Part shown: positions 1 to 40,675 of the stretch, piece by piece
How positions within the stretch are numbered: the stretch's first letter is position 1
Layout: each line of letters begins with the position of its first letter
Source: Fibrobacter succinogenes
GTDB taxonomy: Bacteria > Fibrobacterota > Fibrobacteria > Fibrobacterales > Fibrobacteraceae
DNA: 40,675 nucleotides
Direction of reading: 5' to 3'
Assembly (NCBI GenBank): GCA_902762305.1
Contig: CACWNW010000030.1
Span: 1 to 40,675, forward strand
Translations under genes and position numbers: made by a program
The notes under the pieces: generated by a model
Told to the model about the DNA's origin: nothing
The model's input: the letters and a program-made list of their open reading frames with translations, nothing else
The model's database searches: none

Positions 1-322
1 TTCTTTTAGGTTGATTTGTGGTTATTTCAAATCTAAAAATTGGAACATCCTATTTTTTTACCCCCTTAGAGGAATTTGCGAAAGAAAATATACGTTACCC
101 TTTTTTCTTTTTTGTGTAATAACGGAGTTATCAGTTTAAATGAGGTCAGCTTTTATTTTTTAGCAGAACCGATTGTGTGTCTTACATCATGGATTGTTGC
201 AATTAGAGATAAGTTGATGAAAAAAAAAGGCTTTATCTTCAATTTCCTTTTTGATGTAATCATTAGTATAAAAGGGTCGCCCCGGCGGCCTTTTTCTGTG
301 ATTAGTTTGTGCTGAAATCTTG
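1..322. other. Left-edge non-coding stretch
   Basis: This AT-rich stretch lies before the stop codon of the SNF2-family gene. A 79-codon open frame at 76-315 on the plus strand has no ribosome-binding site, a poor composition and no recognisable domain, and it runs through the terminator hairpin, so it is not called as a gene. Apart from that hairpin at 270-295, nothing convincing is visible. The gene to the left of the window is unknown. Confidence 0.6.
270..295. terminator. Hairpin terminator downstream of the SNF2 helicase gene
   Basis: A GC-rich stem (GTCGC/GCGGC with one T-G pair, loop CCCCG) is extended by AAAGG against CTTTT. It has an A-run on one side and a T-run on the other, so it could act in both directions. 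It sits about 30 nt after the stop of the minus-strand helicase gene. Confidence 0.65.
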
Positions 323-3300
323 CTAGACGAGGGTGTTGTCGAGCCCGAAGACTTCGCCGAGCTGCTTGTCGTCCATGTCGGCGAGCCAGGTTTCGCCCGC
401 GCTCACGGTCATGTTCGCGATGGACTTCTTGGTTTCCAAAAGCGCGTTGATTTTTTCTTCGAACGTTCCCTTGGTGATGAACCTGTGGACCTGCACGTTG
501 CGCGTCTGCCCGATACGGAAGGCGCGGTCGGTGGCCTGCGCTTCGATGGCGGGGTTCCACCACAAGTCGTAATGGATGACCTGCGATGCGGCGGTGAGGT
601 TGAGGCCCGTTCCGCCCGCCTTGAGCGAGAGGATGAGCACCTTGCATTCGGGGTTCTTCTGGAAGTCCTCGATCATGGAGGTGCGCTGCGTCTGCGTGCA
701 TCCGCCGTGGTAGAAGTGCGTGCGGAGCCCGAGTTCCTCCGTGATGGTCTTTTCGAGCAGGAATCCCATCTCGGCGAACTGCGTGAAGATGAGCGTCTTT
801 TCGCCCTGTTCCTGGATGGAGGTGAGCAGGTCGAGGAGCATCTGCATCTTGCCGGAGGAAAGGGCCGGCGCGCTTGTGGCCGGCACATTTTCTGCTGGCG
901 TCGCTTCTGCAGTTTCTGCCTGCGGGTCGCTCGCCTCGGCGACCTTCTCCTGCGGTGCAACGGTCGCTCCCTTCAGGAATGTCGCGGGGTGGTTGCAAAT
1001 CTGCTTGAGGGCGAGAATCATCTGCAATATGATTCCCTTGCGCTTGAATAGCGCGTGCGCGTCGTTCGCCTTCTCGCTCAGCGCCTGCTCCATCTCGAGT
1101 TCCTGCATAAAGTGCTCGAGCGTCTTCTGGTACAGCGCCGCCTGCGGCTTGGTGAGTTCGGCGTATTCGTCCTGGATAATCTTGTCGGGCAGGTCGCTGA
1201 TGATGCTCTTGTCGGTCTTGAGGCGGCGCAGCATGAAGGGTGCTGTAATCTTCCGGAACGTTTCCGCCACCTTCTCGTTGCCCATTTTCTGGATGGGCGT
1301 CTCGAACTTTTCGCGGAATTCGGCGGCGCTCGGGAAGAACCCGCGGTTTGCGAAGTCCATGATGGTCCAGAATTCCATGAGGCGGTTCTCGACGGGGGTG
1401 CCGCTCATCGCGATTTTCATGGGGGCGCGCATCCGGCGCAACAGCCTGCTCTGCTCGCTGTCCGCATTCTTGATGTTCTGCGCCTCGTCGATGACGATGA
1501 CCTGCCACGGGCGTTCGTTCAGTTCGTCGAAGTCCTTGCGGAAGGTGGCGTAGGTCGTGAGCAGCACATCGGCGTGGAACTTCTCGAGGTCGCGGCTTCC
1601 GCCGTGGTAGGCGAAGAACGTGAGTTCTGGCGCGAACTTCTTGATTTCGACCTGCCAGTTGCACAACAGGCCCGCGGGCAGCACGACGAGCGCCTTCTTT
1701 TCGGCGAGCTTGCCTTCTTCGTGCATCTTGAGGAGGAACGCGATGACCTGGAGCGTCTTTCCGAGGCCCATGTCGTCGGCCAGGATGCAGCCGAAACCGA
1801 TTTCGAGGTTCTTGTACATCCACGAGTAGCCGCGCACCTGGTAGGGGCGCATGGTCGCGTTCAGGTGTTTGGGGAGGGGCACTTCGGTTTCGGCGCGCCA
1901 GGCATCGAATTGCTGCTTGAATTCGCCCGCCATCTCGACCGGAACGCCGTCGCATTCGCCCGTGAAGCATGCCTGCACGAGCTTGGCCTGCGTGATGACT
2001 GGAGCGTCGTCCGCGCTTTCGTCGCCTGTGCTGTCCTTACCAGCGTCGGAGTTCTCGCCGTCGTTGCCCGAGGCGCTTTCTGTGCCTGCGTTTGAACCTT
2101 TTTTGCCGGCGCCTTCCTTACCAGAAGAACCCGAGGCGTTCTTGCCCTCCAACTTTTCGCGGATGGCTTTCAAATCCTCTTCCGATACGGTCACGTACTG
2201 CGACTTGTATTTCAGAAGTCCGTCCGCGTTTTCGGCAAGTTCCAGGAATTCTTCCGCCGACACGTTCTCGTCGCCAATCGCGATTTCCCAGTCAAAATCG
2301 AGCAGGTCGTTTGCGGTGAACGCGCCGAAGCTCATGCTGCCCTGCAGGCGCATCTTGGGCTTTGGCTTGCTCACGTTCAGCAGGTTCTTGGGGATTTCGG
2401 TCTTGATGCCGAAAATCTCGAGCTTCTTGAGGCAATCCTGCAAGAATTCGAGCAACACCGCTCCCTGCATCATGATGGGGGAGGCCGCACGGTTCTCGAT
2501 GTATGTGCCCATCGGCTTGAAGGAATCGGCGATGCCGTTCAGGATGTTCAGAATCGAGAGGAGCCGCGCATCGTTTTCTTCGAACAGGGTGGAAAGCGGC
2601 GTGAGCTTGTCGGCATCGAAAACGAAAACTTCGAGAGCGACCTGTTCGCCGGTCTCGTAGCACTTGAAAAGCAGTTGCGTGCGGAAATCCAAACTCGAAT
2701 AGACCGAGAACCACTTCTGGATTTTTCCGGGGATGGCGTGCGCGCTGTTGGCGAGCTTGCCCGAGACGCAGTTGAAGAAGAACGAAAGCAGGTTCCCGTG
2801 GTTCGTCTTGAGCGCGGGCTTGTACGTGTGCGCGAAACGCAGCAATTGCGAGATGAACAGCGAAAGCACGTGTTCCGCGGGTTCCGCAATTTCGACAAAT
2901 TCGTCTTCTTTTGCCGTGAAGGCGAAATGCGGCGGGACGGCGGCCTCGATGTCCGCGACAATCCCGAGGATATCGGGCAACATTTCGGCAGGCATCCATC
3001 GCATCTGCGCGACATCCTTGCCGATCCAGAAGACCTGCGGGTAGATGGCGCCTGTTCTCACCAGGTGGAATGCGACGTTCAGGAGCTGCAGCAGGTAGCG
3101 CACGGAGTAGCTGTGCCACGAGAGGTTCCCCTTGTCGAGGCAGCAGAGGGCGCCCATCACGCTCGAGACGTTGAGCCCGCTCTTGATGACGTTCCCGTTT
3201 TCGCCCGACTGCTCGAAATACCAGCGCCAGCCGTCTTTATGGAACAGGCGCAGGCTCTCTTTTTCCATCAGGAATGTCTTCGCGTTGTTTGCCCGGAAGT

Positions 3301-4153
3301 GCTCGGCGAACACGTCGAAGTTCTCGTAGTTCAAGAAGAACTTGCGGCAGCCCTCGAGCTCGTCGGTGTAGCTCTTGCGGAAGTTGCCCGCAGTGCAGAA
3401 CGACGGGAAGTTCTGCAGCATGGCAGGCAGTATGCGCGAATAGTCCTTCCACTCGTCGTAGTTGAATACGGGCAGGCGTTGCGGCGGTGTGCGCGAGACG
3501 TTCTGCGGGGAATTTGCGAACAAGCTAGCGCTAGCATCTTCGGCGAAGTCGAGGCTGTTGTCGACCTTCTCCTCGAAAATCTTGTTCTTGATTCCCGATG
3601 TCCGCACGAGGCTCTTCTCGTAGGGCGCGTCGAGGTCGGACTGGATGGCGGGGCTGTTCTTGTAGTGGGCGAGGTCGAGCCCGTGGAGCTTGAACAGGAG
3701 CGACGGGTCGGAGCCTGCCATTTCGGCAATCTTGAGGAAGGTCGCGGCGATGTACTTGCACGGGACGGGATCGCGGCAGTCGCAGCCCATCTTCACGTCG
3801 TCGCTGCTGTCGAACAGGTTGATGCCGCTCTTTGCGAGCAGGAGCTCGGTGGGCGGGTTCATCGCACCGTTTTCGAGCGCAAGCATCTCGGAGGGCTGCT
3901 GTTTTAGCAGGTTGATGAACACGCCAATCTTTTCGTCGTGGAATTTCGGGAATACGATGTAATTGTTGTGGAGCCCGCCGTTCGGGCCCTTCACTACGGA
4001 AATGACGCGGTTGTCGATGATGTCGATGCTCGTGACCTGCCCGCGTTCCACGAAGCGCATGCCTTGCAGTACGGTCTGCTCGTCACACGACCGGAAAAGG
4101 TCTTCCAGCCATTTGTTGCACCACCAAGTTTTCCCGTACTTTCCAAAATCCAT
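323..4153 (-). CDS. SWIM-domain SNF2-family DNA helicase/ATPase (HepA-like)
   Basis: This 1276-residue protein is a predicted double-stranded-DNA-dependent ATPase/translocase of the SWI2/SNF2 superfamily 2 class. An N-terminal SWIM-like zinc motif is visible (C124, C126, C132), but the usual final His is Tyr134. A long poorly conserved middle follows, then a Glu/Gly/Ser/Lys-rich hinge at about residues 670-710. The helicase core has the Walker A motif LADDMGLGKT at about 790, the DEAQ box IDEAQNIKN at about 888, and the C-terminal lobe with motif VI QATDRAFRIGQ at about 1211. The SWIM plus C-terminal SNF2 layout is usual for bacterial members, whose physiological role is mostly unknown (probably DNA repair or transcription recycling). 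It stands alone and is divergent from the next gene. The ATG has no Shine-Dalgarno but has a TATATT box 7 nt upstream. Confidence 0.93.
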   Translation of the reverse strand: MDFGKYGKTWWCNKWLEDLFRSCDEQTVLQGMRFVERGQVTSIDIIDNRVISVVKGPNGGLHNNYIVFPKFHDEKIGVFINLLKQQPSEMLALENGAMNPPTELLLAKSGINLFDSSDDVKMGCDCRDPVPCKYIAATFLKIAEMAGSDPSLLFKLHGLDLAHYKNSPAIQSDLDAPYEKSLVRTSGIKNKIFEEKVDNSLDFAEDASASLFANSPQNVSRTPPQRLPVFNYDEWKDYSRILPAMLQNFPSFCTAGNFRKSYTDELEGCRKFFLNYENFDVFAEHFRANNAKTFLMEKESLRLFHKDGWRWYFEQSGENGNVIKSGLNVSSVMGALCCLDKGNLSWHSYSVRYLLQLLNVAFHLVRTGAIYPQVFWIGKDVAQMRWMPAEMLPDILGIVADIEAAVPPHFAFTAKEDEFVEIAEPAEHVLSLFISQLLRFAHTYKPALKTNHGNLLSFFFNCVSGKLANSAHAIPGKIQKWFSVYSSLDFRTQLLFKCYETGEQVALEVFVFDADKLTPLSTLFEENDARLLSILNILNGIADSFKPMGTYIENRAASPIMMQGAVLLEFLQDCLKKLEIFGIKTEIPKNLLNVSKPKPKMRLQGSMSFGAFTANDLLDFDWEIAIGDENVSAEEFLELAENADGLLKYKSQYVTVSEEDLKAIREKLEGKNASGSSGKEGAGKKGSNAGTESASGNDGENSDAGKDSTGDESADDAPVITQAKLVQACFTGECDGVPVEMAGEFKQQFDAWRAETEVPLPKHLNATMRPYQVRGYSWMYKNLEIGFGCILADDMGLGKTLQVIAFLLKMHEEGKLAEKKALVVLPAGLLCNWQVEIKKFAPELTFFAYHGGSRDLEKFHADVLLTTYATFRKDFDELNERPWQVIVIDEAQNIKNADSEQSRLLRRMRAPMKIAMSGTPVENRLMEFWTIMDFANRGFFPSAAEFREKFETPIQKMGNEKVAETFRKITAPFMLRRLKTDKSIISDLPDKIIQDEYAELTKPQAALYQKTLEHFMQELEMEQALSEKANDAHALFKRKGIILQMILALKQICNHPATFLKGATVAPQEKVAEASDPQAETAEATPAENVPATSAPALSSGKMQMLLDLLTSIQEQGEKTLIFTQFAEMGFLLEKTITEELGLRTHFYHGGCTQTQRTSMIEDFQKNPECKVLILSLKAGGTGLNLTAASQVIHYDLWWNPAIEAQATDRAFRIGQTRNVQVHRFITKGTFEEKINALLETKKSIANMTVSAGETWLADMDDKQLGEVFGLDNTLV

Positions 4154-4160
4154 TGCGCCA

Positions 4161-4166
4161 AATATA
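4161..4166 (-). promoter_or_regulatory. Putative -10 box, SNF2 gene (leaderless arrangement)
   Basis: TATATT on the minus strand lies 7 nt before the ATG at 4153, and no Shine-Dalgarno intervenes. If it is a -10 element, transcription would start at or next to the start codon. No clear -35 element is visible. Confidence 0.4.
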
Positions 4167-4249
4167 GTAAAATTTGCTCATTTGTGCATTTTATTTGTAA
4201 TCTCTGTCGGGGTAAATTGTCTTTACCATGGAAGGAATTGGTTAAATAA

Positions 4250-4255
4250 TATATT
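4250..4255 (+). promoter_or_regulatory. Putative -10 box, gene at 4262 (leaderless arrangement)
   Basis: TATATT lies 6 nt upstream of the ATG at 4262 with no ribosome-binding site between. It mirrors the box of the divergent helicase gene about 90 nt away. Confidence 0.4.
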
Positions 4256-4261
4256 TGTGCC

Positions 4262-4786
4262 ATGGTCAGGAGATTCATTATCGTTTTGTGCGTTTTTGCG
4301 GTGGCTGCTTTAGCTCAAAATACAGCGGTACCCCTTGCGGAAACAGATTCTGTTGCATACTATGAAGAAATGTACGCTTACAATTACCAGAAATTCCGAG
4401 CAGACGAATCTGTTGCGGATGCCTTTTTCTGGACGAGCGTTACGCTGAGTGCTCTTGCTCCGGTTTCCGCAATGCTGCTTGGAGCAAGATCGATGGGTTG
4501 CAATGTGAACGGAGATAACGATTGCAGTGCATCGGCCTTGGACATTGGGATTGCTGTGCCGCTACTTCTCTTTCTGCCGTCGTGGATAACCTACGGAAGC
4601 TTCACTGTGGCAAAGAATATCCGTAAGAAGAATTATAATCTGTACTACATGAAAAAGGAAGATTATATAAAACGCAGGGAATTAGAGAACGGCGGGACAG
4701 AAGTACAATCGCTGTCCGTACAGGTATTGCCTTTGGCAAATCCTGTAGATAATTGCTATGGTATCTTGCTTGCCTTGAATTTTTAA
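4262..4786 (+). CDS. Secreted or membrane-anchored hypothetical protein
   Basis: This 174-residue protein is not recognised. It begins with a clear signal peptide (basic MVRR followed by a hydrophobic run ending in AALA-Q, residues 1-19), so export is likely. Two further hydrophobic stretches follow (about residues 55-75 and 92-115), separated by a short loop with two Cys and several Asn/Asp. A charged tail comes next, and the sequence ends in NF. Two membrane hairpins or a small membrane protein would fit. It faces the LprI-like gene tail to tail, with 25 nt between stops. The start is the first ATG, preceded by the TATATT box instead of a Shine-Dalgarno. Confidence 0.7.
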   Translation: MVRRFIIVLCVFAVAALAQNTAVPLAETDSVAYYEEMYAYNYQKFRADESVADAFFWTSVTLSALAPVSAMLLGARSMGCNVNGDNDCSASALDIGIAVPLLLFLPSWITYGSFTVAKNIRKKNYNLYYMKKEDYIKRRELENGGTEVQSLSVQVLPLANPVDNCYGILLALNF

Positions 4787-4811
4787 GTGGCGGGAACTTG
4801 CGGGCCCGCTG

Positions 4812-5192
4812 TTACCAGCTCTGCTTGCCAATCGTGGAATAATCGCACATGCGGCTGTTGCATTCGCGCAGGCGGTCGCGGAGGAAGTTGGTGCGGTCGC
4901 GGTTGACTTCGTAGCTGCAGCGGACATCGATGGTGCCCGGCATGACTTCGCAGCGGCTGGTCCTGTACTTGATCCAACGAAGTTCGGTTTCCTTCAGGGC
5001 CTTCTGTCCGTCGCTGTTCAGCTTTTCTCTCAGTTCCTTGTAGACATCGTTCAGTTCCTTGTCGGATTCGACAAAGAGCTTGCTCAAGCAGTAGGTCCTG
5101 TCATAGGAGTTCTTGTATTTGTCGCAGTTGGTCTCGAGCGCGAAGGAGGGGACTGCAATGGCGAGCGATAGGGCAATGAGCATCTTTTTCAT
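4812..5192 (-). CDS. LprI/DUF1311-like secreted protein
   Basis: This 126-residue protein has a typical signal peptide (MKKMLIALSLAIAVPSFA) and a mature part rich in Cys and charged residues. The pattern C-x(n)-YDRTYCL-x-K-x-F-x-ESDKELNDVYKEL, then LKETELRWIKYRTSRC, matches the DUF1311/LprI fold, in which a helical hairpin is held by disulfides. Mycobacterial LprI was reported to inhibit lysozyme, but most relatives have no assigned role, so only a periplasmic location is inferred here. The start is supported by a GGAG sequence 6 nt upstream of the ATG. It lies 25 nt downstream of lnt on the same strand, so it may be the last gene of that transcription unit. Confidence 0.8.
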   Translation of the reverse strand: MKKMLIALSLAIAVPSFALETNCDKYKNSYDRTYCLSKLFVESDKELNDVYKELREKLNSDGQKALKETELRWIKYRTSRCEVMPGTIDVRCSYEVNRDRTNFLRDRLRECNSRMCDYSTIGKQSW

Positions 5193-5217
5193 CTTGTTCT
5201 CCGGTTGTTTTTAAAAA

Positions 5218-7185
5218 TTATAGTTTATTCCGAGAGTTTATGAGAACAAGGCCGAAACAAGCTAGCACATAAGCGAGGAAGAACCACAGGAGGGCGGTCT
5301 CTACGCTGTCGCCGTAGTGCTGGTAGGGCGTATCGCGGGTCTTGAGCTGCATCTTGCGCTGGATGACGGCGTCTACGAAGATGTCTGTGTTGAGGTCGTA
5401 ATGGCCGTACTGGTCGATGAACGCCGAGACGCCGCTGTTCGCAAGCCTTGCGGTGGGCATGCCGTTTTCGATGGCGCGGTAGCGTACCAGGTTCAGGTGC
5501 TGGTAGGGGGCGGTGCTGCGGCCGAACCAGCCGTCATTCGTGATGTTCACCATCAGGCGCGAGCCCGCGTTGATGGCCTCGCGTACGAGGTCCCCGAAGA
5601 TGGCGTCGTAGCAGATGAAGGGCGTCCACATGAACGGTTCGTACACGGGGGTTTCCTTGCCGGGAACGAAATCGCCTTCGCCCAGGTCGACGTAGTTGAG
5701 GATGGGGAATATTTCGTCGAAGGGGATGCGCTCGCTGAATGGCACGAGGTGCTTCTTGATGTAGCGCTGGTAAGAATAGGGGTCTTCGGGCGTGAACAGG
5801 AACGAGGCGTTGTAGATGTCGTACTTGCGCGGGCTTCCAGATTTGTTGCGGTGGAAGTCGAGTGCGCCCGTGAGGATGCCTGCATGGTGCCTTTCGGACA
5901 AGCGGTGCAGTTCCTTGATGGTAGCGGGTTGCCTGCGGATGTGGTCGGGGACGGCCGTCTCGGCGAGGATGATGAGGTCGGTGCCTTTCTGCACGCTGTC
6001 GTTCACCATGCCGAATGTCTTTGCCGTGATGGAATCGAACCGCGCCTTGCTCCACTTTTCTCCCTGCTCGATGCTCGGCTGGATCATTGCCATCCGGGGC
6101 GTTTCCGGTGTGTCGGCCCCGTAGAAGGGCTGAGCCTCGGGCTTGTTCAGCACGATGTTCCCGTGGATAACCAGAATGGCAAATATCAGCGCGGGTACGG
6201 CGAGCGGGAGTTTTGCGAGAATGTCCCGCGTATTGCGTGTCCACGGGCTTTCGATGGCCTTCGCGACAATCATGTTCGATGCGATGATGAGTGCGGTGTA
6301 CCCGAAGATGCCGATGATGGAGAGCGCCTGCAAAAGTTCGAGCGTGTTGCCGAAGACATAGCCCAGGTGGCTCCACGGGAAGGCGAAGTCCCCGCGGGTG
6401 CGCGTCATCTCGAGGCCCGCATAGAATATGGGGTAGAGTGCGAGCAGCCAGGCGCGGCCGCCGAACTTGATGTTTTTGGCGAGCGTGTAGATGAATGCGG
6501 CGAACACGCTGTAGGCGCTGAAGAACGCGATGAGGAGCATGACCCCGAGGCAAATGAGGCCGGAGGGCGCGGAATCCACGTTCATTACGTTGTAAATCCA
6601 GTAGTAGTTTATCGTGTTGTAAATCATTCCCGACCAGAAAGTCGCGAAAATCGCGGTGTTCCTGTTGTAGCGGTCGAGTACGATGAACCAGGGTACGAGC
6701 AGCACAAGCGACGCGGGCCCGAGCGGGAGCGGCGGGAAGGCGAAAGCGAAAAGTCCCCAGGCGATTGAACTCAGGAGGAGGGCACGGCGGGAATCGAACT
6801 CGCGGAAGCGGGCCACGTTCCAGCGGGCAAACAGTACGAGCCAGAAGATGAACAGCGGGATGAACAGGGTGGCTATCTGGTACAGGCCCGCATGCCCCGT
6901 GCCGGTATCGTCACCGAGGGTGTAGTCGAGGGCGAGGAAAATGAACTGCAAGATGCCGTAGGTATAGATGTGGCGGCGGAAATGCATTCGCGATTCGCGC
7001 GAGCACAGGAACCCGAGCGCGATGGCGAACGGGAGGAATTGCATGAGGTCCGAGTAGAGTCCCGGTTCGTCGGGCCGGATAGAGAATGTAAAGAGCTCAG
7101 CCAGAAGGAGAACCGCGAAATAAACCCGATAGATTTTCGGGAGAACACTAACCTGCGATTTTATTTTAATCAAAAAATCTCTCAT
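5218..7185 (-). CDS. lnt: Apolipoprotein N-acyltransferase
   Basis: Lnt is an integral inner-membrane enzyme that adds the third acyl chain to the N-terminal Cys of lipoproteins. The C-terminal carbon-nitrogen hydrolase domain shows the expected triad context: Glu in ILAETAVPD, Lys in KHLVPFSE and Cys in FICYDAIFGDL. With the chosen start the protein has 655 residues, about 140 more than the usual ~510. The extra part is at the N terminus and holds about four additional hydrophobic segments before the canonical bundle beginning near SIAWGLFAFAFPPLP. The open frame reaches 7296, but its first 37 codons are translated repeat-like spacer DNA; MRDFLIK at 7185 is the better start. Many predicted lipoproteins in this window would be its substrates. 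Confidence 0.92.
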   Translation of the reverse strand: MRDFLIKIKSQVSVLPKIYRVYFAVLLLAELFTFSIRPDEPGLYSDLMQFLPFAIALGFLCSRESRMHFRRHIYTYGILQFIFLALDYTLGDDTGTGHAGLYQIATLFIPLFIFWLVLFARWNVARFREFDSRRALLLSSIAWGLFAFAFPPLPLGPASLVLLVPWFIVLDRYNRNTAIFATFWSGMIYNTINYYWIYNVMNVDSAPSGLICLGVMLLIAFFSAYSVFAAFIYTLAKNIKFGGRAWLLALYPIFYAGLEMTRTRGDFAFPWSHLGYVFGNTLELLQALSIIGIFGYTALIIASNMIVAKAIESPWTRNTRDILAKLPLAVPALIFAILVIHGNIVLNKPEAQPFYGADTPETPRMAMIQPSIEQGEKWSKARFDSITAKTFGMVNDSVQKGTDLIILAETAVPDHIRRQPATIKELHRLSERHHAGILTGALDFHRNKSGSPRKYDIYNASFLFTPEDPYSYQRYIKKHLVPFSERIPFDEIFPILNYVDLGEGDFVPGKETPVYEPFMWTPFICYDAIFGDLVREAINAGSRLMVNITNDGWFGRSTAPYQHLNLVRYRAIENGMPTARLANSGVSAFIDQYGHYDLNTDIFVDAVIQRKMQLKTRDTPYQHYGDSVETALLWFFLAYVLACFGLVLINSRNKL

Positions 7186-7302
7186 TTCACATTCCACATT
7201 TGTACTTTCACTTCGTTCAAGTCCCAAATGCTCGGCTCGGCCATGTCCAAGCAAGCTTGGCCGCGGCGCTCGCCTTACGCATTTGTCACACTTCACATTT
7301 AG
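7186..7302. repeat. Repeat-like palindromic spacer between rsmI and lnt
   Basis: The spacer contains nested inverted repeats: AAATGC (7226-7231) with GCATTT (7279-7284), and CGGCCA (7238-7243) with TGGCCG (7258-7263), plus an alternative CCAAG/CTTGG stem. Short CACATT-type words border both sides. The composition differs from the flanking genes. It looks like a dispersed intergenic element, but only one copy is present here, so repeat status is inferred. Confidence 0.45.
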
Positions 7303-7986
7303 TTACAGTCCGCTTTTATCCTTCGGGTTGAAAATCAGTACGAATTCGCCCTTGGGCGGGTGCGCCTTGAAATGCGTCGTGATTTCTGCTGGCGTGCCGA
7401 TGAGGTGTTCCTCGAACTTCTTGGTGAGCTCGCGCATCAGGGCAATCTTGATTTCACCGAAAACTTGCCCGATTTCTTCCACGAACTTGTCGATATTGTG
7501 CGGGCTTGCGTAAAAGATCTGGGTCGCTTCCTCGTCCTTCAGTTTTTCCAGAAGGTGGATGCGCTGTGCGCTCTTCTTGGGAGAAAAATACTGGAACGTG
7601 AAATGGTCGGTGGGCATGCCGCTCGATACGAGTGCGGTAATCATCGCGCAGGGGCCGGGTATGGCGCGCACGTCGATTCCTTCGCGCACGCACTGGCGCA
7701 CCAGATTGAATGCCGGGTCGGCAACGCCTGGTGTGCCTGCATCGCTCACGAGCGCGATATCGCCTTCGTTCTTCAGGTATTCCACGTACTTCGGGGTCAC
7801 TTTCTCCTTGTTGAAGTCGTGGTAGGCTTCCATCGGCGTGTTTATACCGTAGTTGTCGAACAGCACGCGCGTATGGCGGGTGTCTTCGGCGAGCACGAGC
7901 GGGACTTCCTTCAAGATCCGCACGGCACGGTAGGTGATGTCTTCCATGTTCCCGATGGGGGTTGCGACTATGTATAAAGTGTGCAT
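7303..7986 (-). CDS. rsmI: 16S rRNA (cytidine1402-2'-O)-methyltransferase RsmI
   Basis: RsmI uses S-adenosylmethionine to 2'-O-methylate C1402 in the decoding centre of 16S rRNA. The 227-residue protein shows the family's tetrapyrrole-methylase-like motifs: YIVATPIGNMEDIT at the N terminus, VLAEDTRHTRVLF, SDAGTPGVADP and IPGPCAMITAL, then the FYASPHNI and RELTKKFEE motifs. It is somewhat shorter than the ~280-residue E. coli enzyme because the C-terminal helical extension is missing, as in several other phyla. It overlaps or abuts the upstream lipoprotein gene (ATG 1 nt from that gene's stop) and is followed by lnt, so co-transcription is likely. Confidence 0.95.
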   Translation of the reverse strand: MHTLYIVATPIGNMEDITYRAVRILKEVPLVLAEDTRHTRVLFDNYGINTPMEAYHDFNKEKVTPKYVEYLKNEGDIALVSDAGTPGVADPAFNLVRQCVREGIDVRAIPGPCAMITALVSSGMPTDHFTFQYFSPKKSAQRIHLLEKLKDEEATQIFYASPHNIDKFVEEIGQVFGEIKIALMRELTKKFEEHLIGTPAEITTHFKAHPPKGEFVLIFNPKDKSGL

Positions 7987-7987
7987 G

Positions 7988-8560
7988 CTAAAAGTCCTGC
8001 GCAGAATTGAGGTCGGTGCGTCTCCCGAGCTGCGTTTCGTACCGGATGCGTTCCAGCAGTTTGCGGTGCATTTCTTGCGAGGCGTCGTTTACGAGGTCGG
8101 CACGGAATTTGCCGTACCAGAGGGCTTCCACGTGCTCGCTTTCTTCGAGTTCTGCCTTGAAAGTGAGCGAACCATTGCAGAATATGCGCACGTCCATCTT
8201 GTAGACCCATGTCTCGCTTACGGGGAGTACCGGCCAGAAGGGGAAGAATGCCAAACCTATGTTCCAGGCGCTCTGCGGTTCGTCTTGTTTGACGGAGGCG
8301 TCGATGTGCGCCACTCCGCGGCAGCTTTCCATCGGGTAGCTCACGGTGTCGATAACGCGGGTGTAGGCGCGTTGCAGGTTCGTGTCCAGGTATGCGGTTT
8401 TTCCGGCGTACGTAATCGTAATCGGCTCGAAGAAGGGGACCGTCTTCGGGTATTCCTGCAGGTCGTATTTCGTGAGGCTCATGGAACAACCCGCAAAAAG
8501 CGTGCACAGCAGGCCTGCGAACGCCACGGATTTGAAAGCCTTTGCCTTGGAGAATCTCAT
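7988..8560 (-). CDS. Hypothetical lipoprotein
   Basis: This 190-residue protein has a type II signal peptide ending in the lipobox LFAGC (Cys near residue 25), so it should be lipidated and held in the envelope. The mature part has no domain I recognise. It contains a predicted beta-rich region with FEPITITYAGKTAYLDTNL and a charged helical C terminus. It is the first gene of a run that continues into rsmI with essentially no spacing. The ATG is preceded 7 nt upstream by TATATT and not by a Shine-Dalgarno. Confidence 0.75.
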   Translation of the reverse strand: MRFSKAKAFKSVAFAGLLCTLFAGCSMSLTKYDLQEYPKTVPFFEPITITYAGKTAYLDTNLQRAYTRVIDTVSYPMESCRGVAHIDASVKQDEPQSAWNIGLAFFPFWPVLPVSETWVYKMDVRIFCNGSLTFKAELEESEHVEALWYGKFRADLVNDASQEMHRKLLERIRYETQLGRRTDLNSAQDF

Positions 8561-8567
8561 CGCTTTA

Positions 8568-8573
8568 AATATA
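8568..8573 (-). promoter_or_regulatory. Putative -10 box, lipoprotein-rsmI unit (leaderless arrangement)
   Basis: TATATT on the minus strand lies 7 nt before the ATG at 8560, with no ribosome-binding site. It overlaps the edge of the repeat fragment at 8572-8625. Confidence 0.4.
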
Positions 8574-8625
8574 GATTCTTCGACTTCATGCCTTCGGGTT
8601 TATGCTCCGAATGACATGCATAACT
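8572..8625. repeat. Fragment of a dispersed ATTCTTCGACTTC-type repeat
   Basis: The segment starts GATTCTTCGACTTC and ends CTCCGAATGACATG. Its two ends match the arms of the element at 22690-22777 (read on the other strand, CGAAGTCGAAGGATCC and GTCATCCTG). The inner part is shortened. It separates two divergent genes. Confidence 0.5.
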
Positions 8626-8631
8626 AATTAC

Positions 8632-8637
8632 TATATT
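8632..8637 (+). promoter_or_regulatory. Putative -10 box, lpxH (leaderless arrangement)
   Basis: TATATT lies 8 nt upstream of the ATG at 8646; there is no Shine-Dalgarno. Confidence 0.35.
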
Positions 8638-8645
8638 CATCCACG

Positions 8646-9365
8646 ATGTCCATGCCTGCCTACTTCATATCCGATGTGCATCTCGGGGTAAACCCTCCGG
8701 GAGCCGTTCCTGGGCGTGAAAAGGCCTTGGTGCAGTTCCTGGAATCCATCAAGGGCAGGGCTTCGCACCTGGTTATAGTGGGCGACCTTTTTGAATTCTG
8801 GTACGAATACAGCGATTACGTGAACCGCAATCATTTTGAGCTGTTTTTCGTATTGCGCGAGCTTGTACGTTCCGGCTGCGAAGTTCATGTCTTGCGCGGG
8901 AACCACGATTTTGCCTATGGGGATTTTTTCCCGAAAACGCTCGGTGTGCAGGTCCACAGGAGCCTCGTGCTCGAAATACAGGGCAAACGCGTGTTTTTCC
9001 ATCATGGCGACGGTGTCGCGAAATCCGACCGCGGTTACCGTATTATGCGCCGAGTGCTCGATTTGCCGCTCAATCGCTGGCTTTTTAAACAAATTCATCC
9101 CGATCGTGGCATGGCGATTGCCCGCTTTGTTGGCCGTAATAGCCGAAAAATCGGGGAATCCCGCGAAATCAATATAAATGAATATCTCGAATGGGGTGAG
9201 TCCGTCCTCAAACGCCGAAATTGCGATATCTGCGTCCACGGGCACCACCATCTATCGGGCATCTGGAATGTGAAGAACGGGGTTGTCGCCTCTCCCGGCG
9301 AGTGGATATGGAAACCCGCCGTCCTCCGTATGGAAGAAGGCGGGCTTATCCTTGATATGTTATAG
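8646..9365 (+). CDS. lpxH: UDP-2,3-diacylglucosamine diphosphatase (LpxH-type)
   Basis: This 239-residue calcineurin-like metallophosphoesterase probably cleaves UDP-2,3-diacylglucosamine to lipid X and UMP in lipid A synthesis at the inner-membrane surface. The metal-binding motifs are all present: D10-x-H12 (ISDVHLG), D47 (VGDLFEFW), N86-H87 (LRGNHDF), the FHHGDG motif near 122, and CVHGHHH near 198. GDLFEFW followed by an aromatic-rich stretch resembles the LpxH form of Bacteroidota-type bacteria more than the E. coli form. An alternative start is the Met at residue 3. It stands alone, convergent with the next gene (stops 6 nt apart). Confidence 0.85.
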   Translation: MSMPAYFISDVHLGVNPPGAVPGREKALVQFLESIKGRASHLVIVGDLFEFWYEYSDYVNRNHFELFFVLRELVRSGCEVHVLRGNHDFAYGDFFPKTLGVQVHRSLVLEIQGKRVFFHHGDGVAKSDRGYRIMRRVLDLPLNRWLFKQIHPDRGMAIARFVGRNSRKIGESREININEYLEWGESVLKRRNCDICVHGHHHLSGIWNVKNGVVASPGEWIWKPAVLRMEEGGLILDML

Positions 9366-9371
9366 GGAATC

Positions 9372-9815
9372 CTACTCGGACAAATCGTCTGCGTGGGATT
9401 CGGATGCCTTGATCATCTTCTTGCTCTTGTTTTCACCCCAAAGCGCACCGATGACGTCTGTTTCTGAGAAGTTTTCCCAGAGCTGGTCGACCCAGCACCA
9501 GTGGTGGATTGTGTCTCCACGGTCCACGATGATGCCTTGCTCGTTGACCCAATTCTTGTGTACGGAGAAGGTCATGGGGTCGCCCTTCTTTTCCATACCG
9601 AACTGGTCCTTCACTACCGCGGCTTCGAGAGTCCAGGACTTGCCGTCCGTCATCTTGTAAATCGCGATGTTGAAGGCCACTACAACGAGCAGGGTGATTC
9701 CGGCGAAGATGTAAATCTTCTTCGATAGGAAGAAAATCGCCAACAGCAGGATGATGATGGCAAGAATGCCGAAATTGTAGTGCACGCTGTAGAAAGCTTT
9801 CAGAACGTCTATCAT
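9372..9815 (-). CDS. Small membrane protein of unknown function
   Basis: This 147-residue protein is not recognised. Two hydrophobic segments at about residues 16-32 and 35-52 form a probable transmembrane hairpin. A soluble C-terminal part follows, with Trp-rich patches (IHHWCWVDQLWENFSE) and an acidic end. The single Cys lies in the Trp patch. It starts 15 nt after the stop of the next upstream gene on the same strand, so the two are probably co-transcribed from the promoter at 10571-10600. Confidence 0.65.
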   Translation of the reverse strand: MIDVLKAFYSVHYNFGILAIIILLLAIFFLSKKIYIFAGITLLVVVAFNIAIYKMTDGKSWTLEAAVVKDQFGMEKKGDPMTFSVHKNWVNEQGIIVDRGDTIHHWCWVDQLWENFSETDVIGALWGENKSKKMIKASESHADDLSE

Positions 9816-9830
9816 AATTGCGCCTGTGGT

Positions 9831-10526
9831 TTACTTTTTGGCCTTAGCGGCTTTGGACTTCGCCTTCTGCTCAGCGACCAAGCTGGCCACGCTGAACGTG
9901 ACGACCTTGCCATCGATCTTGCAGGCGGTGCGGAAGCTCTTGGTCGGGAGCGCGATACCGTGGGAGGAAAGCGTACCCATGAAGGAGGCATTCGCATGGC
10001 TTGCGATGGTGCGGACGTTGATGAAGCCCTTCTTGCTGAAGGTCAGGGTGAATGTCTTCTTGCTGGCGTCGTATTCGGCGACCATGGTGTCGTTCTTCGC
10101 GGTTTCGACGGCAGTGCTGGTGCGCTTGTCGAAAATGATGGTGCCGCGGGAATCGATGGAGAGCATCGGGATACCGACGGAGTTACGGCAGGCGAACGGC
10201 TGCCAAGCGCCTTTCTTCTTGGCGGGAGCCTTGCCCGTGAACACGAACCTGTTGCCTTCCTTGACCATTGTGTAAGGCCCGGGGGCAATCTGGAAACCGG
10301 TGGCGTTCATGGCACCCTTGAAGTACAGGAGGTAGCCAGCGCCGTTCGGCATGAAACGGAAGGAGGACGTCTTGAGCGTCTTGGTGGGGGTCACGGCGAT
10401 GCGCTTGCCCTCGGTATCGACTTCGATATCCGCATAGGGATTCTTGTCGAGCTTTAACTCCTTCATAGCTTGGTTGGAAAAGCGGATGAATCCGCGGATA
10501 TCCATCTTGATGTTGATTTTGTCCAT
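9831..10526 (-). CDS. Hypothetical Lys-rich protein, possible internal duplication
   Basis: The protein has 231 residues from the chosen start and no signal peptide. I do not recognise it. The N-terminal half (FIRFSNQAMKELKL ... IEVDTEGKRIAVTPTK) and the C-terminal half (TIIFDKRTSTAVETA ... AEYDASKKTFTLTFSK) share a similar rhythm, which suggests two related beta-rich units; this is a by-eye impression. The end is a basic Lys/Ala tail (AEQKAKSKAAKAKK) that could contact nucleic acid or simply be disordered. The start at 10526 is chosen because GAGGTG lies 8 nt upstream. The earlier ATG at 10541 overlaps that ribosome-binding site. A sigma-70-like promoter precedes it. Confidence 0.7.
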   Translation of the reverse strand: MDKINIKMDIRGFIRFSNQAMKELKLDKNPYADIEVDTEGKRIAVTPTKTLKTSSFRFMPNGAGYLLYFKGAMNATGFQIAPGPYTMVKEGNRFVFTGKAPAKKKGAWQPFACRNSVGIPMLSIDSRGTIIFDKRTSTAVETAKNDTMVAEYDASKKTFTLTFSKKGFINVRTIASHANASFMGTLSSHGIALPTKSFRTACKIDGKVVTFSVASLVAEQKAKSKAAKAKK

Positions 10527-10570
10527 TTTTATACACCTCATCTTTGATTGTTATTTGCCCCCTGCCGTAT

Positions 10571-10600
10571 AAGTTAGCATATTTGGTGAGGGAATGTCAA
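10571..10600 (-). promoter_or_regulatory. Sigma-70-like promoter upstream of the gene at 9831-10526
   Basis: On the minus strand there is a perfect TTGACA (10595-10600), an 18-nt spacer and TAACTT (10571-10576). The start codon is about 45 nt downstream, which leaves room for the GAGGTG ribosome-binding site seen there. Confidence 0.55.
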
Positions 10601-10741
10601 GTGCCACTGTGAGAAAAGTCATACGAAAAAAAATCATTTTTCTGTAATTTTTTGACAAAATTATCTGTAAAATTTTTTGTTACTTTTTTGACGCAATCGA
10701 GCTGGAAGCCTTGTAAAATAAGGGGTTGTCATATTTTTGTA

Positions 10742-11515
10742 TCATTCGTTTATTACGATAGACAAAGTTCTATGGAGAGTGTTTTCACCGCGTTCAATCG
10801 TGTTAACTTGCCCAAATTTGTCAATAAACCTGTGATTTCTGTCACCAAACATCTTCCTGTCTGCAAGCAAAAACGTGTGATGCCTTGCATTTCCTAGGGT
10901 TTCGGGGGTTATTTTCACATCGGCGCGGACGAGAAATTTGGGGTAAAGCAGCCTGTATTTTCCGCTGATTGCATCGGCGATGCTTGCCACAGGATCGATA
11001 AGAATCAGTTTTTTTTCTTTCGCGGACAGGTTTGTTGCAAGGATTGCGCCCGTCCCGCGCCCTGCAAGGTAGGCGGGTTGGCCGTTTACTTGGCTTGCGC
11101 ATTCCAGGATGCCGCGGGCGTCCTGCTCGAACGTCTCGCCAGAAGGTGTACCCTTGTTTTCGCCGGAGCCCCTGTAGTTGAAGGCCACGAGGGCCGTTCC
11201 CTCTATTTCCTGGACTTCGGCGAGGAACTGCGCCGCGTCTTCGTCGGCGTCGGGGAAGTAGAGCAGTGCAGGACTTTCCTGATTCCCGAGGGTCCAGCCT
11301 TCGAGAACGGTGCCGTCTTCTACGGTGCACGATATGGACTTGGCCTTGCCTGCGATAGCTTCGCGCGCTTCCTTATGCGTAATGGCCCGCGGGAACGCAT
11401 TCCGGCGTTCGGTGAGCGCGAGGTAGAATACCATGCTTACGTAGATGAGAAGGAGGGCGCCTGCGATACGGAGGAGGCGTGAGCCTATCCCTAAAGCCTT
11501 TTTCTTAACATCCAT
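10742..11515 (-). CDS. Membrane-anchored alpha/beta-hydrolase-like protein, nucleophile apparently lost
   Basis: This 257-residue protein has one N-terminal transmembrane segment (about residues 13-34), followed by an alpha/beta-hydrolase-like domain that should face the periplasm. The strand and turn order fits the fold: LEGWTLGNQESPALLYFPDADED, then ALVAFNYRGSGENKG, then the expected nucleophile elbow. That elbow reads AGRGTG, so the GxSxG serine is replaced by Gly. This suggests a non-catalytic relative. A start at the first ATG is supported by TAAATT 6 nt upstream; no Shine-Dalgarno is present. The gene stands alone between two spacers. Confidence 0.75.
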   Translation of the reverse strand: MDVKKKALGIGSRLLRIAGALLLIYVSMVFYLALTERRNAFPRAITHKEAREAIAGKAKSISCTVEDGTVLEGWTLGNQESPALLYFPDADEDAAQFLAEVQEIEGTALVAFNYRGSGENKGTPSGETFEQDARGILECASQVNGQPAYLAGRGTGAILATNLSAKEKKLILIDPVASIADAISGKYRLLYPKFLVRADVKITPETLGNARHHTFLLADRKMFGDRNHRFIDKFGQVNTIERGENTLHRTLSIVINE

Positions 11516-11521
11516 GCGCCA

Positions 11522-11527
11522 AATTTA
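11522..11527 (-). promoter_or_regulatory. Putative -10 box, gene at 10742-11515 (leaderless arrangement)
   Basis: TAAATT (followed by TG) lies 6 nt before the ATG at 11515, with no ribosome-binding site. A TTGACA is present only 10 nt further upstream, too close to be its -35 element. Confidence 0.35.
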
Positions 11528-11588
11528 GAAAAAAATGTGTCAAAATTGGGCGTAAAACTTATGTAACAAAAATCCTGGGCCTTAAATG

Positions 11589-12085
11589 ACGGCCTTTATG
11601 GCCGGGCGTTCGCCCTCCGAGAGCTGACCGTACGGCTGAATAAATGAATTAACAAATCCTCAAAATGACGAACAAATGGTAGACCTTGAACCTGAAAATA
11701 CACGACAATGACAGTCTTGCCGCCCCCAAAATGCTGAACAGGCGGTATCACCGTGAGCCCTGAGCGGCCTGTATTGACGGGCCGTGAGGGCGAGAGCGAG
11801 TGAGAAACCGGCGGTCTTGACACCCGAAACGCCGAACGAGCGGCCTCCTCGTGAGCAACAAAGCCCCTAGTATTAACTAGGGGCGGTTGCGAGAGTGAGC
11901 GCATACCGGAGTTATTTAATACCCCAAACGAAGCGCGAACGGTATCACCGTGAGCCGAGAACGGTCGGTATTAACCGGCCGTGAAGGCGAGAGTGCGTGA
12001 GTTACCGGAGGTTCTGTCCCTGAAACGTCGAACGCACGGTCTAAAAAAGGACCTTCGCTGGGAGTATCAGCGAAGGTCCGAGGGA
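11589..12085. repeat. Tandem array of ~98-nt hairpin units (candidate structured RNA)
   Basis: Three well-conserved units begin with GTGAGC at 11753, 11851 and 11950 (periods 98 and 99 nt). Each holds a hairpin with loop TATTRA: GGCCTG/CGGGCC (11766-11783), CCCCTAG/CTAGGGG (11864-11883), GGTCGG/CCGGCC (11963-11980). The stem sequences differ but still pair. Each hairpin is followed by GCGAGAGYG, then ACCGG. GGTATCACCGTGAGC is shared by units 1 and 3. A fourth hairpin with a perfect 12-bp stem lies at 12049-12079. Degenerate upstream remnants include hairpins GGCC/GGCC (11591-11603) and GGGCG/CGCCC (11604-11615). An open frame at 11596-11904 on the minus strand is only this array read as protein. 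The strand of any transcript is unknown. Confidence 0.8.
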
Positions 12086-12094
12086 TGGGATTGG

Positions 12095-12231
12095 GTGTTC
12101 CCTAAAATTAGACAATTTTTTCGCAAAAGGGTATAGTTTTTTAACAAAAAGTGTTCCCTAAGTGTTCTTTTTTGCTTTTTTCTTGAAAAATTCGTGATTT
12201 TTTGCAAATTTTCAAAAACAGGGGTGTTCCC
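12095..12231. promoter_or_regulatory. Three GTGTTCCC boxes upstream of the TIGR02147 gene
   Basis: GTGTTCCC occurs at 12095-12102, 12151-12158 and 12224-12231, with a fourth partial GTGTTC at 12162-12167, all in an otherwise AT-rich spacer. An inverted repeat TTGAAAAATT / AAATTTTCAA lies at 12183-12213, between the second and third boxes. The last box is 31 nt from the start codon. Such spacing suits operator sites, perhaps for the helix-turn-helix-like protein encoded next; that link is inference. Confidence 0.5.
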
Positions 12232-12262
12232 AGAAAAATAAAAAATTATTTTTTATTTCATA

Positions 12263-13117
12263 ATGAACGTCTACGCTTACTATAACTACAGGAAATACCT
12301 GCAGGACTACTACGAGTACAGAAAGTCCGTGCAGCGTTATTTCTCGTACCGCTCTTTCGCAAAGAAGGCGGGGTATTCGTCGTCTGGGCTTTACCTCGAC
12401 CTCATCCGCGGGCGCAAATCGCTTACGCCACAGATGCTCCCGAAGTTTATCGCCGCCCTGGGCTTGAATGAACGCGAGGGTCGCTACTTCAGCCTCATGG
12501 TGGATTTCACCCATGCGACGACGCCCGCGTCCAAGCAGCAGATATTCGACCAGATGTCGGCGCTTCTGCCGCGAACCGTCAAGACGCTCACCAAGAACCA
12601 GCAGGAGTACTACAGCAAGTGGTATTATGTTGCCGTTCGTGAATCTCTTTCTGTACTCGATATAAACGAAAGGAACATCCAGGAAGTGGCGCTGTTCCTG
12701 AACCCGAAGATTACGCTCCCGCAGGCGAAGCAGGCTATCCAGTTGCTCCTCGACCTCGGGCTTATTGACCTCGCCGAAGACGGCTTCTACCGTTCCGTGA
12801 ACAAGACCATATCGAGCGGTCGCGAAATCGCTCCGCTTTTCGGTCATCAGTTCCAGAAACAGATGATTGACCTTGCAAAAGGCGCTCTGGACCACTACAG
12901 CACCGAACGAAGAAATGTATCTTGTACTACGATGAGCGTGTCTGCCGAAGGGCTCGAACGCATCATCAACAAGATCGACGTGTTCCGCAAGGAGGTGCTG
13001 GATATTGTGCGGTCGGATAGCGGAGAAACCATGGTGTGTGAGTTGAACGTTCAATTTTTCCCTCTCAGCAAGGAGAAGGAATCCAAGTCCCTCAAGGACG
13101 GGGAGGACGCGAAATGA
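12263..13117 (+). CDS. TIGR02147-family protein (Fibrobacter paralogous family)
   Basis: This 284-residue protein matches my memory of the TIGR02147/DUF4423 family expanded in Fibrobacter. The N terminus has the hallmark YYNYRKYLQDYYEYRK, followed by a helix-turn-helix-like region (YRSFAKKAGYSSSGLYLDL ... GRKSLTPQMLPKFIAALGLN), then the helical DUF4423-type half with YYSKWYYVAVRESL and a winged-helix-like segment (QAKQAIQLLLDLGLIDL). A DNA-binding regulatory role is therefore likely but unproven. There is no signal peptide. Its last four bases overlap the ATG of the lipoprotein gene (ATGA), implying translational coupling. The upstream spacer holds repeated GTGTTCCC boxes and the structured repeat array. 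The ATG lacks a clear Shine-Dalgarno. Confidence 0.88.
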   Translation: MNVYAYYNYRKYLQDYYEYRKSVQRYFSYRSFAKKAGYSSSGLYLDLIRGRKSLTPQMLPKFIAALGLNEREGRYFSLMVDFTHATTPASKQQIFDQMSALLPRTVKTLTKNQQEYYSKWYYVAVRESLSVLDINERNIQEVALFLNPKITLPQAKQAIQLLLDLGLIDLAEDGFYRSVNKTISSGREIAPLFGHQFQKQMIDLAKGALDHYSTERRNVSCTTMSVSAEGLERIINKIDVFRKEVLDIVRSDSGETMVCELNVQFFPLSKEKESKSLKDGEDAK

Positions 13118-14505
13118 GATACTCATTGACCATGGCCATAGCTTGCGGCGCTTTACTTTTGGCCTGTACCGGCGGCAAGGATGTCGGCGGTACGGCGACC
13201 GATACCGAGAACATGATGACGGCCTCGGTGACGGGACTTGTGAAGCGTTCCGACGGGACGCGCGCGGATTCTGTCGTCGTGCGCATGTCGCGTGTTTATT
13301 CCAAAAATGAATCGATTGGCATTCCCGAGTTCGTTGAGGTGAGGACCGATACGGCGGGCGTGTTCGCGTTCGATTCCGCTATCGCCGATACCTTCCAGCT
13401 TGCGGTCATCGACGAGAATGCCGAAGAAATTTCTTACCTGCCCCGCGTGGCGGCTGCATCAACTAAGGGTCTCGAGAACATCAAGCTCGAAAAGGCTGCC
13501 GTGTTCAGCAGCGTGCTCTACTACGATCGCGAGTCCGAGCCTGCGGTCGAGGTCGGGTCTCACTTCCTGGTGTACATGCCGGGCATGCCGTTCGTGCAGA
13601 ACGTGTTTGCGAAGGATTCGTTCTCCATGCTGATACCCGCCGGTTCCTGGTGGTTCGGGTTCTGCCCGGGTGACCCGCAGATGGTTGCCAAGTTGCAAGA
13701 TTCCGGCATCGCCGACAGTCTTATCTACCGCGTGTGGAGCATGGGTTCCACCGAGGTGGATGCGGGCGATACGCTCGATGTGGGCCCGTTCTTCTGGAGC
13801 ACCGAGTTCGATGTCGATACCCTCATGAAGGAAAAGGACGGCGATGCGAAGAACCTGTCCAGAATTTCCGGCCGGGTGAACTGTGATTCGGTCATAGCAT
13901 GCGCGGGCATCGAGGTCATGGCGATTACTGATATCTACGGGTTCGAGTTCGTCGGGGATTCCTCCGTGTTCGAAGCCCAGACGGTGACGGACAGCGATGG
14001 GCGCTGGTGGCTCCCGGTGCCGGCCGAGGTTCCTTACGACAGCTTCCGCGTGGAATTCCGCGCAGAAAATGGCGATACCGTGATGATGGGACTCAGCCGC
14101 TACGTGAAGGCATCCGAAGTCGATGGCCTGAAGGATACGCTGGACGTGGGCTCGGTTGACCTGACTGCCTCGTCGGGACTCGTCAGCACGATTGCCTTGG
14201 TCATTGGCCCGAGCGATTCCACGCAGCCGCTCATGGTGAACAGCGTGGTCGTGGGCGCGAAGGGAACGGCGCATTTTGTCCGCACGGTGACCTACAACTC
14301 CTTGAAAATCAACGAGATGCCCTCGGGTGAACAGGAACTTCTGCTCTATTCCGGCGATACGAAGGTGATTTCGACGCTGCAGGCGGCCGAGACCCCGATT
14401 GAGGAATACGTGGTGAGCACGTTCGTGAACTTGCCGACAGGCGACGACCTCGAGTGGCAGGGGATGACCTACACCCCGCCGACACTCCCGAAATCTGCAA
14501 AATAA
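13114..14505 (+). CDS. Lipoprotein with carboxypeptidase-regulatory-like repeats
   Basis: This 463-residue protein has a type II signal peptide with the lipobox LLLAC (Cys at about residue 18) followed by TGGKD, so it is probably a lipoprotein. The mature region appears to hold at least two beta-sandwich units of the carboxypeptidase-regulatory type: VTGLVKRSDGTRADSVVVRM ... DTAGVFAFDS near 39-95, and ISGRVNCDSVIACAGIEVM ... TVTDSDGRWWLPVP near 250-310. A third such region is less clear. The start overlaps the TIGR02147 stop by four bases, so both proteins probably act together, for example as a cytoplasmic regulator and a surface-exposed partner. No enzymatic motif is seen. Confidence 0.82.
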   Translation: MRYSLTMAIACGALLLACTGGKDVGGTATDTENMMTASVTGLVKRSDGTRADSVVVRMSRVYSKNESIGIPEFVEVRTDTAGVFAFDSAIADTFQLAVIDENAEEISYLPRVAAASTKGLENIKLEKAAVFSSVLYYDRESEPAVEVGSHFLVYMPGMPFVQNVFAKDSFSMLIPAGSWWFGFCPGDPQMVAKLQDSGIADSLIYRVWSMGSTEVDAGDTLDVGPFFWSTEFDVDTLMKEKDGDAKNLSRISGRVNCDSVIACAGIEVMAITDIYGFEFVGDSSVFEAQTVTDSDGRWWLPVPAEVPYDSFRVEFRAENGDTVMMGLSRYVKASEVDGLKDTLDVGSVDLTASSGLVSTIALVIGPSDSTQPLMVNSVVVGAKGTAHFVRTVTYNSLKINEMPSGEQELLLYSGDTKVISTLQAAETPIEEYVVSTFVNLPTGDDLEWQGMTYTPPTLPKSAK

Positions 14506-14518
14506 TTGAAATTACCCC

Positions 14519-14547
14519 TTGCACAACTGAGGAATATTTTCTAAAGT
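14519..14547 (+). promoter_or_regulatory. Promoter of tRNA-Gln
   Basis: TTGCAC (14519-14524), a 17-nt spacer and TAAAGT (14542-14547) form a sigma-70-like promoter ending 11 nt before the tRNA. The same bases also form an 8-bp inverted repeat (GCACAACT/AGTTGTGC). Confidence 0.6.
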
Positions 14548-14558
14548 TGTGCGCACAC

Positions 14559-14629
14559 TGAGCTATGGTGTAACGGTAGCACAACAGATTCTGACTCTGT
14601 TTGTCTAGGTTCGAATCCTGGTAGCTCAA
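14559..14629 (+). tRNA. tRNA-Gln (anticodon CUG)
   Basis: The cloverleaf can be folded by eye. The acceptor stem is TGAGCTA (14559-14565) with TAGCTCA (14622-14628), and the discriminator is A14629. The D arm contains GGTAGCAC. The anticodon stem is ACAGA/TCTGT with loop TTCTGAC, giving anticodon CTG at 14591-14593, which reads CAG (Gln). The T arm is CTAGG-TTCGAAT-CCTGG. The CCA end is not encoded. It is flanked by its own promoter and terminator. Confidence 0.95.
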
Positions 14630-14631
14630 CG

Positions 14632-14670
14632 AAAACTCTTTGTTCATACTCGTGAGCAGAGAGTTTTTTT
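14632..14670 (+). terminator. Rho-independent terminator of tRNA-Gln
   Basis: A 15-bp stem (14632-14646 with 14653-14667, two G-T pairs), loop TACTCG, is followed by a run of T. It begins 3 nt after the tRNA. Confidence 0.9.
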
Positions 14671-14744
14671 TATCTTGAAAATACCACAGGTCAACGGATT
14701 GCAACTAATAACCAATGACCATTGACCAATGACCAGTAACTAGC

Positions 14745-15509
14745 ATGGAATTTTTTGACTACTTCTCGAACTTGTTTGGCGAACGCTGGCCCGCCCTTCT
14801 CGAATCCCTGAAGGGCGAGGGCTGCGCTACGGAACTCCGCTTTGGCGAGGGGCTCGAGCCGTATTACCTTGACGAGGCTTCCGTCTTCGCGGCCGAGTCG
14901 CTCGGGGTAGTTCCCGGTGACCGCGTTCTCGACATGTGCGCGGCTCCCGGCGGCAAGTCCCTGGTGCTCGCTTCCGGCTTGAAGGGGGAGGGGTCGCTGC
15001 AGAGCAACGACCGCTCGCCCGACCGCAGGATCCGCCTTTCGCACGTGCTCGAGAATTCCCTGCCCGAACAGTGGCGCTCTGTCATCTCCGTGACCGGCTA
15101 CGATGGCGTGAAGTTCGGCATGCACAAGAAGGAATGCTACGACAGGATCCTCCTGGACGCTCCGTGTTCCTCGGACCGCCATGTCCTCAATGCTCCCGAG
15201 CATCTCAAGGTGTGGTCGGTGAAGCGGGTGAAGCGCCTCGCGGTAGAGCAGGGCTCGCTTCTGGCTTCGGCGGTCGACGCCCTTGCCCCGGGCGGAACCC
15301 TCATCTACAGCACGTGTGCGCTTTCGCCCATGGAAAACGACGACGTGGTGAAGAAAATCCTCAAGAAGCGCCCCGCGATGCGCCTTGACGAGATTGCGGA
15401 GATACCTGCGGGAGCGGACCGGACCGAATGCGGCGTGCATATCCTGCCCGACCATGCCGAGGGGCGTGGCCCCATATATTGTGCGAGGCTTGTGAAATCG
15501 GGCACATAA
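14745..15509 (+). CDS. RNA 5-methylcytosine methyltransferase (RsmB/RsmF/NSUN family)
   Basis: This 254-residue S-adenosylmethionine-dependent RNA m5C methyltransferase has the SAM-binding motif DMCAAPGGKS (about 65-74), the motif IV catalytic region DAPCSSDRH, and the motif VI Cys in STCALSPMEND. Both active-site Cys of the family are therefore present. The protein is much shorter than RsmB or RsmF: it has only a short N-terminal segment and no NusB or PUA-like domain, similar to NSUN4-type minimal enzymes. The target (rRNA or tRNA) cannot be told from sequence. The first ATG is used; a clear Shine-Dalgarno is not visible. It follows the tRNA and its terminator, so it needs its own promoter. 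Confidence 0.9.
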   Translation: MEFFDYFSNLFGERWPALLESLKGEGCATELRFGEGLEPYYLDEASVFAAESLGVVPGDRVLDMCAAPGGKSLVLASGLKGEGSLQSNDRSPDRRIRLSHVLENSLPEQWRSVISVTGYDGVKFGMHKKECYDRILLDAPCSSDRHVLNAPEHLKVWSVKRVKRLAVEQGSLLASAVDALAPGGTLIYSTCALSPMENDDVVKKILKKRPAMRLDEIAEIPAGADRTECGVHILPDHAEGRGPIYCARLVKSGT

Positions 15510-15565
15510 CGGCCACGAAACCCCGATTTTGGGCTTTTTTCGCGTATCTTTTCCTGTTCAAATAA

Positions 15566-15571
15566 TATATC
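15566..15571 (+). promoter_or_regulatory. Putative -10 box, PEGA-domain gene
   Basis: TATATC lies 8 nt upstream of the ATG at 15580; AAGG sits between them, too close to the start to be a typical Shine-Dalgarno. Confidence 0.35.
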
Positions 15572-15579
15572 TTTAAGGT

Positions 15580-17130
15580 ATGCTGAAACGATTACTTCCT
15601 TTCGTGTTTTTTGCTGTGCCTTTTGCCCTTGCCGCAGAATCCGCTCCTACCGCTGGTTCGCCGGCTCCGGCGGCTCCTGTCGCGAAACAGGCGGCACCCA
15701 AGGCTGCACCCGCAGTTGTCAATCCGGCCGATACCGCCACGACCCGCGAAGTGCCCGTGCGTTACTGGGTCATCGGGGATTCCGTGGAGCAGGAGGCCAT
15801 CTTCGTGAAGATCGAGAAGGATACCGTCTACCTGCGGGCTCCGGACGAATCTACGCAGAAGATTTTCGAGGCCATCTACGAGGCCGAGGCAGCCGCCCTG
15901 CAGAAGAGCAACGGCCAGAAGGTCGAGGAAGAAGACGAATTCGAGGATGACGACAAGGCGGAAGAGAAGAAGCCGGCCGACATCATCATGACGGATGCCG
16001 TGAAGGATTCGCTTGCCGCTCAGTCCGAACTTGATTCTGCCGCGGCCGCCGAGGCGGCAAAGGCTGCGGAAGTTGCCGCCGATGCGGAAGATGACCTTGA
16101 GGCTGCGCTCGAGAAAGAAGAGAAGCGCCTGAAGATGGAAGAGGTCGCGAAGGTCGAAGCCGAAATCCGCGAACGCGAAATCCAGGACAGCCTTGCGAAC
16201 GTGGTCGAGAACCCCTACATCAAGATTTTCCGCCTCGACCTGAAACGCCTCTACAACCTCGAAGACAAGGTGATGATCGACCTTTCGCTCTCGAACTATG
16301 CGGTCCCGGTCGTGAAGGAAGAGGAAGAGACGATAGAACTGTATCCTCCGGGAAAGGCGAACCTGCTCGTGGTATCGAACCCCGAAGCCTGTTCCCTTTT
16401 TGTGAACGGGATTCCGCTCCACCAGATTGCGCCCGACACCATCAAGAACATCAAGCCGGGCAAGTACACCATCTCCGTGATGAGGGTCTTGCGCGACGTG
16501 GAATGGTGGGGAACGAAGACGGTGAAAATCAACGCGGATAGTCTGAACAAGGTCGAAATCGCAGTGGAACGCCCGTCTACGAAGCTTACGCTCAACACGA
16601 ACCCCGAAGCGGTCGAAGTCTATATCGGCGAGGAGCCTTCGGTGAACCACATGCCGGACTATGAAACCGATGTCGTGGTGAACGAAGTCAAGCCGCAGCC
16701 GCAGTTGCAGATATTCTTCCGCAAGGTGGGCTACCGCGATACCTCGATTACTACCGAAGTCAAGGCGTTCATGCCGAATTTCATCAATGTGGAACTGGAA
16801 TCTGTCGACGATGTCGAATACATTCAGGGGCAGAGGGAATTCAACCAGAAGCGCAGCGACCGCCGTGTGGGCAAGGTGTTCCTGTTCAGTTCCATTGCGC
16901 CGATTGTTGCGGGCGGGGTGCTTTGGTACCTGGCAGAACGCAACTGGAGCAACGCCGCCGACAAAAAGCATGAGTACAACCGCTCCGTGTTCGATAGCGA
17001 GAAGGCCCAGCAGCTCATCAAGGACAACCACGACCTGAACAAGCAGGGCGATATCAAGGGTGGCATTGCCGCCGGGCTTGGGGCCCTGGGTATAGGCTTC
17101 CTTGTGGCGGGGATTGTCTTCACCTTCTAG
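15580..17130 (+). CDS. Secreted/envelope protein with PEGA domains and coiled coil
   Basis: This 516-residue protein has a signal peptide (MLKRLLPFVFFAVPFALAAE), then an Ala/Pro-rich linker (about 20-50). A long Glu/Lys/Ala-rich stretch (about 95-215) is a likely coiled coil. Two PEGA-type beta modules follow: NLLVVSNPEACSLFVNGIPL ... IKPGKYTISVMR near 262-310, and LTLNTNPEAVEVYIGEEPS near 332-400. The C terminus has two hydrophobic segments (VFLFSSIAPIVAGGVLWYL and GGIAAGLGALGIGFLVAGIVF) around a charged loop, so it is probably anchored in the membrane. PEGA modules often occur in surface or cell-wall-associated proteins. The following DUF1007 gene begins 13 nt after its stop, so the two probably share a transcript. 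Confidence 0.8.
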   Translation: MLKRLLPFVFFAVPFALAAESAPTAGSPAPAAPVAKQAAPKAAPAVVNPADTATTREVPVRYWVIGDSVEQEAIFVKIEKDTVYLRAPDESTQKIFEAIYEAEAAALQKSNGQKVEEEDEFEDDDKAEEKKPADIIMTDAVKDSLAAQSELDSAAAAEAAKAAEVAADAEDDLEAALEKEEKRLKMEEVAKVEAEIREREIQDSLANVVENPYIKIFRLDLKRLYNLEDKVMIDLSLSNYAVPVVKEEEETIELYPPGKANLLVVSNPEACSLFVNGIPLHQIAPDTIKNIKPGKYTISVMRVLRDVEWWGTKTVKINADSLNKVEIAVERPSTKLTLNTNPEAVEVYIGEEPSVNHMPDYETDVVVNEVKPQPQLQIFFRKVGYRDTSITTEVKAFMPNFINVELESVDDVEYIQGQREFNQKRSDRRVGKVFLFSSIAPIVAGGVLWYLAERNWSNAADKKHEYNRSVFDSEKAQQLIKDNHDLNKQGDIKGGIAAGLGALGIGFLVAGIVFTF

Positions 17131-17143
17131 CGGGATTTTTCCG

Positions 17144-17731
17144 ATGCGCAAATGGCTTTTTGCTTTTGTCCTGGCTTTCCTTGCGGGCCAGGCTTTTGCG
17201 CATCCGCACGTGTTTGCCGACGTCAAGGTGAAGGTCCTGTACGACCAGGCCGGTTTCTGCGGAATCCGCAACCATTGGGTTTTCGACGAGATTTACAGTG
17301 CCGGGATGGTGGCATCGGTCGACAAGAACGGTGACGGCAAGTTGTCGCCGAAAGAGGGTAAAGGCCTCGAGGCTGCCATTCTGGACCCGATTGCGGAAAA
17401 AAACTATTACAATTACGTGCTGGCGGGTTCGGATTTCTTGAAGGTCGCCCGTATCAAGGATTTCAAGGCGACGTTTGCGAAGGGCAAGCTCGTACTCGAT
17501 TTCGTGTCGGAATTCTCGATGCCGGTGGGCCCGGACTGGACGATGCTCGTAGTCGTGGTGAGCGACCCGTCGAACTACATCCAGATGACATCCGACATGG
17601 AGAATGCGGAAGTCGATTCCCCCGCGACAATCGAGGTCGAATACTTTTCTGACGCGCTTGACGGCCTTACTCTTTTTAGGGCGTTCCGGTCCGAAATAGA
17701 GGGACTGTACCTGAGATACAAGAAGAAATAG
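17144..17731 (+). CDS. DUF1007-family periplasmic protein with an EF-hand loop
   Basis: This 195-residue protein has a signal peptide (MRKWLFAFVLAFLAGQAFA) followed by HPHVFADVKVKVLYDQ, the hallmark start of DUF1007 proteins. That family is often encoded near metal transporters and its role is unsettled. A perfect EF-hand loop, DKNGDGKLSPKE (about residues 63-74), predicts calcium binding. The rest is beta-rich. The open frame extends back to 17102 inside the previous gene, but the ATG at 17144 starts the signal peptide and is preferred. It directly follows the PEGA-domain gene; no metal transporter is adjacent. Confidence 0.82.
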   Translation: MRKWLFAFVLAFLAGQAFAHPHVFADVKVKVLYDQAGFCGIRNHWVFDEIYSAGMVASVDKNGDGKLSPKEGKGLEAAILDPIAEKNYYNYVLAGSDFLKVARIKDFKATFAKGKLVLDFVSEFSMPVGPDWTMLVVVVSDPSNYIQMTSDMENAEVDSPATIEVEYFSDALDGLTLFRAFRSEIEGLYLRYKKK

Positions 17732-17908
17732 TTTTTATTCCAGGCCTTTGTCTTCTGTCGCCTATAAACTGGCTGCAAAATTCAAATCAAGGTGAAATTT
17801 TCATAGATTGTGATGGGGAATAGCCGGAATATGTTTCCGATAGATTAAATTAGTTGAAATTCCTCACAGGCGTGTAATACAGGACTCCACATAGGTGCGA
17901 TAATAATC

Positions 17909-17914
17909 TAAATT
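17909..17914 (+). promoter_or_regulatory. Putative -10 box, gene at 17922 (leaderless arrangement)
   Basis: TAAATT lies 7 nt upstream of the ATG with no Shine-Dalgarno between. The rest of the 190-nt spacer after the DUF1007 gene shows nothing notable. Confidence 0.35.
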
Positions 17915-17921
17915 CGTATAT

Positions 17922-18848
17922 ATGCGGAGAATTTTTGTTTCTGTCTTTTTTGCAGTGGCGTCTGTCCTGGCTCAGGAGGCGCCTGTATCTGTTTCTCAGG
18001 AACCTGTTTCGCAGGATTCTGTAACCCCGTCGGTTTCGCAGAATACTGCGACGACTGCGCCCGCTGCCCCCAAGGCGGTAGAGCCTGCGCCTGATTCGGC
18101 AGCCTTGGCTGTCAAACTTACTGAACCGGATTCCGTGAAGGTGGAAAAGGCCCCTGCGGATTCGGTGAAGAAGGGCGGGCTTCTGGATGCGCTTTTCCCG
18201 GTCCAACCGGACGAGATGATTTCGAAGGGGCATGCCTATGCCGGTGCGACGCTTTCGCTTATCCAGGCGAACACCGAGGACGATGCTCTGAACATCCTTA
18301 TCGGCGATGTCTACGAGGCCTACGGCTACACGTTCACGGTGGAGGCCTTTGGCGGGTACTTTTTCCGAGACGCGATGGCAATCGGCGTGCGGGCCGGCTA
18401 TTCGCGCACCTGGTTCGATATAGACTTCTCGATTCTCGAGGACTTGATGGATGTCAAGGAACACCGCAAGTACGTGAGCAACGGGTTCTTCGTGCAGCCG
18501 CTCCTGAAAAATTACCTGAAGGTGCTCGATTCCCGCCTGTTCTACCTCTTCAACGAGACCTCCATCATGGTGGAGTATTCCTACGGTATTTCGCAGACGG
18601 ATAACGGCGAGGATATGAAGAAGACGCGCAACAGGGGCTGGTCTATCGAGGCGGGTATCAATCCGGGTATCTGCGTGATGGTGCTGAACCGTATCGCGTT
18701 CGAAACTTCCGTCGGGCTTCTGGGCCTGAGTTCGAGCATTGTCGATGTGGAAGAGAACAACGAGACGAAGAGCCGTGTCGTGTACAATGTCGTGAATTTT
18801 ACCATCAACCTCCTGGCGCTTAAATTCTCGCTGGTGACGTTCTTCTAA
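17922..18848 (+). CDS. Probable outer-membrane beta-barrel protein
   Basis: This 308-residue protein has a signal peptide (MRRIFVSVFFAVASVLAQ), then a low-complexity Pro/Ala/Ser/Val stretch to about residue 85. The remaining ~220 residues alternate polar and aromatic/aliphatic residues in strand-like blocks (GHAYAGATLSLIQA, YTFTVEAFGGYFF, MAIGVRAGYSRTWF, SIMVEYSYGISQT, FTINLLALKFSLVTFF). The protein ends in Phe, which is common for barrel proteins. No specific family is recognised. It is the first gene of a run with the two PCMD-like lipoproteins (10 nt and 0 nt gaps), so it may be their outer-membrane partner. Confidence 0.7.
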   Translation: MRRIFVSVFFAVASVLAQEAPVSVSQEPVSQDSVTPSVSQNTATTAPAAPKAVEPAPDSAALAVKLTEPDSVKVEKAPADSVKKGGLLDALFPVQPDEMISKGHAYAGATLSLIQANTEDDALNILIGDVYEAYGYTFTVEAFGGYFFRDAMAIGVRAGYSRTWFDIDFSILEDLMDVKEHRKYVSNGFFVQPLLKNYLKVLDSRLFYLFNETSIMVEYSYGISQTDNGEDMKKTRNRGWSIEAGINPGICVMVLNRIAFETSVGLLGLSSSIVDVEENNETKSRVVYNVVNFTINLLALKFSLVTFF

Positions 18849-18858
18849 GGGGGCCTAG

Positions 18859-20517
18859 ATGAAGTTCGATCTTTTGAAAAAGAAATTGGTTGTCGCGGGG
18901 GCGCTGTGCGCATTCGCGTTTTGCCTGTGTTCTTGTGACGGTGGGCCCAGTGTCCCGGTAATCCCTCCTAATGCATATGATTTCCTTGAAGATATGGACG
19001 ATGCGGAAATCGATGTGGAATCGCATTCTATTGTGCTCCCGGAAGGTGTGGATTCCTTCACGGTGGACAATGTCGCGGCTTTGGGCGGAAGTTCGTGCTA
19101 CCTTGCTCTGGACGATGACCCTGTGGACCCCGAAATCGACTGGGATAGCGAGGTGTCGACAGGAACGACGCTCGGTGTCGATGAAGACGGCCTGAACCTG
19201 GTCATTCTCGATGGCGATAAGCGCGTTGTCGCCGTGTGGCATGTGAGCCGCGCCAAAAAGAAGTCTTCCAGCAGCACGAAGAAGTCCTCTTCGAGCGCAA
19301 AGGCCGCGTCCAGTTCCAGCGAAAGCGAAGAATCCTCGAGCAGCAAGAAGGAGCCGGCGAGTTCGGCTGCGGAATCCAGCTCGTCGCAGGAGGAATCGTC
19401 CTCGTCGGAAGAGACGGTGTCTTCGAGCGAAGAACCCGCCGAAAGTTCCTCTAGCGTGGAAGAGCCTTCTTCTAGCAGTGTCGAGCAGTCCTCGAGCAGC
19501 GAGGAATCGTCCAGCAGTGTGGAAGAATCTTCCAGCAGCGAGACTCCCGCATCTAGCGCGAATGTGGCCGTGAAACTGTCCGAGCTTTCTGTCGCGAAGG
19601 GGACGGTCTCGGTGAAGGATTCGTTTGTGTACGTGGAACTGCCCTATGGGACGAACCTCACGAGGGTGGAACTTTTGCCCCTCGACACGGTGAACGACTT
19701 GCGCCGGCCGGTAGAAATGGAATTTGCGGACGATGAAGGCAACGTTGCCACCTACAGCGTGGTTGCCGGCGTGCAGTTGCCCGGTTCGAATTTCAGTGCC
19801 CGCGATGATTTCTGGGCGACTACGAGCGATGCGATGGCGACAAAGAAGACTGCTGCGGCAATTACGGTCTCGTCGTCGGCGAATCTTGAATTTGATGGCG
19901 GTACGGCGACAATAACGACCCGCGAGGTTGAGGGCTCGCTTGTGATTATTGACGGCAGTTGGAAGATGGCGGGCGGCTTCTACTTTAGCGGGGAATACGC
20001 GGGCACGACGGCGCTCGATATTTACCAGCAGGGCTATACGAGCGGGACGCCTTCGACAGGCGATTCTTACATCGCAAGGGACATGACCTTCGGCAAGCCC
20101 TTTACGGCGCGCCCTACAGCTTTCACGGTAAAGTATTCCTACATCCATAAAGCCAATACGTCCACGAATTACCCGCAGAAGAGCCTCGTGTACGTGATGC
20201 TCGTTGGGAAAAACGGCAAGGTGGTCGCGACGGGCGCCTTCTCGGACAGCGAGAGCGTCGAGATGAATACCCGCACGGTGAAACTTTCCTACGGCAAGGA
20301 CCCGTTCGGGCTCCTGGATGGCGGCTATGCGGTTGCGGAAGGCCTTACGCTTGGCAAGGGCGACGAGGATGTTACCTCCATTCACGTGATGTTCGCTTCT
20401 TCTGCATACGCTCATGTCGTAAGCGGCGGAACGGCGGGTAATTCGGGCAAGTACCGTGGCGGCGAAAATTCGGCGCTCGTGCTCGACGAATTTAAACTGG
20501 AATACCTGGGGGAATAA
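18859..20517 (+). CDS. Surface lipoprotein with Ser-rich linker and PCMD-like domain
   Basis: This 552-residue protein has a lipoprotein signal peptide (lipobox-like CLCSC near residue 18-22), a small N-terminal beta domain, and a long Ser/Glu/Lys linker at about residues 132-233. The C-terminal domain of about 310 residues has LPGSNFSARDDFW and FGKPFTARPTAFTVKYSY, which resemble the putative carbohydrate metabolism domain (PCMD, PF13201) of Bacteroides-type surface proteins. The Ser linkers are typical of Fibrobacter secreted proteins. A role in binding or processing glycan at the cell surface is inferred. AAGGGGG upstream of the ATG is a strong ribosome-binding site, 10 nt after the barrel gene. 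It is paralogous to the next gene. Confidence 0.8.
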   Translation: MKFDLLKKKLVVAGALCAFAFCLCSCDGGPSVPVIPPNAYDFLEDMDDAEIDVESHSIVLPEGVDSFTVDNVAALGGSSCYLALDDDPVDPEIDWDSEVSTGTTLGVDEDGLNLVILDGDKRVVAVWHVSRAKKKSSSSTKKSSSSAKAASSSSESEESSSSKKEPASSAAESSSSQEESSSSEETVSSSEEPAESSSSVEEPSSSSVEQSSSSEESSSSVEESSSSETPASSANVAVKLSELSVAKGTVSVKDSFVYVELPYGTNLTRVELLPLDTVNDLRRPVEMEFADDEGNVATYSVVAGVQLPGSNFSARDDFWATTSDAMATKKTAAAITVSSSANLEFDGGTATITTREVEGSLVIIDGSWKMAGGFYFSGEYAGTTALDIYQQGYTSGTPSTGDSYIARDMTFGKPFTARPTAFTVKYSYIHKANTSTNYPQKSLVYVMLVGKNGKVVATGAFSDSESVEMNTRTVKLSYGKDPFGLLDGGYAVAEGLTLGKGDEDVTSIHVMFASSAYAHVVSGGTAGNSGKYRGGENSALVLDEFKLEYLGE

Positions 20518-22305
20518 ATGAAGAAGTTTGCTGCTTTGCCTCTTGAATTCCTGTTCGCCATTTGTACGGCGTTGCTCGTTTTGGCGGGCTGTACGGCGGA
20601 CTACGATACGTTCGGTGCGTCCGATTACCACAAGATGAATGAAATCGGCTTCGAGGAACAGGACGGGAATCCGTCCATATACGAGTCAGAACGCAAGATT
20701 GTCGTCTCGCTTGCAGAAATTCCCGATAGCCTCGATACGTGGGATTCCGTGACCATCGGTAACCTGGATATCAGCTCCATGGCGACGCTCCACCTGGTGA
20801 CGAGCAAGTTCAAGGAATTCCCCGAAGATTCCGTCGCTATCGATTCCCTCGCGCAGGAAGTCTCGTATTCCAAGGACCGCCTGCGTGAAGGCGACAAGCT
20901 CCGCATTCCTTCGAGCGCGGTCATCTATGTGGTGGTCGTTTCGGAGAGCGGCATTCCCGACCTGTGGCAGATAGCCTTCGAAATTCCCGAGAAGCCGGAA
21001 GTTTCGAGCAGCAGCAAGGACGAAGACCCGGAGGATGATCCGGAAGAAGACACCGGCAAGTCCTCTGCTGGCAAGAATTCCGACTCCAGTTCGTCTTCTG
21101 CGAAGGATTCGGACAAGTCCTCGTCTTCGGGCAAGTCGTCTTCTTCCAGTAAGGGCGGCGATTCCAGCAGCAGCAAGGGCTCCGATAATAATTCGGCAAG
21201 CAGCGAGAGCAGTTCTTCGGCAGGTGGCGAAGAACCGGAATCTTCTTCTTCAGAAATTCCGGCAGATGCACCGAAGCTCCTCAAGATATCGGTTGGTGAA
21301 GGCAACGTTGTCGGCAATATAGACCAGGACGCAGGGACGGTGTTCTTGGATATGGATTATGCGACGGATTTGGACCTCCGCAATTTGGTGGTCAAGTCGC
21401 TCGAAGTTTCCGAAGGCGCTAAAGTGAATATCCAGAAGGGAAAATCCTACGACTTTACGCATGGCTACAAGGTTACGCTTACGAGTGACGGCGGCGAGCG
21501 GACCTATACCGTGAAGGCCGGCTACCAGTATCCGGGCAGCGATTTCAACCACTGGGTGAAGGATGCGTTTAACAACAAGAACGACATCAACGGCTGGGAC
21601 AACGGTAACAACGATGCCATATCTTCGACCAAGACGCTTACTGTGAACGAGAATGAAGAAGTTATCAAGATGGAGTCGATAAATGCCTCTATTTTAGGCA
21701 TAGGCCGCTTTGCGAGTGGCAACATGTTTATCGGCTATTTCAATCCCAAGGGCGTAGGCACGCTCAAGTTGACTGGCTACGATGACGGCAACGAACTCAT
21801 CGATTTCGGCAGGCCGTTCTATGGCCGCCCGAAGTTTGTGGAGTTCGACGTGAAGTACGATGGCAAGAAGGATTCCTGCGACCTCTATGTGATTCTCGAA
21901 AACCGCAGCCGCACGAGCAACGAGGGCAAGAACCAGTACAGGACATCCAGCGACGTGAATACGATGGTCGCCTCTGCCTGGTACCGCGCGACGACGGTCG
22001 AAAGCGAAGATGACCCGGACGTGGTCTCCATTACCGATGCGAAGCGCTCGGGCTACAAGACCATACGCCTTGCCCTCAAGTACGGGGAACCCCTGGAAGG
22101 CTCGCCGATTTTCAATTCCAGCGTCTTTAACTCAAAACTGAAGAATTCTGCCGGAATCAACAATTCCATGGTCCGGACCGATTCTCCCGACGATTTCGCC
22201 GTGACGCATATCCGCGTTGTCGTGGCCTCCAGTGCGCTCGGAAACGTCTATAAGGGGACGGTCGGGGCGACTCTTTGGGTTGACGAGATGCGTCTCTTTT
22301 ACTGA
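20518..22305 (+). CDS. Surface lipoprotein with Ser-rich linker and PCMD-like domain (paralog)
   Basis: This 595-residue paralog of the preceding protein begins immediately after its TAA. The lipobox LVLAGC (Cys about residue 23) marks a lipoprotein. An N-terminal domain (about 30-155) is followed by a Ser/Lys/Asp-rich linker (about 160-245), a short beta repeat (LLKISVGEGNVVGNIDQD ...), and the PCMD-like domain with YPGSDFNHWVKDAF and FGRPFYGRPKFVEFDVKY. The order of parts is the same as in the first copy, but the N-terminal domains and linkers have diverged widely. Together with the barrel protein this looks like a surface glycan-handling unit; the substrate cannot be read from sequence. 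Confidence 0.8.
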   Translation: MKKFAALPLEFLFAICTALLVLAGCTADYDTFGASDYHKMNEIGFEEQDGNPSIYESERKIVVSLAEIPDSLDTWDSVTIGNLDISSMATLHLVTSKFKEFPEDSVAIDSLAQEVSYSKDRLREGDKLRIPSSAVIYVVVVSESGIPDLWQIAFEIPEKPEVSSSSKDEDPEDDPEEDTGKSSAGKNSDSSSSSAKDSDKSSSSGKSSSSSKGGDSSSSKGSDNNSASSESSSSAGGEEPESSSSEIPADAPKLLKISVGEGNVVGNIDQDAGTVFLDMDYATDLDLRNLVVKSLEVSEGAKVNIQKGKSYDFTHGYKVTLTSDGGERTYTVKAGYQYPGSDFNHWVKDAFNNKNDINGWDNGNNDAISSTKTLTVNENEEVIKMESINASILGIGRFASGNMFIGYFNPKGVGTLKLTGYDDGNELIDFGRPFYGRPKFVEFDVKYDGKKDSCDLYVILENRSRTSNEGKNQYRTSSDVNTMVASAWYRATTVESEDDPDVVSITDAKRSGYKTIRLALKYGEPLEGSPIFNSSVFNSKLKNSAGINNSMVRTDSPDDFAVTHIRVVVASSALGNVYKGTVGATLWVDEMRLFY

Positions 22306-22349
22306 TGCCCGGGAATTTGCTATTTTAAGGGAAAAAAACGGAGATTCTT

Positions 22350-22673
22350 ATGTCTGCTATACACCTGACCGCAGAAAATTTTGACAAGGCCATCACCTCT
22401 GGCCAGCTGGTCTTCGTAGACTTCTGGGCCACCTGGTGCCGTCCGTGCATGATGATGGGCCCGATCGTGGATGAGCTCGCCGATGAATATGCCGGCAAGG
22501 CCATTATCGCCAAGATGAACGTGGATGATGATGGTGCGAAGGACATCTGCGCCCGTTTCGGCATTACGAACATTCCGAACATGAAGCTGTTCAGGAACGG
22601 CGTGGAAGTCGACAACGTGGTGGGTGCCGTACCCAAGGCGACCGTTAAGGGCGTCATCGACCGCAATCTCTAA
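22350..22673 (+). CDS. trxA: Thioredoxin
   Basis: This 107-residue protein has the thioredoxin fold: FVDFWATWCRPC with active-site Cys30 and Cys33 (CRPC in place of the common CGPC), the cis-Pro in FGITNIPNMKLF, and a final glycine-poor helix. It has no signal peptide, so it is a cytosolic disulfide reductant. Arg in the CxxC motif may shift the redox potential. ACGGAGA 7 nt before the ATG is a good ribosome-binding site. It lies 44 nt after the lipoprotein pair but is probably an independent unit. A hairpin-rich repeat element follows. Confidence 0.93.
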   Translation: MSAIHLTAENFDKAITSGQLVFVDFWATWCRPCMMMGPIVDELADEYAGKAIIAKMNVDDDGAKDICARFGITNIPNMKLFRNGVEVDNVVGAVPKATVKGVIDRNL

Positions 22674-22689
22674 TCTAAGGTCTAGAAGA

Positions 22690-22777
22690 GTCATCCTGGG
22701 CGGAGTGCGCAGCACGAAGTCGAAGGATCCAGATGTGAAAGTGAAAAACTGGATTCTTCGCTAATGCACAGAATGAC
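22690..22777. repeat. 88-bp palindromic dispersed element
   Basis: The outer arms are GTCATCCTG (22690-22698) and CAGAATGAC (22769-22777). The inner stem is CGAAGGATCCAG (22721-22732) with CTGGATTCTTCG (22749-22760), with one G-T pair. The same inner stem occurs at 28594-28629 and arm pieces at 8572-8625, so this looks like a small non-autonomous or REP-like element. It may also act as the thioredoxin terminator. Confidence 0.65.
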
Positions 22778-22789
22778 CTGACTATTATT

Positions 22790-23581
22790 ATGCTTACTAA
22801 ACGTTTGATTGTTTGCCTCGACGTCCGCAACCGCAAGGTCACGAAGGGTGTCAAGTTCAAGGGAAATATCGATATCGGCGACCCCGTAGAGATGGGGGCG
22901 CAGTACAGTGCCGACGGTGTCGACGAACTGGTGTTTTACGATATTACGGCGAGTGCCGAGAACCGCCCGTGCGACATGGAGATGATCCGCCAGATTGCAA
23001 AGCGCGTGTTTATCCCGTTTGCGGTGGGTGGCGGTATCCGCAACCTCGACGACATGCACGAGGCCCTGTTGGCCGGTGCCGAGAAGGTGAGCGTGAACAG
23101 CCTTGCCGTGCTGCACCCTGAAATTATTGCCGACGGTGCGAAGGCCTTTGGGCGCCAGTGCGTGGTGCTCGGCATGGACGCGAAGTTCGTGGGCGTTTCG
23201 GACAAGTTTAAGAGCGGATACGAGGTGTATATCCGCGGTGGCCGCCAGGCCATGGGCATCGACGCCGTCGAATGGGCCAAGAAGGCTGAAGATTTGGGCG
23301 TTGGCGAAATCTGCCTGAACGCCATTGATACGGACGGTGTCCGCAATGGTTACGAATTGAACATCACCGACCAGGTGGCGCGTGCCGTGCAGGTGCCCGT
23401 GATTGCGAGTGGTGGCGCCGGGACTCCGGCACATATTGTGGATTTGTTCCGCAAAACATCTGCCGATGCGGCGCTGGTGGCGTCGATGGTGCACTTTGGC
23501 GATTACACCGTACCCGGAATCAAGTCCGAAATGCTCGCTGCGGGAATCCCGGTGCGCAAGAAGATGAACGGCGAGGTGTAG
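22790..23581 (+). CDS. hisF: Imidazole glycerol phosphate synthase subunit HisF
   Basis: HisF is the cyclase subunit that, with HisH, makes imidazole-glycerol phosphate and AICAR in histidine biosynthesis. The 263-residue (beta/alpha)8 barrel has Asp11 in CLDVRN and the second catalytic Asp in VVLGMDAK (about residue 130). The phosphate-binding loops PFAVGGGIRN and IASGGAGTP are present, plus LNAIDTDGVRNGYEL. The length is normal. hisH, hisA and the rest of the his operon are not beside it; hisC and hisN lie 6 kb away, so the pathway genes are scattered. tldD begins 1 nt after its stop. Confidence 0.96.
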   Translation: MLTKRLIVCLDVRNRKVTKGVKFKGNIDIGDPVEMGAQYSADGVDELVFYDITASAENRPCDMEMIRQIAKRVFIPFAVGGGIRNLDDMHEALLAGAEKVSVNSLAVLHPEIIADGAKAFGRQCVVLGMDAKFVGVSDKFKSGYEVYIRGGRQAMGIDAVEWAKKAEDLGVGEICLNAIDTDGVRNGYELNITDQVARAVQVPVIASGGAGTPAHIVDLFRKTSADAALVASMVHFGDYTVPGIKSEMLAAGIPVRKKMNGEV

Positions 23582-23582
23582 C

Positions 23583-24983
23583 GTGAATCCTTCTACCGCG
23601 GTAAAGATTTTTGAGGCTGGCCGCAGTGCCGGTGCCGATTTCGTTGAAATTTTCGAAGAGGAAACCCGCAGCTCGAGTCTCGGGCTCAAGGACCGCCAGA
23701 TAGATACGGCGACCGCGGGCACGGAATACGGCATAGGCGTGCGCCTGCTCTACGGGACGGAAGTCCTGTACGGGTTCACGAGCGACGACAGCGAAGAAGC
23801 TCTCGTAAAGCTGGTCAAGACTCTTGCCTTCGGGCGTATCGCCGGCATGAACGCGCCCGGGATCGCAGGAGCAAAACCTTTCGAGTTCGCGCCCGAGAAG
23901 CGGGTCTGCGACTACAATCCGGCCGCATACCAGGACCCGCGCGTGCTGGGGCAGGCCATCAAGCAGGATTTCCTTTTCCGCGCCGACAAGGCGGCCCGTG
24001 CGCTCTCCCCGAAGATAGCGCAGGTGGGCGCGAGCGTTACGGACAGCTGCAGCACCATCACGCTCATGAACAGCGAGGGCCTGCATTTGGAAATGAGCCG
24101 CGGGCGCCTGCGCGTGAACGTGAATGTCACCGCGACCGACGGCAGCGAGCGCCTTACGACCCACGAGTCTCCGGGTGCGCTTGGCGGTTACGAACTGATA
24201 GAGAATTATTCCCCCGAGTCGCTCGCGACAGAATGCGGTGAACGCGTGCTCCGCATGCTCGATGCAGGCTATATCGCCGGCGGCCAGATGCCCGTGGTGA
24301 TGGGGAACGGCTTTGGCGGTGTAATCTTCCACGAGGCCTGCGGGCACCCGCTCGAGACGGAATCGGTACGCCGTAAGGCAAGCCCGTTCTGCGGAAAGAT
24401 TGGTGAGGCGATTGGACAGCCTTGCCTTACCGCGATTGACGATGGCACCATCGAGGGCATGTGGGGCAGCCTCAAGTACGATGACGAAGGAACCCCGACG
24501 CAGCGTACGACGCTTATTGAAAATGGCATATTGAAGACCTACATGAGTGACCGTGTGGGTGCAGCCGAGGTCGGTATTGCCCTTACGGGTAGCGCCCGTC
24601 GCGAAAATTACAAGTATGCGCCCGTGAGCCGCATGCGCAATACGTTCATTGCGCCCGGCAAGGATACGCTCGAATCGATGATTGCGAGTGTCGACAACGG
24701 GCTCTACGCCGCGCGCATGGCTGGCGGTTCCGTGAACCCCGCGACCGGCGAATTCAACTTTGCCGTCGGTGAAGGTTATGTTATTCGTAACGGGAAGATC
24801 TGCGAACTTGTCCGTGGCGCAACCCTCATTGGCAAGGGTCACGAAATCATGCCGCGCATAAGCATGGTCGGGAGCGACTGGGATGTTGCTGCCGGTGTAT
24901 GCGGAGCTTCTTCGGGCCATGTTCCCGTGACCGTCGGCCAGCCTTCCATCAAGGTCGACCAGATTCTCGTCGGCGGGCGTTAA
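23583..24983 (+). CDS. tldD: TldD-family metalloprotease
   Basis: This 466-residue protein is of the TldD/PmbA family. TldD is the catalytic partner of TldE in a zinc protease heterodimer that removes leader peptides and degrades unfolded peptides. The HExxxH zinc motif is H250-E-A-C-G-H255, within FGGVIFHEACGHPLE. Other family signatures include VSRMRNTFI, GGSVNPATGEFNFAVGEGYVI and ATLIGKGHEI. The presence of HExxxH marks it as the TldD and not the TldE/PmbA partner, which is not in this window. The start is GTG, 1 nt after the hisF stop, implying translational coupling with hisF, an unusual pairing. Confidence 0.92.
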   Translation: MNPSTAVKIFEAGRSAGADFVEIFEEETRSSSLGLKDRQIDTATAGTEYGIGVRLLYGTEVLYGFTSDDSEEALVKLVKTLAFGRIAGMNAPGIAGAKPFEFAPEKRVCDYNPAAYQDPRVLGQAIKQDFLFRADKAARALSPKIAQVGASVTDSCSTITLMNSEGLHLEMSRGRLRVNVNVTATDGSERLTTHESPGALGGYELIENYSPESLATECGERVLRMLDAGYIAGGQMPVVMGNGFGGVIFHEACGHPLETESVRRKASPFCGKIGEAIGQPCLTAIDDGTIEGMWGSLKYDDEGTPTQRTTLIENGILKTYMSDRVGAAEVGIALTGSARRENYKYAPVSRMRNTFIAPGKDTLESMIASVDNGLYAARMAGGSVNPATGEFNFAVGEGYVIRNGKICELVRGATLIGKGHEIMPRISMVGSDWDVAAGVCGASSGHVPVTVGQPSIKVDQILVGGR

Positions 24984-25483
24984 TCGGCCCGAATAATCCA
25001 GAACCCTATAAAACCACAACGACACCTCGCGAGGAGATGCCGTTGTTGGTGTATGGGATGTTTGGATTACATGATGTAATGTAGATTATAAACGCTAGTC
25101 GGGATATCTTATGGACTAAAATCCATTGTAACACTTTACAACACTTACAACGGATACAATGGCGAGAAGCCTCATTTGGCTCGAAAATGCGGTTTATTTA
25201 TCGTTTTATGCCTGTTTGTTTTTAATTTTTTACGGATGAATCCTGTTAGGGACTTTTTTTAATGATAAAAGACATTGGTGGTTATCGACAGGCAGGAATA
25301 AAGACGCCAAATTACCTTGTTTTGAAAATTTTTCGCAGCAAAATGCCTTGTTTTTTATAAAAAACAGCATTTTTGCGCTAAATGTCTAACTTTCGGTTTT
25401 AACGAAAAAGTGTTTATGAAGGTTTACAAAACGATGTGTAATTTTTTTATATCTTTGTCTTCGCTTTATAAAAGGAGAATTTT
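24984..25483. other. 500-nt spacer with dyad symmetry
   Basis: No gene is seen. An imperfect hairpin, CAACGaCAcCTC / GAGaTGcCGTTG (25018-25046), just after tldD may end its transcript, although no T-run follows. A larger dyad lies at 25335-25378: GTTTTTTATAAAAAAC is a perfect palindrome flanked by GCAAAATGC and GCATTTTTGC. The rest is AT-rich. Confidence 0.5.
25335..25378. promoter_or_regulatory. Large AT-rich dyad upstream of the small lipoprotein gene
   Basis: The palindrome GTTTTTTATAAAAAAC is extended outward by GCAAAATGC/GCATTTTTGC, giving a hairpin of about 40 nt. It lies about 105 nt before the lipoprotein start. It could be a terminator or a protein-binding site. Confidence 0.35.
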
Positions 25484-25888
25484 ATGAATCTCAAAGGTAT
25501 ACTTCTCTTGGCCGCTGCCGCTTTCGCTCTGCAGGCCTGTTCCAACTACCAACCGCGTGTCTATACCCCGGCTCCTCTGGCCGAAGGTCAGCAGGTGGAA
25601 CTGTTCAATGATTTCTGCTATTTCGATACGGAACCTAATGGCGCCGCGTTTACGGTGCTCAAGAGGGCTGTCGTGGGTGGCAGTTTCTATGGTTCTACCG
25701 AAGGCCTCAAGCCCAAGCTGGAACAGAAGGTGAAAGGCCAGGGCGGTAACTCCATTGCTAACTTCAAGGCCTCCCAGAGGTTCGGTTTCTGGCTCTGGCG
25801 CATTATTCGCCCGGTGGTCAGCGGTGACGCTATCCAGATCCTGAATGCCAACGGCAAGTCTTGCGAAGAACTGGGTGGACACCACTAA
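25484..25888 (+). CDS. Small hypothetical lipoprotein
   Basis: This 134-residue protein has the lipobox ALQAC (Cys about residue 19). The mature part is not recognised. It has a PEGA-like opening (QVELFNDFCYFDTEPNGAAFTVLKRAVVGGSF), conserved-looking aromatic stretch FGFWLWRII and a His-rich end (GGHH). The DTEPNGA piece resembles the start of a PEGA or DUF4156-like unit, which is only a suggestion. AAAGGAGAATTTT before the ATG is a strong ribosome-binding site, in contrast to the many leaderless-looking genes here. It has two stacked terminators downstream, so it is a single-gene unit, perhaps abundantly expressed. Confidence 0.75.
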   Translation: MNLKGILLLAAAAFALQACSNYQPRVYTPAPLAEGQQVELFNDFCYFDTEPNGAAFTVLKRAVVGGSFYGSTEGLKPKLEQKVKGQGGNSIANFKASQRFGFWLWRIIRPVVSGDAIQILNANGKSCEELGGHH

Positions 25889-25902
25889 TTGTTCCCAAAA
25901 TA

Positions 25903-25924
25903 AACGCTCGAGCGTCTTTTTTTG
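25903..25924 (+). terminator. First terminator after the small lipoprotein gene
   Basis: The palindrome ACGCTCGAGCGT is followed by TCTTTTTTT, 15 nt after the stop. Confidence 0.75.
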
Positions 25925-25960
25925 AAAAAAATGTTGCAGTAAAATGCGACATTTTTTTTT
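25925..25960. terminator. Second, bidirectional terminator
   Basis: Stem ATGTTGC/GCGACAT with loop AGTAAAAT is flanked by a run of A on one side and a run of T on the other. It insulates the sigma-54 promoter of clpB. Confidence 0.75.
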
Positions 25961-26002
25961 GTTTTTAGGCAAATTTCGGTATTTCTTGCCGATATCCTTT
26001 CT

Positions 26003-26017
26003 TGGCACGGGTTTTGC
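26003..26017 (+). promoter_or_regulatory. Sigma-54 (RpoN) promoter of clpB
   Basis: TGGCAC (26003-26008), five bases, TTGC (26014-26017). The invariant GG and GC are 10 bp apart, as required for the -24/-12 class, and the full stretch TTGGCACG-N4-TTGC equals the consensus. The expected start point near 26029 leaves about 24 nt before the clpB ATG. This class needs an enhancer-binding activator; no activator gene is in the window. Confidence 0.75.
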
Positions 26018-26052
26018 CTCTAAAAAGCGGTAAAAAAGAAAGGAAAAACACT

Positions 26053-26496
26053 ATGTCCGATTTCAATAACGATGCAGAAAAAGTTTTGGCGAAGGCGCAG
26101 AGCTTGCGCGACCGCTGCTCGCATTCCTACCTGGGTGCGGCGCATTTGGCGGTGGGGCTTGTCGAAGGCCCGGATGCCACGCTGAAGAAACTTTATAAAT
26201 CCAAAGGCGCGAAGACGAACGAGCTCCGCGGCAAGCTGGAACCGTTCGTGCAGAAGATTCCGCGTATGGAAGGTGTGAACCCCGACGTGGAACCCGATAA
26301 CGACTTGAACCGTATTTTGCGAGCCTCTGTGCAGGCGGCGCGTCAGGTGAACCGCATGGTGACCCCGGGCGATATGCTCGTTGCCTTGATGAAGTTCTCG
26401 GGCGACCGTGGCCTTGCGAAGGTGTTCGAAGACGCGCTGGGTTCCGTGGAAGTCGTGGAAACAGGAACAGTCTCCGCTGAAACTTTACGGGCGTGA
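26053..26496 (+). CDS. clpB: ClpB, N-terminal domain (5' part of a frameshifted clpB)
   Basis: The 147 codons encode a Clp N-terminal substrate-binding domain (FNNDAEKVLAKAQSLRDRCSHSYLGAAHLAVGL ... IPRMEGVNPDVEPDNDLNRILRASVQAARQ), followed by a few linker residues and a premature TGA. AAAGGAA upstream of the ATG is the ribosome-binding site, and a sigma-54 promoter lies about 40 nt upstream. The rest of ClpB continues in the +1 frame. Skipping one base at about 26470 fuses ...VVETGT to [10 protein letters not shown], which matches the normal ClpB linker (EKYGRDL). The intact coding quality on both sides suggests a recent mutation, a sequencing error or programmed frameshifting. Confidence 0.85.
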   Translation: MSDFNNDAEKVLAKAQSLRDRCSHSYLGAAHLAVGLVEGPDATLKKLYKSKGAKTNELRGKLEPFVQKIPRMEGVNPDVEPDNDLNRILRASVQAARQVNRMVTPGDMLVALMKFSGDRGLAKVFEDALGSVEVVETGTVSAETLRA

Positions 26497-28567
26497 GCTC
26501 GTGGAAATGGCTGCCGACGGAAAGCTTTCGCCGGTGATTGGCCGTGAAGAGGAAATCCGCCGTGTCATCTTGATTTTGAGCCGTAAGACGAAAAACAACC
26601 CGTGTCTGGTGGGTGAACCCGGCGTGGGTAAGACCGCCATTGTGGAAGGGCTCGCCGAGCGAATCTATCGCGGCGACGTGCCTGACGCCCTGAAGGGCAA
26701 GAAGTTGTTCGCGCTGGATTTGTCTGCCTTGATGGCGGGCGCAAAGTACCGCGGCGATTTCGAGGAACGTTTGAAAGCGGTGCTGGACGCACTTGAAGAA
26801 GACGGCAACACGCTGCTGTTCATCGATGAAATCCATACCATCGTGGGTGCGGGCAAGACCGAAGGCTCCATGGACTTGGGCAACATGCTCAAGCCGAAGC
26901 TCGCCCGTGGTGAACTGCATTGCATCGGTGCGACGACCACGCAGGAATACCGCAAGTACATCGAGAAGGATTCCGCCTTGGAACGCCGTTTCCAGCCTGT
27001 GCAGGTCGACGAACCGAGCGAAGAGGAATCGATTTCCATTCTCCGTGGCATCAAGGATGGCTTTGATGCGCACCACGGCGTGCGTCTGCACGACAACGCG
27101 CTCGTGGCGGCGGTGAAGCTTTCGAACCGCTACATCAGTGACCGTTTCTTGCCGGACAAGGCTATTGACCTGATTGACGAGGCAGCAAGCCTTGTGAAGA
27201 CGCAGATGGATACGGTGCCGGAAGCCTTGGATACCTTGCAGCGTAAGGAACTCCAGATGAAAATTGAGGAGCAGGCCTTGGCGAAGGAAACTGACGACAC
27301 CAGCGTGAAGCGCCTGAAAGAGCTGCGCGAAGAACTCGCGACGACGGATGCGGCGGTCAAGCTGATGCAGGACCGTTGGCAGGAGAGGCGTGCGAAAAAT
27401 GCCGAGTTGCAGGGTCTCAAGAAATCCTTGCAGCAGGCGAAGGACGAGATGGAACAGGCGGAAGCCCGCTACGACTTGAACCGCGCCGCCGAACTCAAGT
27501 ACAACAAGATTGTGAACCTCGAAAAGGAAATTGCCGCGAAGACGGAAGAAATCAAGAAGTCCGCCAGCGACGGCGACCTGAGCGAAGAGGTGACCGAAGA
27601 GACGATTGCCCTCGTGGTGAGCCGCTGGACGGGAATCCCTGTCACGAAGCTTTGCGAAGGCGAAAAGGCCAAGTTGTTGCACCTGGACGAACGCCTGCAT
27701 GCCCGCGTGATTGGCCAGGACGAAGCCGTGGAAGCGGTTTCGGAAGCAATTCTCCGTAACCGTAGCGGACTTAGCCGCGAGAATGCGCCGATCGGCAGCT
27801 TCTTGTTCCTTGGCCCGACGGGTGTCGGCAAGACGGAACTGGCCCGTGCGCTTTCGACTGAACTGTTCGATAGCGAAGCGGCCTTGGTGCGTATCGACAT
27901 GAGCGAATACATGGAAAAGCATAGTGTGAGCCGTTTGATTGGTGCGCCTCCGGGATACGTGGGTTACGAAGAAGGCGGCCAGCTGACCGAAGCTGTGCGT
28001 ACGCATCCGTACTGCGTGATTCTGCTCGACGAAATCGAGAAGGCTCACCCCGACGTGTTCAACACGCTGTTGCAGGTGCTTGACGATGGTCGTCTGACCG
28101 ATGGCAAGGGCCGTACCGTGAACTTCAAGAACACCTTGATTCTGATGACGTCGAACTTGGGCGCAGCTCATTTCCAGAACCGCGCAGGTGATGCGAAGCC
28201 TGTGACCTTGAAGGAAATCGAGCCGGAACTCCGCGGCTTCTTCAGGCCGGAATTCTTGAACCGTCTGGACGAAGTGCTGGTGTTCCAGAGCTTAACGAAG
28301 CCGCAGATCAAGGACATCGTGAGACTGAAATTCAAGGGACTCGCCGAACGTGCCGCCCGTCAGGATTTGCAGCTCACGCTGACCGACAAGGCGCTCGAAG
28401 CGATTGCCGATGGTGCCTACCAGCCGGAATTCGGCGCCCGTCCGATCCAGCGTTACCTGGAAAGGAATGTGGAACGCCCGCTGAGCCATGCAATCCTCGC
28501 TGGCGAAGTGAGTGCCGCAAAGCCGGTAGTCATCGACTACGACGGAACCGCTTTCATGGTGAAATAA
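26408..28567 (+). CDS. clpB: ClpB ATP-dependent disaggregase, main body (3' part of frameshifted clpB)
   Basis: ClpB is a hexameric AAA+ machine that works with DnaK to dissolve protein aggregates. This frame carries the linker from about 26471 ([14 protein letters not shown]), NBD1 with Walker [11 protein letters not shown] and Walker [11 protein letters not shown], then the ClpB-specific coiled-coil M domain ([18 protein letters not shown] ... [12 protein letters not shown], ~115 residues). NBD2 follows with [21 protein letters not shown], the pore segment [11 protein letters not shown], and the C-terminal D2-small domain. The M domain and lack of an IGF/IGL ClpP loop exclude ClpA/ClpC. The nominal start (GTG 26408) is an artefact of the open frame. 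Initiation near the Met at 26505 would give a form without the N domain, like the short ClpB of E. coli. Confidence 0.92.
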
Positions 28568-28578
28568 GAAACTGAACG

Positions 28579-28655
28579 AGCCGCAGGCTCAGTGAAGGAT
28601 CCAGGTCAGAATTATGGTCTGGATCCTTCTTCCTTATAGTCGTCAGGATGACATG
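28579..28655. repeat. Second copy of the GAAGGATCCAG hairpin element
   Basis: GAAGGATCCAG (28594-28604) pairs perfectly with CTGGATCCTTC (28619-28629), the same stem as in the element at 22690. The 3' end CGTCAGGATGACATG matches that element's arm. A GAGCC/GGCTC hairpin precedes it. It lies between two convergent genes and could stop both transcripts. Confidence 0.65.
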
Positions 28656-28658
28656 TTG

Positions 28659-29357
28659 TTATAGTGCCTTTATGACGTAAAGGGCGATGGTCTGTACGTC
28701 GTTGTTCTTTTCTTGCATCACGCCGATGTCGAAGTCCAGCCGGAGGCGGAAGGAGCCGAGGTTGAGCTCTAATTTCGGGATGATGTCAATCATGAAGTCT
28801 TCCTTGATATTCCCGACGCTTCCAGACAAGTTGATTTCGATGAATGTGCGGAAGAAACTCGTGAAGTACAGCGTCGGGGTAATGGAACCGGACAGCTTTA
28901 CGTACCCGTTTTCTCCGGCGACCCCCTGCAAAAAGCCGGCTCGGAATTCGTAGAAGTTCGCGAAGTTTGTCGAGATGAACTGCTCGTTACCGAAGGTCAC
29001 TACGACCGCAGTGCTGTTGTTGCGGTTCAGGCCGAAGTTACCGTCGAGCTCGATAAAATTGTTCTCGTTGATGAGGTAGCGCCCGCCGATGTCGAGCGAG
29101 ACAATCACATGCTCGAACATGTCGATGCTTTTCACGTTCACCTTTGCGCCGATGTTCCATTCCTTGGAAAGCGCCGTCGTGAAGTTCACCGGAAAGAGAA
29201 GGTCTGAACCGTAGTTGTTCATCGCTCCGATTCCTATAGCCCATTTCGGCGAAGGTCGTGTATCGGGCCCGAACGTATAGCGGATATCCCACATGTGGTC
29301 AACGGCGAACGCGTTTACGCACAGGATAGCTAACAACAGGGCGATGAATCGATTCAT
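28659..29357 (-). CDS. Secreted, probably beta-barrel, hypothetical protein
   Basis: The protein has 232 residues from the ATG at 29357. A signal peptide (MNRFIALLLAILCVNAFA) is followed by strands typical of an outer-membrane protein (PKWAIGIGAMNNYGSDLLF, EWNIGAKVNVKSID, VIVSLDIGGRYLIN, NFIELDGNFGLNRN, FRLRLDFDIGVM), so an outer-membrane barrel is likely. No specific family is recognised. The open frame begins 3 codons earlier with TTG, but the ATG fits the signal peptide better. TAAATT lies 8 nt before it and there is no usable Shine-Dalgarno (GGAG is only 1 nt from the ATG). It is divergent from hisC. Confidence 0.7.
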   Translation of the reverse strand: MNRFIALLLAILCVNAFAVDHMWDIRYTFGPDTRPSPKWAIGIGAMNNYGSDLLFPVNFTTALSKEWNIGAKVNVKSIDMFEHVIVSLDIGGRYLINENNFIELDGNFGLNRNNSTAVVVTFGNEQFISTNFANFYEFRAGFLQGVAGENGYVKLSGSITPTLYFTSFFRTFIEINLSGSVGNIKEDFMIDIIPKLELNLGSFRLRLDFDIGVMQEKNNDVQTIALYVIKAL

Positions 29358-29365
29358 ACTCCACA

Positions 29366-29371
29366 AATTTA
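29366..29371 (-). promoter_or_regulatory. Putative -10 box, gene at 28659-29357 (leaderless arrangement)
   Basis: TAAATT, followed by TG, lies 8 nt before the ATG at 29357 on the minus strand. Confidence 0.35.
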
Positions 29372-29421
29372 ACTTAATCTGCCTTCAAATATTCTAGATT
29401 TATGCGCGAAAAGAGGTGATT

Positions 29422-30513
29422 ATGATTGAACCGCGTCCAGAACTTTCGAAATTGTCCGATTACGTTCCCGGAAAATCCATCGAGGAAATCCGTGAACGCT
29501 ACGGGCTTGATAAGGTTGTAAAACTTGCTTCGAACGAGAACCCGCTCGGGGCTTCTCCGAAGGCTATCGAGGCTTTCCACGAGATTGCCGATAGCCTGCA
29601 CCTTTACCCGCGTGGCGACGCTCCGAAACTGCTTGATGCTATTGCCCAGAAATATGGCGTGAAGAAGAGCCAGATTATCATCGGTAACGGTTCCGACGAG
29701 ATTATCGATATGGTCGGGAAGGCGTTTATCCGCCAGGGCGACAACTGCGTCGGCATTACGCCCACGTTCTCGGTGTACAAGTTTACGACGCTCTCGAACG
29801 GTGCCGAATTCGTGGGTGTGGGCGAAGGCGAGCAGAGGGCTTCGCTCGACGACCTGGCGAAGGCTATCAACGCGAAGACGCGCGTCGCCTTCATTTGCAA
29901 TCCGAACAACCCGACTGGTGCGTACTACACCGAAAAAGAGATTGTCGACTTCTTGGGCAAGGTGCCGCAGAATGTGCTCGTGTTCCTGGACGAAGCCTAC
30001 GCCGAATTTGCGACTGCAGAAGACTTCCCGCACTTGGCTTCGAAACTGGAACAGTTCCCGAACCTGTTCATCAATCGCACGTTCAGCAAGATTTACGGGC
30101 TGGCCGGGCTGCGCATCGGGTATGCGGTTTCTAGCGAAGCTACCGTGAAGGCCATGTGGAAAATCAAGCCTCCGTTCGATGTGAACCAGGCGGCGCAGGT
30201 TGCTGCGATTGCGGCTTTTGCCGATAGCGAACACGTCACGAAGACGCAGACCATGAACATTGAAGGCGCCAAGGCCCTGACCAGGGAATTCGAATCCCTC
30301 GGTTTCAAGGTGCTCCCGACGCAGGCGAACTTCATCTGCGTGCGCATTGGCGAACGCGCGAAGGAACTCGTCGCGTTTTTGGAAAGCAACGGCATGATTG
30401 TCCGTGGCCTTACAAGTTTCGGCATGCCGGAACACATCCGCATTACAGTGGGCAAGCCCGAAGAGAACGCCTTCCTCGTGGCGCTTGTGAAAAAGTGGAA
30501 AGCGGAGGCCTAG
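29422..30513 (+). CDS. hisC: Histidinol-phosphate aminotransferase HisC
   Basis: HisC is a PLP-dependent fold-type I enzyme that converts imidazole-acetol phosphate to histidinol phosphate. The 363-residue protein shows KLASNENPLGASPKA, the cofactor-binding GNGSDEIIDM, FICNPNNPTG, VFLDEAYAEF, and the Schiff-base Lys223 in RTFSKIYGLAGLRIGYA. RGLTSFGMPEHIRITVG near the end holds the substrate-binding Arg. The start at 29422 is chosen because AGAGGT lies 5-6 nt upstream; the frame also offers a GTG at 29416 inside that site. hisN follows 1 nt after its stop, so the two consecutive late steps of the pathway are probably co-translated. Confidence 0.96.
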   Translation: MIEPRPELSKLSDYVPGKSIEEIRERYGLDKVVKLASNENPLGASPKAIEAFHEIADSLHLYPRGDAPKLLDAIAQKYGVKKSQIIIGNGSDEIIDMVGKAFIRQGDNCVGITPTFSVYKFTTLSNGAEFVGVGEGEQRASLDDLAKAINAKTRVAFICNPNNPTGAYYTEKEIVDFLGKVPQNVLVFLDEAYAEFATAEDFPHLASKLEQFPNLFINRTFSKIYGLAGLRIGYAVSSEATVKAMWKIKPPFDVNQAAQVAAIAAFADSEHVTKTQTMNIEGAKALTREFESLGFKVLPTQANFICVRIGERAKELVAFLESNGMIVRGLTSFGMPEHIRITVGKPEENAFLVALVKKWKAEA

Positions 30514-30514
30514 T

Positions 30515-31321
30515 ATGTCGCTCGACAACAACGAACTGCTGCAAATAGCGCTCAAGACGGCTGAACTCGCTCAGACGAACATCCTGAAGTATTTCCAGTC
30601 CGGTGTTGGCGTCGAGTGGAAAAAGGACAATACTCCGGTAACGATTGCCGACAAGAGCACGGAAGAACTTGCCCGTGAATTCTGGGCCAAGGAAACTCCG
30701 GGTTTCGGCGTGATTGGCGAGGAATTCGGGATCGAGAGTCCCGATGCGGAATACCAGTGGGTCATCGACCCGATTGACGGTACCAAGGCCTTCGTGCATG
30801 GAGTCCCGCTGTTCGGTACGCTTATCGCGCTCTACAAGAAGAACGTTCCTGTATGTTCCATTGTCCGCATTCCGGCGATGAATACCGCCGTGTGGGCGGT
30901 GAACGGCGGGGGAGCCTTCCTGGACGGCCGTCCGGTGCGCGTTTCGGGCGTTTCGCAGTTGAACGAGGCGCTCGTGCTTTCGGGTACGGTAAACACCATG
31001 GAAACGACGGGTTACGGCGAAGGTTTCGCTAAGCTCCGTCGTAGCGCAAAACTCCATCGCGGGTGGGGCGACTGCTACGGCTACTACCTGGTGGCCGCTG
31101 GCCGTGCCGAAGTGATGGTGGACCCGGTCGTTTCCCTCTGGGATATCGCTCCGTATCCGCTCTTGTTCAAGGAAACGGGCGGAAAGTTCAGTACCATCGA
31201 CGGCAAGACGGAACTCTTCGGCGCAGACGGCAAGCCGGTAGCCCCGATTTACGAAGGCTTCACGAGTGTCGCGACGAATGGCGCCTTGCACGATGTCGTG
31301 CTCGATAGTCTGAAGCGATAA
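30515..31321 (+). CDS. hisN: Histidinol-phosphatase, inositol-monophosphatase type (HisN)
   Basis: This 268-residue Mg2+-dependent phosphatase of the inositol-monophosphatase superfamily has the metal-binding motifs GEE (68-70), DPIDGT (85-90) and the second Asp in SLWDIAPYPLL near residue 205. Family members also hydrolyse inositol phosphate or PAP (CysQ), so sequence alone does not fix the substrate. Its position directly after hisC, with a 1-nt gap, and the HisN-like DPIDGTKAFVHGVPLFGTLI favour histidinol-phosphatase, the step after HisC. It ends 11 nt from the stop of the convergent comEC gene. Confidence 0.88.
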   Translation: MSLDNNELLQIALKTAELAQTNILKYFQSGVGVEWKKDNTPVTIADKSTEELAREFWAKETPGFGVIGEEFGIESPDAEYQWVIDPIDGTKAFVHGVPLFGTLIALYKKNVPVCSIVRIPAMNTAVWAVNGGGAFLDGRPVRVSGVSQLNEALVLSGTVNTMETTGYGEGFAKLRRSAKLHRGWGDCYGYYLVAAGRAEVMVDPVVSLWDIAPYPLLFKETGGKFSTIDGKTELFGADGKPVAPIYEGFTSVATNGALHDVVLDSLKR

Positions 31322-31332
31322 ACAGCGCGGGC

Positions 31333-33732
31333 CTATTTCAGCATCGTTTCCACATTTACAGAATCTTCCGAGAACGTCACCGTGACGGTGCCGTTCTTTG
31401 CTGTATTGAGGTAGGGGATTTGGAGGGAATCCAGCCTGTCGGTCACCTGCTTGTGCGGGTGGCGGAACTTGTTCCTGCGTCCGCTCGAGATGATGGCGAC
31501 TTGCGGGCCGACCGCCGTCAAGAAATTCCCGCTGCTCGAAGTCTTGCTCCCGTGGTGCCCGAGCTTGAGGATGTCGCTCTTTATATAGGCGCGCGACCCG
31601 AGTATCGTCTTCTCGCCCGGGACGGTCAGGTCGCCGGTCACGATTGCGGAATGCCCGAGCCCGCTTGCGCGTAGCGTGATGCTCGCCTCGTTCAGGTCGC
31701 GGCATTCCTTGCTGGCGTCCGAAAGTTTTTTCGGGTGGACCGCTTGCAGTTCGAAGAAGTTTTCCCGCCATATGAAGCCGCGCCGGATTTCGCGCACGGG
31801 AACCTTGCGCTCTACCGCCTCCTCGACTACATCGCGCCATTCCGCACCGTCTACAGTGCGCGAGCATTCGTTTGTCCAGACTTCCTTGACGGGGAACATG
31901 CGCAGTATGCTTGCTGTACCCCCGAAATGGTCCTTGTGCGCGTGGGTTATCACGAGCGCGTCGAGGTGCTGGACTCCTATGTGGTGCAAAAATGGCACGA
32001 TGATGTCCTTGCCGGAATCGTTCCTGTCCTTGTCGCCCGCGTCGACCAGAATGTAGCGGTTCCCGGGTGTCCGGAGGAGTATGCTGTCGCCTTGCCCGAC
32101 ATCGATGACGGTCATGCTCCATGTGGGCTTGAACAGTCTTTCGTAGCCCTGGAAGCAGAAGATGCCCGAAAAGAGGAGCAGGCAGAAAACGCAGAAGGCC
32201 CGCGCGACGAGGTTCTTGCGGTATAGAGGGAACACGAGGAACAGGCACGATAGCAGCAGGAGGACGGAGGGCCCGAGGGGTCCGACCGTGACGGATGCCT
32301 GCGAGGAATCCGAAAGCATACGCGTCAGGAGTGACGCGAGCCGCAAGAAGAAGCTTGCTGCGTCGCAGAACGTTTCGCGTAGAAAATCAATCGGGGAGAG
32401 GAGCGCGAACAGCCCCGCCTGCATGCCCCACGAAATCGCGGGCACGATGAATATGTTCCCGAGCCAGGCGAAGGGCGATAGCGTCTTGAAGTGGTGAATC
32501 AGGAAGGGCGATGTGGCGAGGGTCGCGCAGAGGGTCACGTATGTGGGCGAGACTGCGAAACCCTCGATGAATTTCCATGCCTTACAACGTTGTAAGGACT
32601 CGGGAAGGTTTTTCTGGGGATTGTAGGTGTTCCCGATGAGAATTCCCGCCGTGGCAGCGGCCGAAAGCTGGAATCCCGGGTTCCACAGCTCAGAAGGCTT
32701 CGGGAGTAGAATGAACAGGAGCGCTACCCCCAGGCTGTTGAGCGTGTTGGCGGGGCGCTCGAAAAGCAGGCCGATTTGCGGTACGGCGAACATCAGTACC
32801 GCCCGCTGCACGGCGGGAGACCCTCCGGTCACCGGCACGTAGACGGCGAGCAGGATTATCGCTATGATGCTTGTCGCCTTGTGGGGGAGCCGTGTTGCCT
32901 TCAGGAACACCATGAGCATTCCGGCGAGGAGCACCACGTGGAACCCGCTAATGGCAAGCACGTGTACGAGCCCCGAACGCTGGAAGTCGTTCCGGAGCGC
33001 TTCGGGAATGCCGCTCCTGTCGCCCGCCAAAAGCCCGAGCAGGAGCCCTGTTTCCGCGGGTTCGAGGTATTCTTCGAATCGCCCTTTTATCCACTTGCGG
33101 AATGCGTAGAAGCTCCTTTCGGGTATCCATTTCCCTTGCCATGCGTTCCAGTGGACGAACTTCCCGTAGGCCGCGAACCCCTGGCTTGCAAGCCATTCGC
33201 GGGTGTTGAATGCTCCGGGCACGGTCGGGTCGCTTACCGGGTACCATTTCGCCTCGAAGCAGATGCTGTCGCCGGGCTCCGGCAGTTCGGGCATGTCCCT
33301 TTTTTCCGTTATCCTGACGCGGGGTTGCGCGCCTTCCTTGTTTGCGAAGCCTTCCTTGACGGTGCTACCGGTAACCTTCACGATGAATGCAGTCCCGTTC
33401 CCTCTGGGCAAAACGGCCTCGATATTCCCGCATGCGCTTGCCGGCACATCGCCTGTAGGGCTTGAATATCGCTTGCCTCCCAGCAGACTGTGGCACGCAA
33501 CCGCGGTCACGAGCGCCCCCAGAATGCACCACTGGACGCTTTTCGGGAAAAAATGCGTGGCAAATGCGACGGGAACGAGCAGGAAAATGGCGTAAAGGGG
33601 TGCGTCCAGACTGGCGTAAACGGCCATGACGGTCAAAGATGCGGCCAATGCGGGTTTCCCTGCAATCGGGTTTGTCAAATCGCGGATGTTTTGCAAAAAC
33701 ACCTGCTTCCTGTTAGTCTTTTTTTGTATCAT
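31333..33732 (-). CDS. comEC: ComEC/Rec2-type DNA uptake channel
   Basis: ComEC is the inner-membrane channel that takes one strand of transforming DNA into the cytoplasm. The 799-residue protein is complete: N-terminal membrane segments, a soluble OB-like (DUF4131) region (about 85-190), the Competence domain with GLLAGDRSGIPEAL, FQRSGLVHVLAISGFHV and about eight transmembrane segments, and a C-terminal metallo-beta-lactamase-like domain from about 545 (VIDVGQGDSILLRTPG, DAGDKD, ITHAHKDHFGG, LKLGHHGSKTSSS). The last domain probably degrades the non-transported strand. Other competence genes are not nearby. It starts with ATG, 54 nt from the divergent gene pair at 33753/33787; the two probably share a control region. 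Confidence 0.94.
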   Translation of the reverse strand: MIQKKTNRKQVFLQNIRDLTNPIAGKPALAASLTVMAVYASLDAPLYAIFLLVPVAFATHFFPKSVQWCILGALVTAVACHSLLGGKRYSSPTGDVPASACGNIEAVLPRGNGTAFIVKVTGSTVKEGFANKEGAQPRVRITEKRDMPELPEPGDSICFEAKWYPVSDPTVPGAFNTREWLASQGFAAYGKFVHWNAWQGKWIPERSFYAFRKWIKGRFEEYLEPAETGLLLGLLAGDRSGIPEALRNDFQRSGLVHVLAISGFHVVLLAGMLMVFLKATRLPHKATSIIAIILLAVYVPVTGGSPAVQRAVLMFAVPQIGLLFERPANTLNSLGVALLFILLPKPSELWNPGFQLSAAATAGILIGNTYNPQKNLPESLQRCKAWKFIEGFAVSPTYVTLCATLATSPFLIHHFKTLSPFAWLGNIFIVPAISWGMQAGLFALLSPIDFLRETFCDAASFFLRLASLLTRMLSDSSQASVTVGPLGPSVLLLLSCLFLVFPLYRKNLVARAFCVFCLLLFSGIFCFQGYERLFKPTWSMTVIDVGQGDSILLRTPGNRYILVDAGDKDRNDSGKDIIVPFLHHIGVQHLDALVITHAHKDHFGGTASILRMFPVKEVWTNECSRTVDGAEWRDVVEEAVERKVPVREIRRGFIWRENFFELQAVHPKKLSDASKECRDLNEASITLRASGLGHSAIVTGDLTVPGEKTILGSRAYIKSDILKLGHHGSKTSSSGNFLTAVGPQVAIISSGRRNKFRHPHKQVTDRLDSLQIPYLNTAKNGTVTVTFSEDSVNVETMLK

Positions 33733-33752
33733 TTTATACCTTAGGAGAAAAG

Positions 33753-33806
33753 ATGTCCCTACTTATAAGACGATTGAAAACGCAAAATGAGCCAAAATAT
33801 GACTAA
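33753..33806 (+). CDS. Putative 17-codon leader peptide
   Basis: The short frame MSLLIRRLKTQNEPKYD starts at ATG 33753 behind the only good ribosome-binding site in this spacer (TTAGGAGAAAAG). It ends in TAA at 33804-33806. Its stop region overlaps the likely start of the lipoprotein gene (ATGACTAA), the classical pattern of translational coupling. The peptide is basic and has no run of one amino acid, so attenuation by a specific tRNA is not suggested. It could be a chance frame, or a remnant of a different start for the lipoprotein gene. Confidence 0.4.
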   Translation: MSLLIRRLKTQNEPKYD

Positions 33807-35061
33807 AAAAGTTTTTTACATGCTGTGGATTCCCTTTTTGCTTGCTGTCTCGGGCTGCTTTGAGGGGACCGAATCTGAGCCTATCTTGCTGCCCGAACGG
33901 ATTTCCGCGTTTGCGCTATATCCGAACGACGTGGCGGCGAACGATTCCGCGTCTTCCTATGTCGCGAACGGCTTGCAGCTCCTGGTGCACCCCGAGGTCA
34001 CCTATTCGCTTTCTTTTGACAAGGACCCTGCCATCGCTGAAAATCCGACGTTACAGCTTTTTAGGCTCGGCTCGAAGGTCGACGGCGGCAAGGTCATGAC
34101 GAAGCATGTGCGCACGCTACGCCCGCACGAAGAAAACGGGCGCCTGGTTTATAAATTCCTCTGCGAAGAGAACGACCGCAACGTTTGGGTGACAACCCTG
34201 TCGCTCAATGGCGAATATTACAGGGGTACGACGCGTCATGCAAGGCTTGAAGCTTCCGGCCCCTATTCCGATACGCTTTCCATCAACCTGATAGTGACGG
34301 GCCGTGTCGATTTTTACGAAAGCGACATGGACGAGAAACTTTTTGCGAAGATGCTGCTTAAAAATTTCAGGAAATACTATACCTCGATTGTTATTGATAC
34401 TTTGTATGTTCGGTATGCCCATGAGCATCCGACCCTTGGCGGAAAGTACCCAGCCGATGTTCCTTGGATTGCGGGGCGTTCGTCTGGCGATTATTTTGTG
34501 AGCGAACTGGGCGGCTGGCCCGAAGCTGGATTGAAAAATGCCCTAGACATCGTGCTTGTGCACCGTATCGAAATGGAGTGGGTGCTCGGGTACTCCCTGA
34601 TGTATAGCGGGAACCTGTACGGCGGACCGGGCAGCACCGTGGTTATCGGCGCATACAACAAGACGCCTTCAGGCGAGTCCGGACTCCCTTCCGCGTCGAT
34701 GATTTCGACCGCGATTCACGAGACGGGACACTTTTTCGGGCTCAGGCATACGACTGCGACGCAGGCCGATTTCGAAGTGGATTCCGACTTCTCGAATTAC
34801 GAAGACGGCTTTACCGATACTCCGTACTGCGCCGATTTGCTGAAATCGGGCCTCTTGAAGCGGAACATCGGTCCTGCATCTGATTTTGTGCTGCCTCTTG
34901 CGCATATTACGTATGCGACATCGGACAATGAGTTCAACGTGGATCAGTGTCCCGATTCTCGGAATATGATGTTCCCTGCGGTTAATGATGAGGGAATGGA
35001 CGGCTTTACTGCGCAGCAGCTGGCGCATGTCCGCAAGAACTTGATGGTGTTCCCGCACTGA
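33787..35061 (+). CDS. Lipoprotein with metzincin-type zinc protease motif
   Basis: The frame gives 424 residues from 33787; the internal ATG at 33799 (MTKKVFYMLWIPFLLAVSGC) starts the signal peptide directly and is as likely. The lipobox LAVSGC marks a lipoprotein. From the 33799 start, H307 begins HETGHFFGLRH, the full metzincin motif HExxHxxGxxH. A candidate Met-turn SRNMMFP lies near residue 395, in a pappalysin-like arrangement. It is therefore probably a surface or periplasmic zinc metalloprotease. The N-terminal half is beta-rich and not recognised. The gene is divergent from comEC and followed by the DUF4416 gene 10 nt later. Confidence 0.82.
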   Translation: MSQNMTKKVFYMLWIPFLLAVSGCFEGTESEPILLPERISAFALYPNDVAANDSASSYVANGLQLLVHPEVTYSLSFDKDPAIAENPTLQLFRLGSKVDGGKVMTKHVRTLRPHEENGRLVYKFLCEENDRNVWVTTLSLNGEYYRGTTRHARLEASGPYSDTLSINLIVTGRVDFYESDMDEKLFAKMLLKNFRKYYTSIVIDTLYVRYAHEHPTLGGKYPADVPWIAGRSSGDYFVSELGGWPEAGLKNALDIVLVHRIEMEWVLGYSLMYSGNLYGGPGSTVVIGAYNKTPSGESGLPSASMISTAIHETGHFFGLRHTTATQADFEVDSDFSNYEDGFTDTPYCADLLKSGLLKRNIGPASDFVLPLAHITYATSDNEFNVDQCPDSRNMMFPAVNDEGMDGFTAQQLAHVRKNLMVFPH

Positions 35062-35071
35062 TTGAGGATTT

Positions 35072-35608
35072 ATGGCCGAAAAGAAACAGTTTTGCGAACC
35101 GGTGCAGTTGATAGCCTTCGTGCTCCAGCGTGGGCCCGAATGGAATGCGGTACTGCTCCAGAAGCTCAAGGAAACCTGGGGCGCGATTCGCCACAAGGGA
35201 AAACTCTTTCCCTTCGACAAGACGGATTACTATGAACCCGAGATGGGCTCTGGCCTCTATCGCGGGGTGCTGTCTTTCGAAAAGTGCATTCCGGCCGAGA
35301 CGATTGCGCAGGAAAAGGCTCGGAGCAACGAGTTCGAACTCGCGTTTGAATGTACAAGTCCCGAGCACAGGTGCGTGAATGTGGATATCGGTTACATGGA
35401 CCTGGACAAGGTCGTGCTCCCGAGCTACAAGCGCGGGCCGTTCAAGCTGTATGCGGGCGAGGGCGTGTGGCTAGACATGCTCCTGACTTACGCGAAGGGA
35501 GAATTCCACCCGACGGCGTGGGCATTCGACGATTTCAAGCGCAACCCCTACCAGCACGACCTGCAACTCATCCGCGAACGCTGGCGCAAGAGCGTCCGCG
35601 GCAAGTAA
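35072..35608 (+). CDS. DUF4416-family protein
   Basis: This 178-residue protein matches the DUF4416 family from end to end: FPFDKTDYYEPEMGSGLYR near 48-66, FECTSPEHRCVNVDIGYMDLDKVVLPSYKRGPFKLYAGEGVWLDMLLTY in the middle (named motifs are parts of this stretch), and a Trp-containing tail near AWAFDDFKRNPY. The function of the family is unknown. There is no signal peptide, so it is cytosolic. GAGG upstream of the ATG is a likely ribosome-binding site. It follows the metzincin lipoprotein by 10 nt, though the link may be only transcriptional. Confidence 0.88.
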   Translation: MAEKKQFCEPVQLIAFVLQRGPEWNAVLLQKLKETWGAIRHKGKLFPFDKTDYYEPEMGSGLYRGVLSFEKCIPAETIAQEKARSNEFELAFECTSPEHRCVNVDIGYMDLDKVVLPSYKRGPFKLYAGEGVWLDMLLTYAKGEFHPTAWAFDDFKRNPYQHDLQLIRERWRKSVRGK

Positions 35609-35612
35609 TGAC

Positions 35613-36509
35613 CTAGTCCTTCAGGAAAATGCTACGCCCGCCGTCCAGCATCAGGATGACGGGGAGTGCCGGGGCTGCAAAAACGTTTCCTTCAAGGCTT
35701 CCGCTTTTTAGGAGTTGCCCGTTGAGACTGAAAGCCTTGTACGTGGAGTTGGGCTTGATGCCCGCAATCTGGTAACGGTTCTGGCCGAGTTTCACGAAGC
35801 TTGCATTCGCCTGTGGCAGTCTCAGGAATGGAGTCGCGATGTCTATGATGGTGTCGACAGGGAACTTGAGCTCCGGACAGGTATTCAGCGTATCGAGAAG
35901 GATGGTGAATTCGCCGGCAACGGCTGCAAGTGCAAGTGGCATGTCGACCATGTCAACGTCCTTCCCGCCGTTTCTTCCTCTCTGCTCGGGCGGGTTGAAT
36001 ACACAGCCACCGTAACCGTAATCTTTGCTGTAGAATCGCTGGCACAATTCAAACACGTGCGTCACGAGGGAATCTGCCTGTTCGGCAGAACCCTTGAAAA
36101 CTCCCGCCTTCTGCAGGCGCGGGAACTCATCTTTGTACACGTCTTTGTGCTTCACGGTGAAAAGCGAGTCGGCACGTGTGCTTTCGTCTTCGGAATACGT
36201 GACTCGTGCGACTTTGACCACCTTCTCGGAGACAATTACGATCATGGTGGAATCCAGTTCGGACCTGTACACCCATGCCGTATCGGTGCCGGAGGCGTTC
36301 TTGACGGTGGGTTCGCGCAAGTTCATCTTGGAGAGGTCCAAGTAGTCGCCTTCGAACAGGTAGAGAGCTGTCGCTGGATACCCCATGTAGATATCGGTGC
36401 TGCCACCCGTGCCTTGATGGTGGGTTACGTTGCATTCCGCCGCATGTAGTATTGTTGCTCCGAAGCCTGTGGCAAAAACGCCGGCAAATAGAAATGAAGT
36501 GAAATTCAT
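35613..36509 (-). CDS. Secreted hypothetical protein with a possible C-terminal sorting domain
   Basis: This 298-residue protein has a signal peptide of about 23 residues (ending ILHAAE). The body is not recognised. It contains Cys at AECNV, FELCQRF, GGCVF and TCPELKF, and an acidic VDMVDM patch. The last ~60 residues (ANASFVKLGQNRYQIAGI ... FSLNGQLLKSGSLEGN ... LPVILMLDGGRSIFLKD) resemble the short beta-sandwich tails that Fibrobacter and Bacteroidota secreted proteins use for type IX-like export. That resemblance is by eye. AAGGAG 8 nt before the ATG is a strong ribosome-binding site. It is convergent with the DUF4416 gene. Confidence 0.75.
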   Translation of the reverse strand: MNFTSFLFAGVFATGFGATILHAAECNVTHHQGTGGSTDIYMGYPATALYLFEGDYLDLSKMNLREPTVKNASGTDTAWVYRSELDSTMIVIVSEKVVKVARVTYSEDESTRADSLFTVKHKDVYKDEFPRLQKAGVFKGSAEQADSLVTHVFELCQRFYSKDYGYGGCVFNPPEQRGRNGGKDVDMVDMPLALAAVAGEFTILLDTLNTCPELKFPVDTIIDIATPFLRLPQANASFVKLGQNRYQIAGIKPNSTYKAFSLNGQLLKSGSLEGNVFAAPALPVILMLDGGRSIFLKD

Positions 36510-36577
36510 TGTCTTTTCTCCTTTTAAACCTTCATAGAGAAAATAATAAAAAAATCAGGGAAAAGGAGCGGCCGAGG

Positions 36578-37732
36578 TCATTTATTCGTGTCTATTAGCC
36601 GTTTGGTTCGTTGTAAGTCTTTTTGCAGGAGCCGCATGCGGTCTTCAAGTTGCTTTTTGGAGGGCAGGGCGTCTTTGATGCGGATGTTGTTGTAGGTGGC
36701 TACGCCTATTGGCGTGCCGATGCCCTGAAAGGACCATTGCACATCGGTGCTATTCATGTCAGAACAAATCAAAAGGCCGATGGTGGGGTTATCTTCGGTG
36801 CTTTTCAGCAATTCGTTGACTGCATTCACATAGAAATTGAGTTTGCCTATGAATTCTGGTTCAAAGGGCTTGGCTTTTAGTTCGCATGCGATGTAGCATC
36901 GCAAACGGATATGGTAAAATAGAAGGTCAATTTTTCGGGGACGTCCGCCTACAAGGATTTCTTTTTGGCGACCGACGAATGCAAAGCCTGTTCCCATTTC
37001 AAGCAGAAGGCTTGTCACGTTTTCGGTAAGCGCGTTTTCGAGTTCGGTCTCGTCATAGATTTCATGATTTACAGTTGCAAAGCCGAAATCGTAATTTTCT
37101 TTCAGGACTTCTTGAACTAATGAACTATGCAATGCAGGTAAATTGCCTGTAAAGTTGTTTTCGATTTTGCCCTGATGTTTGAAGAGATTTGCTTTTATGC
37201 AGTTTATAAGGGCCGGACGGCTTAAACCTTGTTCAATGACCTTGTTTATGTAGAATAGGGCTTCTTTGACGGTTTTACATCTTGTGATGATTTCAATATG
37301 TTGGCCCCAAGGGACAAAAGCGAATTGTTGGGGGAATTCTCCACCAGATTGGTGGAGTTTTTGCCTAGATTGTAATTCTCCAACGGGTCGTTGGAGTTTT
37401 TGGGTGTAAAAAAGATACCATTTCTTCATATACCACAGATTTGAAGTTGAAAATCCGTCAGCGTTTGGGAAAGCCCTTTTCAAGTCAAGACTGATTTGTT
37501 CTACAACGCCGACGCCCCAGCGTTCTTCAGCCTTTTTCTGCACCAGGTCGCGCCCGAGTTGCCAGTTGAAAAGCTGTTTTTCTGCGTTTACCTTGACTGC
37601 GGCCTTGGTCTGCGCTGAACGATAGCGTTGTTTTAATTCGGCAATCCACTTGACATAATCCTTGTCAATATGGATATCGTGTGATTTGACGATGCGGGCC
37701 GATTTGGTCTTATTGCTTTTTCCTCTAGGCAT
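36578..37732 (-). CDS. YhcG/DUF1016-type PDDEXK nuclease-domain protein
   Basis: This 384-residue protein has the YhcG layout: an N-terminal DUF1016 region (about 25-150) with LFNWQLGRDLVQKK and a WGVGVVEQISLDLKRAFP segment, a linker, and a C-terminal PDDEXK nuclease domain with Asp in RKIDLLFYH and the E-x-K motif CELKAK. YhcG relatives often accompany restriction or defence loci and have been proposed to be nucleases in DNA processing; no such genes are next to it here. Between the domains lies a hypervariable loop (KLQRPVGEL ... KLHQSGGEF) encoded by two DNA palindromes, annotated separately. GGGAG before the ATG is a good ribosome-binding site. A repeat-rich spacer lies upstream. Confidence 0.9.
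   Translation of the reverse strand: MPRGKSNKTKSARIVKSHDIHIDKDYVKWIAELKQRYRSAQTKAAVKVNAEKQLFNWQLGRDLVQKKAEERWGVGVVEQISLDLKRAFPNADGFSTSNLWYMKKWYLFYTQKLQRPVGELQSRQKLHQSGGEFPQQFAFVPWGQHIEIITRCKTVKEALFYINKVIEQGLSRPALINCIKANLFKHQGKIENNFTGNLPALHSSLVQEVLKENYDFGFATVNHEIYDETELENALTENVTSLLLEMGTGFAFVGRQKEILVGGRPRKIDLLFYHIRLRCYIACELKAKPFEPEFIGKLNFYVNAVNELLKSTEDNPTIGLLICSDMNSTDVQWSFQGIGTPIGVATYNNIRIKDALPSKKQLEDRMRLLQKDLQRTKRLIDTNK
37339..37396. repeat. Two tandem 39-nt palindromic repeats inside the yhcG-like coding sequence
   Basis: CTCCACCA-GAT-TGGTGGAG (37339-37357) and CTCCAACG-GGT-CGTTGGAG (37378-37396) are hairpins with 8-bp stems, each followed by TTTTT on the plus strand. They start 39 nt apart (13 codons), so the reading frame is kept. 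The stems differ but both remain perfectly paired. They encode KLQRPVGELQS and KLHQSGGEF in the loop before VPWGQHIEI. Confidence 0.75.
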
Positions 37733-38170
37733 AGTATCTCCCTTTTAAAAATGAAAAATTTTATCAAGGGGTTAAAAACAGAAAAGACATCCAAATCGAC
37801 GGATGCCTTGGCGTACTATGCCGGACGCGGGTGAGAATATAGTTTATATGCGGAAACTGGCAAGGGACAGTTTGTAAAAGATGGGTAAAAAGAAGAGGTT
37901 CACGCGTGGGGTTGTCGTCCCCGACTTGATCGGGGATCTCCTTGGGCGTTCTCCGCACTGCCCGTGCGGGTCGGGCTATAATTTAGGGGCTGTCGCCTTC
38001 GCTTCGCTTGTCGCCCGCCTCCTAAAACGGAGCCCTGCTACGCAGGTCTCCGCCCCAAGGGGTCACTATCCCTAACGCAAAAAATCATTTTCTGTTTGCT
38101 TTGTAAATTATGGTATATATTTGAAATGTATGAATATGCTGGGTAACCAAATCAATAATGAGGCCATGTT
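37733..38170. other. Repeat-rich spacer upstream of the AT-rich gene
   Basis: No convincing gene is seen. The spacer contains GATCCCCGCC-type repeat DNA: GTCCCCGAC/GATCGGGGAT around 37918-37938 forms a hairpin related to the one at 38879-38900. A GC-rich block with several inverted repeats (GGAGCCCTGC, GCGTACT...ACGC) continues to about 38078. A 64-codon frame at 37881-38075 only reads through this repeat. The last ~90 nt are AT-rich and carry the ribosome-binding site of the next gene. Confidence 0.5.
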
Positions 38171-38797
38171 ATGGGTATAACAAAGGAACGATACCAACGT
38201 TTGAAAAAGGAATTTGGATCTCTTGCTAGCTGGGCGCTCTGGGATAAAGCTTGCGAAAATCCAAAATCAAGAGAAAATGTTGGCTCTATGGAATGGGCGA
38301 GTGATGAAGATGCTCTAATAAAGAAGATAAAAACGAAATTTGTGTTTGTTGCTTTTAATGGATCTTCCCAACATGATGGTAGAACAGGCCATGGACAAAA
38401 TGTTTATTGGTCAAATTTCCATAGTAGTTATAAGTATGGTAGGGACCATAAGCTTCGCTATGCAATTCTAGGATGTGATGATGCTAAAGGGTCTTACATT
38501 ACAGATTTAATCAAAAATGACAAATCGAAGACGGCTAAAGAAAGGGTGAATAAATACAAGAAAAATAGAGCTTTACTTAAAAAACATATTGACACGCTCA
38601 AAAAGGAGATTGAACTTCTTTGTGGGGTGAAAAAGCCATGCTTGATAGCTCTTGGTCACGATACGGAAAATTTTTTAAAGCAGACTCTTGAAAAAGATGG
38701 CTACAAAGTCTTCTATTTGCCTCACTACTCGGCGACAATACCCAAATTTGATGAATATAGAGATAAACTGAACGATATATTGAAAAAAGATAGGTAA
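38171..38797 (+). CDS. AT-rich hypothetical protein, possible uracil-DNA-glycosylase-like fold
   Basis: This 208-residue protein has no signal peptide. The central part (FVAFNGSSQ near 57-65, VYWSNFHSSY, RYAILGC, GSYITDLIK, then CLIALGHDTENFLK near 155 and LPHYSAT near 185) recalls the order of motifs in uracil-DNA-glycosylase-like proteins of unknown function: a core strand, an aromatic patch, a GxxxTD-type motif and a late His. A Lys-rich helical region (about 112-150) lies in the middle. Codon use is markedly AT-rich compared with its neighbours and the gene is bordered by repeats on both sides, which suggests recent acquisition. GAGG about 8 nt before the ATG supports the start. Function is not assigned. 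Confidence 0.75.
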   Translation: MGITKERYQRLKKEFGSLASWALWDKACENPKSRENVGSMEWASDEDALIKKIKTKFVFVAFNGSSQHDGRTGHGQNVYWSNFHSSYKYGRDHKLRYAILGCDDAKGSYITDLIKNDKSKTAKERVNKYKKNRALLKKHIDTLKKEIELLCGVKKPCLIALGHDTENFLKQTLEKDGYKVFYLPHYSATIPKFDEYRDKLNDILKKDR

Positions 38798-38835
38798 TCA
38801 AAAAGGATCGTTTGATAACGATAAGTCAATGCAAA

Positions 38836-38870
38836 AAAAGAGGTGCTCCGTTAGGAACACCTCTTTTAAA
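38836..38870. terminator. Bidirectional terminator between the AT-rich gene and valS
   Basis: The stem AAAAGAGGTG-C-TCC / GGA-A-CACCTCTTTT with loop GTTA (38836-38867) has A and T runs at both ends, with one internal mismatch. It serves two convergent genes. Confidence 0.85.
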
Positions 38871-38878
38871 TTGTTTGG

Positions 38879-38905
38879 GAGATCCCCGCCTGCGCGGGGA
38901 TGACG
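38879..38905. repeat. GATCCCCGC hairpin repeat
   Basis: ATCCCCGC/GCGGGGAT forms an 8-bp hairpin, followed by GACGAGCGG. A related hairpin (GTCCCCGAC...GATCGGGGAT) lies in the 37733-38170 spacer. It sits just downstream of the valS stop. Confidence 0.5.
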
Positions 38906-38914
38906 AGCGGAGGC

Positions 38915-40675
38915 TTACTTCAGTTCCTTCAATGCCGCTTCATTCTTCGCAATAATATCTTGCTGAGTTGCGAGCTTGGTGCGTTCGGCGTTCACCACGG
39001 CTTCGGGGGCGCCGCTCACGAACTTTTGGTTCGAAAGCTTCTTCTCGATGCTGGCGGCGAATGCCTTGGCCTTTTCGATTTCCTTTTCGAGGCGGGCGAT
39101 TTCTGCGGCCGGGTCGAGGATACCTTCGAGCGGGATGTAGAGTTCGCCACCGGGCACCACGGCGCTCGCGCTGAACTTCGGCTTGGCGGCCTTCACGGCA
39201 ACGCTCAGGTCAGAAAGACCCGAGAGCTCGGTGATGATTGCCATGCAGTCCTTCACGCTGGCTTCCGTTGCGGCGTCGTCGACGCTCACCACGGCGCTGA
39301 GCTTGGTGGCGGGGCTCACGTTGTAGCGGCCACGCACGCCACGCACGCTTTCCACCACGGCGAATGCCTGGTCGAATGCGGCTTCGATCTTCGCGTCGAT
39401 GAGCGATTCGTCGGCCTTGGGCCATGCGCGGCTGATGACCATTTCGCTGCCCTGGAACAGGATGCTGTTGAGTTCTTCGGTAATGAACGGCATCACCGGG
39501 TGGAGCAAGTCAAGCACGTTCTTCAGCACGTAGCTGAGAATAGCCATGGCGTTCTTCTTTTCGGCGGTGAGCGTTTCGCTGTTGATCACGGCCTTCTTGA
39601 TTTCCAAGTAGCTGGAGCAGACGTCGTCCCACACGAAGCGGTACAGGAACCCGGCGAGTTCGGCGAAGTGGTATTCTTCGAGCATGCGGGTGGCGTCCTT
39701 GATGGTCGTCTGCAGGCGGCTCAGAATCCACTTGTCTTCGAGCGCGAACAAGCTCTTGTCCATCGGGAGTTCGGCGGCAAGTGCGCCGGCCTGTTCGAGC
39801 TGCGGGTAAAGGAAGCGGCAGGCGTTCCACAGCTTGTTGCTGAAGTTACGGCCGATTTCGAACTTTTCGCTGGTGTTGATTTCGCGGCCATCCGGCTGCT
39901 TTTCCTTCTTCACCGGCAGGCGCACGTCTTGGTTGTCGGTGCAAAGGCTTGCCATCACAAAGCGGAGAGCGTCGGTACCGTACTTCTCTTCGATATCCAT
40001 CGGGTCCACGCCGTTGCCCTTGGACTTGCTCATGGTCTGGCCATTGCCGTCGAGGATCTTCGGGTGGATGTACACCGTGTGGAACGGGACCGTGCCCATG
40101 TTTTCCTGGCTGAAGAGCACCATGCGGGCGACCCACAGCGTAATGATGTCGCGGCTCGTCACGAGCACGCTGGTGGGGTAGTAGCGCTTGAGCGTGTCGG
40201 TGTTTTCCGGCCAGCCCATCGTGGAGTGCGGCCACAAGCCACTGGAGAACCACGTGTCGAGCACGTCTTCTTCCTGCTTGAGCACGCGGCCCGGAACAGC
40301 GTCTTCCTTGAGGTCTTCTTCCTGGCTGCACACGAGGTAGCCGCCGTTTTCGGCCTTGTAGAAGAAGATGTCGTCGCGGCCGGCAAATGCGGCCTTCAGT
40401 TCGTCTTCGCTAGCGTCCGTGTGCCAGATAGGAATGCGGTGGCCCCACCAGAGCTGACGGCTGATGCACCAGTCGCGCTTTTCGGCGAGCCAGTCCAGAT
40501 ACTTGTTGGCGTAACGTTCGGGGATAATCTTGATCTCACCGGATTTTACGGCGTTCATCGCGTTTTCGGCGAGCACGTCCATCTTCACGAACCACTGGTC
40601 GCTGAGGTACGGCTCGATCACAGTCTTGGAACGGTCAGAGTGGCCCACGTCCATTTCGTGGTCTTCCACCTTGAT
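38915..40675 (-). CDS. valS: Valyl-tRNA synthetase (3' part; 5' end outside the window)
   Basis: Class I aminoacyl-tRNA synthetase that charges tRNA-Val. About 586 C-terminal residues are present; the N-terminal Rossmann part with HIGH and most of the editing domain lie beyond the right edge. Visible features include the WGHRIPIWH segment, the KMSKS-type loop QTMSKSKGNGVDPMDIEEKYGTDALRF, the anticodon-binding helical domain (WNACRFLYPQ ... LELIKKAV-like), and the ValS-specific C-terminal coiled coil (LEKEIEKAKAFAASIEKKL ... NEAALKELK) that contacts tRNA. The reading frame is open to the window edge, so the true start cannot be given. A bidirectional terminator and a hairpin repeat follow the stop. 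Confidence 0.96.
   Translation of the reverse strand: MKVEDHEMDVGHSDRSKTVIEPYLSDQWFVKMDVLAENAMNAVKSGEIKIIPERYANKYLDWLAEKRDWCISRQLWWGHRIPIWHTDASEDELKAAFAGRDDIFFYKAENGGYLVCSQEEDLKEDAVPGRVLKQEEDVLDTWFSSGLWPHSTMGWPENTDTLKRYYPTSVLVTSRDIITLWVARMVLFSQENMGTVPFHTVYIHPKILDGNGQTMSKSKGNGVDPMDIEEKYGTDALRFVMASLCTDNQDVRLPVKKEKQPDGREINTSEKFEIGRNFSNKLWNACRFLYPQLEQAGALAAELPMDKSLFALEDKWILSRLQTTIKDATRMLEEYHFAELAGFLYRFVWDDVCSSYLEIKKAVINSETLTAEKKNAMAILSYVLKNVLDLLHPVMPFITEELNSILFQGSEMVISRAWPKADESLIDAKIEAAFDQAFAVVESVRGVRGRYNVSPATKLSAVVSVDDAATEASVKDCMAIITELSGLSDLSVAVKAAKPKFSASAVVPGGELYIPLEGILDPAAEIARLEKEIEKAKAFAASIEKKLSNQKFVSGAPEAVVNAERTKLATQQDIIAKNEAALKELK

Follow-up and report, generated by a model that had tools for sequence, protein, structure and literature searches.

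The window, which is the whole 40,675-nucleotide stretch of Fibrobacter succinogenes contig CACWNW010000030.1 that was analysed, carries an array of three intact units (11753–12041) and some decayed copies of a dispersed, Fibrobacter-specific repeat. The + strand of the array is built to fold into two helices, P1 and P2, a property that is compatible with either RNA or single-stranded DNA. This 97-base folded repeat family is apparently previously undescribed, as no report of a comparable Fibrobacter repeat was found in the open-licence literature searched. The repeat is probably, though by no means certainly, a short non-autonomous mobile element, similar to REP and BOX elements but without a REP transposase, and not a regulator of the gene that it adjoins. 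For a bacterium that is central to cellulose degradation in the rumen, it is a major repeat family, useful for assembly, annotation and strain typing.

All three units are read on the + strand. Each begins with the motif GTGAGC, which recurs at 11753, 11851 and 11950 (spacings of 98 and 99 nt), and ends with a short repeat, R, so that unit 1 occupies positions 11753–11847, unit 2 11851–11946 and unit 3 11950–12041. A unit of ~97 nt consists of the P1 hairpin (35–36 nt), GAGAG, the 5' arm of P2, ACCGG, a variable linker and R (15–17 nt, consensus CGNCGAACGAGCGGTC). The P1 hairpins lie at 11757–11791, 11855–11890 and 11954–11988, and that of unit 1 has an outer stem GCCCT/AGGGC and an inner stem GCGGCCTG/CGGGCCGT. 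The three R repeats are found at the junction of units 1 and 2 (11831–11847, GCCGAACGAGCGGCCTC), at the junction of units 2 and 3 (11930–11946, GAAGCGCGAACGGTATC) and at the 3' end of the array (12027–12041, GTCGAACGCACGGTC). An earlier sequence-only reading of this DNA had recognised the GTGAGC spacing, the TATTGA or TATTAA loops on stems that differ between units and still pair, and the conserved GCGAGAGYG and ACCGG motifs, all of which are present; P2 and the dispersed copies had escaped it. None of 200 dinucleotide shuffles folds as well as units 1 and 2 (z of −3.9 and −4.3, respectively), and the signal of unit 3 is weak (z of −1.6).

The same reading had traced degenerate remnants back to position 11589, which is correct in part. 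Two degraded R-like pieces, both on the + strand and both recognised by eye, support the presence of decayed units: one at 11659–11684 (CTCAAAATGACGAACAAATGGTAGAC, resembling CCCNAAACGNCGAACGAGCGGT), which belongs to an older unit and where a congener locus (L248) has decayed copies at the same place, and one at 11723–11749 (CCCCCAAAATGCTGAACAGGCGGTATC), immediately 5' of unit 1. The inverted repeats at 11589–11615 show nothing of the unit sequence, and their folding does not exceed that of shuffled sequence (z of −1.25).

P2 is formed by the segment that follows P1 and the 16-nt R that closes the same unit. In unit 1, the 5' arm CGAGTGAG (11797–11804, +) pairs with CGAACGAG in 11831–11847 via tandem G-A pairs, and the pairing covaries. 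In unit 2, TGAGCGC (11896–11902, +) pairs with GCGCGAA in 11930–11946. In unit 3, the partner of TGCGTGAG (11994–12001, +) is CGAACGCA in 12027–12041, and Watson-Crick pairs replace one G-A set. The R at 11930–11946 lies between two P2 arms, those of units 2 and 3, and fits the former only; P2 thus uses the R at the 3' end of its own unit. The P2 types include CGAGUGAG/CGAACGAG, which contains two tandem G-A sets, UGAGCGC/GCGCGAA and CAUGCGA/UGAGCAUG, with UGCGUGAG/CGAACGCA in unit 3 of the window.

To evaluate covariation, 126 copies, taken from the own genome (that of the assembly carrying the window) and from congeners, were aligned by MAFFT with no structural information and set against a tree-based null simulated in 40 replicates with our own R-scape-like implementation. 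Sixteen column pairs are significant at E < 0.05. Fifteen of them fall on base pairs of P1 or P2 or directly beside such pairs, and the remaining one (43–50) couples two positions within P1; the shuffled and slid controls give the same picture. Both helices therefore display base-pair covariation above phylogeny, a feature expected of functional structured RNAs. A helix proposed by RNAalifold (15–17/61–63) and built into the covariance model R1 is wrong: model position 58 covaries with position 99 and not with 14 (mutual information in 77 copies of the own genome). Because this helix was rejected, its G-U counts were excluded from the strand evidence. An ACCG/CGGT pairing shows weak covariation and is sterically exclusive with P2.

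The exchange of tandem G-A mismatches with Watson-Crick pairs in P2 identifies the + strand as the one that folds, since the minus strand would have C-T mismatches at these positions. For 105 of 127 copies, the + strand also has the more stable predicted fold. Compensatory change in the stems had earlier been taken as a sign of selection on RNA or single-stranded DNA structure. The strand-specific single-strand structure stands by virtue of the exchange in P2; selection on RNA does not follow from the inner stem of P1, which template switching could maintain.

R1, trained on 17 copies of the own genome, where further places had first been found by blastn, matches the three units of the window at 11739–11851 (103.2 bits), 11837–11950 (98.7 bits) and 11936–12047 (106.5 bits). 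The own genome yields 102 R1 matches at E ≤ 1, and for ~95 of these E is below 1e-4. They comprise 58 singles, 10 pairs, five triples and two larger groups, with four and five members, i.e. arrays of 1–5 units, and the tandem spacing is mostly 93–99 nt. All 37 genomes of the genus Fibrobacter that were searched contain R1 matches (2 to 62 per genome among the matches listed), and none of the 24 genomes outside the genus does (61 genomes searched in all). An exact-pattern scan of ~85,000 species genomes returned matches only in records named Fibrobacter, and the same kind of scan of viral contigs returned none. In an Rfam search of the window, only a tRNA matches. The suggestion of a new repeat family with covarying hairpins is thereby borne out.

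The copies are extragenic (only two of 67 arrays are inside a called ORF; genes for these position counts were called with a simple, crude hexamer script) and are placed with respect to the 3' ends of genes. Where an array has a downstream gene on the element's + strand (64 cases), that gene has the opposite orientation in 53, and the start of 26 of 67 arrays is no more than a few nucleotides away from the stop codon of the downstream gene. When the reverse strand is read, a stop codon is located 0–7 nt upstream (nearly always ≤4 nt) in 19 of 59 arrays of the own genome and in 34 of 55 congener arrays, compared to 2–4% for random or shifted positions; the congener count is biased towards stop codons, as ~10 of these 55 arrays were fetched through the EF-P gene or argG. 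Docking at the T-tract of a terminator is seen in nine of 59 own and three of 55 congener arrays (1–3% in controls). The adjoining genes are ordinary ones, which we take from their sequences to be those for EF-P, ArgG, PolA, TrpS, GlmM, transketolase and others; for EF-P, this identity is confirmed by Pfam. A replication-strand bias is not visible in the GC skew of the loci. How insertion achieves such precise docking at stop codons and terminators is a question that can be tested.

Occupancy of the same site differs between congeners. Behind argG, the own genome and loci L164 and L175 carry the element, L170 has a variant of it and L176 a solo R, and L162 and most others lack it; ArgG of the own genome and that of L162 are reported as 100% identical. 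The EF-P locus occurs in full, R-only and empty states. At the locus of the window, too, occupancy differs, and decayed copies are present. Among the empty-site pairs compared, none is clean with an exact insertion boundary. These differences could also be explained by loss.

Other dispersed repeats are also found between a stop codon and its terminator: repeats of the TGTCATCCTGGAGCGCGTAGCGCGATAGGATCC type occupy this position behind the EF-P gene at L192, L212, L215 and L218. Another dispersed repeat (CCACCTAAAGGTGGCCATGT...AAGTGTCCAAAG) is inserted within element copies at L175, L251, L207 and C8:36996 of the own genome. In or beside the copies at L117 (C2:240.7k) and L132 (C9:69.8k) lies a palindromic insert (GTACAGCAGAAACAAG...CTTGTTTCTATTGTTGAGGCGCC). 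A composite of two divergent copies recurs at L122 (C4:18967–19290), L143 (C16:7883–8205) and L097. Its C4 and C16 versions are 93% identical, and each lies within a few kb of a PDDEXK_2 gene. The PDDEXK_2 genes, of which there are eight copies, are near these two composite element pairs and not near most element copies.

A family of structured, strand-specific units that dock at gene 3' ends, differ in occupancy between congeners and decay in places is what a mobile element of the kind favoured here could leave behind. What we infer is that copies are moved in trans, that the folded strand is recognised and that arrays form through R. A trans-acting enzyme would recognise the folded single strand (single-stranded DNA or possibly RNA), and insertion would fall at gene 3' ends, behind stop codons or terminator T-tracts, where harm is least. 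Recombination or slippage between R repeats would then give rise to tandem arrays, R-flanked single copies and solo R scars; old copies would decay in place, and hairpins could be exchanged between copies. A non-autonomous element of the IS200/IS605 type would have a single-strand hairpin recognised by a Y1 transposase and would insert 3' of a fixed short target with no target duplication; what is observed here is a strand-specific fold and docking at stop codons or T-tracts. No mobilising enzyme was found: the sole Y1-type transposase of the own assembly looks like plain IS200, and no element copy lies within the 2.7 kb fetched around its PF01797 (IS200 TnpA-like) gene. What also counts against a mobile element is that exact docking at the stop codon exceeds the precision needed for gene avoidance alone.

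Two known systems resemble this architecture. BOX elements of Streptococcus pneumoniae are modular, structured intergenic repeats with hairpin modules (boxA-boxB-boxC) that are presumed to be mobilised in trans. By this general description, the Fibrobacter repeat shares their modularity, intergenic location and hairpins and differs in the organisation of its modules. Integron attC sites combine variable stems with a conserved folded architecture, fold strand-specifically and form tandem arrays, as does the repeat; unlike attC sites as generally known, its units have no gene cassettes between them, and the conserved core boxes were not seen by eye.

The rival that fares best concerns the inner stem of P1, where compensation may be a mutational artefact, produced by quasi-palindrome template switching or by exchange of whole hairpins in the absence of selection on folding. 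Hairpins can both arise and be kept up through template switching (PMC8794818). The eight inner-stem pairs are Watson-Crick in 548 of 601 cells in the own genome and in 545 of 560 in congeners, and their identity changes freely, swaps between C-G, G-C and A-U being common. Despite this, G-U pairs are as rare as A-C mismatches (14 and 18, respectively, in ~1,160 cells). An inner stem almost devoid of G-U, with no excess of G-U over A-C, makes template-switch copying a live rival to RNA selection at this site. Copies whose bodies are 88–93% identical already differ in 34% of the inner pairs, and near-identical bodies with different stems are found both in tandem neighbours (L156:4501 and L156:4845) and in the EF-P copies of L192 and L203. 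The inner-stem pattern thus fits template-switch correction or hairpin exchange between copies at least as well as RNA selection. The artefact leaves unexplained, however, the excess of G-U over A-C at the base of the inner stem (64 vs 3) and the whole of P2, where G-A and Watson-Crick pairs exchange between arms ~30 nt apart. As an account of the inner stem, it is a serious possibility, if the less probable one, and it is not exclusive of a mobile element. A single molecule here contrasts a stem possibly kept by template switching with a helix of exchangeable G-A and Watson-Crick pairs, which bears on how covariation is read as evidence of RNA function.

It is rather unlikely that the repeat is a structured regulatory RNA with helices kept by RNA selection. 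Such an RNA would either influence translation or the decay of the mRNA from the upstream gene's 3' UTR, much as REPs do, or work as a + strand antisense or trans-acting RNA. The strand-specific structure, the conserved tandem G-A pairs and the compensatory changes would suit such a function, as would the copies directly behind stop codons: according to PMC12306157, which cites its reference 17 on this point, E. coli REPs located <16 nt from a stop codon lower translation. Against this, the best-folding strand is antisense to the adjoining gene, and the orientation of the upstream gene relative to the + strand is unbiased (same in 38 cases, opposite in 29). Moreover, many copies are found behind the terminator, outside the mRNA, no promoter on the + strand was detected ahead of the array in a promoter scan, and copies decay and come and go between close congeners.

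A bolder version of the mobile-element reading, in which the repeat would be a new kind of element with a folded strand (single-stranded DNA or RNA) and exchangeable G-A/Watson-Crick helices, docked at gene 3' ends by non-RAYT machinery, possibly via joining to RNA 3' ends followed by reverse transcription, is quite improbable.

Membership in the GTAG-tagged REP/RAYT or the CGTC-tagged REP families is very improbable indeed: the repeat is high-copy, extragenic, palindromic and near stop codons, but it fails on the tag, because P1 is flanked by GTGA, GTAA or ATAA on its 5' side and by GAGAG on its 3' side in the aligned copies, with neither a GTAG at its end nor the CGTC that defines the latter family at the end of an 8–9 bp hairpin, its unit is 97 nt long as opposed to 20–40 nt, and no RAYT gene was found in the own genome (95% complete), where the one PF01797 match is plain IS200 TnpA-like. 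The likeness to REP/BIME/REPIN systems with RAYTs extends to high-copy intergenic palindromes in clusters, many of them near stop codons, to compensated stem changes and to a strand-specific imperfect hairpin. The Fibrobacter repeat differs from these systems in its two helices, its 16-nt terminal direct repeat, its head-to-tail arrays and its restriction to Fibrobacter. CGTC-tagged REPs are likewise short palindromic repeats without a dedicated transposase, but they are shorter and their clusters are rare, whereas tandem arrays are common here (PMC3733652).

On its 3' side, the array is bordered by a 12-bp terminator-like hairpin with a T-tract (12049–12079, minus strand), directly after which the array starts on that strand. 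It had been described as a fourth hairpin of the array; the 12 bp are real, and the hairpin is a separate feature outside the repeat, not a fourth unit. A permissive Rfam search of 11560–12120 gave three sub-threshold matches, the best (E of 0.07) on this hairpin. Together with a nearly invariant flank, GAGGGATGGGATTGGGTGTTCC (12080–12101; 25 congener loci), the hairpin is found at 25 of 30 fetched congener loci, whether the array is present or absent, and its 13 distinct sequences in congeners all fold. The pair stands upstream of a TIGR02147 gene with the array at L248, L250 and L251, with a decayed array at L249, and with no array at L252, L255, L264, L266 and L270; it is because the hairpin is kept in both situations that it is regarded as a separate conserved feature. 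Perhaps it is the terminator of a small minus-strand RNA. Read on the minus strand, 12049–12101 is a candidate small RNA: a short C-rich segment leads into an intrinsic terminator. At L253, L254 and L256–L261, a different tandem repeat family (AACACAAATGCGTAAGGCGAGAGTCGCGG...) occupies the array site beside the conserved hairpin.

A link between the array and the downstream TIGR02147 gene, which had been considered possible, is not seen. The own genome has 34 TIGR02147 genes, and ~7 arrays lie within 3.5 kb of one of them, as against ~5 expected from the densities (positions compared by eye). Congeners keep the upstream region without the array, and other copies of the repeat adjoin housekeeping genes. 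Four of the 34 paralogs are found in a row at C14:108262–118305 of the own genome, with element arrays in between. In the window, the TIGR02147 gene is preceded by copies of GTGTTC(CC) at 12095, 12151, 12162 and 12224, around a promoter-like TAGACA-17-TATAGT (12109–12137). They are possible operators, and similar repeats are present in congeners.
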